Below are positions 1-64,000 of a stretch of DNA of 64,000 nt, piece after piece. The notes beneath the pieces were generated by a model. It worked only from the letters and a program-made list of their open reading frames with translations. It was not told the DNA's origin and searched no databases. Both the position numbers and the translations under genes were made by a program. The stretch spans positions 1 to 64,000 of the forward strand of contig WFMF01000456.1 of NCBI GenBank assembly GCA_011033025.1, written 5' to 3'. Numbering within the stretch: the stretch's first letter is position 1; each line of letters opens with the position of its first letter. The stretch is from Beroe forskalii. Its lineage: Eukaryota > Ctenophora > Nuda > Beroida > Beroidae.

Positions 1-111
1 GGATATCACGTACATTTTATTCCACATGCGAGCAATATGCACAATACAGCAGTGTCAGGCACAGTGTTCTAACGTGCTCGTTTTACAACAGTTCAAACCC
101 GCTAACTCCAT

Positions 112-193
112 GCGGACTTGGCCGAGTGGTTAAGGCGATTGACTAGAAATCAATTGGGCTCTGCCCGCGTAGGTTCGAATCCTACAGTTCGCG
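112..193 (+). tRNA. tRNA-Ser (anticodon AGA)
   Basis: 82-nt class II tRNA. The acceptor GCGGACT pairs with AGTTCGC (one G-U pair). The anticodon stem ATTGA/TCAAT encloses the loop CTAGAAA, giving anticodon AGA. There is a long variable arm and a consensus B box GGTTCGAATCC. A T run follows at about 198-201 and would serve as the polymerase III terminator. It is identical by eye to the copy at 44385-44466. Confidence 0.95.
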
Positions 194-366
194 ATCATTT
201 TACATTTGACTTATGAAAATACTTTCCGGGAATTTTATAGATTTTATTTTCCCCGGTATCGTTTGTAACCCATGTCCTTTACCTTTCAATCGCAAAAAAA
301 ACTTGAAATTCTACAGTATTGGAAATTGGAACTTCAAATCAAACACATATCCAAATCCAAAATTTT

Positions 367-442
367 CGCGAACTGTAGGATTCGAACCTACGCGGGCAGA
401 GCCCAATTGATTTCTAGTCAATCGCCTTAACCACTCGGCCAA
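367..442 (-). pseudogene. tRNA-Ser(AGA) fragment lacking its 5' acceptor strand
   Basis: Read on the minus strand this matches the tRNA-Ser gene from its 3' end to the D-arm, but where AAGTCCGC should close the acceptor stem (as at 44702-44709) the sequence changes to AATATGGC. Seven-base acceptor pairing is lost, so a functional tRNA is unlikely. It is the duplicated counterpart of one member of the tRNA pair near 44.5 kb. Confidence 0.85.
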
Positions 443-844
443 TATGGCTGAGATTGGTTTGTTCAGGCGACGCAATTTCTCTTATTTTTAAATTCTGGTT
501 AATTGATGATATGTTAACTTCTTCGCTACGGTTTCGTGAAGGCGTGTGAAATACGTCACAATAAAGAGAATACACTATGTATGAAGCCGGAATATGAACC
601 TGCTGTGAAAAGACTGTTGTCAGCAGATGAACGGGGTCCTGTCATGTACTTGTCTTTGCTCCTGAAGGAGAATTCTTTAAAAGTTTAGAGCATTTGTTAT
701 GGAAAATAATAATAATAATAATATTACAGGCAAATTATCGAGCTATTAAATGAATCAGGAGAAATTTGAGAAGACCCCCTGAATTTCTATTGCTTATACC
801 ATCGAAACTGAGAAATGCGATTTAACAATTTATGAACAGTCAGA

Positions 845-3800
845 AAAATAAACACGCACTTCCTCGGGTTGCAGACTTTCACTAGTTTGTAGGTTTCAGT
901 GAAGATGCCGCATTTGTACGGACAGGTGAAGTACTGGGTACCACGATAGATTCCACTGTGGGTGCCTTCTGAAATGAAAACGTATAGTAATTTAGATTTA
1001 GGAGTGATGGAGTCAGATGATTTTTATTATACAGGTGCCGACAAAAAGCTTTCAAGTAGCTGGGCATTGGCAACCAGAAACAATTATAATGATCTTAACC
1101 CAGAATCTCGAGATTCCAAGGTCGGATTGAAATAAGCGCATTTTCCGTGTGGGATCATTCAAGTATACATTTGCAGTAGAGTGTCGTATGAAATGTAATC
1201 AATTTTTGCCGATTTCAAAGCCCCATCCGTAACCATGTTTGCAATATCATGCAGAGAAATCTTTATAGTTCGATGAATCGACGTCCTGAGGGGTGATATG
1301 GCCACGCCCATTTTTGCCCTCAGGCGGTATTATGAGACATGATTATTTCGACTTCTGATGGTCATAGAGACTTCAGAATTGAACTAGAGTGTCTATCTCA
1401 TCGAGGGGAGCAACTTTTTCTCTGACAACTTTTTTGTCAGATAATTAGTTAATTGACCAATTAGCTAATTGGGCAATTTTCAAAAATCCTAAAAAACTTT
1501 TTATGGCTAAAAATGATCACAATAACCTAAACCGTGGAAAAAAGTGGTTTTTAGAATATATTTTTTTTAATTTTCACTTAGAAAATTTTTGGACTTAGAA
1601 AAATTTTGAGCAAAAAAACGAAATTTTCATTTTTTGCATCCTTAATTAACTTGGCCCAATACTTTTTGACTTCTAAAAGTCACTGTGATTGCTTTTGCTG
1701 TTCTGACAGCATATTTTGACTGCTCCTACTGGAAGTTTGCCCCCTTCAGAACTGGTTTCAGAGCCGGGATCAGAGTAAAGCTGTGACAACTTACCTCCCC
1801 AAATAAGCGCCTTGCTTACGATGCTTCCACTGCACTTAATTTGAAGCCAAGATCAAGATAAGCTGCCCCTCCTCAAGTTACTGGAAGTGTACTCTCTTCA
1901 TAACTGGTTGTAGAGTCAGCTGGCTCTGCAACAAGTTAGGAAGAGAGCACATGCTTGTAAAACAGTGGTGACCCTGGCGCCAAAAGTCACCACTGTTTAA
2001 AAGCAGGTGACTGCCCCTGTACCAGACCACTCCAATAATGGTAACATGGTGCTCAGAGAGGCACTCCCACTGTCTACATGTGGAAGCGGGAACTTTTTTA
2101 TAAAGATGAAAGCTGTGACAAAATAAAGCTATGGCAACTGACTGCCCCAGATAAGCGCCTTGCTTATGATGCCTCCACTGCATTTCATTTAAAGCCAAGG
2201 CCAATATAAGCTTCCCCTCCTCACTACTTGAAGTGTGCGCTCTTCAGACCTGATAGCAGAGCCAGGATCACCACTGTTGTGTATTGACAGGAAGTTGAGC
2301 ACCACTGTTCTTGACCACTTCAACATGTGGAAGGAGGATCTGCCTCCCCTCCATTTCTAGGTCGCTAGGATAGCCAGACTGACCCACCAGGCTGTTCAGC
2401 CTGGAGAACCCCTGTTCCCCCGAGACATGGAACATCCATTACCCTTCCTGACTACATTTTCTCTTAAAACAACCATTGCCTCCTTCAGACCCCCCATTTT
2501 TAGGGGGACGACGAGATTTTCAGTTTGTCATGTTTCCTGCATGTTTTGAGACTTTCGAACGCTTATTGTCACGTTTTTGACACTTTTAGACGCTTTTGTC
2601 GCGTTTTTGACACTTTTGGACGCTTTTTGTGCACACTTCAACCAAAATTGACGTGTTTGTAACCGTTCCCCAGAAATGGGGGTCTGCAGTGAGACTCCTG
2701 ACACACTGAACAGACCATAATGTTGCTGCCATACTGTACTGTAATCAAGCAGCTCAAGCTGCTCGACAGATTCTGTCGAGCAGAACTTCAGGATGAGTAG
2801 CTGATCGAGAACTCTCCAATCAAGCAATCAAAGATGACGTCGCCAAGAATGGAGCCATCTTCTTCATTCCAGCGGGTGATTTTGTACAGAGTTGGGAGAA
2901 CCCTAAAGCCCCTTCTTACTCTAGTCATGACTCCCTTCTTCTCCTACTTTGTCACTACATGGATTGAGACCTCTTCTACAACACACATCTTTAGCCACGG
3001 CATGTGGAACTAGCAGAAAGCACGGCGCTTCCCTGAGACTCACCCACTGTATCATTGCTGAGGGCTCACACAACAGTTTCCTCTCCATGGCCCTCCTCTG
3101 CTCAATTCTACCCCGTGGAACTTCCTGAAAGCCTATCTTGACTGTAGGCAATATCTTAAAATTTGGTCAAGTCATCATCAAGGCATCATCATGGGTGCAG
3201 TCTTAAGCTGAGGGTCCCTCACACTCTGTCAGCATCACCCACTAGAAGTAGAACAAAGGGAAGTGTTCAATCTTGGCGAAGTCCTGAGCTCTGATTGGTG
3301 AGTTCACAATCTGGTACCTACATATCCAGAAGATCTGCTCGGCAAATATGCTTGAAGGGGGACTGTTTAAAGTGCAAGTTGCAACCCCTGGTATCAGGCC
3401 ACAGCATTGTGGATTGCCAGCTCGTAATGCAAGAGAATGGAGAAGGGTTGGTAGGGAACCCAGATGCGAAGAACTGCGTGTAGAACACGAAAGAGGGACA
3501 GTTCGTCTGGGAAGAAGTCATGGATAATGATAAAAGCTTGCATGTTTGTATAGGTTGAGTGAGGAAAGACTTTTGGGTGCCATCCATGATCCCGTGATTA
3601 TAGTCCACCATGCAGCATTGGTGTCTACTCACTGTGTCAGGCGTCCCGCAGCAGAAGGCACTCTTGGTTGTTGTGAGAGAGAATTTAGTGAGAAATGTTG
3701 ATGGGTGTTACAGGTGTTCTCCCTGCAGGACAGCCTGGCGGGTCCGTCTGGCTATCCTAAGAAGGGAGGAGGGAGCAGCCCATCTTGGCTTCATTTGGGG

Positions 3801-4934
3801 AGGTCAGTTTCCACAGCTTTCATCTTTAGTTCCTGCTTCCACATGTAGACAGTCGGAGTGCCTCTCTGAGCACCATGATTGGAGTGGTCTGGTACAGGGG
3901 CAGTCACCTGCTTGTAAACAGTGGTGACTTTGGGCGCCAGGGTCACCACTGTTTTACAAGCATGTGCTCTCTTCCTAACTTGTTGCAGAGCCAGCTGCCT
4001 CTACAACCAGTTATGAAGTGGGTACACTTCCTGTAACTTGAGGAGGGGCAGCTTATCTTGATCTTGGCTACAAATTAAGTGCAGTGGAAGCATCATAAGC
4101 AAGGCGCTCATTTGGGGAGGTAAGTTGTCACAGCTTTACTCTGATCCCGGCTCTGAAACCAGTTCTGAAGGGGGCAAACTTCCAGTAGAAGCAGTCAAAA
4201 TATGCTGTCAGAACAGAAAAAAGCAATCACAGTGACTTTTAGAAGTCAAAAATTATTGGGCCAAGTTAATTAAGGATGCAAAAATGAAAATTTCGTTTTT
4301 TGCTCGAAATTTTTCTAAGTCAAAAATTTTCTAAGTGAAAATTTTTTAAAATATTCTTAAAACCACTTTTTTCCACGTTTCAGGTTATTGTGATCATTTT
4401 TAGCCATAAAAAGTTTTTAGGATTTTTGAAAATTGCCCAATTAGCTAATTGGTCAATTAACTAATTATCTGACAAAAAAGTTGTCAGAGAAAAAGTTGTT
4501 CCCCTCGATGAGATAGGCACTCTAGTTTAATTCTGAAGTCTCTATGACCATCAGAAGTTGAAATAATCATGTCTCATAATACCGCCTGAGGGCAAAAATG
4601 GGCGTGGCCATATCACCCCTCAGGACGTCGATTCATCGAACGGCAGCAAGTACGTTTTCTTCAGCATGGTCTAAAGTACCGAAAACCGTCGGGAAACCTT
4701 CTCGACAATGATGGGTACACGACCTTGCCCTCAGCTACTGGAGTATTATTGTGAATGCCCATGCCAATAATTGTTAAATTACAATGTCAAAAACTCGTGG
4801 TATTAAGAGGAACATATAGCAAAATTTATTAGCGATCTTAGCATACCTATAAAGTCATTTTCTCTCCACTTCGGTTGAGCGGTAGGGTACCACAAAATCT
4901 TCTGTCCAACAACCGTATTCAGTTTGTTCAACAT
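845..4934 (-). pseudogene. Broken duplicate of the CAP-Gly gene (exon 1 and exon 3 only)
   Basis: Exon 1 is recognisable at 4847-4934 (88 nt, ATG and GT donor intact) and exon 3 at about 845-968 (AG acceptor intact). Exon 2, present at 43320-43412 in the intact copy, is absent. The space between holds unrelated sequence and transposon copy A. An extra T near the end of exon 3 shifts the frame past the normal stop. With the central CAP-Gly core gone, the copy cannot encode the domain. Confidence 0.85.
1268..4743. mobile_element. Transposon copy A, long terminal inverted repeats, left end truncated
   Basis: Nearly the same sequence as 18993-22547 but reverse-complemented. The right terminus is complete (ends CTACTGGAG, then TA). 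The left terminus lacks roughly the outer 85-90 bases and begins at TTCGATGAATCG. Inverted repeats of about 0.9 kb flank a centre of about 1.7 kb. The centre has short open frames (for example 2528-2827 minus) shared with copy B, but none resembles a transposase I know. It is probably non-autonomous. Confidence 0.85.
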
Positions 4935-5569
4935 GCCATCAGAAACTCTCCTTTCCTGCCGTACCCATCATCAGCTAAAGAAAATATGTTGATTTGATTA
5001 GAGTGAATTAGGCAGCTTACAAATGTATGCATGATATTGGTAAGTATGCTTGGTGTCTAATCAAGTGGCCAGCCTAATTCGCGTGAACATCTTGCAATCT
5101 CGCCGGCAATCTGTCGCGTCTTTGTAACTAAGGGCAACGCGCAATCATACGATGCTGAAACTTTAGAATAAAACAGATGGCGATCGCGCGCAAAGAAATA
5201 TTACCACTTTCGCGGGGTTTCCGGACGGGACGCCCAAATTAGATCTGCTAACTCAATTTCATGTAAACTAATACCACCTTGTACAGCCGACTATGCCTAA
5301 AATGGCAAACCACATAGCTCACTCTATTAGACATTCAGCTCTCCAAAACATACATTATTGCCACAAATTGCAGTCCATAACAGCAAAAAGCTAGCCAACA
5401 TCTTAGAAGTTTAAGATATAGTTATTCAATGCTTGTGAATTGTCAAAACAATGCATGGCTGATTGAAGCATAAAATAAACATTAACAGTTTAATCTCATC
5501 AAATAGAATAAGCCTTCTGGCTTCCTACCTATAATAAATAAAAAACTCACTCAAATTTTGGAGAATTAC

Positions 5570-6164
5570 CTTGTTTCAGAAGCAACTCCATTGACCACTT
5601 TAAACATGCACTCTGATGTTGGGTGATCATGAACTGGGGTTTCCTGGCCAACATTCCAACTCAGCACTACCAGATTAAACCTGAAAAGATATGCTAAGTA
5701 TAAATCAGTCAAAAAAAGACTATTTTTTACAAATAAGGCAAACTTAGAATCCTCTTAGATTAAGATACTTTAAACTTACTGCAAGCAGACCAACTTAGTA
5801 TATAGAAATAGTATTGATCTTATTTGAACAGACCTGTTGTTTCCTTTATCAATAACGACTCTGTGATACTTGTGGTCATCAAAATGAACAAACTTTTTCC
5901 ATTCCCCCAGTGTGTAATCATAACTGAAATACAGGAATATGACTTAAAATATAATTCTTTGTCCTAAATTTCCAAGCATGGATTATTTATTACATGGATC
6001 ATAGTCTAAATTATTGTCTAAATCTAACAAAATCACATTCACATTTCATAACATGAATGGTCATACCTTTCCAGTAATGATTTAACTGACTGTCTGGACC
6101 ACTTATCAGTTGAAAATTCTTCATGAAGGCAGTTCATTAACTCAGATAGTGTAAGCTTGGCCAT
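5570..6164 (-). CDS. CDO1: Cysteine dioxygenase, N-terminal half (exons 1-3; rest not in window)
   Basis: Exons on the minus strand: 6067-6164 (ATG), 5834-5923, 5570-5680, with GT-AG junctions and matching phases. Cysteine dioxygenase is a cytosolic non-haem iron enzyme that oxidises cysteine to cysteine sulfinate, entering taurine and pyruvate pathways. The product has the cupin motif PVHDHPTSECMF: His80 and His82 match the human iron ligands His86 and His88, Cys87 matches crosslink Cys93, and Arg54 matches substrate-binding Arg60. The third iron ligand and the catalytic tyrosine lie in later exons, which I do not find. The inverted duplication starts 65 bases after exon 3, so the gene is either truncated by the rearrangement or has 5.5 kb inserted in intron 3 with its end beyond base 1. 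The donor after exon 3 is intact. Confidence 0.88.
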
Positions 6165-6665
6165 TATTATATGCTACCTGTGTATAAATGGCTCATTCAA
6201 TATGAAAGAAAACAAAACGTTCTATATCAATACTCAAATTGTAAAGAATCAACACTCTTTTCAATATAGAACCAATTATTCATGAAACATTATCTTCCAG
6301 CCAAGCATAACTATGCACAGCATGAATCAGTATCGGACAGAAAGTGCTGCACACAAATTTTGACCATTTCACACATAAAACCATTTGTGAATGTCCAATT
6401 GATACCAAAATTTGATGGATGCAGTTTGTTGCATAAGACAGTATCTGTAAAAATTTGAAGCATTTTCATCCAATATGAGGACGATATCGCAAAATAAAGT
6501 CATACACCTCTATACATAAGACATTGGATTTCAGACCGAAACTTCCAGTTTCGGTCAGAAACTGATTAAAATTCTGTTGTAGCTTGGCCATTCTTGGATG
6601 AAAATACTTTAAATTTTCACAGATGCTGTCTAATGCCATAAACTGCATCCATGCAAATTTTGGTA

Positions 6666-7690
6666 TTAATTGCACATTAACAAATGTTTTTATGAGTGAA
6701 ATGGTCAAATTATTTGCAGCACTGATTCAACAGATTCTCATTCATCAACAGATTCAACGGACGTTGCCCCGTTTATTTCTTCTGACTGGATGGCGAGGTT
6801 GCAAAGTGACGTCCAGATGTGGAACGTTGCGTCGCGCGCGAGGGTAGGGTAACATCCTACGACAGATTCTCATTCTCTGTGCACAGTCATTTGTCGTTTC
6901 ACTACCGCGTATGGCCCAACATAAAGCACATAAACTTAATTTGGTGAGATGGATTAATTTTTCCTAAAAATAAGAATAATAACTTTTTACTCCATGTTAC
7001 GGAGCGTAAATGGATTTTACCCATCTTTAGGTATCTCTCCCATGTAAACGGGGCTGAGTGACGTCACAGATCTAAAGGTCAATTTTTCTGTATCCTAAAC
7101 CTAACCGTGACCCTAACCAAAACCCTAACCTTAATCCTTATCCTAAACCTAACAAATCCTGACCCTAACCAAAACCCTAACCCTTTCCTTTAAAGCGCTA
7201 GATGCGCTTAATTATATTTTTCTGAGTGACGTCATTGTCATAGATAATGAAGGCTCCCGTTTACATCATGGGAGACGTACCCATCTTTAGCGCGCAATTT
7301 GGAGGGCCGGGTCGTTTTGACCGTGTTGCAGTTGCGCGAAAAAGGCGCGTGGCGGAGGGTAGGGTAAAATCCTGTCAGCGCTACGCGCGCCTCTTCAGCA
7401 TTCAGAGACTTTTCCTGCTCGAAAAGCGCCGCGTGCGCGAACAAACAGGGACACGCACGCGCAACATGTCGTTATTCTTTGTCAGGCGTTGCCTGATGAC
7501 GTTGCCTGGCCCCTCGCGCGCGCGCCCCGACTCGCAAAAAAATATGGGGCAGACAACGTGAACGTCTGGCAAAGTAGATTTGGGAAATGATAATTCAAAA
7601 CGTTAAGCTAAATTGTAATAAATTAAATTTCTATAATAACATGAAAAAGTGTTGGAAGTTGAAATTTAACTTTTAAATTTATGTAAAGTG
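6666..7690. repeat. Tandem segmental duplication, unit 1 (filled by a small element)
   Basis: First of two tandem units beginning TTAATTGCACATTAACAAAT. It is about 765 bases of shared sequence plus an inserted element and its extra target copy (see 7031-7277). It contains CpG-rich stretches of alternating GCGC and the word ACAACGTGAACGTCTGGC, which recur near 36-37 kb. No convincing gene; the open frames here are GC-rich artefacts. Confidence 0.85.
7031..7277. mobile_element. 247-bp inverted-repeat element with 13-bp flanking duplication
   Basis: Ends are inverted repeats, TCTCCCATGTAAACGG on the left and CCGTTTACATCATGGGAGA on the right. It is flanked by TACCCATCTTTAG at 7018-7030 and 7278-7290. 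The neighbouring tandem unit has a single copy of this 13-mer and no element. The interior contains degenerate CCCTAA/CCTAAC repeats. No coding potential. Confidence 0.82.
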
Positions 7691-8449
7691 TTAATTGCAC
7701 ATTAACAAATGTTTTTATGAGTGAAATGGTCAAAATTTGCAGCACTGATTCGCAACAGATTCTCATTCATCAACAGATTCAACGGACGTTGCCCCGTTTA
7801 TTTCTTCTGACTGGATGGCGAGGTTGCAAAGTGACGTCCAGATGTGGAACGTTGCGTCGCGCGCGAGGGTAGGGTAACATCCTACGACAGATTCTCATTC
7901 TCTGTGCACAGTCATTTGTCGTTTCACTACCGCGTATGGCCCAACATAAAGCACATAAACTTAATTTGGTGAGATGGATTAATTTTTCCTAAAAATAAGA
8001 ATAATAACTTTTTACTCCATGTTACGGAGCGTAAATGGATTTTACCCATCTTTAGCGCGCAATTTGGAGGGCCGGGTCGTTTTGACGTGTTGCAGTTGCG
8101 CGAAAAAGGCGCGTGGCGGAGGGTAGGGTAAAATCCTGTCAGCGCTACGCGCGCCTCTTCAGAGACTTTTCCTGCTCGAAAAGCGCCGCGCGCGCGAACA
8201 AACAGGGACACGCACGCGCAACATGTCGTTATTCTTTGTCAGGCGTTGCCTGACGACGTTGCCTGGCCCCCTCGCGCGCGCGCCCCGACTCGCAAAAAAA
8301 TATGGGGCAGACAACGTGAACGTCTGGCAAAGTAGATTTGGGAAATGATAATTCAAAACGTTAAGCTAAAATGTAATAAATTAAATTTCTATAATAACAT
8401 GAAAAAGTGTTGGAAGTTGAAATTTAACTTTTAAATTTATGTAAAGTGT
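7691..8449. repeat. Tandem segmental duplication, unit 2 (empty site)
   Basis: Second unit, very similar to 6666-7690 but without the 247-bp element. TACCCATCTTTAG occurs once (about 8043-8055), directly followed by the GCGC-rich part. It therefore records the state of the locus before the insertion in unit 1, or a clean loss. Confidence 0.85.
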
Positions 8450-8571
8450 TAGATAATTTGCATAATTCTTTACAAAAAATACACCAAAAAATCGATTTCT
8501 GACTAATCCCTACTTCAGTTTTCAACTCAATAATCAATTTCATAACGATTATTTGGGTAGGCCTCCCATGT

Positions 8572-8771
8572 AAACGGCTCTGAGTGACGTCACAGGTCTA
8601 AACGTAAATTTTTAGTCATTAGTGTCATTACCAAAACCTAAAAAATCCTGACCCTCATCCGGATCCTAAAAACCCTATAACTTAAAGCGCTAGATGCGCG
8701 TAATACTAATTATATTTTTCTGAGAGTAATTGTCATAGATAATGAAGGCCCTCGGCCTCGTTTAAATGGGA
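8572..8771. mobile_element. Second, decayed copy of the 247-bp element
   Basis: Begins CCTCCCATGTAAACGGCTCTGAGTG and ends near CTCGTTTAAATGGGA, with the same interior landmarks (GTGACGTCACAG, AAAGCGCTAGATGCG, CATAGATAATGAAGGC). It is more diverged than the copy at 7031-7277, and I see no clear target duplication. Confidence 0.7.
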
Positions 8772-9061
8772 TCGGCTGAACTGGTGCTACAAGTACATAA
8801 AACCCGCTGCACTGGCGCCATTCTTACGAGTCACGAGACCTCAAGTTCAGGGCAAGGACTAAATACTGAGTCAGTCGGTGCCGTACAACTACATCCCAGT
8901 TTGAGTTTTGCTCAATAGTCCCTCCACGGCACGCCTCTGACTATCAACGATAATTCACTTGCGATATTAATTATTAAGTTTAACTGTTTTGATGCTATGT
9001 TTATGAAAATCGATAGATATTATTAAAAAAGCAGATTTGCATAGATTTCCAGATGCAGATG

Positions 9062-12000
9062 TCAATAGTTTTTTGTCCTGAAACTGACGCTTATTTCTTC
9101 AAATTTCTGTAAATCGTTCATCCCTTCATGCGATACGTTAGACCATCCTGAAGTAGACCACCTGCAGGAAAAATAAAAATTAAAACTAAAATTAAATGGT
9201 TTCGTACAAACCATTTTCAATGGGAACATTGAACATTTAACAAACAACAAGATGGCGCCAACCAGGCATGACAATCACGCCGAGCAATGTAAAATGAACA
9301 TCACGCCGGGTATTGTTATTCTAGTATGAATATCACGCCGGGTATCGTGGTTTAGTAATAGTATGAATATCACGCCGGGTATCGTGGTATGATTATCACG
9401 CCGGGTTTTCTGAATATTACCTGAAGGGAGGTTGTTGCTCCCAAGTAGGTCCAGCAGCGGCTCGCATGTCCAACTTACTCATCAACTCTGAAGCAAACAA
9501 GCGAACAATCAGAAATTATAACGTTCCATCAACCATTCCATAGATCGATGCAGATGAATAAAAAAAAATTTGCGGCTGATTTTTAATTCTACTTTCTACA
9601 TGTGTGAAGGCATGATACCCAAGATTGAAGATCTTAGCATTGGATTTCGTTGAGTTTAACTGATTTTGTAACTAACTGAGAACACACCTGAGTTGGTCGC
9701 CTTGTAGTCAATACCCCCAGAGAGCCCTGCACCCAGTATGGGGATGGGGTAGGTGCCATTGGTCGGATTCAGATCACTCCGTGAGGAGATTGCATTTATT
9801 GCGGAGTAGGGAGGGGAGCAGGAGTCACAGGCGGAGAGGGGGTCGTGGGAGTAGTTGTTATATCTGGGGGAGTGGTGGGAGTAGTTGTTATATCTGGGGG
9901 AGTGGTGGGAGTAGTTGTTATATCTGGGGGAGTGGTGGGAGTAGTTGTTATATCTGGGGGAGTGGTGGGAGTAGTTGTTATATCTGGGGAGTGGTGGGAG
10001 TAGTTGTTATATCTGGGGAGTGATGGGAGTAGTTGTTATATCTGGGGAGTGGTGGGAGTAGTTGTTATATCTGGGGAGTGGTGGGAGTAGTTGTTATATC
10101 TGGGGGAGTGGTGGGAGTAGTTGTTATATCTGGGGAGTGGTGGGTAGTTGTTATATCTGGGGAGTGGTGGGAGTAGTTGTTATATCTGGGGGAGTGGTGG
10201 AGTAGTTGTTATATCTGGGGAGTGGTGGGAGTAGTTGTTATATCTGGGGGAGTGGTGGGAGTAGTTGTTATATCTGGGGGAGTGGTGGGAGTAGTTGTTA
10301 TATCTGGGGGAGTGGTGGGAGTAGTTGTTATATCTGGAAGGGAAAATTGGTAAAGTGAGAGTAATTGTAAAGATAAAGTGAGAATAAAGATAAGTCGGAA
10401 AATTTAATTTAAATTGATAAGTTTTGAAAGGAAATGGCCGAATTTAGGGGCAAAAAAGAAAGAAAGGAAACGGCTATGATATCTAGAGGGCTGAGAACTG
10501 GAAGGTTCAATTAGGGTGGAAACATTAAAATCTGGTTCAAGTAAAACTTCATCATACTTACCGCATAACGTCGTAAAGAGATCCAATGTCCTCCACCTTC
10601 TTTTGGTCTCGCTTGAAAATCAGCGCCCGGGGATTCAAATCGTAGGAAAAGAAAGATCCGTAACGGTCTACCAGTTTCTGAAATCAGTCAATTCAGTCTG
10701 AGACTCTGAGTAAGGATATTGTAAATAGCGCCAAATATAATTGAACTTTACTTTTGGAGCCCAAAGTCACCGCTACAGAAAGATAAAATCAAAATCCTCC
10801 AAACATGAGAAGAAAAGATTGTAACAAACTGTAATGCTCGATATATGCAGAAAACAAATAAAATACCTGGGCTCCAGACAGCTCGAATATCTGTTTGAAG
10901 TAGGGGGTATTGTAACTAGGCCAGTAGCTCTGTTGTTGTAGTAAGTGCGTGACGTCACTGTACACAATGTTCCCTGGCAACTGCTCCAACACGTAGAGCG
11001 TACCTGCCAGAGGGGTCCAGGGTACTTTAACTTTATACAGAGAGGGGTCCAGAGTGAAGGGCAGGCATACCCATCCTTAGCGTGCTATTATTCCAGAGTT
11101 TCATACCAATCCTTAACGCGCTATTATTCCAGAGTTGCGATTTGGTACCTAGAGTACTTGGGCACATTCAACGCGTTAGGCCGTGGTTAGAACCAAATAA
11201 TTACATGCTATGCAAGGTCTAAAATGAGGAGTAAATAAAGGAGTAAATGAGGAGGGAAAAGACAGCGCACAGGCAAGAAGAGGCTTTGGTTAAAGCAACA
11301 GTAAGAAGGATCCAGGGTACTTTTACTTTAAACACAGAGTTTTCCCCAAGTCCAATTGTGTCAGAGGATTATCTGAATTTTGATCCTCTTCTGAAAAACT
11401 TACTAGTTAACTCATGAAATTTTGCGGGTCAGTACAGTCTAATCCAACTAAAAAATTCTGCTTTCAGATTTTTGAACATCGACCATTTTCACGATTTACA
11501 GCCTCTTAAAACCCCTCTTTTTGGGCTAAAAATGGACTTCTTTGTCTATAATTGGCCACAAGGACCAAAAATAAGGCTGAAAACTGCTTTTTCCCATGTG
11601 ACTGCATTCCAGAGAGTGTAATAGAACCAAATAATGATGTGTTTATGTGTTTTAGTTACCTCTTTTCAGCTCCTGACTTCCCGCCGTGTACTTGTTATAG
11701 TCCACAATCATCCACTGGTTGTTGTATGTACCACTGTTGTACTGAAAACAGTTATCTGCCTTAGAAATGGAAAACAAGAAAACCTTATGGGATTCCTTGT
11801 ACAAATTTAGGGTGAAATAATCACTTATTGAGAATGAAATTCAAGTTAATTTAGGCATAGGCATGCCAACTTACGCCTAACCACTGGCACTTTCTACTAA
11901 CAAATTCTAGAATAATCCACGAAACCTGAACTTACCTGTTCAAACATCGCACACCATTCTTTGCCGCTCTTAGCTAGCCTATTAGACACGACATTCCTCA

Positions 12001-15000
12001 TGTATTCCATCACTGTCCCTTTACTCTTTACCAACTTCCAAAGGTCTGGGTTGAAGTTACCAATAGTCGTTTCTTGGGTTACCTGAATAATGAGAGTTTC
12101 TAGTGATAGTTATTGTGCTGTGATTAAACGCAATTTAGATACGAAAGACGATTTTCCATTAAAAATAAGAATGATGATATTTTGAACATGATGACAGTCC
12201 GTAATGAACATTGCTACAGAATAGCGAACATACAGTAATTGAATTAAAATGAATCTTGCTTTCCATTAAGGAGTCAAATGTAAGTGTAATTGTAACGCGT
12301 TACATGTGATTGTTTGCTCATAACTCAATAGCAACAGTACAAACCTCAAAAGACAATTCAAATAAAGTAAACTAAAATACAAACAATCAAACTATTCAAA
12401 GGAATGATCCTTCCCTCACCAATCCCGTAGACACCAGCGTGAAGTCATCGCCACTAAACACAAACCCTGGATAGCTCGTGAACACCTGATAAATTACAAT
12501 GAAGTAAAATAAAACATTTCAGATAATCTCTGACATTAGATTTAACGAGTAGTTTGTTTTTGCTACAAAGTCTTTGAGGGGCCTCTGCCCCTTTCCTCCG
12601 CTGGGGCTGCGCCCCAGACCCCTGACGCCACCAGCCTGAAGGCCGGTTTGGCTCAGTGAGAGGCTTAAAAAGAGACAATAACCTGTCTTTTTCCCGGGAT
12701 AACCCCTTCCCCGGAGCCAGGCAAAGTCCTGTAGTTGAGAGTGTAGTGTTTGATGACACGGAGCATGGCTTGGTAAGAGTTCCAGGTAACGTGGGATACC
12801 AGGAGGTCGGCAGAGGTTAGCTTTACCAGGGCAGAACAGTGTCCTGAATGGTATTGGGTTCAAGGGCCTTGTCAGAGGTTAGCTTTACCAGGGCAGAACA
12901 GTGTCCTGAATGGAGGGATGTTGGGTTCAAGGGCCATGTCAATGAAATCAACAGTCAAATCAAAATCACCATGAATTGCTTGAAAAACGATCAATCACAT
13001 CGAGATCGGATAGGTAGTACAGTCAAGAGGTAACAGTAATCAAATGCAATCACGGTATTCTAAATCTGAATGCTAAATAGCTCAGGGCGCATAATAAAAA
13101 GAATGACCTGATCCCAGCAACTTTTGCAGCATTTGCTCCTCGATTCTCGTCAACTTCCCTCTGATATCTCTGTCATTTTCATGATCCGTGCCCAGATCGG
13201 ACAGGTTTTCTCTGTCCATCCCTCCATCACTCTCCTGAAAGAAATACCCGTTCTTTGCATGATGACACGTGCAATTTTGCAAAGATTGCCACTTTGCGAC
13301 ACAATTTACCCGCCGCGCGCGCCTAATGAAAACAGTGCGCGCGACATGCTTGCGCGGATTGCCCATATTTAAATCGTTCGGTTGCCGCGCCGGGCGAAAA
13401 CAGTATCCGATTTGTGTGAAATAGTGACAAAATGATTTGCCACTCCGAGATGCCATGAAAAATTCCTCATTGTAAAATTCCTCATTGTAAAATGTCATGA
13501 ATCTTAACTTTTAGGTGTCTGCATAGACTTAGGTTGATCGATCAAATTCATAAACCGAAAACATGCAAAAGTGATCATACAGGCTCTGTTTCGTTCGATG
13601 AACCTAAGTCTATGCAGGCCCCTTACCTCTGACAAAGCCACCTCCAGATCTATCAGATCTCCCATCATGTTGATAAGATGGAATTGTCGCAGGTTTAAGG
13701 TGTTCGGATACCTCATACTGAAGCCAGTGTGGAGACCTAGGGTTATTTCAAGGTTTATTTTAAGGGTTATTTCTAGGTTTATATAAAGCACTATATTTCG
13801 GATTTCCTTGGATTGTTTTCTATCTTAAATGAGATTTTGATAGGGTCCATGCAGCATTTCAATGGCAAGTTTTTGATTATCATGAGATATCATTTAATAA
13901 ATCCAGGCATTATAATAAAGTTGTTACCTTCGATTTGAATCAGTATAAGGTGAATCTGATGCCAATACGCAGACTTTGCTCCGTATCTAGCAATCATTTG
14001 CTGCATCCACTGGTAGTTCGATGTCATGTAGGCGTATAACTTATCACAGTATTGCGACTGATTTGCACAGTAGTTTCTCATAGTGTTACACCACTCTGAC
14101 ACCACTCTACCCTGACACCTCACACCACTCTTCCCTGACACCACTCTTCTCTGACATTACCCTTCTCTGACACCACTCTTCCCTGACACCACTCTTCCCT
14201 GACACCACTCTTCTCTGACACCACTCTTCTCTGACACCACTCTTCTCTGACACCACTCTTCTCTGACACCACTCTTCCCTGACACCACCCTTCTCTGACA
14301 CCACTCTTCTCTGACACCACTCTTCTCTGACACCACTCTTCTCTGACACCACTCTTCTCTGACACCACTCTTCTCTGACACCACTCTTCTCTGACACCAC
14401 TCTTCTCTGACACCACTCTTCTCTGACACCACTCTTCTCTGACACCACTCTTCTGACACCACTCTTCTCTGACACCACTCTTCTCTGACACCACTCTTCT
14501 CTGACACCACTCTTCTCTGACACCACTCTTCTCTGACACCACTCTTCTCTGACACCACTCTTCTCTGACACCACTCTTCCCTGACACCACTCTTCTCTGA
14601 CACCACTCTTCCCTGACACCACTTTTCCCTGACAACACTCTTCTCTGACACCACTCTTATCTGACACCACTCTCTGACACCACTCTTCTCTGACACCACT
14701 TCACTCTGACACCACTCTTCTCTGACACCACTCAGTCACCTGGTGGCAGTGACGTATCCCTCTCCAACCCCAGCAGCTCGAGCCTGTAACTCGTCAGGCT
14801 GAGTTCCGTTGGTGTGCACTGCCAACATCGACCAGCCTGTACTGAAACGAAAACTTTGAGGAAAATTATAAAATTTTATTACAGACAACGTGATTAATCA
14901 ATAAGGTAATTTAAGCATTGTGGTGTTTTTCAAAGCAATGGCCATGGAAAATGGACAAATTATTGAGTATGGAGACCGAATTCCGTAACATCATCTATCG

Positions 15001-15543
15001 GAGAAATGTTCTAATTTCTAAAGAAGCCCAATTTGAGGTCTCTTGTCTTCTCATTACAAATATGTAGGAAACAAATAGGTCAGCAGGGGGTCAGTAGGCG
15101 TTCGCCAGGGGTCACCAGGGGTCAGTATAGGGTCAGTAGGGGGTCATTGGTATACTTTCAAACGACCACAGTTTGAACCTGTTGATGAGATCTTGAAACT
15201 CCACTGTAGCGACAACATCCCCCTCACGAGGGTTTTCTGTCACACTCATATCACTCAAAACGTAGAACACATCACTCTGTTCTGTGTAATCACTCTGTTC
15301 TGAGTAAACATCACTCTTTTCTGAGTAAACACTCTTTTCTGAGTAAACATCGCTCTTTTCTGAGTAAACACTCTTTTCTGAGTAAACATCGCTCTTTTCT
15401 GAGTAAACATCACTCTTTTCTGAGTAATCACTCTTTTCTGAGTGAACATCACTCTTTTCTCTGTCCAAAGAAACAGTACCCAAGACAACGGTACTCAGGA
15501 CAACAACAGCTGCTATAGCAACTAGTCTACACAGCGAAAACAT
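9062..15543 (-). CDS. PLBD1: Phospholipase B-like protein (PLBD1/LAMA family), complete, 14 exons
   Basis: Lysosomal N-terminal-nucleophile hydrolase family. Exons: 15179-15543, 14740-14841, 13928-14106, 13627-13736, 13108-13234, 12683-12843, 12420-12485, 11936-12082, 11660-11741, 10867-11003, 10562-10677, 9688-9863, 9421-9487, 9062-9161. All phases agree and sum to 1935 nt (644 aa plus stop). Residues 1 to about 20 form a signal peptide. Residues about 30-90 are an in-frame repeat around SEKSDVY, not part of the usual family. Family motifs follow: STGWSML, EGYVTAT, INMMGDLIDLE, GHCSAL (Cys297, presumed nucleophile created by self-cleavage), SYPGF, YNSGTYNNQWM, YWPSYNTPYF, NPRALIFKRDQ, SRSDLNP, AAAGPTW and a terminal RW segment. 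The exon 3 acceptor lies inside a minisatellite and is the least certain junction. Whether it is PLBD1 or PLBD2 by orthology is not settled; motifs read closer to PLBD1. Confidence 0.92.
9285..9415. repeat. Short direct repeats in PLBD1 intron 13
   Basis: Five irregular copies around ATCACGCCGGGTATCGTGG, separated by AGTATGA-type spacers, lie between PLBD1 exons 14 and 13. No function is evident. Confidence 0.75.
9843..10340. repeat. 30-bp minisatellite made of the PLBD1 exon 12 splice acceptor
   Basis: 17 copies of a 29-31 bp unit, plus-strand core GTAGTTGTTATATCTGGGGG. On the transcribed minus strand each unit contains CCCCCAG followed by ATATAACAACTACTCCCAC, which is exactly the acceptor and first 19 or so bases of exon 12 (9688-9863). 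The exon-proximal copies are mostly 30 bp, a multiple of three. Clearly the array grew by duplicating the intron-exon junction. Confidence 0.93.
11000..11140. repeat. Small duplications in PLBD1 intron 9
   Basis: Two copies of AGGGGTCCAG(A/G)GT and two of CCTTA(A/G)CG(C/T)GCTATTATTCCAG lie just upstream (in transcription) of exon 10. They are non-coding. Confidence 0.7.
12811..12937. repeat. Two-copy tandem duplication of the PLBD1 exon 6 acceptor
   Basis: A unit of about 60 bp, covering the acceptor and the first 33 or so bases of exon 6, occurs twice (about 12811-12870 and 12871-12937). The inner copy is contiguous with the exon and gives the family sequence; the outer copy is a decoy acceptor lying in intron 5. 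Confidence 0.85.
13513..13623. mobile_element. Hairpin MITE in PLBD1 intron 4, TTA target duplication
   Basis: Inverted arms CTGCATAGACTTAGGTT and AACCTAAGTCTATGCAG are perfect. The outer ends read GGTGT and GGCCCC and are bordered by TTA on both sides. A three-base TTA duplication and GG-starting ends suit PIF/Harbinger-type elements. It lies 3 bases from the exon 4 donor. Confidence 0.72.
14093..14735. repeat. 16-bp minisatellite filling PLBD1 intron 2
   Basis: About 40 copies of TTCTCTGACACCACTC (plus strand) span almost the whole intron, from about 5 bases after the exon 2 donor through the exon 3 acceptor. On the minus strand the unit has no stop codon in any frame, so three overlapping open frames of 170-187 codons appear; these are repeats, not proteins. 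The core CTGACACCACT also forms the array at about 17820-18045. Confidence 0.92.
15285..15455 (-). repeat. In-frame coding repeat in PLBD1 exon 1
   Basis: Units of 18 or 21 bases (plus strand ACTCTTTTCTGAGTAAACATC type) encode EKSDVYS or EKSVYS, about nine times, between the signal peptide and the first conserved block. Unit sizes are all multiples of three, consistent with selection to keep frame. The stretch is charged and hydrophilic, probably disordered. Confidence 0.88.
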
Positions 15544-16563
15544 GCTCGGTCAACTGAGGAATGTATAATGAATGTTATATCGGGAGGGAAAGTTAATCAA
15601 TAAGGAAAATGCATGATCTTTTAATAAGAATTCAATGACGAAACATAAAAAGTGTGCCATTACTAAGTTTAATTGACTTGCTGATTTTTTTACGAAGACT
15701 ATGAAGGAAAATCAGACGAAGGAAATTGGAAACATGGATCTAGAAAAAACTAAATAAATAACGAAACGGTGTTACGAAACTGACCGAATCTACTTTTCTC
15801 AGGAATCTTTAGGCAAGGCGTGATCCGATGTTCTAAAACCTTTTAAACCAGTAAGAAACTATGAACTTATAAAGGAACAAAGTACTAAAGTAATGGGAGT
15901 TAAAATAGCCAATATTTCTGTGCTAGATTTTGTTTCTTGCGGAAGATTTAGAGCTAAAAGAATTTGCAAAGTATCTGCGAAGTGCGGCCTCTACAGCTTT
16001 GGGTACTGCTTTACATTTCTTATGGAATTTGATAGCAAATCAAAGGGTACAAAGCGATGGATATCTGGCGGTAAACCGGAAAGTCGATACCTTGATATCA
16101 ATGAATTACAGTATCTGATTTTTCATCACAATTATATCTCAGCTTGTTGAAAAATTTGCAGTGACAAGCGATAAACATCAAAATGTAAATTATGTCGCAA
16201 TCAGGTATTTAGCAAGTTTATTGGTCAGGGAATCAGGTCACAAAACAGAGCTTACGTTAGTAAACATTTAAAAATTCAAATTAGTACCAATTTCAGATTT
16301 TGTATCGTGTCCTACTTCCGCATTATATTGAAGCATTTTACAACGCCTGTCTTGAGTTTTAATTCAATGAAATTTGAACGCTGATAAAGTTTCTTTTCAG
16401 GTAAATTGAATTAGAGAAAAGGCAGTTGGTGAGCTGACAATACAGAATTTGCAGTACGTTTAAATCAACAAAATTCCGACGAATCCCACTTCGCAATCCG
16501 TCGTTTTAAGTTGTAAATTTGCAAAACATTAACAGCTCCGTGCATTCCTCATTTCGTTGTAAT
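15544..16563. promoter_or_regulatory. Shared intergenic region between divergent PLBD1 and mannosidase genes
   Basis: The 1020 bases between the two start codons hold no recognisable exon; the short open frames at 15893-16150 lack family resemblance. Two lysosomal hydrolases reading outward from one short region suggests a bidirectional promoter, but I see no clear CLEAR-type (GTCACGTGAC) motif. This is inference from position only. Confidence 0.45.
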
Positions 16564-19500
16564 ATGACGAGACTTTGTTTTTTAGTTGTCGCTGCTTTAT
16601 CGATAGTGGGCTGCAGTGGTCTTATTCGAGATGCTTATCTTAGAAAACTCAGGTAAGAATAATAAAGTAATAATCATATTGTGTAAAAAGGCTAACACAA
16701 GTAAATGTGCTCAGTGCTGTATTAAATATTTATTAAGTATTTATTGTTTACCTTCATCAACGCCTGCTGACATCTTGAGATTTCATTCACATCACCATTT
16801 CTTCATTTATCAAACACAGCTCTGATTCTCTGAACCTTGGAATTCGTACCTGAAAATAAGTTGAACTCGCGAAACGAAACCTAGATACCAACCTTGACTC
16901 TTATTTAAAATTAAATTTCCGTCTATTGACCTTTCAAAGCTTCAACTTCTTAACTTCTTAACAACCTACTCCCCCAGAACACCAGAAAACGAGCGGCAAA
17001 GTGAGAGTGACGCCTCAGTGACAGCAGATGACAGTGACCTTGTGACAGTGCACGTGGTGCCACATACCCACGATGATGTGGGGTGGTTGAAGACCATGGA
17101 TCAGTATTACTACGGGGCCAAGGGAGAGATCAGGAAGGATGGGGTAAGTGTTGATTTCACCGTTTTCTAAATAATAGTCAAATTTTGTGAGTTTTTAGAT
17201 TTAATTTCCACTAGTTATACGCACAAAATTCGGACTAATTGAACCTAACATGAAAAGGTATCATATCAATAACCAAAACGCTAAATTTCCATAGCATAAA
17301 ATACCACATCTATTGACCAAATTTCCATTCCTCTTCAGGTTCAGTACATTATCGACACAGTGATAGACGAGCTGTATAAAGACCCTGCTAAAACCTTTAT
17401 TTACGTGGAAATAGCTTTCTTCAAAATGTGGTGGGAGGAACAAGGTAAAGGAACTTTTATTCTTTTTTTTAATCTAATACTCTCCTATTAAAATTTAATT
17501 CACGGTGTCAGTCACGATTGTTCACAATCCTGGCAGAAAACCGTTAATAAAAGTGACCACTGCTATGATATGAACGTGTCCTCTGCAACCCCATTTCCAG
17601 ACAAAGCGACGCACACCAAAGTACGTGAACTGATACAAAGGAAACAGCTGGAGTTTATAAACGGGGGCTTCGTGATGAACGATGAGGCGGGGGTCCACTA
17701 CTCCGCAACCATTGACCAGGTGACGTCATTATCATAGCGCAATGTGGTGAGTTGATGACGCAACCATTGACCAGGTAATAGCATTCGGAGGCAGATCGAC
17801 CCTTTCGGACACTTACTTTACATTGACACCACTTTCTTTGACACCAATCTCCTTGAGCCTTGACACCACTTTCCTTGACACCACTTCACTCTGACACCAC
17901 TTCACTCTGACACCACTTCACGCTGACACCACTTCACATTGAAACCACTTTCCTTGACACCATTTCACTCTGACACCCCTTTCTTTGACACCAATTCACT
18001 CTGACACCCCTTTCTTTGACACCACTTCACTCTGACACCACTCTTCTGCAGTTCAGTGCCGGGCTGGTCTGGCTCACTGAAACCTTCGGAGGTGAGGCGG
18101 AGCCGAGGGTAGCCTGGCAGATCGACCCTTTCGGACACAGTAGGGCGCAAGCAGCACTCAGTTATCAGAGTGGACTGAAGGGGGTGTTCTTTGCAAGGAT
18201 TCACTATCAAGGTAACATGACCCTCCAACCGTGAGAGGGTGCTACGGATGATCTCTATGACAGAATTATAACAGTTATCAATATTGATATTTTCAGAGAT
18301 GTCTTGACAGTAGTTAGTGTTAAAATTCTACTTCTACTTCTATCTTCCATGAACTAAAACATTTCAACTTTTTGTAATTAATGAAGTTTTTGGAATTTAG
18401 GAAAGTTTAAATTCATTTGAAAGATCGAACCCCATTGTTACGTGTCTGATAATTAGAAATACCTTCCAAGACTACGAGCGAAGGAAGAAAGAAAAAGACT
18501 TGGAGTTCATGTGGGAAGCTGAGGGGGATTCCGTGTTTACTGGAGTGCTGTACAGGGCCAACTACATGGAACCAACAGGTTCGTAGCTGAGGATAAGGTT
18601 CAAGAATTTGATGGAATTTTAGTGTTGAGGTCCAGCCCTGCTGACGACGATAATCACATGATTTTCGAAAGCTTCTGATATTTTAGTATTTTGAACTTTC
18701 CGTATCATTTAAACGTGTTTTAAAACTTTTCAACTATGTACCGACTTATGTAACTTTTTATAAACTTTCCTTCCAGGTTTCTGTTTCGACACCCGCTGCA
18801 CGGACACCCCCATGATAACCAACCCTAACTCTCCTGAGTATAACCTGCCGCAGAGAGTAGCGGACTTTGTGGAGTACCTCAAGGTTACAAAACTTTAGTA
18901 TTCTTTTACTTTAGTAGACTCAAATAAGTGAAATCATGATCCTTAACAGCTAAACCTATTAACTTATCAACTTTTCGGAATACTTAAATATACTCCAGTA
19001 GCTGAGGGCAAGGTCGTGTACCCATCATTGTCGAGAAGGTTTCTCGACGGTTTTCGGCACGTTAGACCATGCTGAAGAAAACGTACTTGCTGCCGTTCGA
19101 TGAATCGACGTCCAGAGGGGTGATATGGCCACGCCCATTTTTGCCCTCAGGCGGTATTATGAGACATGATTATTTCGACTTCTGATGGTCATAGAGACTT
19201 CAGAATTAAACTAGAGTGTCTATCTTATCGAGGGGAACAACTTTTTCTCTGACAACTTTTTTGTCAGATAATTAGTTAATTGACCAATTAGCTAATTGGG
19301 CAATTTTTAAAAATCCTAAAAAACTTTTTATGGCTAAAAATGATCATAATAACCTGAAACGTGGAAAAAAGTGGTTTTTAAGAATATTTTAAAAAAATTT
19401 CACTTAGAAAATTTTTTGACTTAGAAAAATTTTGAGCAAAAAAACGAAATTTTCATTTTTTGCATCCTTAATTAACTTGGCCCAATAATTTTTGACTTCT

Positions 19501-22500
19501 AAAAGTCACTGTGATTGCTTTTTTCTGTTCTGACAGCATATTTTGACTGCTCCTACTGGAAGTTTGCCCCCTTCAGAACTGGTTTCAGAGCCGGGATCAG
19601 AGTAAAGCTGTGACAACTTACCTCCCCAAATGAGCGCCTTGCTTATGATGCTTCCACTGCACTTAATTTGTAGCCAAGATCAAGATAAGCTGCCCCTCCT
19701 CAAGTTACTGGAAGTGTACTCACTTCATAACTGGTTGTAGAGTCAGCTGGCTCTGCAACAAGTTAGGAAGAGAGCACATGCTTGTAAAACAGTGGTGACC
19801 CTGGCGCCCAAAGTCACCACTGTTTACAAGCAGGTGACTGCCCCTGTACCAGACCACTCCAATCATGGTGCTCAGAGAGGCACTCCCACTGTCTACATGT
19901 GGAAGCAGGAACTAAAGATGAAAGCTGTGGAAACTGACCTCCCCAAATGAAGCCAAGATGGGCTGCTCCCTCCTCCCTTCTTAGGATAGCCAGACGGACC
20001 CGCCAGGCTGTCCTGCAGGGAGAACACCTGTAACACCCATCAACATTTCTCACTAAATTCTCTCTCGCAACAACCAAGAGTGCCTTTTGCTGTGGGACGC
20101 CTGACACAGTGAGTAGACACCAATGCTGCATGGTGGACTATAATCACGGGATCATGGATGGCACCCAAAAGTCTTTCCTCACCCAACCTATACAAACATG
20201 CAAGCTTTTATCATTATCCATGACTTCTTCCCAGACGAACTGTCCCTCTTTCGTGTTCTACACGCAGTTCTTCGCATCTGGGTTCCCTACCAACCCTTCT
20301 CCATTCTCTTGCATTACGAGCTCGGAGCTGCTAATCCACAATGCTGTGGCCTGATATCAGGGGTTGCAACTCGCACTTTAAACAACCCCCCTTCAAGCAT
20401 ATTTGCCGAGCAGATCTTCTGGATGAATAGGTACCAGATTGTGAACTTACCAATCAGAGCTCAAGACTTCGCCAAGATTGAACACTTCCCTTTGTTCTAC
20501 TTTTAGTGGGTGATGCTGACAGAGTGTGAGTGACACTCAGCTTAAGACTGCACCTTTGATGATGCCTTGATGATGACTGGACCAAGTTTTAAGATATTGC
20601 CTACAGTCAAGATAGGCTTTCAGGAAGTTCCACGGGGTAGAGTTACAGGGGAGGGCCAGGAGGGCCATGGAGTGGAAACTGTTGTGTGAGCCCTCAGCAA
20701 TGATACAGTGGATGAGTCTCAGGGAAGCGCCGTGCTTTCTGCTAGTTCCACATGCCGTGGCTAAAGATGTGTGTTGTAGAAGAGGTCTCAATCCATGTAG
20801 TGACAAAGTAGGAGAAGAAGGAAGTCATGACTACAGTAAGAAGGGGCTTTAGGGTTCTCCCAACTCTGTACAAAATCACCCGCTGGAATGAAGAAGATGG
20901 CTCCATTCTTGGCAACGTCATCTTTGATTGCTTGATTGGAGAGTTCTCGATCAGCTAATCATCCTGAAGTTCTGCTCGACAGAATCTGTCGAGCAGCTTG
21001 AGCTGCTTGATTACAGTACAGTATGGCAGCAACATTATGGTCTGTTCAGTGTGTCAGGAGTCTCACTGCAGACCCCCATTTCTGGGGAACGGTTACAAAA
21101 AAGTCAATTTTGGTTGAAGTGTGCACAAAAAGCGTCCAAAAGTGTCAAAAACGCGACAAAAGCGTCTAAAAGTGTCAAAAATGCGACAATAAGCGTTCGA
21201 AAGTCTCAAAACATGCAGGAAACATGACAAACTGAAAATCTTGTCGTCCCCCTAAAAATGGGGGCTCTGAAGGAGGCAATGGTTGTTTTAAGAGAAAATG
21301 TAGTCAGGAAGGGTAATGGATGTTCCATATCTCGGGGGAACAGGGGTTCTCCAGGCTGAACAGCCTGGTGGGTCAGTCTGGCTATCCTAGCGACCTAGAA
21401 ATGGAGGGGAGGCAGATCCTCCTTCCACATGTTGAAGTGGTCAAGAACAGTGGTGCTCAACTTCCAGTCAATAAACAACAGTGGTGATCCTGGCTCTGCT
21501 ATCAGGTCTGAAGAGCGCACACTTCAAGTAGTGAGGAGGGGAAGCTTATATTGGCCTTGGCTTTAAATCAAATGCAGTGGAGGCATCATAAGCAAGGCGC
21601 TTATCTGGGGCAGTCAGTTGCCATAGCTTTAATTTTGTCTTTATTTCCTGCTTCCACAAGTAGACAGTAGGAGCGGCTCACTGAGCACCATGATTGGAGT
21701 GGTCTGGTACAGGGGCAGTCACCTGCTTGTAAACAGTGGTGCTCTGGGCGCCAGGGTCACCACTGTTTTACAAGCAGGTGCTCTCTTCCTAACTCTGACT
21801 CTACAACCAGTTATGAAGAGAGTACACTTTCAGTAACTTGATGAGGAGCAGCTTATCTTGACATTGGCTTCAAATTAAGTGCAGTGGAGGCATCTTAAAT
21901 AAGGCGCTGATTTGGGGAGGTAAGTTGCCACAGCTTTCCTCTGATCGTGGCTCTGAAACCAGTTCTGAAGGGGGCAAACTTCCAGTAGGAGCAGTCAAAA
22001 TATGCTGTCAGAACAGCAAAAAGCAATCACAGTGACTTTTAGAAGTCAAAAATTATTGGGCCAAGTTAATTAAGGATGCAAAAAATGAAAATTTCGTTTT
22101 TTTGCTCAAAATTTTTCTAAGTCAAAAAATTTTCTAAGTGAAAATTTTTTTAAAATATTCTTAAAAACCACTTTTTTCCACGTTTCAGGTTATTGTGATC
22201 ATTTTTAGCCATAAAAAGTTTTTTAGGATTTTTGAAAATTGCCCAATTAGCTAATTGGTCAATTAACTAATTATCTGACAAAAAGTTGTCAGAGAAAAAG
22301 TTGTTCCCTCGATGAGATAGGCACTCTAGTTTAATTCTGAAGTCTCTATGACCATCAGAAGTCGAAATAATCATGTCTCATAATACCGCCTGAGGGCAAA
22401 AATGGGCGTGGCCATATCACCCCTCAGGACGTCGATTCATCGAACGGCAGCAAGTACGTTTTCTTCAGCATGGTCTAACGTGCCGAAAACCGTCGAGAAA

Positions 22501-25500
22501 CCTTCTCGACAATGATGGGTACACGACCTTGCCCTCAGCTACTGGAGTAATAACATATCGGATTTGAAATTTGAAGAAGTAGTATGTAGTAACGAGTTAA
22601 TAAATTTACTAAGCGTATTTTTCTTTATATAATATCACATATTTTGGTATCACATATTTTGGTTTTTCAAACACAAAGAAATACTTTTCTCCAGGACCAA
22701 GCCGCCCACTACCGAAGTGGACACATCATGATCACCATGGGACGGGACTTTGCCTACCAAAACGCTCACAAGTACTTAAAAACCTCGCCATTCTTATCTC
22801 TGAAAATTAGCAACACCAAATTAAGCACTATTCATGGTCCTTCTGCTTTTCTAAATTTTCTAAATTTTCTTAATTAATTTACTTGATTTCCCCACTGAGG
22901 TATTTCAAGAACCTGGATATTCTGATGGGGGCAGTGAACGGGAATGCTTCCTCTCACGGGTTTAGGATGGTCTACTCCACTCCGTCAAGGTATGGTAGAC
23001 GGATAAGGAATTTGGCAATTTAAAGAAACTTCGGCAGACTGGAGGTTCGACGACTTCTCCCAGACTGCCAAAACTTCACATTCTTTCAGTACGGTACATT
23101 ATAAGATAATATTGTAATTAGGATTTTGAGAACATGAGATATAAAGATCAACTTGGCCGGGGAATTTGACTGAATGCCAATTTGATGAGCCGTTTTCAGC
23201 CCATTAGTACCCAACATAGCCTAAAAGCAACAGTTGAATAATTGAAACCGAAATTTCAACCAACTTCATCTTAACAAGGTACATGGATGCAGTCCTGGAA
23301 GCTACCAATGGAACCCTATCCACTAAGCAAGATGACCACTTCCCTTACGCGGACTTCCCCCACGCTTACTGGACAGGATATACTGGTATTTGCCAAACGT
23401 TTTGTCAATACAATGATGGAACATAGCTGTATTATAATCTTCCTGTAAAAGTTTACAAAGTAAGAAAATCTCAAGTTTACAAAAAATCTGAAGTTATCGT
23501 TAGATTTTGAAATTCAACCTCCTCTAAAGTTTTAAAAGAGAGCACATCCCACAATATTAAAACTGAAATCTCTCTCAGTAATCCCTCTGAACTTTGAACT
23601 AGGCTCAATAAACCCAGGATACTTCACCTCCCGCCCCGCTCTGAAAGGCTACATCAGAGACAGCAACAACATGCTGCAAACCTGCAGACAGCTTGAGGTG
23701 CTGGTCGGTAGCAAGCGGTAAGTTAGGAGATAAACGGCCGTAAACGGACCTTTCGACACACCTTTATAAAATACATAGACACGGTGCGCGAAGGGATCTA
23801 TTTCAGATAGAACCCGCGTAGCGGGTTCTATCTGATAGAATGATACGAGTGCGCGCAGCGCACGAGTTTTCATTCTTTGTGTAATCCCGAGACGAAGTCG
23901 AGGGATTACACTTAAATAGACTCTGAGAGCACCGTGTCTATGTATTATAGATGAGTCCGGGTTATTGCATGAGAGTCTAAAAACACAACTTATGGAAGTA
24001 ACTGGTAACACAATTGGCAGAACAAGCATTTCAGCTTTTCAAGAGATTCAGTGCTTTGATTGGTTGATTTGAAACTTGCAGAATTGAATTGAGGATGACA
24101 GGAGAAGGATGGTTCATGAACAGAAATAATTGATAATTGTATGAGTTAAACAGGAGTATGTTTCAAAGAATACTATTGTACGATTACAAATGCAACAACA
24201 AAAACAATATCAATCAAAGAATCGATACAACAACAACAATGTCAACGAATAGGGTCACTATTATAATCTGCAGGAGCATGCAAAAGGCCAAAAGAGGTAA
24301 AAGGACTTTTTCGTGTAAACAAGTAAAGCAGAGCCAGAACGGCGAAACGAAACAGTGCAGAAACTGTGAATGAGAGAATGAGAAACCGTTTGATAAATGA
24401 TATTGCTCCGAAACCAGTGGCACGTGCGCGCGCGCGACACGTGACCTTGATTTGGTACAGTAACAGTGGCACGTGTGCGAGTCACGTGGAACGGTAATTA
24501 CATGTTTAGAGAGATTCTCGCGGGAACGAAACATTTGGTATACATGTTGCTAGTAAAAGTGCGTGTTGTTTGAGAGGAGTACAATACACTGAAACTATGT
24601 GATAGAGACAGTGAATGTATTTGATAGAGGGATTCTGCCAGCGTGTCTATCGCTCTATTTTTTATCCCCTCCCGCTGGCTAAATCCTCCCGCAATAACCC
24701 GGACGAATTTATAATAAGGACCAGTTACCGACTGGTAAATTAGTAAATTCATTCCTTTTTTACTAAGCTTCTCATAACATAATTTCGCTTAATTCTTTCC
24801 CATTCCCATCTTCTTCCTGAGATAGTCAGATCTTTTTCCCCCTTCCAATCCTCCCAAACACCCCACAGATGTGACGCTGACTCGTTGTGGCTAGCCCTGA
24901 GCGTAGCCCAACATCACGACGCTATAACCGGTACTAGCAAGCAGCACGTAGCAGATGACTACGCTAGACAGTTGGCAGTGGGCCAGGAGTTTTGTGAAGG
25001 AGTTATCAACAGGGGCTTGGAGGAACTCTCAGGGATGGATAGTGGAGGTAGGGTTAAATATCAAAAGATCGTAAATTATTTCCTAGGTAAGTGTGTGATG
25101 TAGGATTGAAAAGTTGCCACTTCTCTTCTTCTCAGTATCACTGTGAAACGTCATCAATTCTTCATTCTAAAGCCTGATAATGACGTCACTCCTCCCCAGG
25201 TTTGCAGTCGTGCAGGCTGCTGAATGAGAGTGTGTGCAGTGTGACAGCACAGAGTGGTTATAAGCCCGTTACTGTGGTGGTGTATAACGCGAGACCTGTT
25301 CAGAGGAACGAATACGTCAGGGTAAGTACGGGATAACAGGCTATACGTCATCATTATTAACACTAGGAGATATCGTGATTAGGAACTCTCAACTTTAAAC
25401 CGTCTATTAACCGTCTATTTCTTTTTTGAAGTTAATCTCAAAATGAGGATCAAGTCAATATTTCATGTAATTATTCTCCACTTTTTAACCTACCATCCCA

Positions 25501-28500
25501 GATACCACTGCTACACCCGCATTACAGAGTAATAGACCTGTCCACCATGGAACCCATCACAGCCTCCTTTGTAGCTACCAGTCCTAATACCAAACGAGTA
25601 AACCCACAAGCCATGCCAATCGGTGAGAAGAGGAGGATGTGAGAATTTGAATACCTTATTACAGGAAATATCGCCTTCAGAAAAATGAGCCTACATGTCA
25701 TTAAGCTACATGAAATTAAGCCCTTTTTGAGGCCCTTGGGCTTAATTACATGTAAGCCTAATTTGATGCATTCTTAAATACATGCAGCCAAATTATCATT
25801 GTGGAAATAGAAATTTCATGAGATTGAAATTTCAGCCTTGTATTCAAATAATTAAAACTTTATTATATGTTACGAATTAGGAATTTTGGCTTTATTCCTC
25901 ATTTGACACTTTGATAGTTTGAATTACTATCCAATTACCACTGAACACAATTAATTTCAATTAGGGAATTTTCAGAGACGATAATTACTATGACAAAATA
26001 ACCTATAGAATAAGTCATCACAGCATCATGAGAATCTTATCACTTTATCAGGTGCATCAAATTGATGATAGAATGTATTTCCACAAAACACCACATAATA
26101 GTTGATAATCATAACGGCCTTGGAAACATTACATGCTATGTAAATTCAGCTAGATGAAGATTTGAAGGTATAATGGAGGGTCAAGGAGTGAGATCCAGGA
26201 TGTGTTTCTTGGCAACACCAGTGGCTTTCCATCCGGCATCAATTCAAAGCTTATTAATCATGCAATACTGTATCAATACTGATTGAAAAAAATCGATGTT
26301 TTCGAACTTATTAAGTTCAAATTTGCTTGAAAAAATAGTCCTCATGAAATTAAGAATACATGTCATTAAGGTGCATGAAATTAAGCCCTTTTTGAGACCT
26401 TAGGGCTTAATTATATGTAAACTTAATTTCCTGTAATAAGGTAGTTCAACTCATTTGAAAGCTTCGGAATCTAACACCTACTCGCCATTTCTAATTGTAG
26501 AAATGGCCTCAGATATGGCCCAACCCGCCAAAGCTCAACTTATAACAGAACTCTGTAATCACTCCATTTAATATGTCAATTCTCTCAGAGGTGGTATTCG
26601 AAGCCTTCCTCCCAGCGATGGGGTTCTCCTCATACCAACTAGCCCCCTCCTTCTTCTCCTTCCACTCTCACCGCCTGGTGTCTCAACCAGTGGAGGAGGA
26701 TATCAAGATAGAATCCAAGGTAATACCATAGAATCCAAGGTAATACCATCTCTATAAAAATAAGTTTCAATTGAGTGAAAGTCTCGAAAATCTGCCCTTG
26801 AACGATTGAAAATTGAAAAGGCAGACTTAGAAACCTTTCATGTCAAGTTATTAATTAGTTCAAAAGACGGCAGAAATCCTTGCAAATTTAAAACTAAAAG
26901 TTATCCTTCGATTCCCAGACGCTGGTGGTAGAGTTCGACAGTAAGACAGGATCCCTGAAGAGCATCACAAACAAAGCATTTGATATGATCCATGACATGT
27001 TGGGGTGCAGAGTCATGGAGTATCAGAGCAGTACGGGGGATGAGAAGGATAAACAGGCATCAGGTATTATAGGAAAACAGAAGTTTGTTTGGAAACCCAC
27101 GGCTGACGACAACTAGCACATGCTATTCGAAAGCTACTGTTCTCAAATTTTCTCGTATCAAAATTGAACGTGTCCAATATAATATGTTCAACTTGCTCCC
27201 TTAGAGCCTTAGCCACGATGGTACTTCCGTCGTATTAAAGTGCCATTTTAAATTTCTACTAAAACACTGAAATTGCCACAACACGAATAACCACAACGAG
27301 CTGACTTTTTAATGCAAAGTACTTTCAAATCATCATCAGTGAAAAAGTCATTGAGTTACCTCAAATTTGATTGTAATTTTAAATTTCCTCATTTTCCACC
27401 CATCCCTTGCAGGAGCGTACATATTCCGGCCAGCAGAGAGCGCCCCCACTGAGGTAGGATCCCCAGTCCTCACTAACTACCTGGTGGGAAAGGAGTTCTC
27501 TGAGGTGTGGCAGGACTTCGGGGAATGGTGAGATTTGAAAATTAAACAGGTTTCCCTGAGACACATTTCCGGGACCCCTAAAAGCAGTTTGATTTTGTCA
27601 CAAAAGTTTAAAAGTGCAACGCAGAATTTAAAAAAAAACAGTTTTAAAATTACATTTTCGGAACAGGTTTTTGTCTTTGATATCATCAATTCCCCATACT
27701 AACCCCTGATAATGACGTCACTAACTCCCCATTCTAACCCCTGACAATGACGTCACCAATTCCCCATTCTAAGCCCTGATAATGACGTCACTAATTCCCC
27801 ATTCTAACCCCTGATAATGACGTCACTAATTCCCCACTCTAACCCCTGATAATACTGAAGTCACTAATTCCCCATTCCAACCCCTGATAATGACGTCACT
27901 AATTCCCCATTCTAACCCCTGATAATGACGTCACTAATTCCCCATTCTAACCCCTGATAATGACGTCACTAATTCACCACTCTAACCCCTGATAATGACG
28001 TCACTAATTCCCCATTCTAACCCCTGATAATGACGTCACTAATTCCCCATTCTAACCCCTGATAATGACGTCACTAATTCCCCACTCTAACCTCTGATAA
28101 TGACGTCACTAATTCCCCATTCTAACCCCTGATAATGACGTCACTAATTCACCATTCTAACCCCTGATAATGACGTCACTAATTCCCAATTCTAACCCCC
28201 TGATAATGGCGTCATTAATTCCCCATTCTAACCCCTGATAATGACATCAATAATTCCCCATGCTAACCCCTGATAATGACGTCACTAACTCACCACTCTA
28301 ACCCCTGATAATGACGTCACTAACTCACCATTCTAACCCCTGATAATGACGTCACCAATTCCCCATTCTGACCCCTGATAACGACGTCACTAACTCCCCA
28401 CTCTAAGCCCTGATAATGACGTCACCAACTCACCATTCTAAGCCCTGACAATGACGTCACCAGGGCGAGTCTGGTTACTCGGCTGTACTATAACAAGGAC

Positions 28501-31077
28501 TACGTAGAGGTGGAGTGGACGGTGGGACCTATTCCAGACGATATGGGACGGGAGGTTATCATCAGGTGAAATAGGGAACTAGGGGCAGTGAATTTGTTGA
28601 TCAAATTTATTCTACACTTTTATTGCTGACCTACGACATCATCACAAGATTTTCGAAAGATCTTCTGTTGAACTATTCTCTCGTATAATTCCCTCGTATA
28701 TCGAACCAATAAATCGTTTAAACATCTACCTCCAAAAATCTTGTTTCCTTCTCAGATACGACTCGAGTCTGAAGACAAACTCCAAGTTTTACACGGACAG
28801 TAATGGGCGGGGCATGATGCAGAGGATCCTCAACAAACAACCAACTTGGGATCTCAATGTCACAGAACCAGTCGCAGGTGACTCTCTCAATCTCATTACA
28901 TGACTCGTCTTGAATCTTTGAATGTAATGATTAAAAGTCCATCAGGACCTTCAAATTTTGAAGGCAGAATGAGAATCAAAAGCTAAATCATATCAATTCA
29001 TTCAGAGATTCAGTTCTCATCTCATTCCCTAAATAACTTGTTACCTCCTTCTTGTTACCTCCTCTTCAGGTAACTATTACCCTGTAAACACGAAGGCAAC
29101 CCTACTGGACGAGGACAGAGGGGTGCAGCTCACAGTGCTAACGGACAGGTCTCACGGAGCTGCCTCATTGGACCAAGGACAGGTAGAGTTATCTCAAACT
29201 TTGGCTTGAGATGAGTCTCTCACCCTTAGCACATTGGGGAATGGCACAGAATCGAACCTGGGATCTTCCGATCACGAACCAGACTTGTTACCATCACAAC
29301 AACTACCTGTTACCATTAAACCAAATTCACCAGGTAGAGTTTATGGTACACAGGAGGTTACAGGTGGATGACGACAGGGGAGTTGATGAGCCTCTTAATG
29401 AGACAAGGGATGGTCAGGGGCTGGTTGTCAAGGGTAGACACTGGCTCTACTACTCCAGTGAGTTCTTTAGTGGGAAAAATTGGATATTTCAAATCACTAT
29501 TTCAAATTTGTTAATTTGATAATAAATGTAGAATTTCTGACTTCATGATTTCACTCATTTGACGTTTTCGATCGAATATCACTTGAATCTTTTCAATTAT
29601 CGATGCATCCTTTTCAGAGTTCCAGTCCATGGATCGAACTAGAGTCCTCTCACAAGAACTATTCTACAGACCAACAATAGCTTTGGGCTTAGGTTTGTTG
29701 AGGGTTGACACAATGACGCACTCGTCGTTTTGAATAGCACTGCCAGTTTTGTGCATGACCTGAAACTTTGATCTGTCGCTGGGCAGTGACTGAAAATCCG
29801 AGTACTTCAAACACTCGGACAAGACGCCATGCTACGCAATAATTTCAATTTGTTATCATTGTTAACAGATAATTTCACTTTGTTATCATTGTTAACACTT
29901 TAGAATAAATCCAGCAATTTCTCTAACACACATTCCCACCAGACATCCCGGCACCAGAACACCCAGCTAGAGGGTTCAGTGACAGTGCAGTTAACAACAT
30001 GTACATCAACGTGTTGACTGTCATCAACGTGGACTACCAGGGCGACGTTTTTGTGAGTTTTTCAGGAATATATTTCAAAAGGAAGAAAAGATTTTTTTAG
30101 ATTTTCGGATTTCAATTTTTCCGTTTTCCAGTTTCAGACGGAGCATTTTCCAACTTGAAGCAACCTCGGACATAGGATGAAATTTCATAGAATGGAACTC
30201 TAAGTTGTGTCTAATATTCCACAAATTTAAAATTCCAATCGACAATTGCTCAAAAAATTAATCATTGCTGAGTTTCCAAAATTCTCGGATAAGTAACGAA
30301 GGGTCCCTCGATTTTCCAATGTTTTGGTCCGATTTCTGTCAAGCCCAAATTCATGTGGAGAACAGAATAATTTTCCAAAACATCTTAAAATCAAATGAGG
30401 GACACTTAAGAGACTTAAATGGCCTTTATAAAACTTTTTTTTTAACCGGCCTTTTTAATCAACTCTATGGACAAAAATCGAGTTTTGAACCACGAGACTT
30501 GGAAAAAAATTTTTTTATTTTACCAGGTGAAAATTTTTAAAATCCAATCAAACCAATTTGCTGTTCAAACTAAAATAAATCATTTCTTCCAGGCATTATC
30601 CTAATGCGTTCAAGAGAAGCTAACACTGTATTATAAGGCAATTCACACCCTCACTGTGGATCTGAACCTTGTCTTATTTTGAAACTCGTGGAGTTCGCGG
30701 AACCGGGTATGGAAAAAAAATTTTACATCGTTTTTGTCCAAAATAGTTATAATTGTTATTTATTAAGAGGTAGATGTTTTTAAAACGATTTACTGATACA
30801 AGCTACTCTATTTGTTCATCAGATATTTTCGTCAGCGTTTGTTCCAATGCATTTTGAAAATCCCTGTCGGATCATTCTTTTCGGTGAAGTTAGTAAGAAA
30901 CTCACCCCCAATAGTTAGTAAACATTCACACTCGCAGGTCTGGCTGGAGACAGACCCATTTCCCACGTTAGAGACGAGGCATACCACACGAGGGGAGACG
31001 AGGGTAGTGTCATTATGTTGCAACCCCTACAGATCAGAACTTTCTTTGCAACCTACAAACCTAAAGTGGAGTTTTAG
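16564..31077 (+). CDS. MAN2B1: Lysosomal alpha-mannosidase (GH38), one internal exon not found
   Basis: Cleaves alpha-mannose from N-glycans in the lysosome. Exons: 16564-16652, 16978-17143, 17339-17444, 17601-17719, 18052-18211, 18471-18578, 18777-18883, 22695-22771, 22900-22989, 23279-23385, 23618-23717, 24869-25086, 25200-25321, 25502-25622, 26589-26719, 26919-27063, 27413-27527, 28464-28565, 28756-28877, 29070-29182, 29334-29457, 29618-29692, 29943-30052, and the last 30938-31077. Phases agree to residue 909. There is a signal peptide at 1-16. PHTHDDVGW gives zinc ligands His61 and Asp63, DPFGH gives the nucleophile Asp185, and QHHDAITGT lies in exon 12. Later motifs: GNYYPVN, LTDRSHG, MVHRRL, and a terminal LQPLQIRTF. 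Phase and comparison with the human enzyme predict a missing exon of about 57 codons between 30053 and 30937; I could not find it. Intron 7 contains a 3.5 kb transposon. Confidence 0.92.
17704..17774. mobile_element. Short element at the exon 4 donor with 16-bp flanking repeat
   Basis: CGCAACCATTGACCAG (the end of exon 4) occurs at 17704-17719 and again at 17759-17774. Between them lies a reverse-oriented copy of the dispersed TGACGTCA element, beginning GTGACGTCATTATCAT. The first copy joins the element's own GTGACG as donor. The second copy is followed by GTAATA, which looks like the former donor. Using the downstream donor would add an in-frame TAG, so the element-supplied donor is needed for a full protein. 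Confidence 0.8.
17775..17815. repeat. Displaced fragment of mannosidase exon 5 in intron 4
   Basis: GGCAGATCGACCCTTTCGG, part of exon 5 around the catalytic Asp185 (also at about 18115-18137), is repeated here inside intron 4, directly downstream of the duplicated end of exon 4. It reads like a template-switching scar and has no acceptor of its own. Confidence 0.78.
17820..18045. repeat. TGACACCACTT array ending at the mannosidase exon 5 acceptor
   Basis: Irregular 14-17 bp units around CACTCTGACACCACTT. The last unit runs into CTTCTGCAG, the acceptor of exon 5 at 18052. It shares its core with the PLBD1 intron 2 array, on the same DNA strand although the genes point in opposite directions. 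Confidence 0.87.
18993..22547. mobile_element. Transposon copy B, complete, with 0.9-kb terminal inverted repeats
   Basis: 3555 bp, from CTCCAGTAGCTGAGGGCAAGG to its reverse complement, with TA on both sides (18991-18992, 22548-22549). Inverted repeats are about 0.93 kb (18993 to about 19930, about 21640 to 22547). The centre has open frames of 80-105 codons on both strands (such as 20198-20506 plus and 20928-21227 plus), none matching a transposase I recognise. It sits in mannosidase intron 7 and must be spliced out with it. High similarity to copy A suggests fairly recent activity. Confidence 0.9.
23769..23946. mobile_element. 178-bp inverted-repeat MITE in mannosidase intron 11
   Basis: Ends AATACATAGACACGGTGC and its perfect reverse complement. 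The interior is a set of nested hairpins (GAACCCGCGTAGCGGGTTC; GTGCGCGCAGCGCAC). Non-coding. Confidence 0.78.
23945..24714. mobile_element. 0.77-kb inverted-repeat element adjoining the MITE
   Basis: Left end TTATAGATGAGTCCGGGTTATTGC pairs, with a few mismatches, with the reverse complement of GCAATAACCCGGACGAATTTATAA at 24691-24714. It contains a CACGTG-rich palindromic patch near 24420. Its open frames on the minus strand have no family resemblance. Confidence 0.65.
25148..25190 (+). repeat. Dispersed TGACGTCA element in mannosidase intron 12
   Basis: Reads ACGTCATCAATTC, then TTCATTCTAAAGCC, then TGATAATGACGTCA, and ends nine bases before the exon 13 acceptor. The intron is only 113 bp, so the element makes up more than a third of it. 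Confidence 0.8.
25654..26441. mobile_element. 788-bp TA-flanked inverted-repeat element in mannosidase intron 14
   Basis: Terminal CCTTATTACAGGAAAT and its exact reverse complement, each flanked outside by TA. Subterminal blocks around ATGAAATTAAGCCCTTTTTGAG followed by GGGCTTAATTA occur near both ends. TA duplication suits a Tc1/mariner-type non-autonomous element. No coding capacity. Confidence 0.83.
26711..26748 (+). repeat. Duplicated donor of mannosidase exon 15
   Basis: GAATCCAAGGTAATACCAT occurs twice in immediate succession at the exon-intron junction. Use of the first donor keeps the frame with exon 16. Confidence 0.85.
27683..28463 (+). repeat. 36-bp minisatellite derived from the dispersed element, ending at exon 18
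   Basis: About 21 units of TGATAATGACGTCACTAATT plus CCCCATTCTAACCCC. The last unit ends TGACGTCACCAG, whose AG is the acceptor of mannosidase exon 18 at 28464. The unit matches the right part of the 45-bp element scattered elsewhere in the window. Every unit carries the TGACGTCA palindrome (a CRE-like site), but here it is in an intron. Confidence 0.92.
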
Positions 31078-31840
31078 AGGAAGGGCTAAGGAAGACTTTA
31101 GTAATTTTCATATTTCATGGGTTCTGAAGGACTATACGATAAGATTCTTTTTTGATAAATATTACTTATTAGATTTAAAATATTACGCAGATAGTAGTAT
31201 AGTTATATAATATGGCTGCATGATCCTTCTTTATAGACTCTATCATGGAAGCTTCCGATATCATTCAACTGAAATTGCAGTGAAGTTCCCCATATTACCT
31301 CTCAAACATTTACATATTACTTTGCACATGGTCGCTCTCTGATAACAAAACTCCGTCACTCTGGTGTCTTGATATGCATGAGTCTGTGTTCTTTAGTTCT
31401 TTAGTTAGAAAAATAGGCGGTTATTTTCAACAATTTGGCAGCGCGCTCAATGTTAATTCCGTCATTGCAACCGCCTATTGATTCTGAGCGTACATAAGAT
31501 AACGATAAACGAATCGAATAGAAGTATGCCCAAATTACTTCTATAAAATATTTGATTTATTAGCAATAAGTTAATAATGCTAGTACAATATATAAATATT
31601 ATTTCTTTGCTGAGATTAGAGTCCCATACAAAGGACAAGTCAATGATATAAACTGCACCTTTTGTCTGCCAAGATACACCATGTGATATTATTAAAGTTT
31701 GATTTTCTTGATTGCAGAGAGAAGGTTGAAGTTCTGTAGACCTTCATTATCATATTATTAGTTCATTGGGTTTTGTAGCTTTGTAGCGATACTCAGGTAC
31801 TGGGCTGGCCCCCACGCACGTGAAAAACAGGCAGTTCAAT

Positions 31841-31882
31841 ACGTCATCAACTCACTACATTATGCTATGATGATGACGTCAT
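31841..31882 (+). repeat. Dispersed TGACGTCA element, single copy
   Basis: ACGTCATCAACTCAC ... CTATGATGATGACGTCA, direct orientation, intergenic. Confidence 0.78.
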
Positions 31883-32495
31883 CTCAGCTTCTCAAATTTC
31901 TCTTGAGCGCAGTAAAATGTATTATGCCAATCAGTATATAATAGTATAATAATAGTATATAACTAAAATATTTTACAGCGTTTCATATGAATATAGGGAT
32001 ATATTTCCATAATTTGTCATGATTTAAAAGATCTAGACCGATGAGATATCTCTCTCAACATCCTGATACTCAGATATCCGTCCCACGTTTAGGATTATAG
32101 ATGTGGTCTGCTTCTGATTAATATATAGGATGATATGGGTACCATGGAGGGGAATATATCGTAGGTATATCTTTGCTTATTTAAAGTTAATATTTCATCA
32201 ATTCGTGCGATTTGCCGATTTTTTACGATTCTCCCATCTATAAAAAGATAAAAGCAGCAGTTCAAGACTGTTCAATATAATATAGATATTCAAGGTAAGG
32301 TAAGAACAGAGTATTCCTTTGCTTGATATTATACTTCGTACGATTCTCCCCTCTATCCAATATTATATATTTTCTATCTGCCACACAGTAACATCTGCCA
32401 GCGTTTTAAATTGAAAGTGTTTCCAATCACCTCCTTCATCATAACAGACAATTGCTCCATCTCACGGCTCCCTACAAGCAATACACGATTTCCAA

Positions 32496-32538
32496 TGACG
32501 TCATTATCAGGGCTTACAATGGTGAGTTGATGACGTCA
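32496..32538 (-). repeat. Dispersed TGACGTCA element, single copy
   Basis: TGACGTCATTATCAGGGC ... GGTGAGTTGATGACGTCA, reverse orientation. Both ends are perfect TGACGTCA, making this the best-preserved copy. Confidence 0.82.
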
Positions 32539-32784
32539 CACCTACCAATATGTGTTATTGTCTGCAGTTTCTACTGATTGCAAAACACCAACGCTTGGTG
32601 CTGCTGTGTGCTGCTGTTTGACGTAAAATGCCCCACCTTTTCTATAGATCTGCCTTATTTCATTAAATTGTAAACTTTAGAAAACTGAAAAGTCCGTTAT
32701 GATTTGTTTCATTTTGTATTTTATAGTTTGGTGAAAAATCTGTTAGATTTAACTGAAATATCGGAGGATAATCTACAAGCATTA

Positions 32785-32967
32785 GGAGCCCGTAACGTTC
32801 GTCGGTCGATCGAATGGTCCCTAATGACTTGAATCGTGTTTAAATGAAAAATATTTAGTTGTTTCCCAACTAGCTCAAAGATTACTATTTAAAACACATC
32901 AGTCGATCAAATGAAGTTGATCGATCGACCAATTCCATTCGATCGACCGACGAACGTTACGGGCGCC
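32785..32967. mobile_element. Hairpin MITE with 30-bp perfect inner repeats
   Basis: Arms starting GCCCGTAACGTTCGTCGGTC are perfectly inverted over 30 bases, with ends GGAGCC and GGCGCC. The flank is TTA on the left and TCA on the right, a possibly decayed 3-bp duplication. Confidence 0.78.
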
Positions 32968-34229
32968 TCATATTCTAGAATGATTAATTTTCAGTATTTT
33001 CATCTTGGCTCGGCAGAGTGAAGCGAAATTTTTTCTTAAATTCCAGAAAAAAGTTTGTTTGACTCTGCTAAGAAGAGAACACTGAAAATTAATGAATCCG
33101 TTATATTATGATTTTGTCAGATGGATTTGTTAATAAATTTTATAAGCGTAATGGAGTATTCCAACTTCTCAAGCCATGCGCAGTTTGGTGAATAACCCTT
33201 TATGCTCTTAAGATTTTCTCCTAATTTAGTAATTGGAGATTTACAATGGTTGTTATTAATCTTCTTGTTATCTTGCAACGAATTAATAAACTTTAAAACC
33301 AAATAGGGTTTGATTGATTGAAACCCACGCTGGGGTACCACTAAGGGCTTTGAAAGAAATACAATAGTACCATAATAAATATAAAATCCCTATCTAGGGC
33401 ACTCCACGATGTGAATGAAATCAAAATTGATACGTCAATGGCAATGCAAGTTAATTGTTATCTTTCGGCTACAAATAAAACCAAATAAGGTTTATGGTAA
33501 TGGCATTGTCCGTAGTTACTAACGTACTAAGAATTACAGATTACAGGAACAATCCGAGGCATGATCCGCGTTTTGAAATCCACTATTTGAGGGCAATATA
33601 TTATCCTCCGTAAGATATCACTGTCTTACTACATTTAGACGGTATCAGATAGGTCCATTCGGCGAATCAGCGCGCGAGATGATCGTGGACCAGCGCGTTG
33701 ATTGTCAGACCCGGGAAAGACGACTTATTCCAGCCCCAAATAAGCGCTAAAATACGCGTTTTTAACTCATCAAATGTTCGGTTAAACCTTTGATAGTGAC
33801 GACATTTTACCAAGCAAATCTCAAATCATATGACCCATAAAAACAAATAATGAGTGCTAAAACCATATACTCCCCGGTCTAATATACTCCGCAAGTATAG
33901 CACCTGCAAACATAGACGGTTCACGTACTCAGGTCTACCATTTAGTGCTCTGGACGACAACATATTGGGGGGTTTAGTTATATAGCCAATCACCGTGCAG
34001 CATCCTGCAAATCAAGAGCACTGATTGGTTACTCCCTACTGCACAGTGGGTAAGCACTAGATTATAAAATACCACGGGGATAGAAATGAGTATATTTATA
34101 TCTATCTTAGCACCTGCAGCAGGAGACATATAGTGGACTCCTGCACCCATTTCAAAGGGGATCATTGCTTAACATTGTAACACTCTTAAGGGGGATAGAG
34201 TGATGGGCGCGGGTGGTTGCTCATTTCCT

Positions 34230-35660
34230 TGATATACTACAACATTGTATTGTGTTGTATTCTCATTCGTGTCAATTTTGACTGCTCTTGAAAAGTTGTA
34301 AATTTGGAGAAGGGGGGCCATGGGTTCTTTCTTCGACGCCGTTCAGAGCCGAGTCCTAAAGGATGCTTGACAAAGAGAAACTAGCAAATCTTGTCATTGA
34401 ATCATTGAGGAGAACACAAAACTGCATGGACTTGTTGAGAGAAGCAGTAGCGGTAAGGAATCAAATCAGAAGGAGTCAAAGGCTGCTGAGAAATCATAAA
34501 ACTACAACATTGAGTTGTTTCCAAGAAAACAAGAGCACTTATTTTTGGTTTCAGGATCTAGTTGATTTCCTTGATATACAACAACATCAAAACGCAGATG
34601 CAGTCTTACAGTGAAGTCGTTAATAATTCACTTATGTCGTTAATAAGAAAAATACATGGTGAATCCTTGTCAATCCGTTAAGGACGTTGTGAAGATTCAC
34701 TTCTAGATCGATATAACAAATCTTATTTTGTTTGATATACTACAACATTCACTTAAAATGATAAGGAAAAAGGTGGAAAACATATTTGAAGATATAGACA
34801 ACATTCACGTGAGGCCAATATTTTATAACATTGACTTATTTGATTGAAGCTCAGAAACTACCAACATTCGATTATGAAACAGTTTTTGAGGTATAGAATA
34901 GCCAGAAAATTAAAACATTGTAGCAGTTTCAACACTGTTTACATAAGTTTGGACAAAGTCCCGAAGAAACGTGATGAACTACAACATTCACTTATTTAAA
35001 TGAAGAAGAAAATTGCTGAAGATCCTCGGATTCACTTATTTCATCAGAATACTACAACTCTGCTGTGAAGAGGACACTGCCCTTGCGGTTCCGGTTGAAC
35101 AAGAAGAAGAGGCTAAGGTTATTGGCTGGCAGTCACAGAAGTACAATAAATCATGCTTATCTTGAATAAACATACAACAATTCACTTATGCCCTTGACAA
35201 TTTAGAAATGGGCAGTTTACTGTTGAAATACTACGTTGATTTAAACAAGGCAATTGCCAGTAAAACACTTAACTTGATACTACAACATGTTTTGCAGTTT
35301 AATTTTAATAACAAGTTAGAAATATACTGATCAACATTCACAAATTTCCGAATACTAAACATTCACAAATTTTGAGTAGATATCTTATGACATCTATATA
35401 TCACTGATAAGCAGCGAAAATTTCCTTGATATACTACAACTATCCTTATTTGATTGATAGGGTAAAATTCACTTATTTCAAAATCTCTGATTATTATTAT
35501 TATTATTATATTCACTTATTTCCTTGATATACTACAACATTCACTTATTTCCTTGATATACTACAACATTCACTATTTCCTGATATACTACAACATTCAC
35601 TATTTCGATATATACTACAACATTCACTTATTTCCTTGATATACTACAACATTAACTTAT
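34230..35660. repeat. Degenerate satellite running into the assembly gap
   Basis: Loosely repeated TTCACTTATTTCCTTGATATACTACAACA words, sparse at the start and becoming tight tandem copies of about 29 bp just before the gap at 35661. The 83-codon open frame at 34363-34614 (preceded by a 16-codon ATG frame in another phase) is unrecognised. Confidence 0.8.
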
Positions 35661-35760
35661 NNNNNNNNNNNNNNNNNNNNNNNNNNNNNNNNNNNNNNNN
35701 NNNNNNNNNNNNNNNNNNNNNNNNNNNNNNNNNNNNNNNNNNNNNNNNNNNNNNNNNNNN
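35661..35760. other. 100-base run of N (scaffold gap)
   Basis: Exactly 100 N, a conventional placeholder. It follows a tandem array, which probably caused the break, so the true distance is unknown. Confidence 0.97.
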
Positions 35761-36099
35761 TCATGAAATAGAAATAGAATGACAGAATATAATGTGACAT
35801 TGTGACTGATTTTATTTTTCTCGTTGACAGTTGAGTAAACATTTACAATAACATGTGCTGAGATTGTTGAATTTTGACGAATAATTTGCTAAACAATAAC
35901 TTGTACGCACACCTATGCGGGCTTAGGAAATGCATTACCTATACATAAAAAATCGAATGCAATCAAGCTTACAATTAAATGCTGAAAATGTCACATCTGA
36001 ATTTGTCAGATGTTGACAGATCTTCTCGAGCATCAGCTTCGCGGCTGGCGTCAGCGGGTCATACATCTGAATCTGAGACCGGGCCGCATAATAGGTGTG

Positions 36100-37170
36100 T
36101 GTAGTGAGTGTACGCGTCGTAGGATGTTACCCTACCCTCGCGCGCGGCGCAACGTTCCACATCCGTCGAGTTTGCTAAACACGTATATCCCTGTGTGGCT
36201 CGCGCAGCGCGCTTCCCCGTAGGGAAGCGCGCGGCGCGTACACACACCTATACTGTATGCGGGCTTAGGAACCGTCGAGTGTACGCGCCGTGCGCTTCCC
36301 TGAGGAAGCGCGACGATAACAGGGGTATATGTACGTGTTTAGCAATGCTACGCACATAAATGCGGGCTTATCCCTGCACTGCGCATGGCTCGGCGGCTCG
36401 CGCGCGGCGGGCCGCGCGCCTCCCTACGGAAAAGCGCCGCGGCGCTTCTCCGTAGGGTAGCGCGTTTCGAACCAGATCCCTAGTTATAGTTTTCCGCGCC
36501 GCGCCTGGTTAGGGGAAGAAGAAATAGACGGGCAACGTCCGTCGATGCTGTTAAAATAATCACATTAATGATTAATATCACATAACTTGACCAATTTGGG
36601 CTTTAAACGTTGTCACTGTCAATTGCTTCCTATTTTAGACGCAGCTTCGCCAGCTTCAAAGTTGTAGTTCAAGACGCGCCAGTTCAAAATTGATTTATTT
36701 TCTTTGGAATTGTCAAACGTTCGCGATGTCTGCCTTCGGCGCGTCCGCCGCGCCTTGGCCTTCGGCAGACGCGCGCGCCCGCCGAAGGCGAAGGGGTAGG
36801 CAACGTTTGACAACTTTGGAAGTAAGTGAAGATCACTGGATTTAATAAATCAAAAGCAAAAGCATGGCCACTGCAAGAGGTCTGATTGGACAGAATTTTT
36901 GTGCAAAATGCACTTGCCTTCCTAAGCCCGCATAGGTGTGTGTACGCGCCGCGCGAGCCACACAGGGATATACGTGTTTAGCAAGCACTTGCCAGGCGTT
37001 GCCTGGCCCCCTGCGCGCGCGAAGCGCGCGCGCCCCGACTCGCAGACAACTTGTCAGACGTTGTCTGACCCCTTCGCCTTCGGCGGGCGCGCGCGCGAAG
37101 CGCGCGCATCCGTCTGAAATAATGGTCAGACGACGTCTGACAACAGACAACGTCTGGCAAAAATGCACAG
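36100..37170. repeat. GC-rich repeat cluster shared with 6.7-8.3 kb
   Basis: Contains TAGGATGTTACCCTACCCTC, GCGCAACGTTCCACATC and GCCAGGCGTTGCCTGGCCCC, all also found in the 6666-8449 duplication. Dense local palindromes such as GCGCTTCCCTGAGGAAGCGC and GTTGTC/GACAAC pairs occur. The open frames are side effects of high GC and the repeats. No gene is seen. Confidence 0.75.
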
Positions 37171-37515
37171 CTCAGCTGTGCCAATAATTTTTACACCCTA
37201 CTGTTTAAACTTACAACACAACACATATTAAATTAACTAATTGAGGCAATGGGGGCCTCAAATATGATTGTAGCACTGATGATGTTCTGAAAGTACTTTG
37301 CAATTTTACAATCAGCTCGTGTGTCTCATTAAAGTGTTGTGAAACCTGGCAATTGACAGTTACCAAGATACACCCTACTGCAGATTAAGAAAATTGACCT
37401 TGTTAAATGTTTATTCAAAAGAATGCCATTGTACACGAATTATAAATTTAAATAAAGCAAATACTCCATAACATTGCTTATGAGCTATAATATTCTGTAC
37501 TGTCCAAAACCCTTA

Positions 37516-37674
37516 CCTATATGTGTGCAGACCGCTCGATTGAAAAAGGGCTCGATAGAGACGCAAAAATTGTATGCTTTTGACGGAATTTGTATAGAAA
37601 GATGAAGCGTGCAGAGGAAATCCGTGTGTCTTTATCGAGGCCTCTGTCAATCGAGCGGTCTGCACACATATGCG
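37516..37674. mobile_element. Hairpin MITE with TTA target duplication
   Basis: Arms ATATGTGTGCAGACCGCTCG are inverted at both ends, extending a few bases further. TTA lies immediately outside each end (37513-37515, 37675-37677). The 61-codon frame inside is incidental. Confidence 0.8.
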
Positions 37675-38069
37675 TTACACTTGTTTCATTGAAACAACTC
37701 AATCAATGAAATAAATGTTGGAGTTCAAGTACGGAGTTGGAGAAAAGTCTTGCAGATTGATGTCTTGAAGAAAGTTTTCTTTTTAATTCAAATACATTGA
37801 TTGAGTCGTTTCATTAATCGACTTGTTTCATTGATCGACTTGTTTCATTTACTTCTTTCATTTAATTTTTTATAGTTACATGTCTACTTTGAAATAAGAG
37901 AAATCAATTTCAGACTTGCCAATGATGTCAGTTTCAAATTCTATTTTCAATCTTAAACGAATATCCAGACAAATACCAACAAGTCTAATCTGTTATTGAA
38001 TTTATGTTGAAACACAATCATTTCTCTATAGGCAAGAATTTAGCAGATTTAGTGTGTTAAGCACCCAAC

Positions 38070-41000
38070 ATGTCTAAGCATTTCAGTGCAAACCAAGTGA
38101 GTTTTGGCTTTCTAACTTGTATGTGTACTTCGAGTTTGGTTAACAAATGTGTCAGTGCTGGACTTTCTCAAATTTTATTTTTGAACTGGTTCATTTGATA
38201 TTAAATATTGCTTTGTTTCAGTACGAAGATGCATTTCGAAGTAATAGGTTACAAAACTACGAGGTGTCCAATAAATACCGTGAGGTTGGTGTCTAACATC
38301 TATTTAAATATTTAGACTATTGTTCTCTGGCATATATAGAAGAAAGAAAATATTCAGAAAATATTGTGTTTGGTAAAAATCATGGTTTTGTCCATGCAAT
38401 CAGGGCCAATCATCAAGATTTTTACCATTGAACATTAATTAATTTCTTGACACCTTTTGTACCTATCAAATGTTTACAATGTGTGAATAGACCCACTTTT
38501 CCAGCATCCAGTATCCCGAAGAGGTACTACCCAGATCATTGCCAACAACAGGGGACACATCATAGAACCACTAAGACGTTCGACAGAGTCTCCCTGGGGA
38601 AGCTATCTCGGTACTTGGGACATGGGTAGACGAGTCTGCAAGACAAAATCCTTGGTAAGTGGTAAGCATAATGTCGGCCATATAAACGATAAAAGTAGTT
38701 GGGAACTAACGTCCTCATTTGCTCATTTGGACTAACTGCTGAGATAATTAGCTTTTGTGAAGATGAATGATGATCTATCATGCTATCAACTATCATAATT
38801 TACTCATTATCAAATCATCATCCATTCTGAAGAAGTGGATGTTCCATGTTGGATGAGATCAATGTGATCACCATTAAAGTAAGATCTAAGAGCTTTCTCC
38901 ACTCCTCCACACTCTATATAATATGACCTATGAAATAAGGAGTACCTGGATGAGCTTGCCCAGCTATAAATTTGTTTGACATTGATTATTATATTTTATC
39001 AGTTTGCAGTGTGAGATATTCAGATTATATTTTATTCATATTCCAAACCTTAATAACATCTCATTTTACCCTTGCTTCATCATTACTGAAATGATATGAA
39101 GTGGTATTATAACATGCGATTAGTGAAGCTTGATGACTTGGATGAGTAATTAGCTGCTGCCGACCTCGTGTCCACCCTGTGGGGATTTGCCGACCTAACG
39201 TCCACCCTGGTTTTCCGTCGCCGACCTAGTGTCCACCGACCTCGTGTCTCCCGACGTCGTGTCCGGTTCCCAAATAAGCAGCCCGTCCCAGGATTCCTTT
39301 TAAAAATTTATGAAGAACTGAATAATATCGATGGGAAGTGGGAACTGACCAGAGCCAGTGAAATGAAATTGGGAGCAGTGAAATTCGATTATATGGCTGT
39401 TGGGCGTGATGCCATTGAATCATTGCCTTACATAGTGAATCAATGACTGGAAACGCTTTTTGTGCCCAGACCATGTCAATTCTATACCTACTTCTATAGT
39501 GCTGTGATGGCTGATAGACTGTTTTATTTTCGATTTAATAAAGCCGTGTTAATGATATCTGCGTTAGCAAATTTTTCAAAAATTGATTAAATTAAGAAGT
39601 TAAACCTAAAGCTTTTAATCTAAGACCAAATCCATTCCATCTCAAACCCTCCTTCGATTTAAAAATTGCAAGGCACTTTTTTCTGAATGATATGATCGAA
39701 AAAATATGCAAACACAACACATGATCAGTATAACCAACAGATTCAGTAATTATTTTATGAAATGGTGAAATAACTGTGCAGTTATTATGATATAATTTTT
39801 TACTGAAAAATCTTGAAATATATATTTGATTAACAGAACATTAGAACAGCTCATACCTGGTTCAAATTGTAATTCACACGTCCTCTTTGCTCCGAGTGAA
39901 TACCGGTATTCTTCAATTGCTTCATCATAATTGCACGATAAAAAAGCAGCATTGTCAACGAGGTAGCAGCTATCATATTTAATTGAAAACCAGATACAGT
40001 TCAAGACTTCGGAGAAACACGTGTTCCAGCAAGCGGATGGTTCACTGTCGAGTGTTCTGATAACTGTCGAATCCATACCGGCATTGTGGAAATTACAGCC
40101 CAAAACACTGTATCGGTCTGGGTTGCACGTTATCGATCCTGTGTGATTTTATCGGTTAGTGTTTGAATGTCAGTGCAACTACAATAAAACTTAAATCATT
40201 TTAAATAATTGTAATAACGAAATGTAGTCTTTCACACTTCAACAGCTTATAAAACATTGCAGTTAGTTGGACAAAGCACTGTGAAAAATAAGAATTATGG
40301 AATTTCAGTATCAGAATATTGGAAATTGGATTCTCGGGATCTCTAATAATCGCTGTTAAATATTTCCTATCAAAAATTTAATATCAAAATATTGGTTGAT
40401 TCAAAAAGCAAGTCTTGTGTTGAATTATAAGCATTAAAGTTACCTTGTAGCAGAGGAATTGTGACTGCTGATAACAAGATGAGAATTGTAATCATTTCTT
40501 AGCGTGACCCGTAAAAATCTGTATACTCGAACAGTATGTAATACCACTCAAAAAATACACAAAAAGTCAAACGGTAAGCCTTCGTTGATAAGTTGATAGA
40601 AATTTAAATCTGAGCAAATTCTTCTTTGGCTCATACGATGAAGACTTTTATATTGAGCGAGGTAGAATTAATGAATACGCTTTTAGGCGCCGGCTCACAA
40701 TTATTAGAGACCTTCGAATAAAAGGCTTAGAATTGTCGGCTTCAATCGAATAGATGAAGGGTCATTAAGTACTCTCCATTTTCTTTGTTGTAATCCTGGT
40801 CTTGACCGTCTTTATAGTGGATAATTTTCTACTCCCTATTGGAATTGGGTGCCTTCAAGATATTCCATTGTTAAATTTAGACTTACATTATCTAAAGAAA
40901 GAGAAAATGATTCCGAATAGTGTTGCATTATTCATACAAGTCATAGGTGTTCTATTCATACTTAACCAAATTACCTGCTTTAATTGTCTCAAATGAAAGA

Positions 41001-42110
41001 TCTCACTTTCTCAGCCAATGGAAATAGCTAAGTCCATAAGAAAATGGATTTTCACAATGATCCTTATGACGAATGATTCCTTATGACAATGATCACTGCT
41101 CACTGATCTCTAGCTTTATAATATTCTTTAAATGGATGTAGGAATATTTGGGAACGATTGCAGAGTACTGAACCAAATTATTCTGTGATGGCAGTTTAAA
41201 CTGGTCATTAATTGCGCTGTTCCAGACAAAAATTGTGCTTTTGAAAGCAAAATTGCGCTTTTGAATATAGAATTATTTAGGATATCAGTAATCAAATGCC
41301 CAAAAGATACGTTTATACGAATCATCCAACGAGTCGAGCAAGTTCTTTAGAAGTTTAGGGTAAGCTATTTCACTGCTGATAATAACCCATAACATAGGTA
41401 TGTGAGCACAGACATCGATCGAGAAAGTTAAGGTGGTTTCATCGTTCCGCGTCGATCGAATGGATTGATCAAATGAAAAACGCACACAATACACAAACTG
41501 CAATCGCGCGCAATTGTGTGCGTTATTCATTTGATCAGTTCATTCGATCGACGCGGAACGATGCAGGTGCCTAATGGTAAAGACGCTCATTTTAAATGTG
41601 CGTCTTTACCATTACTGTAATTATAACAGTGCGTGCAATTTACTGAACATAGAATTTCTCTAGAAATTTACGCTTTTCTATCGATAGCTCCAATTACACA
41701 CATATGGGTAAGACTTATCCCAGGGAATCAATTTATCTTCCTTCAGGAGAAGACTAAGACTGCTTCCCCGGCTGTATCAGTAGCAGGATCTCCCGAGCCA
41801 GTAGCATCTCCTGAACCGGCCGAGTCTGTCAAATCCGCAGGTATGCAAGAGGAAATATAGCACACCATAAAGATTACTTTAAAAGTACTTAGCGGTGGAA
41901 TTGGGTCCCATATTCAATGTGTACATGATTTCATTTTTCATGGGTTTATGTGCTTGATTTCATCAGATCTGAATTGAATTTTGGTTTGACCACTTCTGTC
42001 TTTTACGTATTCTATCATGAAATTTGAATATTTACTTTGACTTTTGAGTCTCTGTTAGAGTTATTAAAACATCTTTTGCAGGCAGTGAAAAGCCCGAAAT
42101 GATGGCATGA
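38070..42110 (+). CDS. CFAP126: Flattop (CFAP126), ciliary microtubule protein
   Basis: Exons: 38070-38096, 38222-38284, 38505-38654, 41747-41840, 42082-42110; all junctions keep phase, giving 120 aa. The conserved Flattop core is clear: SANQYEDAF, LQNYEV, TTQIIANNRGHIIEPL and SPWGSYLGTWDM. Flattop acts at basal bodies and axonemes in multiciliated cells and planar-polarised hair cells. The C-terminal exons encode a Pro/Ala/Ser-rich tail, as expected for a poorly conserved end. The human protein is 177 aa, so one more exon could hide in the 3.1 kb intron (38655-41746); phases do not require it. A minus-strand gene is nested in that intron. Confidence 0.88.
39160..39445 (+). other. Unassigned open segment with GCCGACCTCGTGTCCACC repeats
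   Basis: Four imperfect copies of GCCGACCTCGTGTCCACC are followed by an open frame ending LPYIVNQ and a stop. It lies in the Flattop intron, just past the end of the nested PAN gene. No family is recognised. It could be an exon remnant or a 3' transcribed region. Confidence 0.3.
39524..40495 (-). CDS. Secreted single PAN/Apple-domain protein, nested in a Flattop intron
   Basis: Exons: 40444-40495 (ATG, signal peptide core ILILLSAVTIPLL), 39857-40138 (domain), and a proposed short last exon 39524-39558. The first two junctions are firm (phase 1 to phase 1); the last exon rests on an AG and a short tail ending in a stop, so it is tentative (122 aa total). The domain shows the PAN_4-like pattern: GCNFHNAGMD, CWNTCF, CIWFS, CYLV, then SLGAKRTCELQF, with eight cysteines available for disulfides. 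PAN domains bind proteins or glycans outside the cell; the specific role is unknown. Confidence 0.78.
41432..41571. mobile_element. 140-bp hairpin MITE with TAA target duplication
   Basis: Arms containing ATCGTTCCGCGTCGATCGAA are inverted around a loop, with a second inner inverted pair (TGATCAAATGAA). Ends GGTGGT and GGCACC; TAA outside both ends. It lies in the last large Flattop intron. Confidence 0.8.
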
Positions 42111-43056
42111 AGGATTCGATGCTTCAAACCATAGCTGGGTTCCCACGATTCTTCTATCGAGAATTCTCATCAAATTCATTCCGTTCTCTGCGTATGCTTT
42201 ACTGTTTAGTTAGATATTTAGTTTAAAAGTAGGTTTAATTATCCAGCGATGTAGTTTAAATGGACTTTATGTATCATTTTATATGGATCGATTATTTATC
42301 ATCAATTTGTGTTTGAATAAGTGACAGATTTGACAAATTTTTGATTGATTTTATAATTATTGAATGCAAATCAACCACCTAGAATACCTCAAAAGTTACA
42401 AACGTGTCCTAGAACTTAAAATCATGATTTTATTTTTATGAAAATCTGCAGTTCAGCATTGCGATTAGAATTTATGCACTTCTATTTGATGAGATTAAAC
42501 TGTTAATGTTTATTTTATGCTTCAATCAGCCATGCACATTGTTTTGACAATTCACAAGCATTGAATAACTATATCTTAAAACTTGTAAGATGTTGGCTAG
42601 CTTTTTGCTGTTATGGACTGCAATTTGTGGCAATAATGTATGTTTTGGAGAGCTGAATGTCTAATAGAGTGAGCTATGTGGTTTGCCATTTTAGGCATAG
42701 TCGACTGTACAAGGTGGTATTAGTTTACATGAAATTGAGTTAGGAGATCTAATTTGGGCGTCCCGTCCGGAAACCCCGCGAAAGTGGTAATATTTCTTTG
42801 CGCGCGATCGCCATCTGTTTTATTCTAAAGTTTCAGCATCGTATGATTGCGCGTTGCCCTTAGTTACAAAGACGCGACAGATTGCCGGCGAGATTGCAAG
42901 ATGTTCACGCGAATTAGGCTGGCCACTTGATTAGACACCAAGCATACTTACCAATATCATGCATACATTTGTAAGCTGCCTAATTCACTCTAATCAAATC
43001 AACATATTTTCTTGAGCTGATGATGGGTACGGCAGGAGAGGAGAGTTTCTGATGGC

Positions 43057-43982
43057 ATGTTGAACAAACTGAATACGGTTGTTGGACAGAAGGTTTTGTG
43101 GTACCCTACGGCTCAACCAAAGTGGAGAGAAAATGACTTTATAGGTATGCTAAGATCTCTAATAAATTTTGCTGTATGTTCCTCTTAATACCACGAGTTT
43201 TTGAAATTGTAATTTAACAATAATTATTGGCATGGGCATTCATAACAAAAGTGTTATTCCGAGTTATTGCTCACGATCTATATTTGATAATTGTGTATTC
43301 TCATACAGCTTACTTTCAGGAGCTGATCGGTGTTACTCCGGTACAGTGAGGTACGTTGGAAAGCTGAGTGGTAAGCCGGGGACTTGGGCTGGTGTTGCTC
43401 TTGATCAACCAGGTGAGCGGATAACTAAAAATTTATTACGTAATAAGCCAGAGGAGGGAGGGGTTTCAGTGCAATAAGGATTTCGCATTGTTATTCATAT
43501 TGTAATATTTGAACGATTCCATATGGTAAAATGCGCTCAATTTTAAGCACCAATTATGCTGATGAAGTCTGATGGATTATGGAATGGAACTTGGTATGTG
43601 CACACTGCACATACTAATATTTATCATGCTTGATTGGGTACGAATTGGTGTCATCGCCATGGGTACTGCATTGTCAACGTACATGTGAAAAATCATACTA
43701 TACGGGATTAAAGTCTAATTGAATGTCCGAATCGGACATGGTTGCCCTCTGCCCACCAACTCGAAAGCGCTTCGTTCAATTGGCACCTATAAAACACATG
43801 TCATGTAGTTCCTTTTGTCCTAAATTACTTGATAACGATACAATACTGTTTCAGAAGGCACCCACAGTGGAATCTATCGTGGTACCCAGTACTTCACCTG
43901 CCCTTACAAATGCGGCATCTTCACTGAAACCTACAAACTAGTGAAAGTCTGCAACCCGAGGAAGAGCGTGTTTATTTTCTAA
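43057..43982 (+). CDS. Small CAP-Gly domain protein (102 aa)
   Basis: Exons 43057-43144, 43320-43412, 43855-43982, phases consistent. The whole protein is essentially one CAP-Gly domain: GTVRYVGKLSGKPGTWAGV, LDQPEGTHSG, YRGTQYFTC, CGIF. CAP-Gly domains bind C-terminal EEY/F motifs of tubulin and EB proteins. The usual GKNDG is replaced by EGTHSG, losing the canonical Asn-Asp, so classical tubulin-tail binding may be altered; this region reads closer to CYLD-type CAP-Gly repeats. Upstream ATGs at about 43020 and 43052 open only very short frames, so the third is chosen. An earlier 5' exon cannot be excluded. A broken duplicate lies at 845-4934. Confidence 0.85.
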
Positions 43983-44129
43983 ATGTTCATAAATTGTCAA
44001 ATCGTATTTCTCAGTTTCGACATGGCAGGAGCAATAGAAATTCAGGGGGCGTTCTCAAATTTCACTTGATTTATTAAATAGCTCGATAATTCGTCTGTTA
44101 TATTATTTTTATTTTTCCGAACAAATGCT

Positions 44130-44315
44130 CTAAACTTTTAAAGAATTCTCCTTCAGGAGCAAAGACACGTACATGGCAGGACCCCGTTCATCTGCTGACA
44201 ACAGTCTTTTCACAGCAGGTTCATATTCCGGCTTCATACATAGTGTATTCTCTTTATTGTGACGTATTTCACACGCCTTCACGAAACCGTAGCGAAGAAG
44301 TTTACATATCATCAA
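44130..44315 (-). CDS. Short open frame, unrecognised (61 aa)
   Basis: Frame containing YEPAVKRLLSADERGP and ending ENSLKV. In the duplicate (about 510-690 plus) the frame is retained from the Leu-Leu-Arg-Tyr segment to the same stop, with only two or so amino acid changes, but an early AAA codon has become TAA. It is convergent with the CAP-Gly gene. It may be a small gene or the last exon of one. Confidence 0.35.
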   Translation of the reverse strand: MMICKLLRYGFVKACEIRHNKENTLCMKPEYEPAVKRLLSADERGPAMYVSLLLKENSLKV

Positions 44316-44384
44316 TTCACCAGGAATTTATTGAAAAATAAGAGAAATTGCGTCACCTGAACAAACCAATCTCACTAGCTCCAT

Positions 44385-44466
44385 GCGGACTTGGCCGAGT
44401 GGTTAAGGCGATTGACTAGAAATCAATTGGGCTCTGCCCGCGTAGGTTCGAATCCTACAGTTCGCG
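44385..44466 (+). tRNA. tRNA-Ser (anticodon AGA)
   Basis: Same 82-nt sequence as 112-193. Followed by AATTTTGG, a T4 terminator. It forms an inverted pair with 44628-44709, 161 bases apart. Confidence 0.95.
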
Positions 44467-44627
44467 ATAATTTTGGATATGGATTTGTGTTTGATTTTAG
44501 GTTCCAATTTCCAATACCGTAGAATTTCAAGGTTTTTTGCGATTGAATGGTTAAGGACACGATACCGGGGAAAATAAAATCTATAAAAGTCCCGGAAAGT
44601 ATTTTCATAAGTCAAATGTAAAACTAT

Positions 44628-44709
44628 CGCGAACTGTAGGATTCGAACCTACGCGGGCAGAGCCCAATTGATTTCTAGTCAATCGCCTTAACCACTCGGC
44701 CAAGTCCGC
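44628..44709 (-). tRNA. tRNA-Ser (anticodon AGA)
   Basis: Complete 82-nt copy on the minus strand with intact acceptor pairing and a TTTT immediately after the discriminator region. Tail-to-tail with 44385-44466. Confidence 0.95.
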
Positions 44710-44820
44710 ATGGAGTTAGCGTGTTTGAATTGTTGTAAAACGAGCACATTAGAACACTGTGCCTGACACTGCTGTATTGTGCATATTGTTCGCATGCGGA
44801 ATAAAATGTACATGATATCC

Positions 44821-45672
44821 ACAAAAACATCTGGCTATGACCCAACATCATTCAGTCCGAATGCAATAATTCGTGTTTATACATGAAATAATTCGTGTTT
44901 TATAGTCTAGTAAAATAACGAATTCGCTGGGATAAAAGTCTAAAAGTAAAATATCATAGATCTGTAATATTTAACTTAATGGGCAGCATTGACTATTAAG
45001 ATTCATATTAGCGCATATAATACGAGGAGAAGCCGAGGTTGATATGTCCATTGTTATATCATAAGGTGAGCTGAATATAAGTCTGCATTAAAATGCATGA
45101 TACGCATACAAAAAGTGAGAGAACCTCGTAATACAAATGATAATTGATAATCAAATACTGGATGCTATTGTAACAGAACTGGAGAGAATGAATCTATCCA
45201 AATGTATTGATCATTCTGATCAAGCAATCTGTAAACTCTAAAAGCTGGTCAAACGGGTGTGATAGTATCTAGCAGTTACACAATTCAGATGATTTATCAT
45301 ATCTTTTTCTAAAATCTTAATACAAAATTATCCATTATCGCCTTCTTATCAATAACAATTAATTGATCGCTTTTACGTCGCTGTACAAGATTTTTTCAAA
45401 ATGGTCTGATATCAAATGATATCAGGTAGTGAGACTGAGATCTTCCTATCAGAGATTCCAGTAAATTTTTACTTTTCTTTTTACTTTTCTTAATCAAACG
45501 TCCAGACGATATAAGATCTGCATTGAACAGGCGCTATACCGATGACGCATCTGTAAGTTAAAGTCATCGCGTGGCATAACAGATCCACTTTTCTGCCACA
45601 GTGACGTAATAATTTCCCTTTCTGTTACAGTGACGTAACACTTTTCTCTGCCGCCACACATTTCCCTTTCTG
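44821..45672. other. Intergenic, nothing recognised
   Basis: AT-rich. Near 45590-45680 there are three imperfect copies of TTTCCCTTTCTGTNACAG(C/T)G, probably 3' untranslated sequence of the following minus-strand gene. Confidence 0.5.
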
Positions 45673-47035
45673 TCACAGCGCGTATGGTGCTGGTATCCTA
45701 TCATCATCCTTACTCCACTCATACTGCACCACTTCCTTCCCCTCCTCCACATCTTCTTCTAACGCGTGGTGCCCGTCATCCTGAAAAATAAGGGGTGTTT
45801 AGTCTCAGTTTAGCCACAGTCGCAATTGACATTGGCCAATCAGTGCATGAGTAAACTCTCGCGCTCATTGATCAATGTCATGACCTTTACGAAGCCAATG
45901 ATAGATCATCAGTTGTCCATTCTGATTCTTTACCATTTCACTGGCATTTTCGTAAAAATTATCCTGGAAAACGCACGTCCACAAAAAAAAGGAACGTGGT
46001 TCAGTAGAGCCGATTACTGGCATTTAATTTCTAAGTCAAAATTATCGCGAACTGTAGGATTCGAACCTACGCGGGCAGAGCCCAATTGATTTCTAGTCAA
46101 TCGCCTTAACCACTCGGCCAAGTCCGCATGAAATATAACACCTTTTGAGAACATATTATATATCACTGCTCTCACCTCCATTCCTCCGGGCCGCTCGTCC
46201 GGATTGTGGAAGTTCGCGTACTGGTTGTGCGTTATCTGGGACATGATAACGTCCTCCTGGACGGAATTCTTCTCCACGTCCTCGTCCTCATCCTCCTCTT
46301 CCAGGCAGCATTTGCCTCGCCCCAAACACCCGCAGCAGCAAAACGTAACTCTGCGGGAGCGGGGTTTAGTAATTAATTTAATATCCAAACAATAAAATGT
46401 TCCCGCGGGAAGGGGGTTTAGTTTTCGAACAAGAATTTAATGCTGTCTCACCAGTAACCACTATCTCACTATATACAGAGGTGGGTTTTGTTATAAGAAG
46501 AGTTAAAGTTGGGGATTTGAATTTTGGAAATTGGGATGATCATAATTTGGAGTTTCGTATGTGATGGTGCGTTCTTTTTCCAGTAAATTCTCAGAGCCAA
46601 AGGCCGTCAATAGTAAATTCTCCTTGTGAATTGTTCAGCTCCTTCATATAAATAGCGCAGTTATTAAGTCCACACTGGCTCAACAAAAGTACCCAATTTG
46701 TTAATTGTAGTTAACCATATTATAATATACCGCCTACACGCCACAGTGTGTAGGCGGGCATAGTGTAACCATGGTTACTGATCAAGAATTAACATCGCAG
46801 AACTCAAGTTCAAATATTGATAATCATTACCAGCCAGAAATTATGGTAGGATTTAAAGATTTAATTTTACCAAATGATTGTAATTTCCGGAGGAAATGGT
46901 TAATTTTATCTGTCCAGGAAATATAAAACTTGTGTTTAACTCACGCTGTTGCTGCAGCTGCTACCATGACTACCACTACAACGTATATCCACCAGGATGC
47001 CTTGCTGTTCTCCCCTCCTCCATCCACTGCTACGA
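45673..47035 (-). CDS. C-terminal part of a single-pass membrane protein (family unknown)
   Basis: Three exons with consistent phases: 46945-47035, 46176-46350, 45673-45780. They encode an outer segment, a membrane helix (WWIYVVVVVMVAAAATAV), a cysteine cluster just inside (FCCCGCLGRGKCC, possible palmitoylation) and a strongly acidic cytoplasmic tail (EEEDEDEDVEK; EEDVEEGKE) ending APYAL. The layout suggests a type I protein. The first exon needs an upstream exon ending in phase 1, which I could not identify, so the ectodomain and family are unknown. A tRNA-Ser gene lies in the last intron, on the same strand. Confidence 0.7.
46046..46127 (-). tRNA. tRNA-Ser (anticodon AGA), intronic
   Basis: Complete 82-nt gene with intact acceptor, AGA anticodon loop and downstream T4. 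It lies within the last intron of the membrane protein gene and in its transcription direction. Confidence 0.95.
46725..46760. other. Short perfect hairpin
   Basis: CCGCCTACAC and GTGTAGGCGG flank an 8-base loop, just upstream (minus sense) of the acidic-tail exon in an intron. Function unknown. Confidence 0.6.
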
Positions 47036-50000
47036 CTGAGGTAGTTGGGCCGAGTTAGGAACTTTGAAACTTTATTTTTTAAAATATACCTGCATGTAAC
47101 CAAAAAAAATAACATATGTTTCTGATACGTAGAATGATCCATGCTGAGTAAGCCTCAGAAATTAACAACTTTCCAAAATTTGGCCTTATTCCTAACCCAA
47201 ACTCCCATATCCCATTGCAACTTACTTTTGATATCCCGTTTACCATTACTTTTACCCTAACCTTTGCCCGGATACCTAAAATGGTTACAATTCTTTACCT
47301 AAATGTGAGGGAGCCAAGAGGATGATTATCTCTAAAAGCAGGAATAGAAATGTCCTTGTGTTTGGATTCATGATGTTTTATCGATTGATGATCCGAGAGT
47401 ATTCTTCTGAAGTTTCGTGTTTCTGATTCGTTCACAGATTGAACTGTATGTGCTAAGAGGGAGTCTGTCTGATGGACAGAAAACTGAAGCTGTAATTCGA
47501 GTTCTGAGCACTCTAATGAGGACTGATTGCGTTCTCTAAGACTTGCAATTGCGTTGTATATTCTGTAAAATAATAGTCTCGTTTCCTCAGATTTTAACTG
47601 CTTTAGAAATGCGAGGTTGATGTGATTCAGGAGCTTTGTCTAGGATCAGGGTCTCGTCTGCTTCATTGCGCTGGTAGCTCTGACAATTCCATGAGTTCTG
47701 TAGAATATTTTAGTAAATGAGTTAGCAAACAAAGCAACCAATCAGCGTACAGCAGAGTATCAATACTGCGCTCTGATTGGCAGGCAACAATGGGATGCAG
47801 GTCCAACCTTACATTCTCTCGATAATCCATAAAACCTATGCAGCGAATGATGCATATTGCATAAAACCACCAATTATAAATTTAAAAGCCTTATAAGGCC
47901 ACCAATTAAAACGATCGAAGTTGGAAAGTTCAAATTCTGCCAGAGGCAAGCTATTTACAAATGAGAATCGCTGCGTACCGCATATAATAGAGAGAATTTC
48001 TGTTTCCACTTTCATGATTGCTATGCAGTATGAAATATAAAGACCCTGCGATACCCATACTGGACATAATGGCCAGAGTCATTTTACCTTCTTTGATTGG
48101 CAAACAGGTGGTGATCAATGAAGTTGATCAGAATCAAATTAAAATCTGAAAAATCTGCAGAAAAGTAAGGTGGATAATTTTACAGCTGCAGATTGGGCGG
48201 ACATGGGAGCATTGAACTATGGGTATCAATCATAGAACCGTTCTTTTCTACAGCTGCTAAGAATAGCAATGAAGGTGCCAAACTTACAAACTTTGCTTGT
48301 TTGCAGTGCGAACTCAGACTTGCAAAGTTATTCTATCTAAAATTGAACGGGCCATTGAACGGGCCAGAAAGCTTCTGACAAACAATAAATAGTAGCTGTC
48401 CATCTAGGAAATCATAACGCGAAAATACAAATATAGAAATATAATACAAAGCCACGAAATGTACCGTATGATCCCCGGCCTTTGTATATCCCATACAATG
48501 AGAGGAAGGAAGGTACTCAGGATGTACTGGTTATTATGTACATATCGTTACACCATATTATACATTACCAGCTCCATATGTTAAATGATTCTCCTTTATT
48601 TAAGTGTGTATGGGAATCTCTCTGTTGCAGCATGGATGTGATAGTTACAGAGCAAATACCAGTCAGCGACATTGTAGTTATGAAACGTGGGCTAATTGGA
48701 AATAATATTGGGAACAATGGGCATGATGATATAATGGGAACGATGGACATAATGGGTACACTGGAACTAAAATGGTAAAATGGACCTAATGTGGGTTTAG
48801 TGGATTGAACAGAGGACACAGTGGACCAAATATAGCTAGGATAAAACATTAAGACATATGAAAGCTGTAATTTTCGGAGAAATAATGTGTCTCTATACTT
48901 GTATAGCCCTGCAACCATAAATTTAATATCGTAATTTAAAGAGCTGCCCTTAAAATATCAAACATATGCCAAAATGCAATCAAATGAACGTTCCATATAG
49001 ATCATTTTAGCGACATTTTGTTATATAACGCTAAATAGGGCATTTACTGCTCAGAGAGATTATACTTTATAGTTGACATTCTGCCCTTTTAATGCAATTA
49101 ACTTAATAATAAAGCGTGGACAATGGCACATTTGAACCGAAACGCGCACATTTTTGAAACCACAGGCCGAGCCTGGCCGAGCAACCCCAAAAAAGATATA
49201 GGTTCCAGGTCCCTGTATCCCTATTTCGATTCCCCCCCCCTATAAATCTGTAATAAGCCACTGCTGAGTGCAGATTACTTTAGGTATGGCCATTTACCTA
49301 CCTTCCGGTAGTAGGTACTACTTAAATACATTCCCAGCTCATTATATCAAGTAGTTATTATAAGTAAAATCAAAAGCGATTCTCAAGAAAAGAATAGATT
49401 CTAAAGAGTAGATTCTCAAGAGTAGGCCAGGGGCAGATTATTTAACTTTATGCTCGAAGCTTCCGCTGGCGTCTGCCTGCTGCCACATACCTAATATGTA
49501 CTGAGTTTCAGATTTAGAGAGAAATATGAAAGTACCTCTAAAGGTGATTTAGCGTGATTATTTGATAACCACATAATATGATGGCGTCACTGATGTAAAC
49601 GATATATTTTGGGCTGCCGTGTCCAATGTCCACGTGCAGCATGAAAGCAAAAAGAGAACAACACAACAAGTGAGATTATGAAATTTACTTCCTAAATACA
49701 ACAAAACACAAATTCAAGGGCTAATTTGATTATGTGTGCAGCTAACATCTTTAAGAGAGGGCTCTTATTCCATTTTAATGTGCTAATAACCTACTTAACT
49801 TTTGCCTTTCCCTCTTAAGCCTTAATTAGATACCTTAATTGAAGTTTAATTCTCAAACAAATTACATAACCGTCTAAAAATAAACGTGTATAAGTACTTA
49901 AATAGAAAAGTAAAATGGTAGAATGATCATTGATCAATGATTCAATGAACTACAGTTTAAAAACAAAAGGGTTGTGTTGTATATGAAACAAGTTACCAGC

Positions 50001-52840
50001 TAAGGTATTTAATGTGGGTATATACAGAACAATTGATTTATTCATAGTCCAATTATGCATGATAAACATACTGGAATCATTATCCATGATTACAGTGTTC
50101 AATTGATGGCCTTGATGTCACACCGCATACTTCAGAATTCAAAGAAACGCGCATATCGGGCCCATTTCGGGATACTTCCTGAGGGCGTAGCCCGAGCCCC
50201 GAGGGATGTATCCATTTCAGACCTGAAACCCATGGGGCTAAGGTCTAAGCCAATATGAGAATATGGACCAGATCAAGCAAGTGATACTGATGAAAAGTGC
50301 AGATATAATCTACAACCAAACTCTTTTTTATGATTTCCTGCAAGGCACATAATATCAAAAAGTATTGACCAATCATCTACTGAATTATCTGAAATAGCTC
50401 CTGCGAATCCAGTATTTAATAATTAGATTATCTACACCTGGTATCAGATAAATAAGTATTAAAGTTATTAAAGAATATATTTGCGATCATTCTAGTTAGA
50501 GAAAGGAATTAGTCAAACCAGTGGCAGCAGCACTCTGGCGCTATTTCTTTGCCTACGATCAAATTTCAGATGGTGAGGTGCGTTAAATTTTACAATTCCT
50601 TTGAAATTCAAGATTACATAATTGAACATCGATTATATGGAGGAATAGGCTATTGATTTTCATAGTCTCATAGAAATTTTGCTGTACCATATTTGATCGA
50701 GTTTAAAAGTAGAAGTCAAAATAAGGCCAACGTCATGTATTGGTCAGGAAATTAAACTGAATAGATTCGCATGTGAGACGGTCAAAGAAAGAATAGCAAA
50801 GGATCTAATTTAAGCTATCCCTTCCTTGATCATTTCACCCTCTCATCCTTAAATTGACCAGTCAAAACAAATACTCCATGTTGCACGTTTATCACAGCAA
50901 TTATTCATTTACTGGATCAAAAGCTTCTAAGTTCAGCTTCAAAACACAAAACAAGAAAACATCTAAGTAGTTGCCTGTGTCCTTGACTCTGCAATTTAGA
51001 GCACCACGGAAATACTGAAATAGACAGGACTCAAGGTAAAAGTTTCTGAAATTGTAGTCTAGTTCTAAGAATCTATACCATAAATCGGTGCTGAAGTCGA
51101 GACTTATAGAGTTTAAAATCTGACATCCTCGACGCCTGAAATGGCATCTGTCAGAGAATAAGATGGTGATTGCTAAAAGTTTGGTGGGTCAGATGATTGG
51201 ATACGACCCGACCACAATATCCTTTTTTGATAAATAAAACCAGAAATGACACAAGTGGCACAATATTATAGAAAAAGCCGCCTACGATGGCATACTACTT
51301 ATCAGACTTCCACTATATCTTTAAGTAGCTACCCGGTTAGATTTAGACTTTGGATTTTAATAAAGTTAGATAGATTTAGATTAACTTCACTTATAGAATA
51401 TATTTAAAGTGTGTAGAGCTTACTTGGATACTGCCTGGCACCTACAAAGTCCCTCTTTTAGAACTGGCAGACCCTAGTTTACACATCAAAGAAGCTATTA
51501 ACGAGAGTTCGGATAATACCTCCTCACTCGGCCATCAGACTAATGACACTGAAAATAAATTCTCAAAAAGAAATATAAACTTAAAACTGCCGTCATTATC
51601 ATAGTAAAAAGCGTTCAAAGCTGACATCAGACGGTCGATGATATGCTCACCTCTTCCAGCCAAATGAAGGAGGTTAGAGAAAGGAGCTTCGGGAGCAAAG
51701 GAGCTGGCAGCTCAAAGCCTTCATCTCCCCCTTACAATATCGTTAGATACCCTTCTCAAGCTATGAGTCCTGAAGCATGGAATTAGCAAATGGCCGGATA
51801 TGATGACATCATTATCATGGTTTGAAATGGAGGGTTGATGACGGTTATACGAACGCCTGTCATAGCATAAAGTAGTAGGTAGTAGGCATTATATTCTGTT
51901 CTAGACAAAGACAAAGACGAGATATCAAATGAACAAACGTCAACCATCCCATTGTCCTCAAGATGTGTCTAAGGGTTCATGTGATGAGTCTTCATCCTAA
52001 TATTGAATTCAAAATTAAATTATGCCCAATGTCGTCTGTTTATATAATATATGGATGAATTTGATTTAAGTCAAAAGGCATGGTTTTGTTCTACAAAACG
52101 TAGCCCGTCCGTCATGAAGACACCTGCCACTCTTAATCATTGTTCACACAGAATTTATTGACTGTTTGAAGCCCTCAATAAACCATTTTAAGCCATAATA
52201 ACGACTCATTTACCAACTTATCTATATAACACTCGGCTTATAACGCCATCTATAATATTTATTTGGAGAAAACAGTAGTGTCAGTGTCAAATCTACACTT
52301 AAACGGCCTGCCCACGTATGCCATGAACTGAACAATGGGGCTCAATTAATGGTTTAAGGTGGTCAGTTGATGACGACATTATCATGGTTTAAGGTGGTGA
52401 TTTGATGACGCTATCATTGGGTTTAAAAAGGTGTGATTTTCACTGGTATACCGTTTTCATGACGGGCCATGGGTGGAAGCCTGTAAAGGAACAGGAATCC
52501 CTTACTAGCGAATTAAACCCTTGACCTTGCTGGAATTTATATATTTCTCGAAACAAAGTCTTCATATTTTCATAAGTGCCACAAAAATTAATCCTCGTAT
52601 TATAAATTGCGTAACCGTGGTGTGCGAAATTTGTATTTTGAGGAAAGAAAGAAGAAAAAACATTCTTCGTCGTAGCAACGTTCCAAAGACTGCAATAATT
52701 GCAGTCTCTGGACTGCAATAATTGCCCTGCAATAATTGCGCATGGTATATAAATATCCCTGATCGTAAGCTATCTACACTCCACAGAATCCTGTACAAAA
52801 CAAGCAATCAATGACAAATCCATGACTGTTACCTGACTTC
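47036..52840. other. Long stretch without a supported gene
   Basis: About 5.8 kb, AT-rich. Missing 5' exons of the membrane protein gene may lie here. A minus-strand frame open for about 110 codons at about 47310-47650 has no start codon or recognised family. Weak traces of the TGACGTCA element occur at about 51806-51842 and 52365-52410. Confidence 0.45.
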
Positions 52841-52861
52841 GTTACAACATTGCAGTGACTG

Positions 52862-52875
52862 GTAACCATGGTAAC
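52862..52875. promoter_or_regulatory. X-box-like palindrome (RFX-type site)
   Basis: GTAACCATGGTAAC is a perfect palindrome fitting the RFX X-box half-site arrangement (GTNRCC/RGYAAC). RFX factors drive ciliary genes in animals. Its position before possible exons at 53.1-57.8 kb makes it a candidate promoter element; this is inference from the motif only. Confidence 0.4.
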
Positions 52876-53110
52876 AAACCAGCTAACAAACCATGTTTAC
52901 ATTTCGTTACATTATACGCAAGGCTTTTATTAATATCCCAAATGAAACCTGTACTGACGTTATGTACTACGGTACACACAACCGAACGCACAACCACAAG
53001 CGCAAAACAAAGTATTCGATTTAAGAATGACATTTACCTAATTAATGAGGCTTTGCAGGGCCCAGCGACCCATTGTTTTAATGAGCTGGGGGAGGAACAA
53101 AGGTGAGCCC

Positions 53111-53155
53111 TGCGTCATCAATTCAACCATTCTAAACAATGATTAATGACGTAAC
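53111..53155 (+). repeat. Dispersed TGACGTCA element next to a possible donor
   Basis: TGCGTCATCAATTCA ... GATTAATGACGTAAC. It starts 8 bases after a candidate GTGAGC donor at 53102. Confidence 0.7.
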
Positions 53156-53956
53156 TCTCAGCCATCTACATTGCTCCACTGCACTCCAAATTTGGTTTGA
53201 CATTTGTTAGACACACTGGCGTTTTAGGCAGCTGTTATACAGCATGGGGAATGGAATTAAAACGTCCAAAGTAGCCCATTTAACTTCAAGCATATGTAGG
53301 GAACTGAAGCTACATTGGAGAACTCAAGTTGCATTCACAGTTCTTTAACTCTATAGGTAATTGCTCTTTTGGGTTTGGGGGCAAGACCAGCAGATTTTGC
53401 CTTCAAGGCCCATGAAAATGTAACAAGTTGGATCGCCAAACAAAGTTTAGTTTTATAAACCATTTAACGGTTAACCGAACTGAAAACCAGACTTATTAAG
53501 ATTCAGCAACTTTCAAACGGAAAATTCAATGCCCTTGACATCTAAAAACGTGCTAGGCCCGTCTTAAACTATTAGATATCTAGGCAGATTAAATGAAAGC
53601 TTTTTTATTGCCGGAGCAGGACCGGACCTTACTATATATTTTGCAGGTTGATTAAGCCATGACCGGACCTTACTTAGATCGAGCATAATGCATCCATTTG
53701 CCGGATTGGAGTCTATACGGCTTTCAAATTTAACCAAATATTTTAATACAGTAATGTGCTCTTTACAAGCGCATTTCATGCAAATACAACTAAATACTTA
53801 GTACAAATAACTCTTGGATTTACATAAAATCATGCAAAAATGACATGAGTCTTGGCAGATTCTTGATGAAAGATTAAAATCAGCTAGTACCGGCTGGGCT
53901 CTAATTATGGAGCTATAATTATTTCCAGATTCCGCCCACGGAGAAAAGGCGGTTCA

Positions 53957-53998
53957 GCGTCATCAAGGTACTACATTACCCTATGATAATGACGTCAT
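53957..53998 (+). repeat. Dispersed TGACGTCA element overlapping a possible donor
   Basis: GCGTCATCAAGGTACTACATT ... ATGATAATGACGTCA. A possible exon (53938-53968) would end inside the element at GTACTA. Confidence 0.65.
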
Positions 53999-54889
53999 CT
54001 TAACTATCTAATTCTCGAGCGGAGATACTAGAATACTCGATCGTCCACGAAGCATTTGATGACTTCAAACCAGCTTCCAAATGCTAAATATTACAAGGGA
54101 AGCAAGCACTGTAGTGTCTCTAGAACATTCATGTTAGTGTGTCCCTATTGACAACGGAACATATATTCCTTTACCCTAAGCATTGAGGATTGGCCAATAC
54201 AATCGCAAGGATCTTTGAAATACTACTTGCTGATTGGTCAGGAAGTGCTGGAAGCTAACTAGACAATATATACAGAGCTGCCTATAATGTTCTTATTATA
54301 AATCCCAATTAGGGATCACGTTTACCAGTAGCTCCACTGAGACACTCCAACCGGTGCCTCAGCAGTAATGATCTAAGAATCATAATCTAAGATTGATCAA
54401 GTAAAATTGATCATCTGGAAATGGAAATGAAGACGGGCATGGTTCAATTTTGGTTGACTCGTCTACTATCTTATTTTATCAAATAACGAAACGGAAAAGA
54501 ACTCGAATTGACGCATCCAACCATCCATAAATCCGACAAATCTGGCTCCATGTTCAAATTCTATAGAAATTGGTGCATAATTACCTACTCTTTTTGTATG
54601 GCGTGAGTTTTACTAAATGCAAATTAAAATGTAATAATCTTATAGATGGTCAAAAGAAACTGCAGCTGCAAGAAAATATTATAACGAATAATATGTTCAT
54701 TCATTTTCGTCTTCATTAAGTAGCGTATTTAAAACATTTTAAAACTTAACAACGCACTGCTTTGTACAAGCGAATTTAAATATGAAGTTAAACGCAGCAT
54801 GTTCAACATCACATTTAAGCAAAGGCTGCTTCTTATTTCGCGGTTAGAAAGCATTAGTATTGTCTAAAACGCAAATATGTCTAAAACCG

Positions 54890-55210
54890 ATCTTTTCTTT
54901 ATAACTGTGTATTTTTTCTTTGATAAGCCTAATAGCAGAGGGAGACAATCGGGGGTCCTCAGTATGTCAGCAGTATTGGTAAGCAGGGCCAGGGGTAAAT
55001 CGGGGGTTTCGGCAAAAGACGATTGGGCGGGAACACGATAAATCAGGGAGATTGTCCCGATCATTTGAGAAGAAACAGCAAAGGGAAATATCGGTAAATC
55101 AGGGATTTCGGTGAATCGAGAGTTTTCGGTAAAAGTATCGCACTACAAACCGTTATGAGGGTAAAATCGAGAGTTTTCGATAAATCGAGAGTTTTCTGTG
55201 ATGAGAGTTA
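54890..55210. repeat. Degenerate TCGGTAAATCGGGG-type repeats
   Basis: Scattered copies of GGTAAATC(G/A)GGG and AATCGAGAGTTTTCGGTAAA. Non-coding. Confidence 0.65.
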
Positions 55211-55321
55211 CTACACTCACTCCGCGCACCTCTACCTCCGATAAACGCCGCTCTCCATACGGTGGGAAGCAGTAGGTATAATTACCATATTAAAGGTCCA
55301 GGTCAAAGCGACAGGCGGTGT

Positions 55322-55365
55322 GTGACGTTGTCAATTCACCATTGTAAACCATGATAATGACGTCA
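55322..55365 (+). repeat. Dispersed TGACGTCA element
   Basis: GTGACGTTGTCAATTCACC ... CCATGATAATGACGTCA, preceded by GGCGGTGTG as in the copy at 56678. Confidence 0.78.
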
Positions 55366-56139
55366 CTTTCAACTGCCTACACGTTCGTGTGCGACTCATG
55401 ACCATATATAATTACAACGCCAATGACTTAACCAGGCCTCCCTGTATTACTATTATACGTGCCCTGTAATCGTATGAATATTAAATCACGAATGAATGTA
55501 CCTAAGGAGGTGTATATATGTGGAGTAAAATTTTGGTGTTAACAAATTTTGAAGGGTGCAATTTGGGGATCTTTAGCAAGTCATAACTCTAGTTAACATA
55601 TGATAATGATGTCATTTTGAACTGTCATGGTGTGTGAAAAATGGTGATTTTTCCGAAAAATCCCCAATTTACAACCTTTATAAATACACTTCCTAATGTA
55701 CTGTTGCAAATGAACTGTGGAGTGAACAATACCGCTTCATTACGAAATTGAAGGAGGATTATTTGTTTACCCTGCAGACTGCAGTGCGTTGAGGATTAAC
55801 CAATTATAGTGCGCAGGACTTGCGTCTTATACGTGATACTGTGCGCTGATTGGTCGATAGATCGAGCCATGAAGTGCTGTGGGTAAGCTAATGTACGTCA
55901 CACAGAATAACTATAGCGGTAAATTCAACTACCTCGTGATAAATGATCCATCGTCTGTCAATTTCCCGGGTGTGCAACACTATACAAAATGGGGTAATGC
56001 TTGGAAGTAGAAAGGAAATGTCTAATACCATTGATATCATGGCTACATGAGCGGGGGTCATTCGCCTGACTGTGGCTTATATGGCCAAGTTCATCATTTT
56101 TGGTCAAACCTTTGTGGCGTTTTAGCCAAGAAACTGCCT

Positions 56140-56215
56140 ATTCGCTCTGTCGTAAACGCAGAAAAAGGGTTCAAACGCAGAAAAAGGGTTCAAACAAAGA
56201 AAAAGGGTTTAAAAC
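56140..56215 (+). repeat. Three-copy tandem repeat AACGCAGAAAAAGGGTTCA
   Basis: Three consecutive 18-19 bp units, the third mutated to AACAAAG. It lies in a 60-codon frame that has no other support. Confidence 0.75.
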
Positions 56216-56677
56216 TCTGAAATTCAAAATTGTGAGGTCATTCGTGTCTGTTTTAAGGTCTCACAGCCTTGAAAAGTTTTAGCTCAATCGGACAAAGTTT
56301 AATAAAATGCAGGATTCTGGATGCCTGGAGAAATGATCCATGCCAATCTGAGTGAGCTAGGCCGTTATTACAATATTACTGACAAAGGTGCTTTATTACG
56401 GAGGTCGAAACATCGTGGACAACCAATACAGTTATTGGCACTCTACCTAAATAAGTAAATTTCGGCAACTGAAGCATTAGCAAAGTAACATGAAAGTACA
56501 AAAGGAAAGGATTTTACTGAACTTAAAACACACACACAAAGATAGTACACTCGAAAGTAACAAACAATGACTCAAAGTTGTTAGACTGTTTATTCTTTTA
56601 TTTCGAATGGAAACACCTGCTGTTCATACAGCAGGAACAGTTACTGGAGGATGGATCACAGTCGACAAAGGGCGGTG

Positions 56678-56720
56678 TGACGTCATCAATTCAGCATTAT
56701 AAAGCCTCATAGTGGCATCA
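56678..56720 (+). repeat. Dispersed TGACGTCA element
   Basis: TGACGTCATCAATTCAGC ... CCTCATAGTGGCATCA; the right end is decayed. Confidence 0.72.
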
Positions 56721-57269
56721 CTGTCACCAGCTTGTTAGGTTTTGTATAACTCATCAACACGCGCCTTTATTCCCAACTATAGGCTATTCACAGAAGGTCT
56801 GAATGGGGCCTCCTGTTTGATAACAGCTAGGTGTTGCTAAGTGCTAACGAGGGTTGTTGCAAGACACTACGTGAAAACCAGGCTTCTGATTAGTGCAAGC
56901 TTTATCAAGCTTTTATAAGCCTTTGATGCGAACTTGTTACTCGAAAGCATCATTATTAAAGGTGCTTTCGAGTTACAAGTTCCGTTCTCTTCAAATATGA
57001 TTAAAGGCGAATGAGATTGATGTCATAATACAAGGTTTTAGGATGGCGAATTGATTAATTTGTGATGAAGTTTAATATAGGCTTACAATCACTTGACACC
57101 TGCCTGATACCTCAAAGATTATTGACTTTGTTCCATTCATACGTCGCAATAAAGAGCATTAATAAGTTTGTGCTGTTCCAAGTTTAGCTTTGATATGAAT
57201 TCGAATCAATTGATATTTTTAAATTTATTTCCATAAATCTATCATTGACTTTATTTTAAACCTTTGCAG

Positions 57270-57766
57270 AGAAGAGAGCTGAGCCCAAGATTCCTGTTGT
57301 TGACCAAGAATTCATCCGGAAATGTAAAATGGGACTTACAGGTAAGACAGTTTCTATTATTTTTGTTGATTGAAATATTGAGATAACTTTATTCGAGCAA
57401 TGCAATGAAACATGCTAATGCTATAGGTGATTTTACTGATAAGAGATAAGATAAGAGACAAGATAAGAGATAGGATACGAGATAAGATAGGGATAAGATA
57501 AGATCTAGGACACGAAAAAAGATGAGGGATAAAATAAGGGATAAGATAAGGGATAAGATAAGAGATAAGACAACAGGTGAGGTAAGATAAGTGATAAGAT
57601 AAGAGATAACAAATAAGATAAGATAAGAAGTAAGATGAAAGATCGATTATAAGAGACGAACATATTAATAACTTCTAAACATCTTTCAGGATATGCGGAC
57701 TGGTCAGTGAAGAATCACCATAGACCACAGGTGCTCGCAAAAGAAAGAATGCTGCCAGGTTCATGA
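57270..57766 (+). CDS. Last two exons of an unidentified gene
   Basis: 57270-57341 and 57690-57766, joined in phase 1 with good GT-AG sites, encode about 49 residues including KIPVVDQEFIRKCKMG, YADWSVKNHHRP and the end KERMLPGS before TGA. The frame and splice sites look real, but I do not recognise the family. Upstream exons may include 53938-53968 and sequence near 53060-53101; their phases are unresolved. The intron holds a GATAA microsatellite. Confidence 0.55.
57430..57650 (+). repeat. Imperfect (GATAAGATAAGA) microsatellite
   Basis: Interrupted GATAAGA repeats inside the intron between 57341 and 57690. Confidence 0.9.
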
Positions 57767-58249
57767 TGATGGCAGGACTGAGGACCCTTTCATTTCTCTA
57801 GGCTTAGCATGTTGTGACTATTGATAAGATGACTTTGATATGAAATAACTTTCGGACCAATTCTTTTAGGAACAACTCAATTTGATTGGAGATCATGCGG
57901 TTTGCTATCCGAGTTGATCATTGATTCATTGAGCAGATCAATATCTTTAAACTTTGAATATCTTTACCTTTAGATAGAATGAAATTTCAACTTTACCATG
58001 TTAATTTATTCCAACTTTTACTTTTATTTAACCTGATATTTAGCTTACTTAGCATGGATTTGAAATTTAACTGAATAGCTGATTGTTTACTTTTTGGTTG
58101 CTAAAAACGTGTTATACTCTAAGCATTATTGTACATTTAATGATTCAACATTTAATTTGAAAAGAAATCTATATGAGTGTATCTTTGGCTCCTTTTCAAA
58201 TGAATGATCACGTTGCTCCTACTCTTTAGGTTAGAGCTTCAAATAGAAT

Positions 58250-58756
58250 TGGAATTTTCGCCTTTGTCGACGTATATTTTTAACAAATACAAATATGATT
58301 TCAATGGCGATCAATACAGTATCGACAATGCTAGGGGCTTTCAATGTCGACAATAACGATAAAACAGTGAATCCATTTTCGACAAAGATAATTCACTGTC
58401 GACGGTGGATTCTCTGGATCGTAATTTTGTCGACAATTGATGATCCATCGTCGAAATGGACGGATGTCGATCGCCCACGCCGATGGTGGCCAAATTCCTT
58501 TGACCATAGTGATGAAGTGATTGACGCCATTATTAAGTTGTCGACAACTTGCTACAACTTGAACTATGGCGCCAATGTAATTGTATTTGTGATCGTTGAA
58601 ATTGGTGATACCGATCGCCATTTTTTCAGTCAATGGATGATCAGTATCACCGGGTTGATAGATATTCGACAAATCACTTATGTCGGCACAAGAGAAAATT
58701 GCAATTCTATCTCAAAGTCAATTTTATTTGACCTTTCAGTTTTAGCCGGCCTTCGC
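58250..58756. other. GTCGAC-rich segment, open on both strands
   Basis: A 171-codon plus-strand frame (58295-58810) and a 113-codon minus-strand frame overlap here. TCGAC-type words recur about ten times, many in local inverted pairs. The plus frame runs into the palindrome that follows. It contains WWP and HVWWPRW but no family match. It may be decayed coding sequence or a structured repeat. Confidence 0.35.
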
Positions 58757-61700
58757 CATGTATGGTGGCCGAGGTGGCTAATGGCATTTTTTAAGCAATT
58801 GTTATTGTAATCAAAGTAAAATCAACCTAAAATAAAAATAAAATAAAAATAAAACCAAAATGAAATGAAAATAGAATGAAAATGAAATAAAAATGAAATG
58901 AAAATTTTAAAAAATCAAAATGAAATTCAAAATGAAATACAATCAAAGTAAAACCAAAATTAAATCAAAATAAAATCAAAATAAAACCAAAGTAAAATAG
59001 AAATAAAACCATTTTAAAATGAAAATAAAATGAAAACGAAATGAAAACGAAATGAAAATGAAAGTAAAATAAAAGTAAAATCAAAATAAAACCAGAATAA
59101 AACCAGAGCAAAACCAAAGGAAAATAAAAACCATTTTAAAATGAAAATAAAATGAAAATAAAATGAAAACGAAATGAAAATGAAAGTAAAATCAAAATAA
59201 AAGAAAATAAAAGTAAAACCAAAATTAAATCAAAATAAAATCAAAATAAAACTAAAGTAAAATAAAAATAAAACCATTTAAAATTTTTAGAGTTTAAAAA
59301 AAAGAAAAGAAAAAAAAAAAAAAAAGTAAACTTAAGAAAAAAAAAAAAAAATTAAAATTTCGAAAAATTTCGAAAAATTTTGAAAAAAAATCGCTCATGG
59401 CCGAGGTGGCTAATCTAGAATCTACAGCGCTGTATGAAAATTCGTGCGCAAATAAAGTTATGTTAAAGGAGTCTGCGCTCACTGACCCATATATCTCAAG
59501 ATCCACAAATAGTAGAGACATGATCGAGGTCATGTTTTGTTCATCTAAGACAGGAGTAGGTAATTGGCTATAAGAGAAGTTCTGATGACGTCATTATGAT
59601 GTCATTATGACGTCATCAACTTAGCGAAATTTTCTTGCTTGTTTAGCGAAAATAGGTCATCTTTGCGCATTTTTGACCAAGAAGGAATGGAGATAGCTCA
59701 GAAATGTTGAAAAATCGTTAGTTGGAAATTTAAAGAGCTTTCAGAAATTCATACGGATCATTGGGCTATCTCGATTTTTCATCGAGATATACGCGATTTT
59801 CTAAGGCACGGTGAAAAATCGATTTTGAAGTTTTAGAAGAAAACTGAAACGAGTGACATGTCCAAACTTACGACTTATCATGAGCTGAGACCGGCCAAAG
59901 TATGTTGGGCTAAGGCGAAATTATATAGTAGGCTATGTGGGAAATCGATTTGAGCCAATTTTGGTGCTGTGATGACGTCATCAAAATCGCGTAAAAACAC
60001 TAAAACAACGTATTTTGCGATAGATTGTTATTTTGCGCTACTTTGAACATCTCTTACTCAGAGAATTTTCATTGTATTATGTTTTACTTCAATACATTGC
60101 TTGTAGACCTCGAGATTTAGCTATAAAACGAGTTCCGTGGTGAACGGCCGAAAAATGTTACCATGGGAAGCCTCCAAAGATTGACCGCTAAATTATTGAG
60201 ATTACATCTATGATGAAAATTTGTACTGTAGCCAGCTATTCGTGATACGATGGTGAACTAATGTCTAATAATGGTTTTCATATTTCGCAGTAATTTGGGA
60301 GGGAAATAAGATGATGAAATTATGAAGGACGTGAATTCTCGTGGACATTTTGTAGAAATTACGGTATTTAAGGAAACTGGTATTTACACGTGAATTTCGA
60401 CTTGATTACATTGAAACAAGTTCAAATACGTTAAAGGTATGTGAAATTGAAGCCAGTTGTTGTTTTCAGCACGTGAGTTCACGTCAATGAGTTGTAGAAA
60501 TAAAGAATTATGTCAATTTTTATAATTTCAAGTAAGAATAACGTTGTTTCGGACTGCACGAGGCTTAGTAATGTTCGTCCGAACAGAAAAATCGATGTGA
60601 CAAAATGGACTGGCCACACCTAATTAAGCATTTAAGCAGGGGGCTACCACGAAAACCGTCCAAAATGTCGGTTATGGAGGTCCTATATACATATCCCCGG
60701 AACGAAACTTGAAAAAGAGATAGAAAACGATGAAAGGAGATGGGTTGAAATAAGCGAATTTACATTTGGTGAAACTCTGTTTGCACCATACCTTACGAGA
60801 CATATTTAAAAGGTACGAAATTTGGGGATTTTTCGAAAAAATCCCCATATTTTCGTTCCCCCAAAATTTAGATCCCCAAGATTATTTCCCCCAAATTAGT
60901 TAATTGCGGGTTTGTGATTTGAATTACAGTGCATAAAATATGGAATTCCCAGACAAATTTCAATAAGTATATCAGTGCAAAAGAGTTCAAAATATCTATA
61001 ATGCAGTTATTTCAAATAAAACCTTCTACACTCGACTCGATAAAAGGGATCTTGAACTGGAAATTCTACTACATCGATCACCTCAGTGATATTGGCCTTT
61101 CTGAAGTTCGGATTTATTCCCAAAAGTAACCTTATTTTTTCGAATTTGAAAAAAGGCGAAAATCCCCTAATTTAATTTGGGGAACGAAATTTGGGGATTT
61201 TTGAAAAAAATCCCCATATTTTCGAACCCCCAAAATTTCGATCCCCGGAATTATTGTCCCATGTTATTTTATCTTGTAAGGTAGTTATAATAGGCGGTTG
61301 AGAACGACGTTATTACTATGGTTGAATATGGTAAGTCAATGAAATAAGCGTCTAAATTTTCCCATGGGACCGTTTACAAAATTGACGTATTTTAATTTCT
61401 ACAACTCATTGACGTGAACTCACGTGCTGAAAAACAGCAACTGGCTTCAATTTCACATAAATTTATCGTATTTGAAGTTGTTTCAATGTAATCAAGTCGA
61501 AAATCACGTGTAAATACCAGTTTCTTTAAATCCCGTAATTTCTACAAAACGTCCACGAGACTTCACGTGCTTCAAATAACGATTTGACACTTTTTGACAG
61601 GATTAAACAGACCCATACTTCTCTCATGAGTCGGATACTTAATATATGACTAAGATTTATGTAGTGATGTACGGTATTGCATATGAATTGATTGTGTCGA

Positions 61701-63302
61701 GAAGAATAAAAATAAAATTTTAGTTTGATTCATAATTTCATCTTATATTTCCCTCCCAAATCACTGCGAGAAATATGAAAACCATTATTAGACATTAGTT
61801 CACCATCGTATCACAGAATAGCTGGCTACAGTGCAAATTTTCGTCATAGATGTAATCTCAATAATTTAGCGGTCAATCTTTGGAGGCTTCCCATGGCAAC
61901 ATTTTTCGACCGTTCACCACGAAACTCGTTTTATAGCTAAATCTCGAGGTCTACAAGCAATGTATTGAAGTAAAACATAATACAATGAAAACTCTCTGAG
62001 GAAGAGATGTTCAAAGTAGCGCAAAATAACAATCTATCGCAAAATACGTTGTTTTAGTGTTTTTACGCGATTTTGATGACGTCATCACAGCACCAAAATT
62101 GGCTCAAATCGATTTCCCACATAGCCTACTATACAATTTCGCCTTAGCCCAACATACTTTGGCCGGTCTCAGCTCATGATAAGTCGTAAGTTTTGACATG
62201 TCACTCGTTTAAGTTTTCTTCTAAAACTTCAAAATCGATTTTCACCGTGCCTTAGAAAATCGCGTATATCTCGATGAAAAATCGAGATAGCCCAATGATC
62301 CGTATGATTTTCTGAAAGCTCTTTAAATTTCCAACTAACGATTTTCAACATTTCTGAGCTATCTCCATTCCTTCTTGGTCAAAAATGCGCACAAAGATGA
62401 CCTATTTTCGCTAAACAAGCAAGAAAATTTCGCTAAGTTGATGACGTCATAATGACATCATAATGACGTCATCAGAACTTCTCTTATAGCCAATTACCTA
62501 CTCCTGTCTTAGATGAACAAAACATGACCTCGATCATGTCTCTAATATTTGTGGATCTTGAGATATGGGTCAGTGAGCGCAGACTCCTTTAACATAACTT
62601 TTGTTGCGCACGAATTTTCATACAGCGCGCACTGTAGATTCTAGATTAGCCACCTCGGCCATGAGCGATTTTTTTTCAAAATTTTTTCAAAATTTTTTTC
62701 ATTTTTTTTTTGTTTTTCTTAAATTTACTTTGTTTTTTGTTTTTTTTGTTTTTTTTAACTCCAAAATTTTTCAATGGTTTTATTTTTTATTTTACTTTAG
62801 TTTTATTTTGATTTTATTTTGATTTAATTTTGGTTTTACTTTTATTTTGTTTTATTTTGATTTTACTTTCATTTTCATTTCGTTTTCATTTTATTTTCAT
62901 TTTATTTTCATTTAAAAATGGTTTTATTTTACTTTGGTTTTACTTTAGTTTTATTCTGGTTTTATTTTGATTTTACTTTTATTTTGATTTTACTTTCATT
63001 TTCATTTCGTTTTCATTTCGTTTTCATTTTATTTTCATTTTAAAATGGTTTTATTTCTATCTTACTTTGGTTTTATTTTTGATTTTATTTTGATTTAATT
63101 TTTGGTTTTACTTTGATTGTATTTTATTTTGATTTTCATTTGATTTTTTAAATTTTCATTTCATTTTTATTTCATTTTCATTCTATTTTCATTTAATTTT
63201 GGTTTTATTTTTATTTTATTTTGATTTTAGGTTGATTTTACTTTGATTACAATAAAAATTGCTTAAAAAATGCCATTAGCCACCTCGGCCACCATAGCCA
63301 TG
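58757..63302. repeat. 4.5-kb imperfect palindrome with about 1.8-kb arms
   Basis: Left arm 58757 to about 60510 is the reverse complement, with many small differences, of about 61390-63302. The arms share GGTGGCCGAGGTGGCTAATG at the outer ends, an AAAATAAAATG-type simple region of about 550 bp (58810-59390; complement 62680-63250), GGCCGAGGTGGCTAATCTAG at the inner edge of that region, and a conserved stretch with paired TGACGTCAT motifs. The centre (about 60510-61390) is not inverted. Arm divergence argues against an assembly foldback artefact. Confidence 0.92.
60510..61390. other. Central spacer of the palindrome
   Basis: Contains two copies of AAATTTGGGGATTTTTCGAAA followed by AATCCCCATATTTTCG (about 60818 and 61187), each itself palindromic, and a 66-codon frame at 60929-61129 without family features. 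No transposase is seen. Confidence 0.65.
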
Positions 63303-64000
63303 TTAATTTATGAATTTAAATTTTAACGGAAAATAAGCTGAAAACGCTTTGGCTGCGTCGTCTGTCAATTAATCAAATTACTGAAATTGAAATTAAAGAT
63401 AATTAGTACATTTTATTTTTAATTGAAAAGAAACAGTACCTGCACTGAGACTGAATAAGGTTAATATGACACGCCTATCGTACAACAGCAAATTGTACGA
63501 TGACGTGTCGAGCTGACGTTTGTGTGGTTCTTTTTAATTTTATTATATTACTTTAGCAGTGTTGAAGCTTCATAACTTGTACGATTTTACCAGGTCAAAA
63601 CGTACACAATATTCATTAAATTTGCTATCTTGCTCAATCTCACGCCGTTTCTTTTCTACGACGATTTGAAATTGGCCGCCCATTGCCTGTGCCTGTTTGA
63701 ATATGATGAAATCATGCCTTTGAAGAAATTTTACAAATACAATTATATTCATTTTGTAATCGTATGTTTCATTGTCCAAATCGTTTTATACTTGAACAAG
63801 TAACTTGACCCACCATTTTCAATATCAGCTGCTGATAAGGGGCTAATTTCCTGACGGAGAAAATAAAAGAAATCTGAACCATTCTGAACGATTCTGAATT
63901 ATTTTGCTTGTACCGCTGCTGTTGCTATGATAATGAATAGGCCGACTTGCTTGTAAATTTGATTTTGATAGCCTGTTCAACTTCACCACGTTTTACAGCA
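63303..64000. other. No supported gene
   Basis: AT-rich. The 69-codon minus frame at 63570-63779 (with QAMGGQFQIVVEKKRREIEQ) could be an exon of a coiled-coil protein but has no other support. Confidence 0.4.

Follow-up and report, generated by a model that had tools for sequence, protein, structure and literature searches.

An exon-end duplication around a MITE core at a splice donor of an alpha-mannosidase gene in Beroe forskalii: a probable scar of DNA-break repair

Introduction

A lysosomal-type alpha-mannosidase gene of the ctenophore Beroe forskalii carries a short dispersed sequence exactly at the end of its exon 4. How did this sequence come to lie at a splice donor, and why does the gene tolerate it there? 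The locus was examined within a window of 64,000 nucleotides (contig WFMF01000456.1, positions 1 to 64,000 of the forward strand), and the assembly GCA_011033025.1 (216 Mb) was screened genome-wide. The joined first exons of the gene match the lysosomal alpha-mannosidase structure 1o7d (E 8.5e-80); its splice model was drawn by eye. The following features, all on the + strand, are discussed below:

17601..17719, +, mannosidase exon 4, ending in ..ATIDQ; open spliced translation aligned to lysosomal alpha-mannosidase
17704..17721, +, left 18-bp repeat copy CGCAACCATTGACCAGGT (exon end plus GT)
17720..17774, +, possible 55-nt nested mini-intron, GTGACG...GACCAG; its removal, presumed to be by the spliceosome, would restore CAG/GTAATA
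17721..17760, +, MITE core of 40 bp (35-bp unit plus TGACG), arm-less; 414 copies within 3 mismatches
17735..17737, +, in-frame TAG, reached when the insert is retained
17747..17752, +, consensus-like donor GTGAGT within the core; splicing from it would leave the TAG in the mRNA
17759..17776, +, right 18-bp repeat copy, carrying the surviving donor CAG/GTAATA
17784..17812, +, exon-5 fragments in intron 4, TTCGGAGG then GGCAGATCGACCCTTTCGGACAC, with a 2-bp overlap
17815..18042, +, 16/31-bp minisatellite, the bulk of intron 4
18052..18211, +, mannosidase exon 5, joined in frame to exon 4; source of the fragments copied into intron 4

Structure of the insertion and splicing of exon 4

The two copies of the 18-bp direct repeat are identical, lie at an offset of 55 and adjoin the 40-bp core without a gap on either side. 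The initial annotation had described a 16-bp direct repeat of the exon end; that a repeat flanks the element is correct, while its length is 18 bp. Exact 18-mer repeats within 200 nt are expected about 3e-9 times by a uniform-base estimate, which excludes a chance origin of the repeat. Bases are shared at the joints, namely T and CG between the core and the 18-bp repeat and GG at the exon-5 patch. The total insertion at the exon end amounts to 55 bp, and its DNA folding is unremarkable (z 0.48).

Splicing from CAG/GTGACG to 18052 keeps the mannosidase frame open in the spliced translation. Retention of the insert shifts the frame and brings a TAG into frame. The second donor reported earlier, GTAATA, does survive, within the right repeat copy; if it alone were used, the 55 nt would be retained and, as also predicted earlier, the reading frame would meet the TAG at 17735-17737, so that the protein would be truncated.

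Since the GT of the left donor falls within the 18-bp repeat and copies of the element elsewhere start with TGACG, mostly preceded by A, we assign the G of this donor to the host exon and regard the T as shared; only GACG, positions +3 to +6, would surely be the element's contribution. The element can thus hardly be said to supply its own splice donor, as had been proposed. Donors were scored with a small matrix of 18 donors (15 from the mannosidase and three from a fusogen gene described below), two of the fusogen donors beginning with GTAAT, which favours the old donor. Scores were 6.42 (left donor), 10.76 (right donor, the surviving one) and 5.78 (GTGAGT inside the core), compared with 4.84 to 11.31 for the 18 training donors. 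The left donor is therefore acceptable yet weaker than the old one.

The segment 17720-17774 starts with GT and finishes with AG, and two routes can lead to one mRNA: the left donor CAG/GTGACG may be spliced to the old acceptor in one step, or the 55-nt mini-intron may be removed first. The insertion is splice-neutral because the duplicated 18 bp contains AG/GT. We infer both the choice of donor and a nested removal of the 55 nt from the sequence. A dependence of the gene on the donor at the element, as initially proposed, is one of two readings, as prior removal of the mini-intron would yield an identical mRNA.

An introner would account for the GT..AG borders of the 55 nt and for a TTGAT about 19 nt before the AG, which we take to be a YTNAY-like motif. 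On this reading the element landed inside an undivided exon and turned into an intron, drawing its AG and GT from the target duplication. But the right repeat is not followed by exon: the frame resumes only at 18052, and the acceptor that it uses, at 18051, lies outside the element, 277 bp past the insertion. The element as a whole is therefore not an intron, and the insertion created none of its own. The family is, moreover, not enriched at donors among the matches listed (see below). We consider an introner origin very improbable, and the term introner-like, used initially, does not fit the locus.

The family of the 40-bp core

A genome-wide search with the 40-mer at 17721-17760, allowing 3 mismatches, gave 414 matches, of which 195 are forward and 219 reverse; the reversed-pattern control gave none. 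The 40-mer is thus a dispersed sequence, in agreement with the initial description of a short dispersed element at the end of exon 4; two other copies are identical to it (40/40). Most copies read lie in the middle of a short palindromic element (MITE) with arms of about CACGAGAAATAGGCGGGTAGGA (left) and TTGAACCGCCTATTTCTCGTGCGCGGCG (right); others belong to tandem arrays with a 35-bp period.

We read 74 distinct close copies, drawn from the best listed places among the 414 and hence not a random sample. One or both arms were present in 56 of them (both in 44, one in 12), 14 were tandem copies, whose arms were not assessed, and four were scored as having none, although three of these four keep degenerate arms as judged by eye. 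The exon-4 locus is the sole single copy without recognisable arms among the 60 single copies read: the core is not enclosed by inverted arms. The exon-4 insert is, for this reason, not a normal product of the family. The same arm counts argue against the idea that the core is itself a mobile unit whose insertion duplicated a long target, here the exon end. In favour of a complete MITE that inserted at exon 4 and later lost both arms by deletion, the other single close copies read have complete, partial or degenerate arms. Such a deletion, however, must have stopped precisely at the core on both sides and left the 18-bp repeats abutting it.

Flanking direct repeats were compared at 117 family loci (140 clusters, reduced to 120 by identical flanks). 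Fourteen rows scored at least 10, and after subtraction of three array self-matches (two L106 rows and one array of the window) 11 of the 117 loci remained, versus one of 467 permuted pairs. In most of these 11 loci an arm is shortened or missing by eye, the exceptions being L058 and L069; in L027 and L054 the repeat and the arm have few bases in common. Scores below 10 were obtained for 103 of the 117 loci, which speaks against both the mobile core and the complete MITE that lost its arms. In our interpretation, the flanking-repeat pattern of the family suggests break repair or template switching rather than the clean work of a transposase.

Among the best 100 of 583 matches within 1 mismatch, CAGG/TGACG accounted for five exact sites and was not enriched over the comparison words (seven AAGG, six GAGG, three CCGG and three CGGG). 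For CTGG/TGACG, eight of nine rows read represented one longer, unrelated repeat. A preference of the family for splice donors was rejected, since CAGG/TGACG did not exceed other words among the matches listed. The element end followed by CAGGT occurs at 32 sites including the exon-4 locus. A matching left copy was found at none of the 11 sites read among the 31 others, though only about five of the 11 carry core-like sequence and about six lack the core; the remaining 20 sites are array-type words. A further case, L077, was encountered separately and is described below with the fusogen gene.

Taken by itself, the mobile-core reading gains from the fragment ends, which match the core border, from the gapless abutment of the repeats and from the excess of repeat-flanked loci over permuted pairs. 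In view of the arm counts, the loci with low repeat scores and the CAGGT sites we nevertheless hold it to be unlikely. The decayed MITE is in our estimation quite unlikely.

Between 16.5 and 28.6 kb, the stretch covered by the gene model, all three core matches adjoin splice sites (17721, 25172-25199 and 27688). The reverse-oriented core fragment at 25172-25199 stops about 11 nt before a mannosidase acceptor (CTCCTCCCCAG/GTTTGC). At 27688-28460, a 22-copy array of a core-related 35-bp unit in opposite orientation ends at a mannosidase exon acceptor (GACGTCACCAG/GGCGAG); the consensus of its units includes CTAAC, presumably a branch-point-like motif.

Composition of intron 4 and its presence in paralogs

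Intron 4 (332 nt) holds, besides the exact 18-bp repeat, an exact 23-bp copy of 18116-18138 of exon 5. This copy lies at 17790-17812 and is preceded by another exon-5 piece, TTCGGAGG. Both pieces are exact and keep the order of their source, the 25 nt between them being absent. The longest repeats clearly surpass those in shuffled sequences (18 versus at most 11 and 23 versus at most 12; 100 shuffles each). A chance arrangement is hard to reconcile with exact copies of 18 and 23 bp, and an artefact of assembly, a concern in so far as one assembly only was available, would need a genome-wide repeat placed exactly at the exon end with the frame kept. We therefore regard chance or artefact as highly improbable.

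The minisatellite has a 16-bp unit; across the genome, 4,701 sites match a 27-base probe for it when up to 3 mismatches are allowed. A similar 16-bp array (ACACCACTCTTCTCTG) is located about 3 kb upstream, at 14099-14733 of the window. The window also contains a degenerate, telomere-like CCTAAC array at a contig-internal position (7094-7184), and mirror-image AT-rich arrays with ATGACGTCATT repeats at 58809-59616 and 62441-63248, which point to a large inverted-repeat element some 4.4 kb long.

Copy scores of intron 4 against its flanking exons were 23 and 16, while those of the other 15 introns against the same exons did not exceed 10.5 and 9. Strong copies of own flanking exons are thus confined to one of the 16 mannosidase introns. 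The idea that the mannosidase introns arose generally by tandem duplication was rejected, as only intron 4 of the 16 stood out. The impression by eye that intron 8 is a copy of exon 9 was rejected as well (score 7.5, within the null).

The closest paralog (C366; 73% identity over 83 residues) has no intron at the position of intron 4, nor has any of the four more distant mannosidase-like genes found, so that the intron is absent from five of five. These paralogs cannot separate gain from loss. By residue numbering, the intron position presumably corresponds to about c.513 of human MAN2B1. A human intron at this position looks unlikely, since the splice variants in the available part of a MAN2B1 variant table include c.437-1 and c.630+1 but none between them (PMC10725197).

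Two further observations concern exon structure. In intron 10 (23365-23630 of the window), the splice model reads TGYTGYF where the paralog has TGYF, indicating either a three-residue junction repeat or a different donor. Paralog L127 (G000:C366:174001-182000, reverse strand) has similar tandem copies of one exon at about 986-1093 and 1230-1337, possibly alternative exons.

Exon-end copies in a cell-fusion gene

A locus noticed through its core, and hence not an unbiased sample, provides a parallel. L096 (G000:C453:81700-85700, reverse strand) is a cell-fusion gene of the EFF-AFF type (PF14884, E 3.7e-27), in which copies of the upstream exon end occur in all three consecutive introns modelled by eye, the third being weak. 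The first intron has six exon-end copies with the donor, including the exon's own, at a spacing of about 35 bp. In the second (L077), two core units are flanked by copies of a 23-bp repeat that take in the donor and differ by 2 mismatches. The copies in the third are weaker and mostly without the donor; the best scores 14.5, compared with a shuffle maximum of 11.0. Across 93 non-overlapping family-locus sequences (254,438 bases, about 254 kb), local repeats ending in CAGGT were not in excess: 4 of 319, versus 4.3% of 420,921 windows, ranking 701st among 973 pentamers.

Origin of the insertion

The insertion is probably the product of a patchwork repair of a DNA break that captured a stray repeat unit and was tolerated by splicing. 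Two properties of the locus agree with this reading, namely an exact 18-bp repeat of the adjacent exon end flanking a filler, and a filler of traceable sources (the MITE core and the exon-5 fragments). The break would have occurred at or beside the exon-4/intron-4 junction, and the filler captured would be a stray unit of the 35-bp MITE-core/minisatellite family. The end of exon 4 would have been duplicated on both flanks, either by fill-in of a staggered break or by a template switch back upstream. The two exon-5 pieces in intron 4 would stem from this repair or from one next to it. The duplicated AG/GT would leave splicing correct, so that the scar was tolerated.

Several points weigh against break repair. 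The captured piece ends at the border of core and arm, which seems unexpected for random capture. With 18 bp, the repeat exceeds the exon-end repeats of Daphnia pulex, of which 33, measuring 4-12 bp, are given in the available part of the report on that species (PMC4202315). Furthermore, comparable exon copies are found in no other mannosidase intron.

We infer the repair mechanism and the recency of the insertion from this structure. The order and direction of events are accessible only in this indirect way, since the empty-site sequence has 0 matches in the assembly. The identities of 40/40, 18/18 and 23/23 suggest youth. Repeats alone, however, are no proof of it, because significant internal direct repeats were reported for 100 of 617 established Daphnia introns as well, compared with 55 of 90 neointrons (PMC4202315, in part). 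The locus had initially been taken for a splice site freshly captured from a tiny mobile element; the structure is real and non-random, and is better read as a repair scar.

A bolder proposal, which we consider doubtful, is that intron 4 as a whole was newly assembled. A break in a once-continuous exon would have been healed with copies of both exons, the MITE core and the minisatellite, and the nested 55-nt mini-intron would restore the donor; repeated exon-end duplication may then recurrently build or lengthen introns in this genome. If intron 4 is young, it would represent a readable intermediate of intron growth via break repair, with its fillers identified, and the exon-end duplications of the fusogen gene suggest that such a process would be countable genome-wide. 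The exon-4 locus itself is a base-resolution case of how an insertion exactly at a donor can be harmless, since the duplicated AG/GT makes the insert removable.

Comparison with known systems

The comparisons below refer to the available parts of the cited reports. The nearest precedent, by analogy of structure, appears to be the neointrons of Daphnia pulex. Like exon 4 and intron 4 studied here, they display direct repeats within the intron and of the adjoining exon end, as well as combined events at one site, and their repeats were attributed to staggered double-strand breaks (PMC4202315). The present case differs in the 18-bp length of its repeats, in a filler identifiable as a MITE core, and in that its youth is suggested by sequence identity and not by population data.

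Introners carry splice sites or co-opt them from TSDs, which in the described cut-and-paste families are 3-9 bp long (PNAS 2022, PMC9860276). The exon-4 insertion shares with them a small dispersed sequence and duplicated target flanks that hold splice-site letters. Introners, however, are introns similar to one another, whereas no new intron was formed here and the repeat has 18 bp (PMC9860276). In potato, intron gain through duplication involving AGGT segments was described (PMC4974935). There too, a duplicated AG/GT segment provides paired splice sites, but in Beroe the copies enclose a foreign core, and the intron and its acceptor pre-existed on our reading.

Nested introns at donors are known from fungi as stwintrons (PMC8469720, PMC12403724). 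A nested intron at the outer donor corresponds to the possible two-step route at exon 4. In contrast to exon 4, the stwintrons described in the available parts of these reports split the donor between nucleotides 1 and 2, have no TSD and are supported by RNA (PMC12403724, PMC8469720). Finally, the family of the core resembles Tetris, a foldback element of Drosophila virilis (PMC4079207), in that both are inverted-repeat elements whose internal tandem units also form satellite-like arrays. The Tetris units, however, are about 220 bp long and lie inside the TIRs, whereas the 35-bp unit of the Beroe family is the centre between the arms (PMC4079207).
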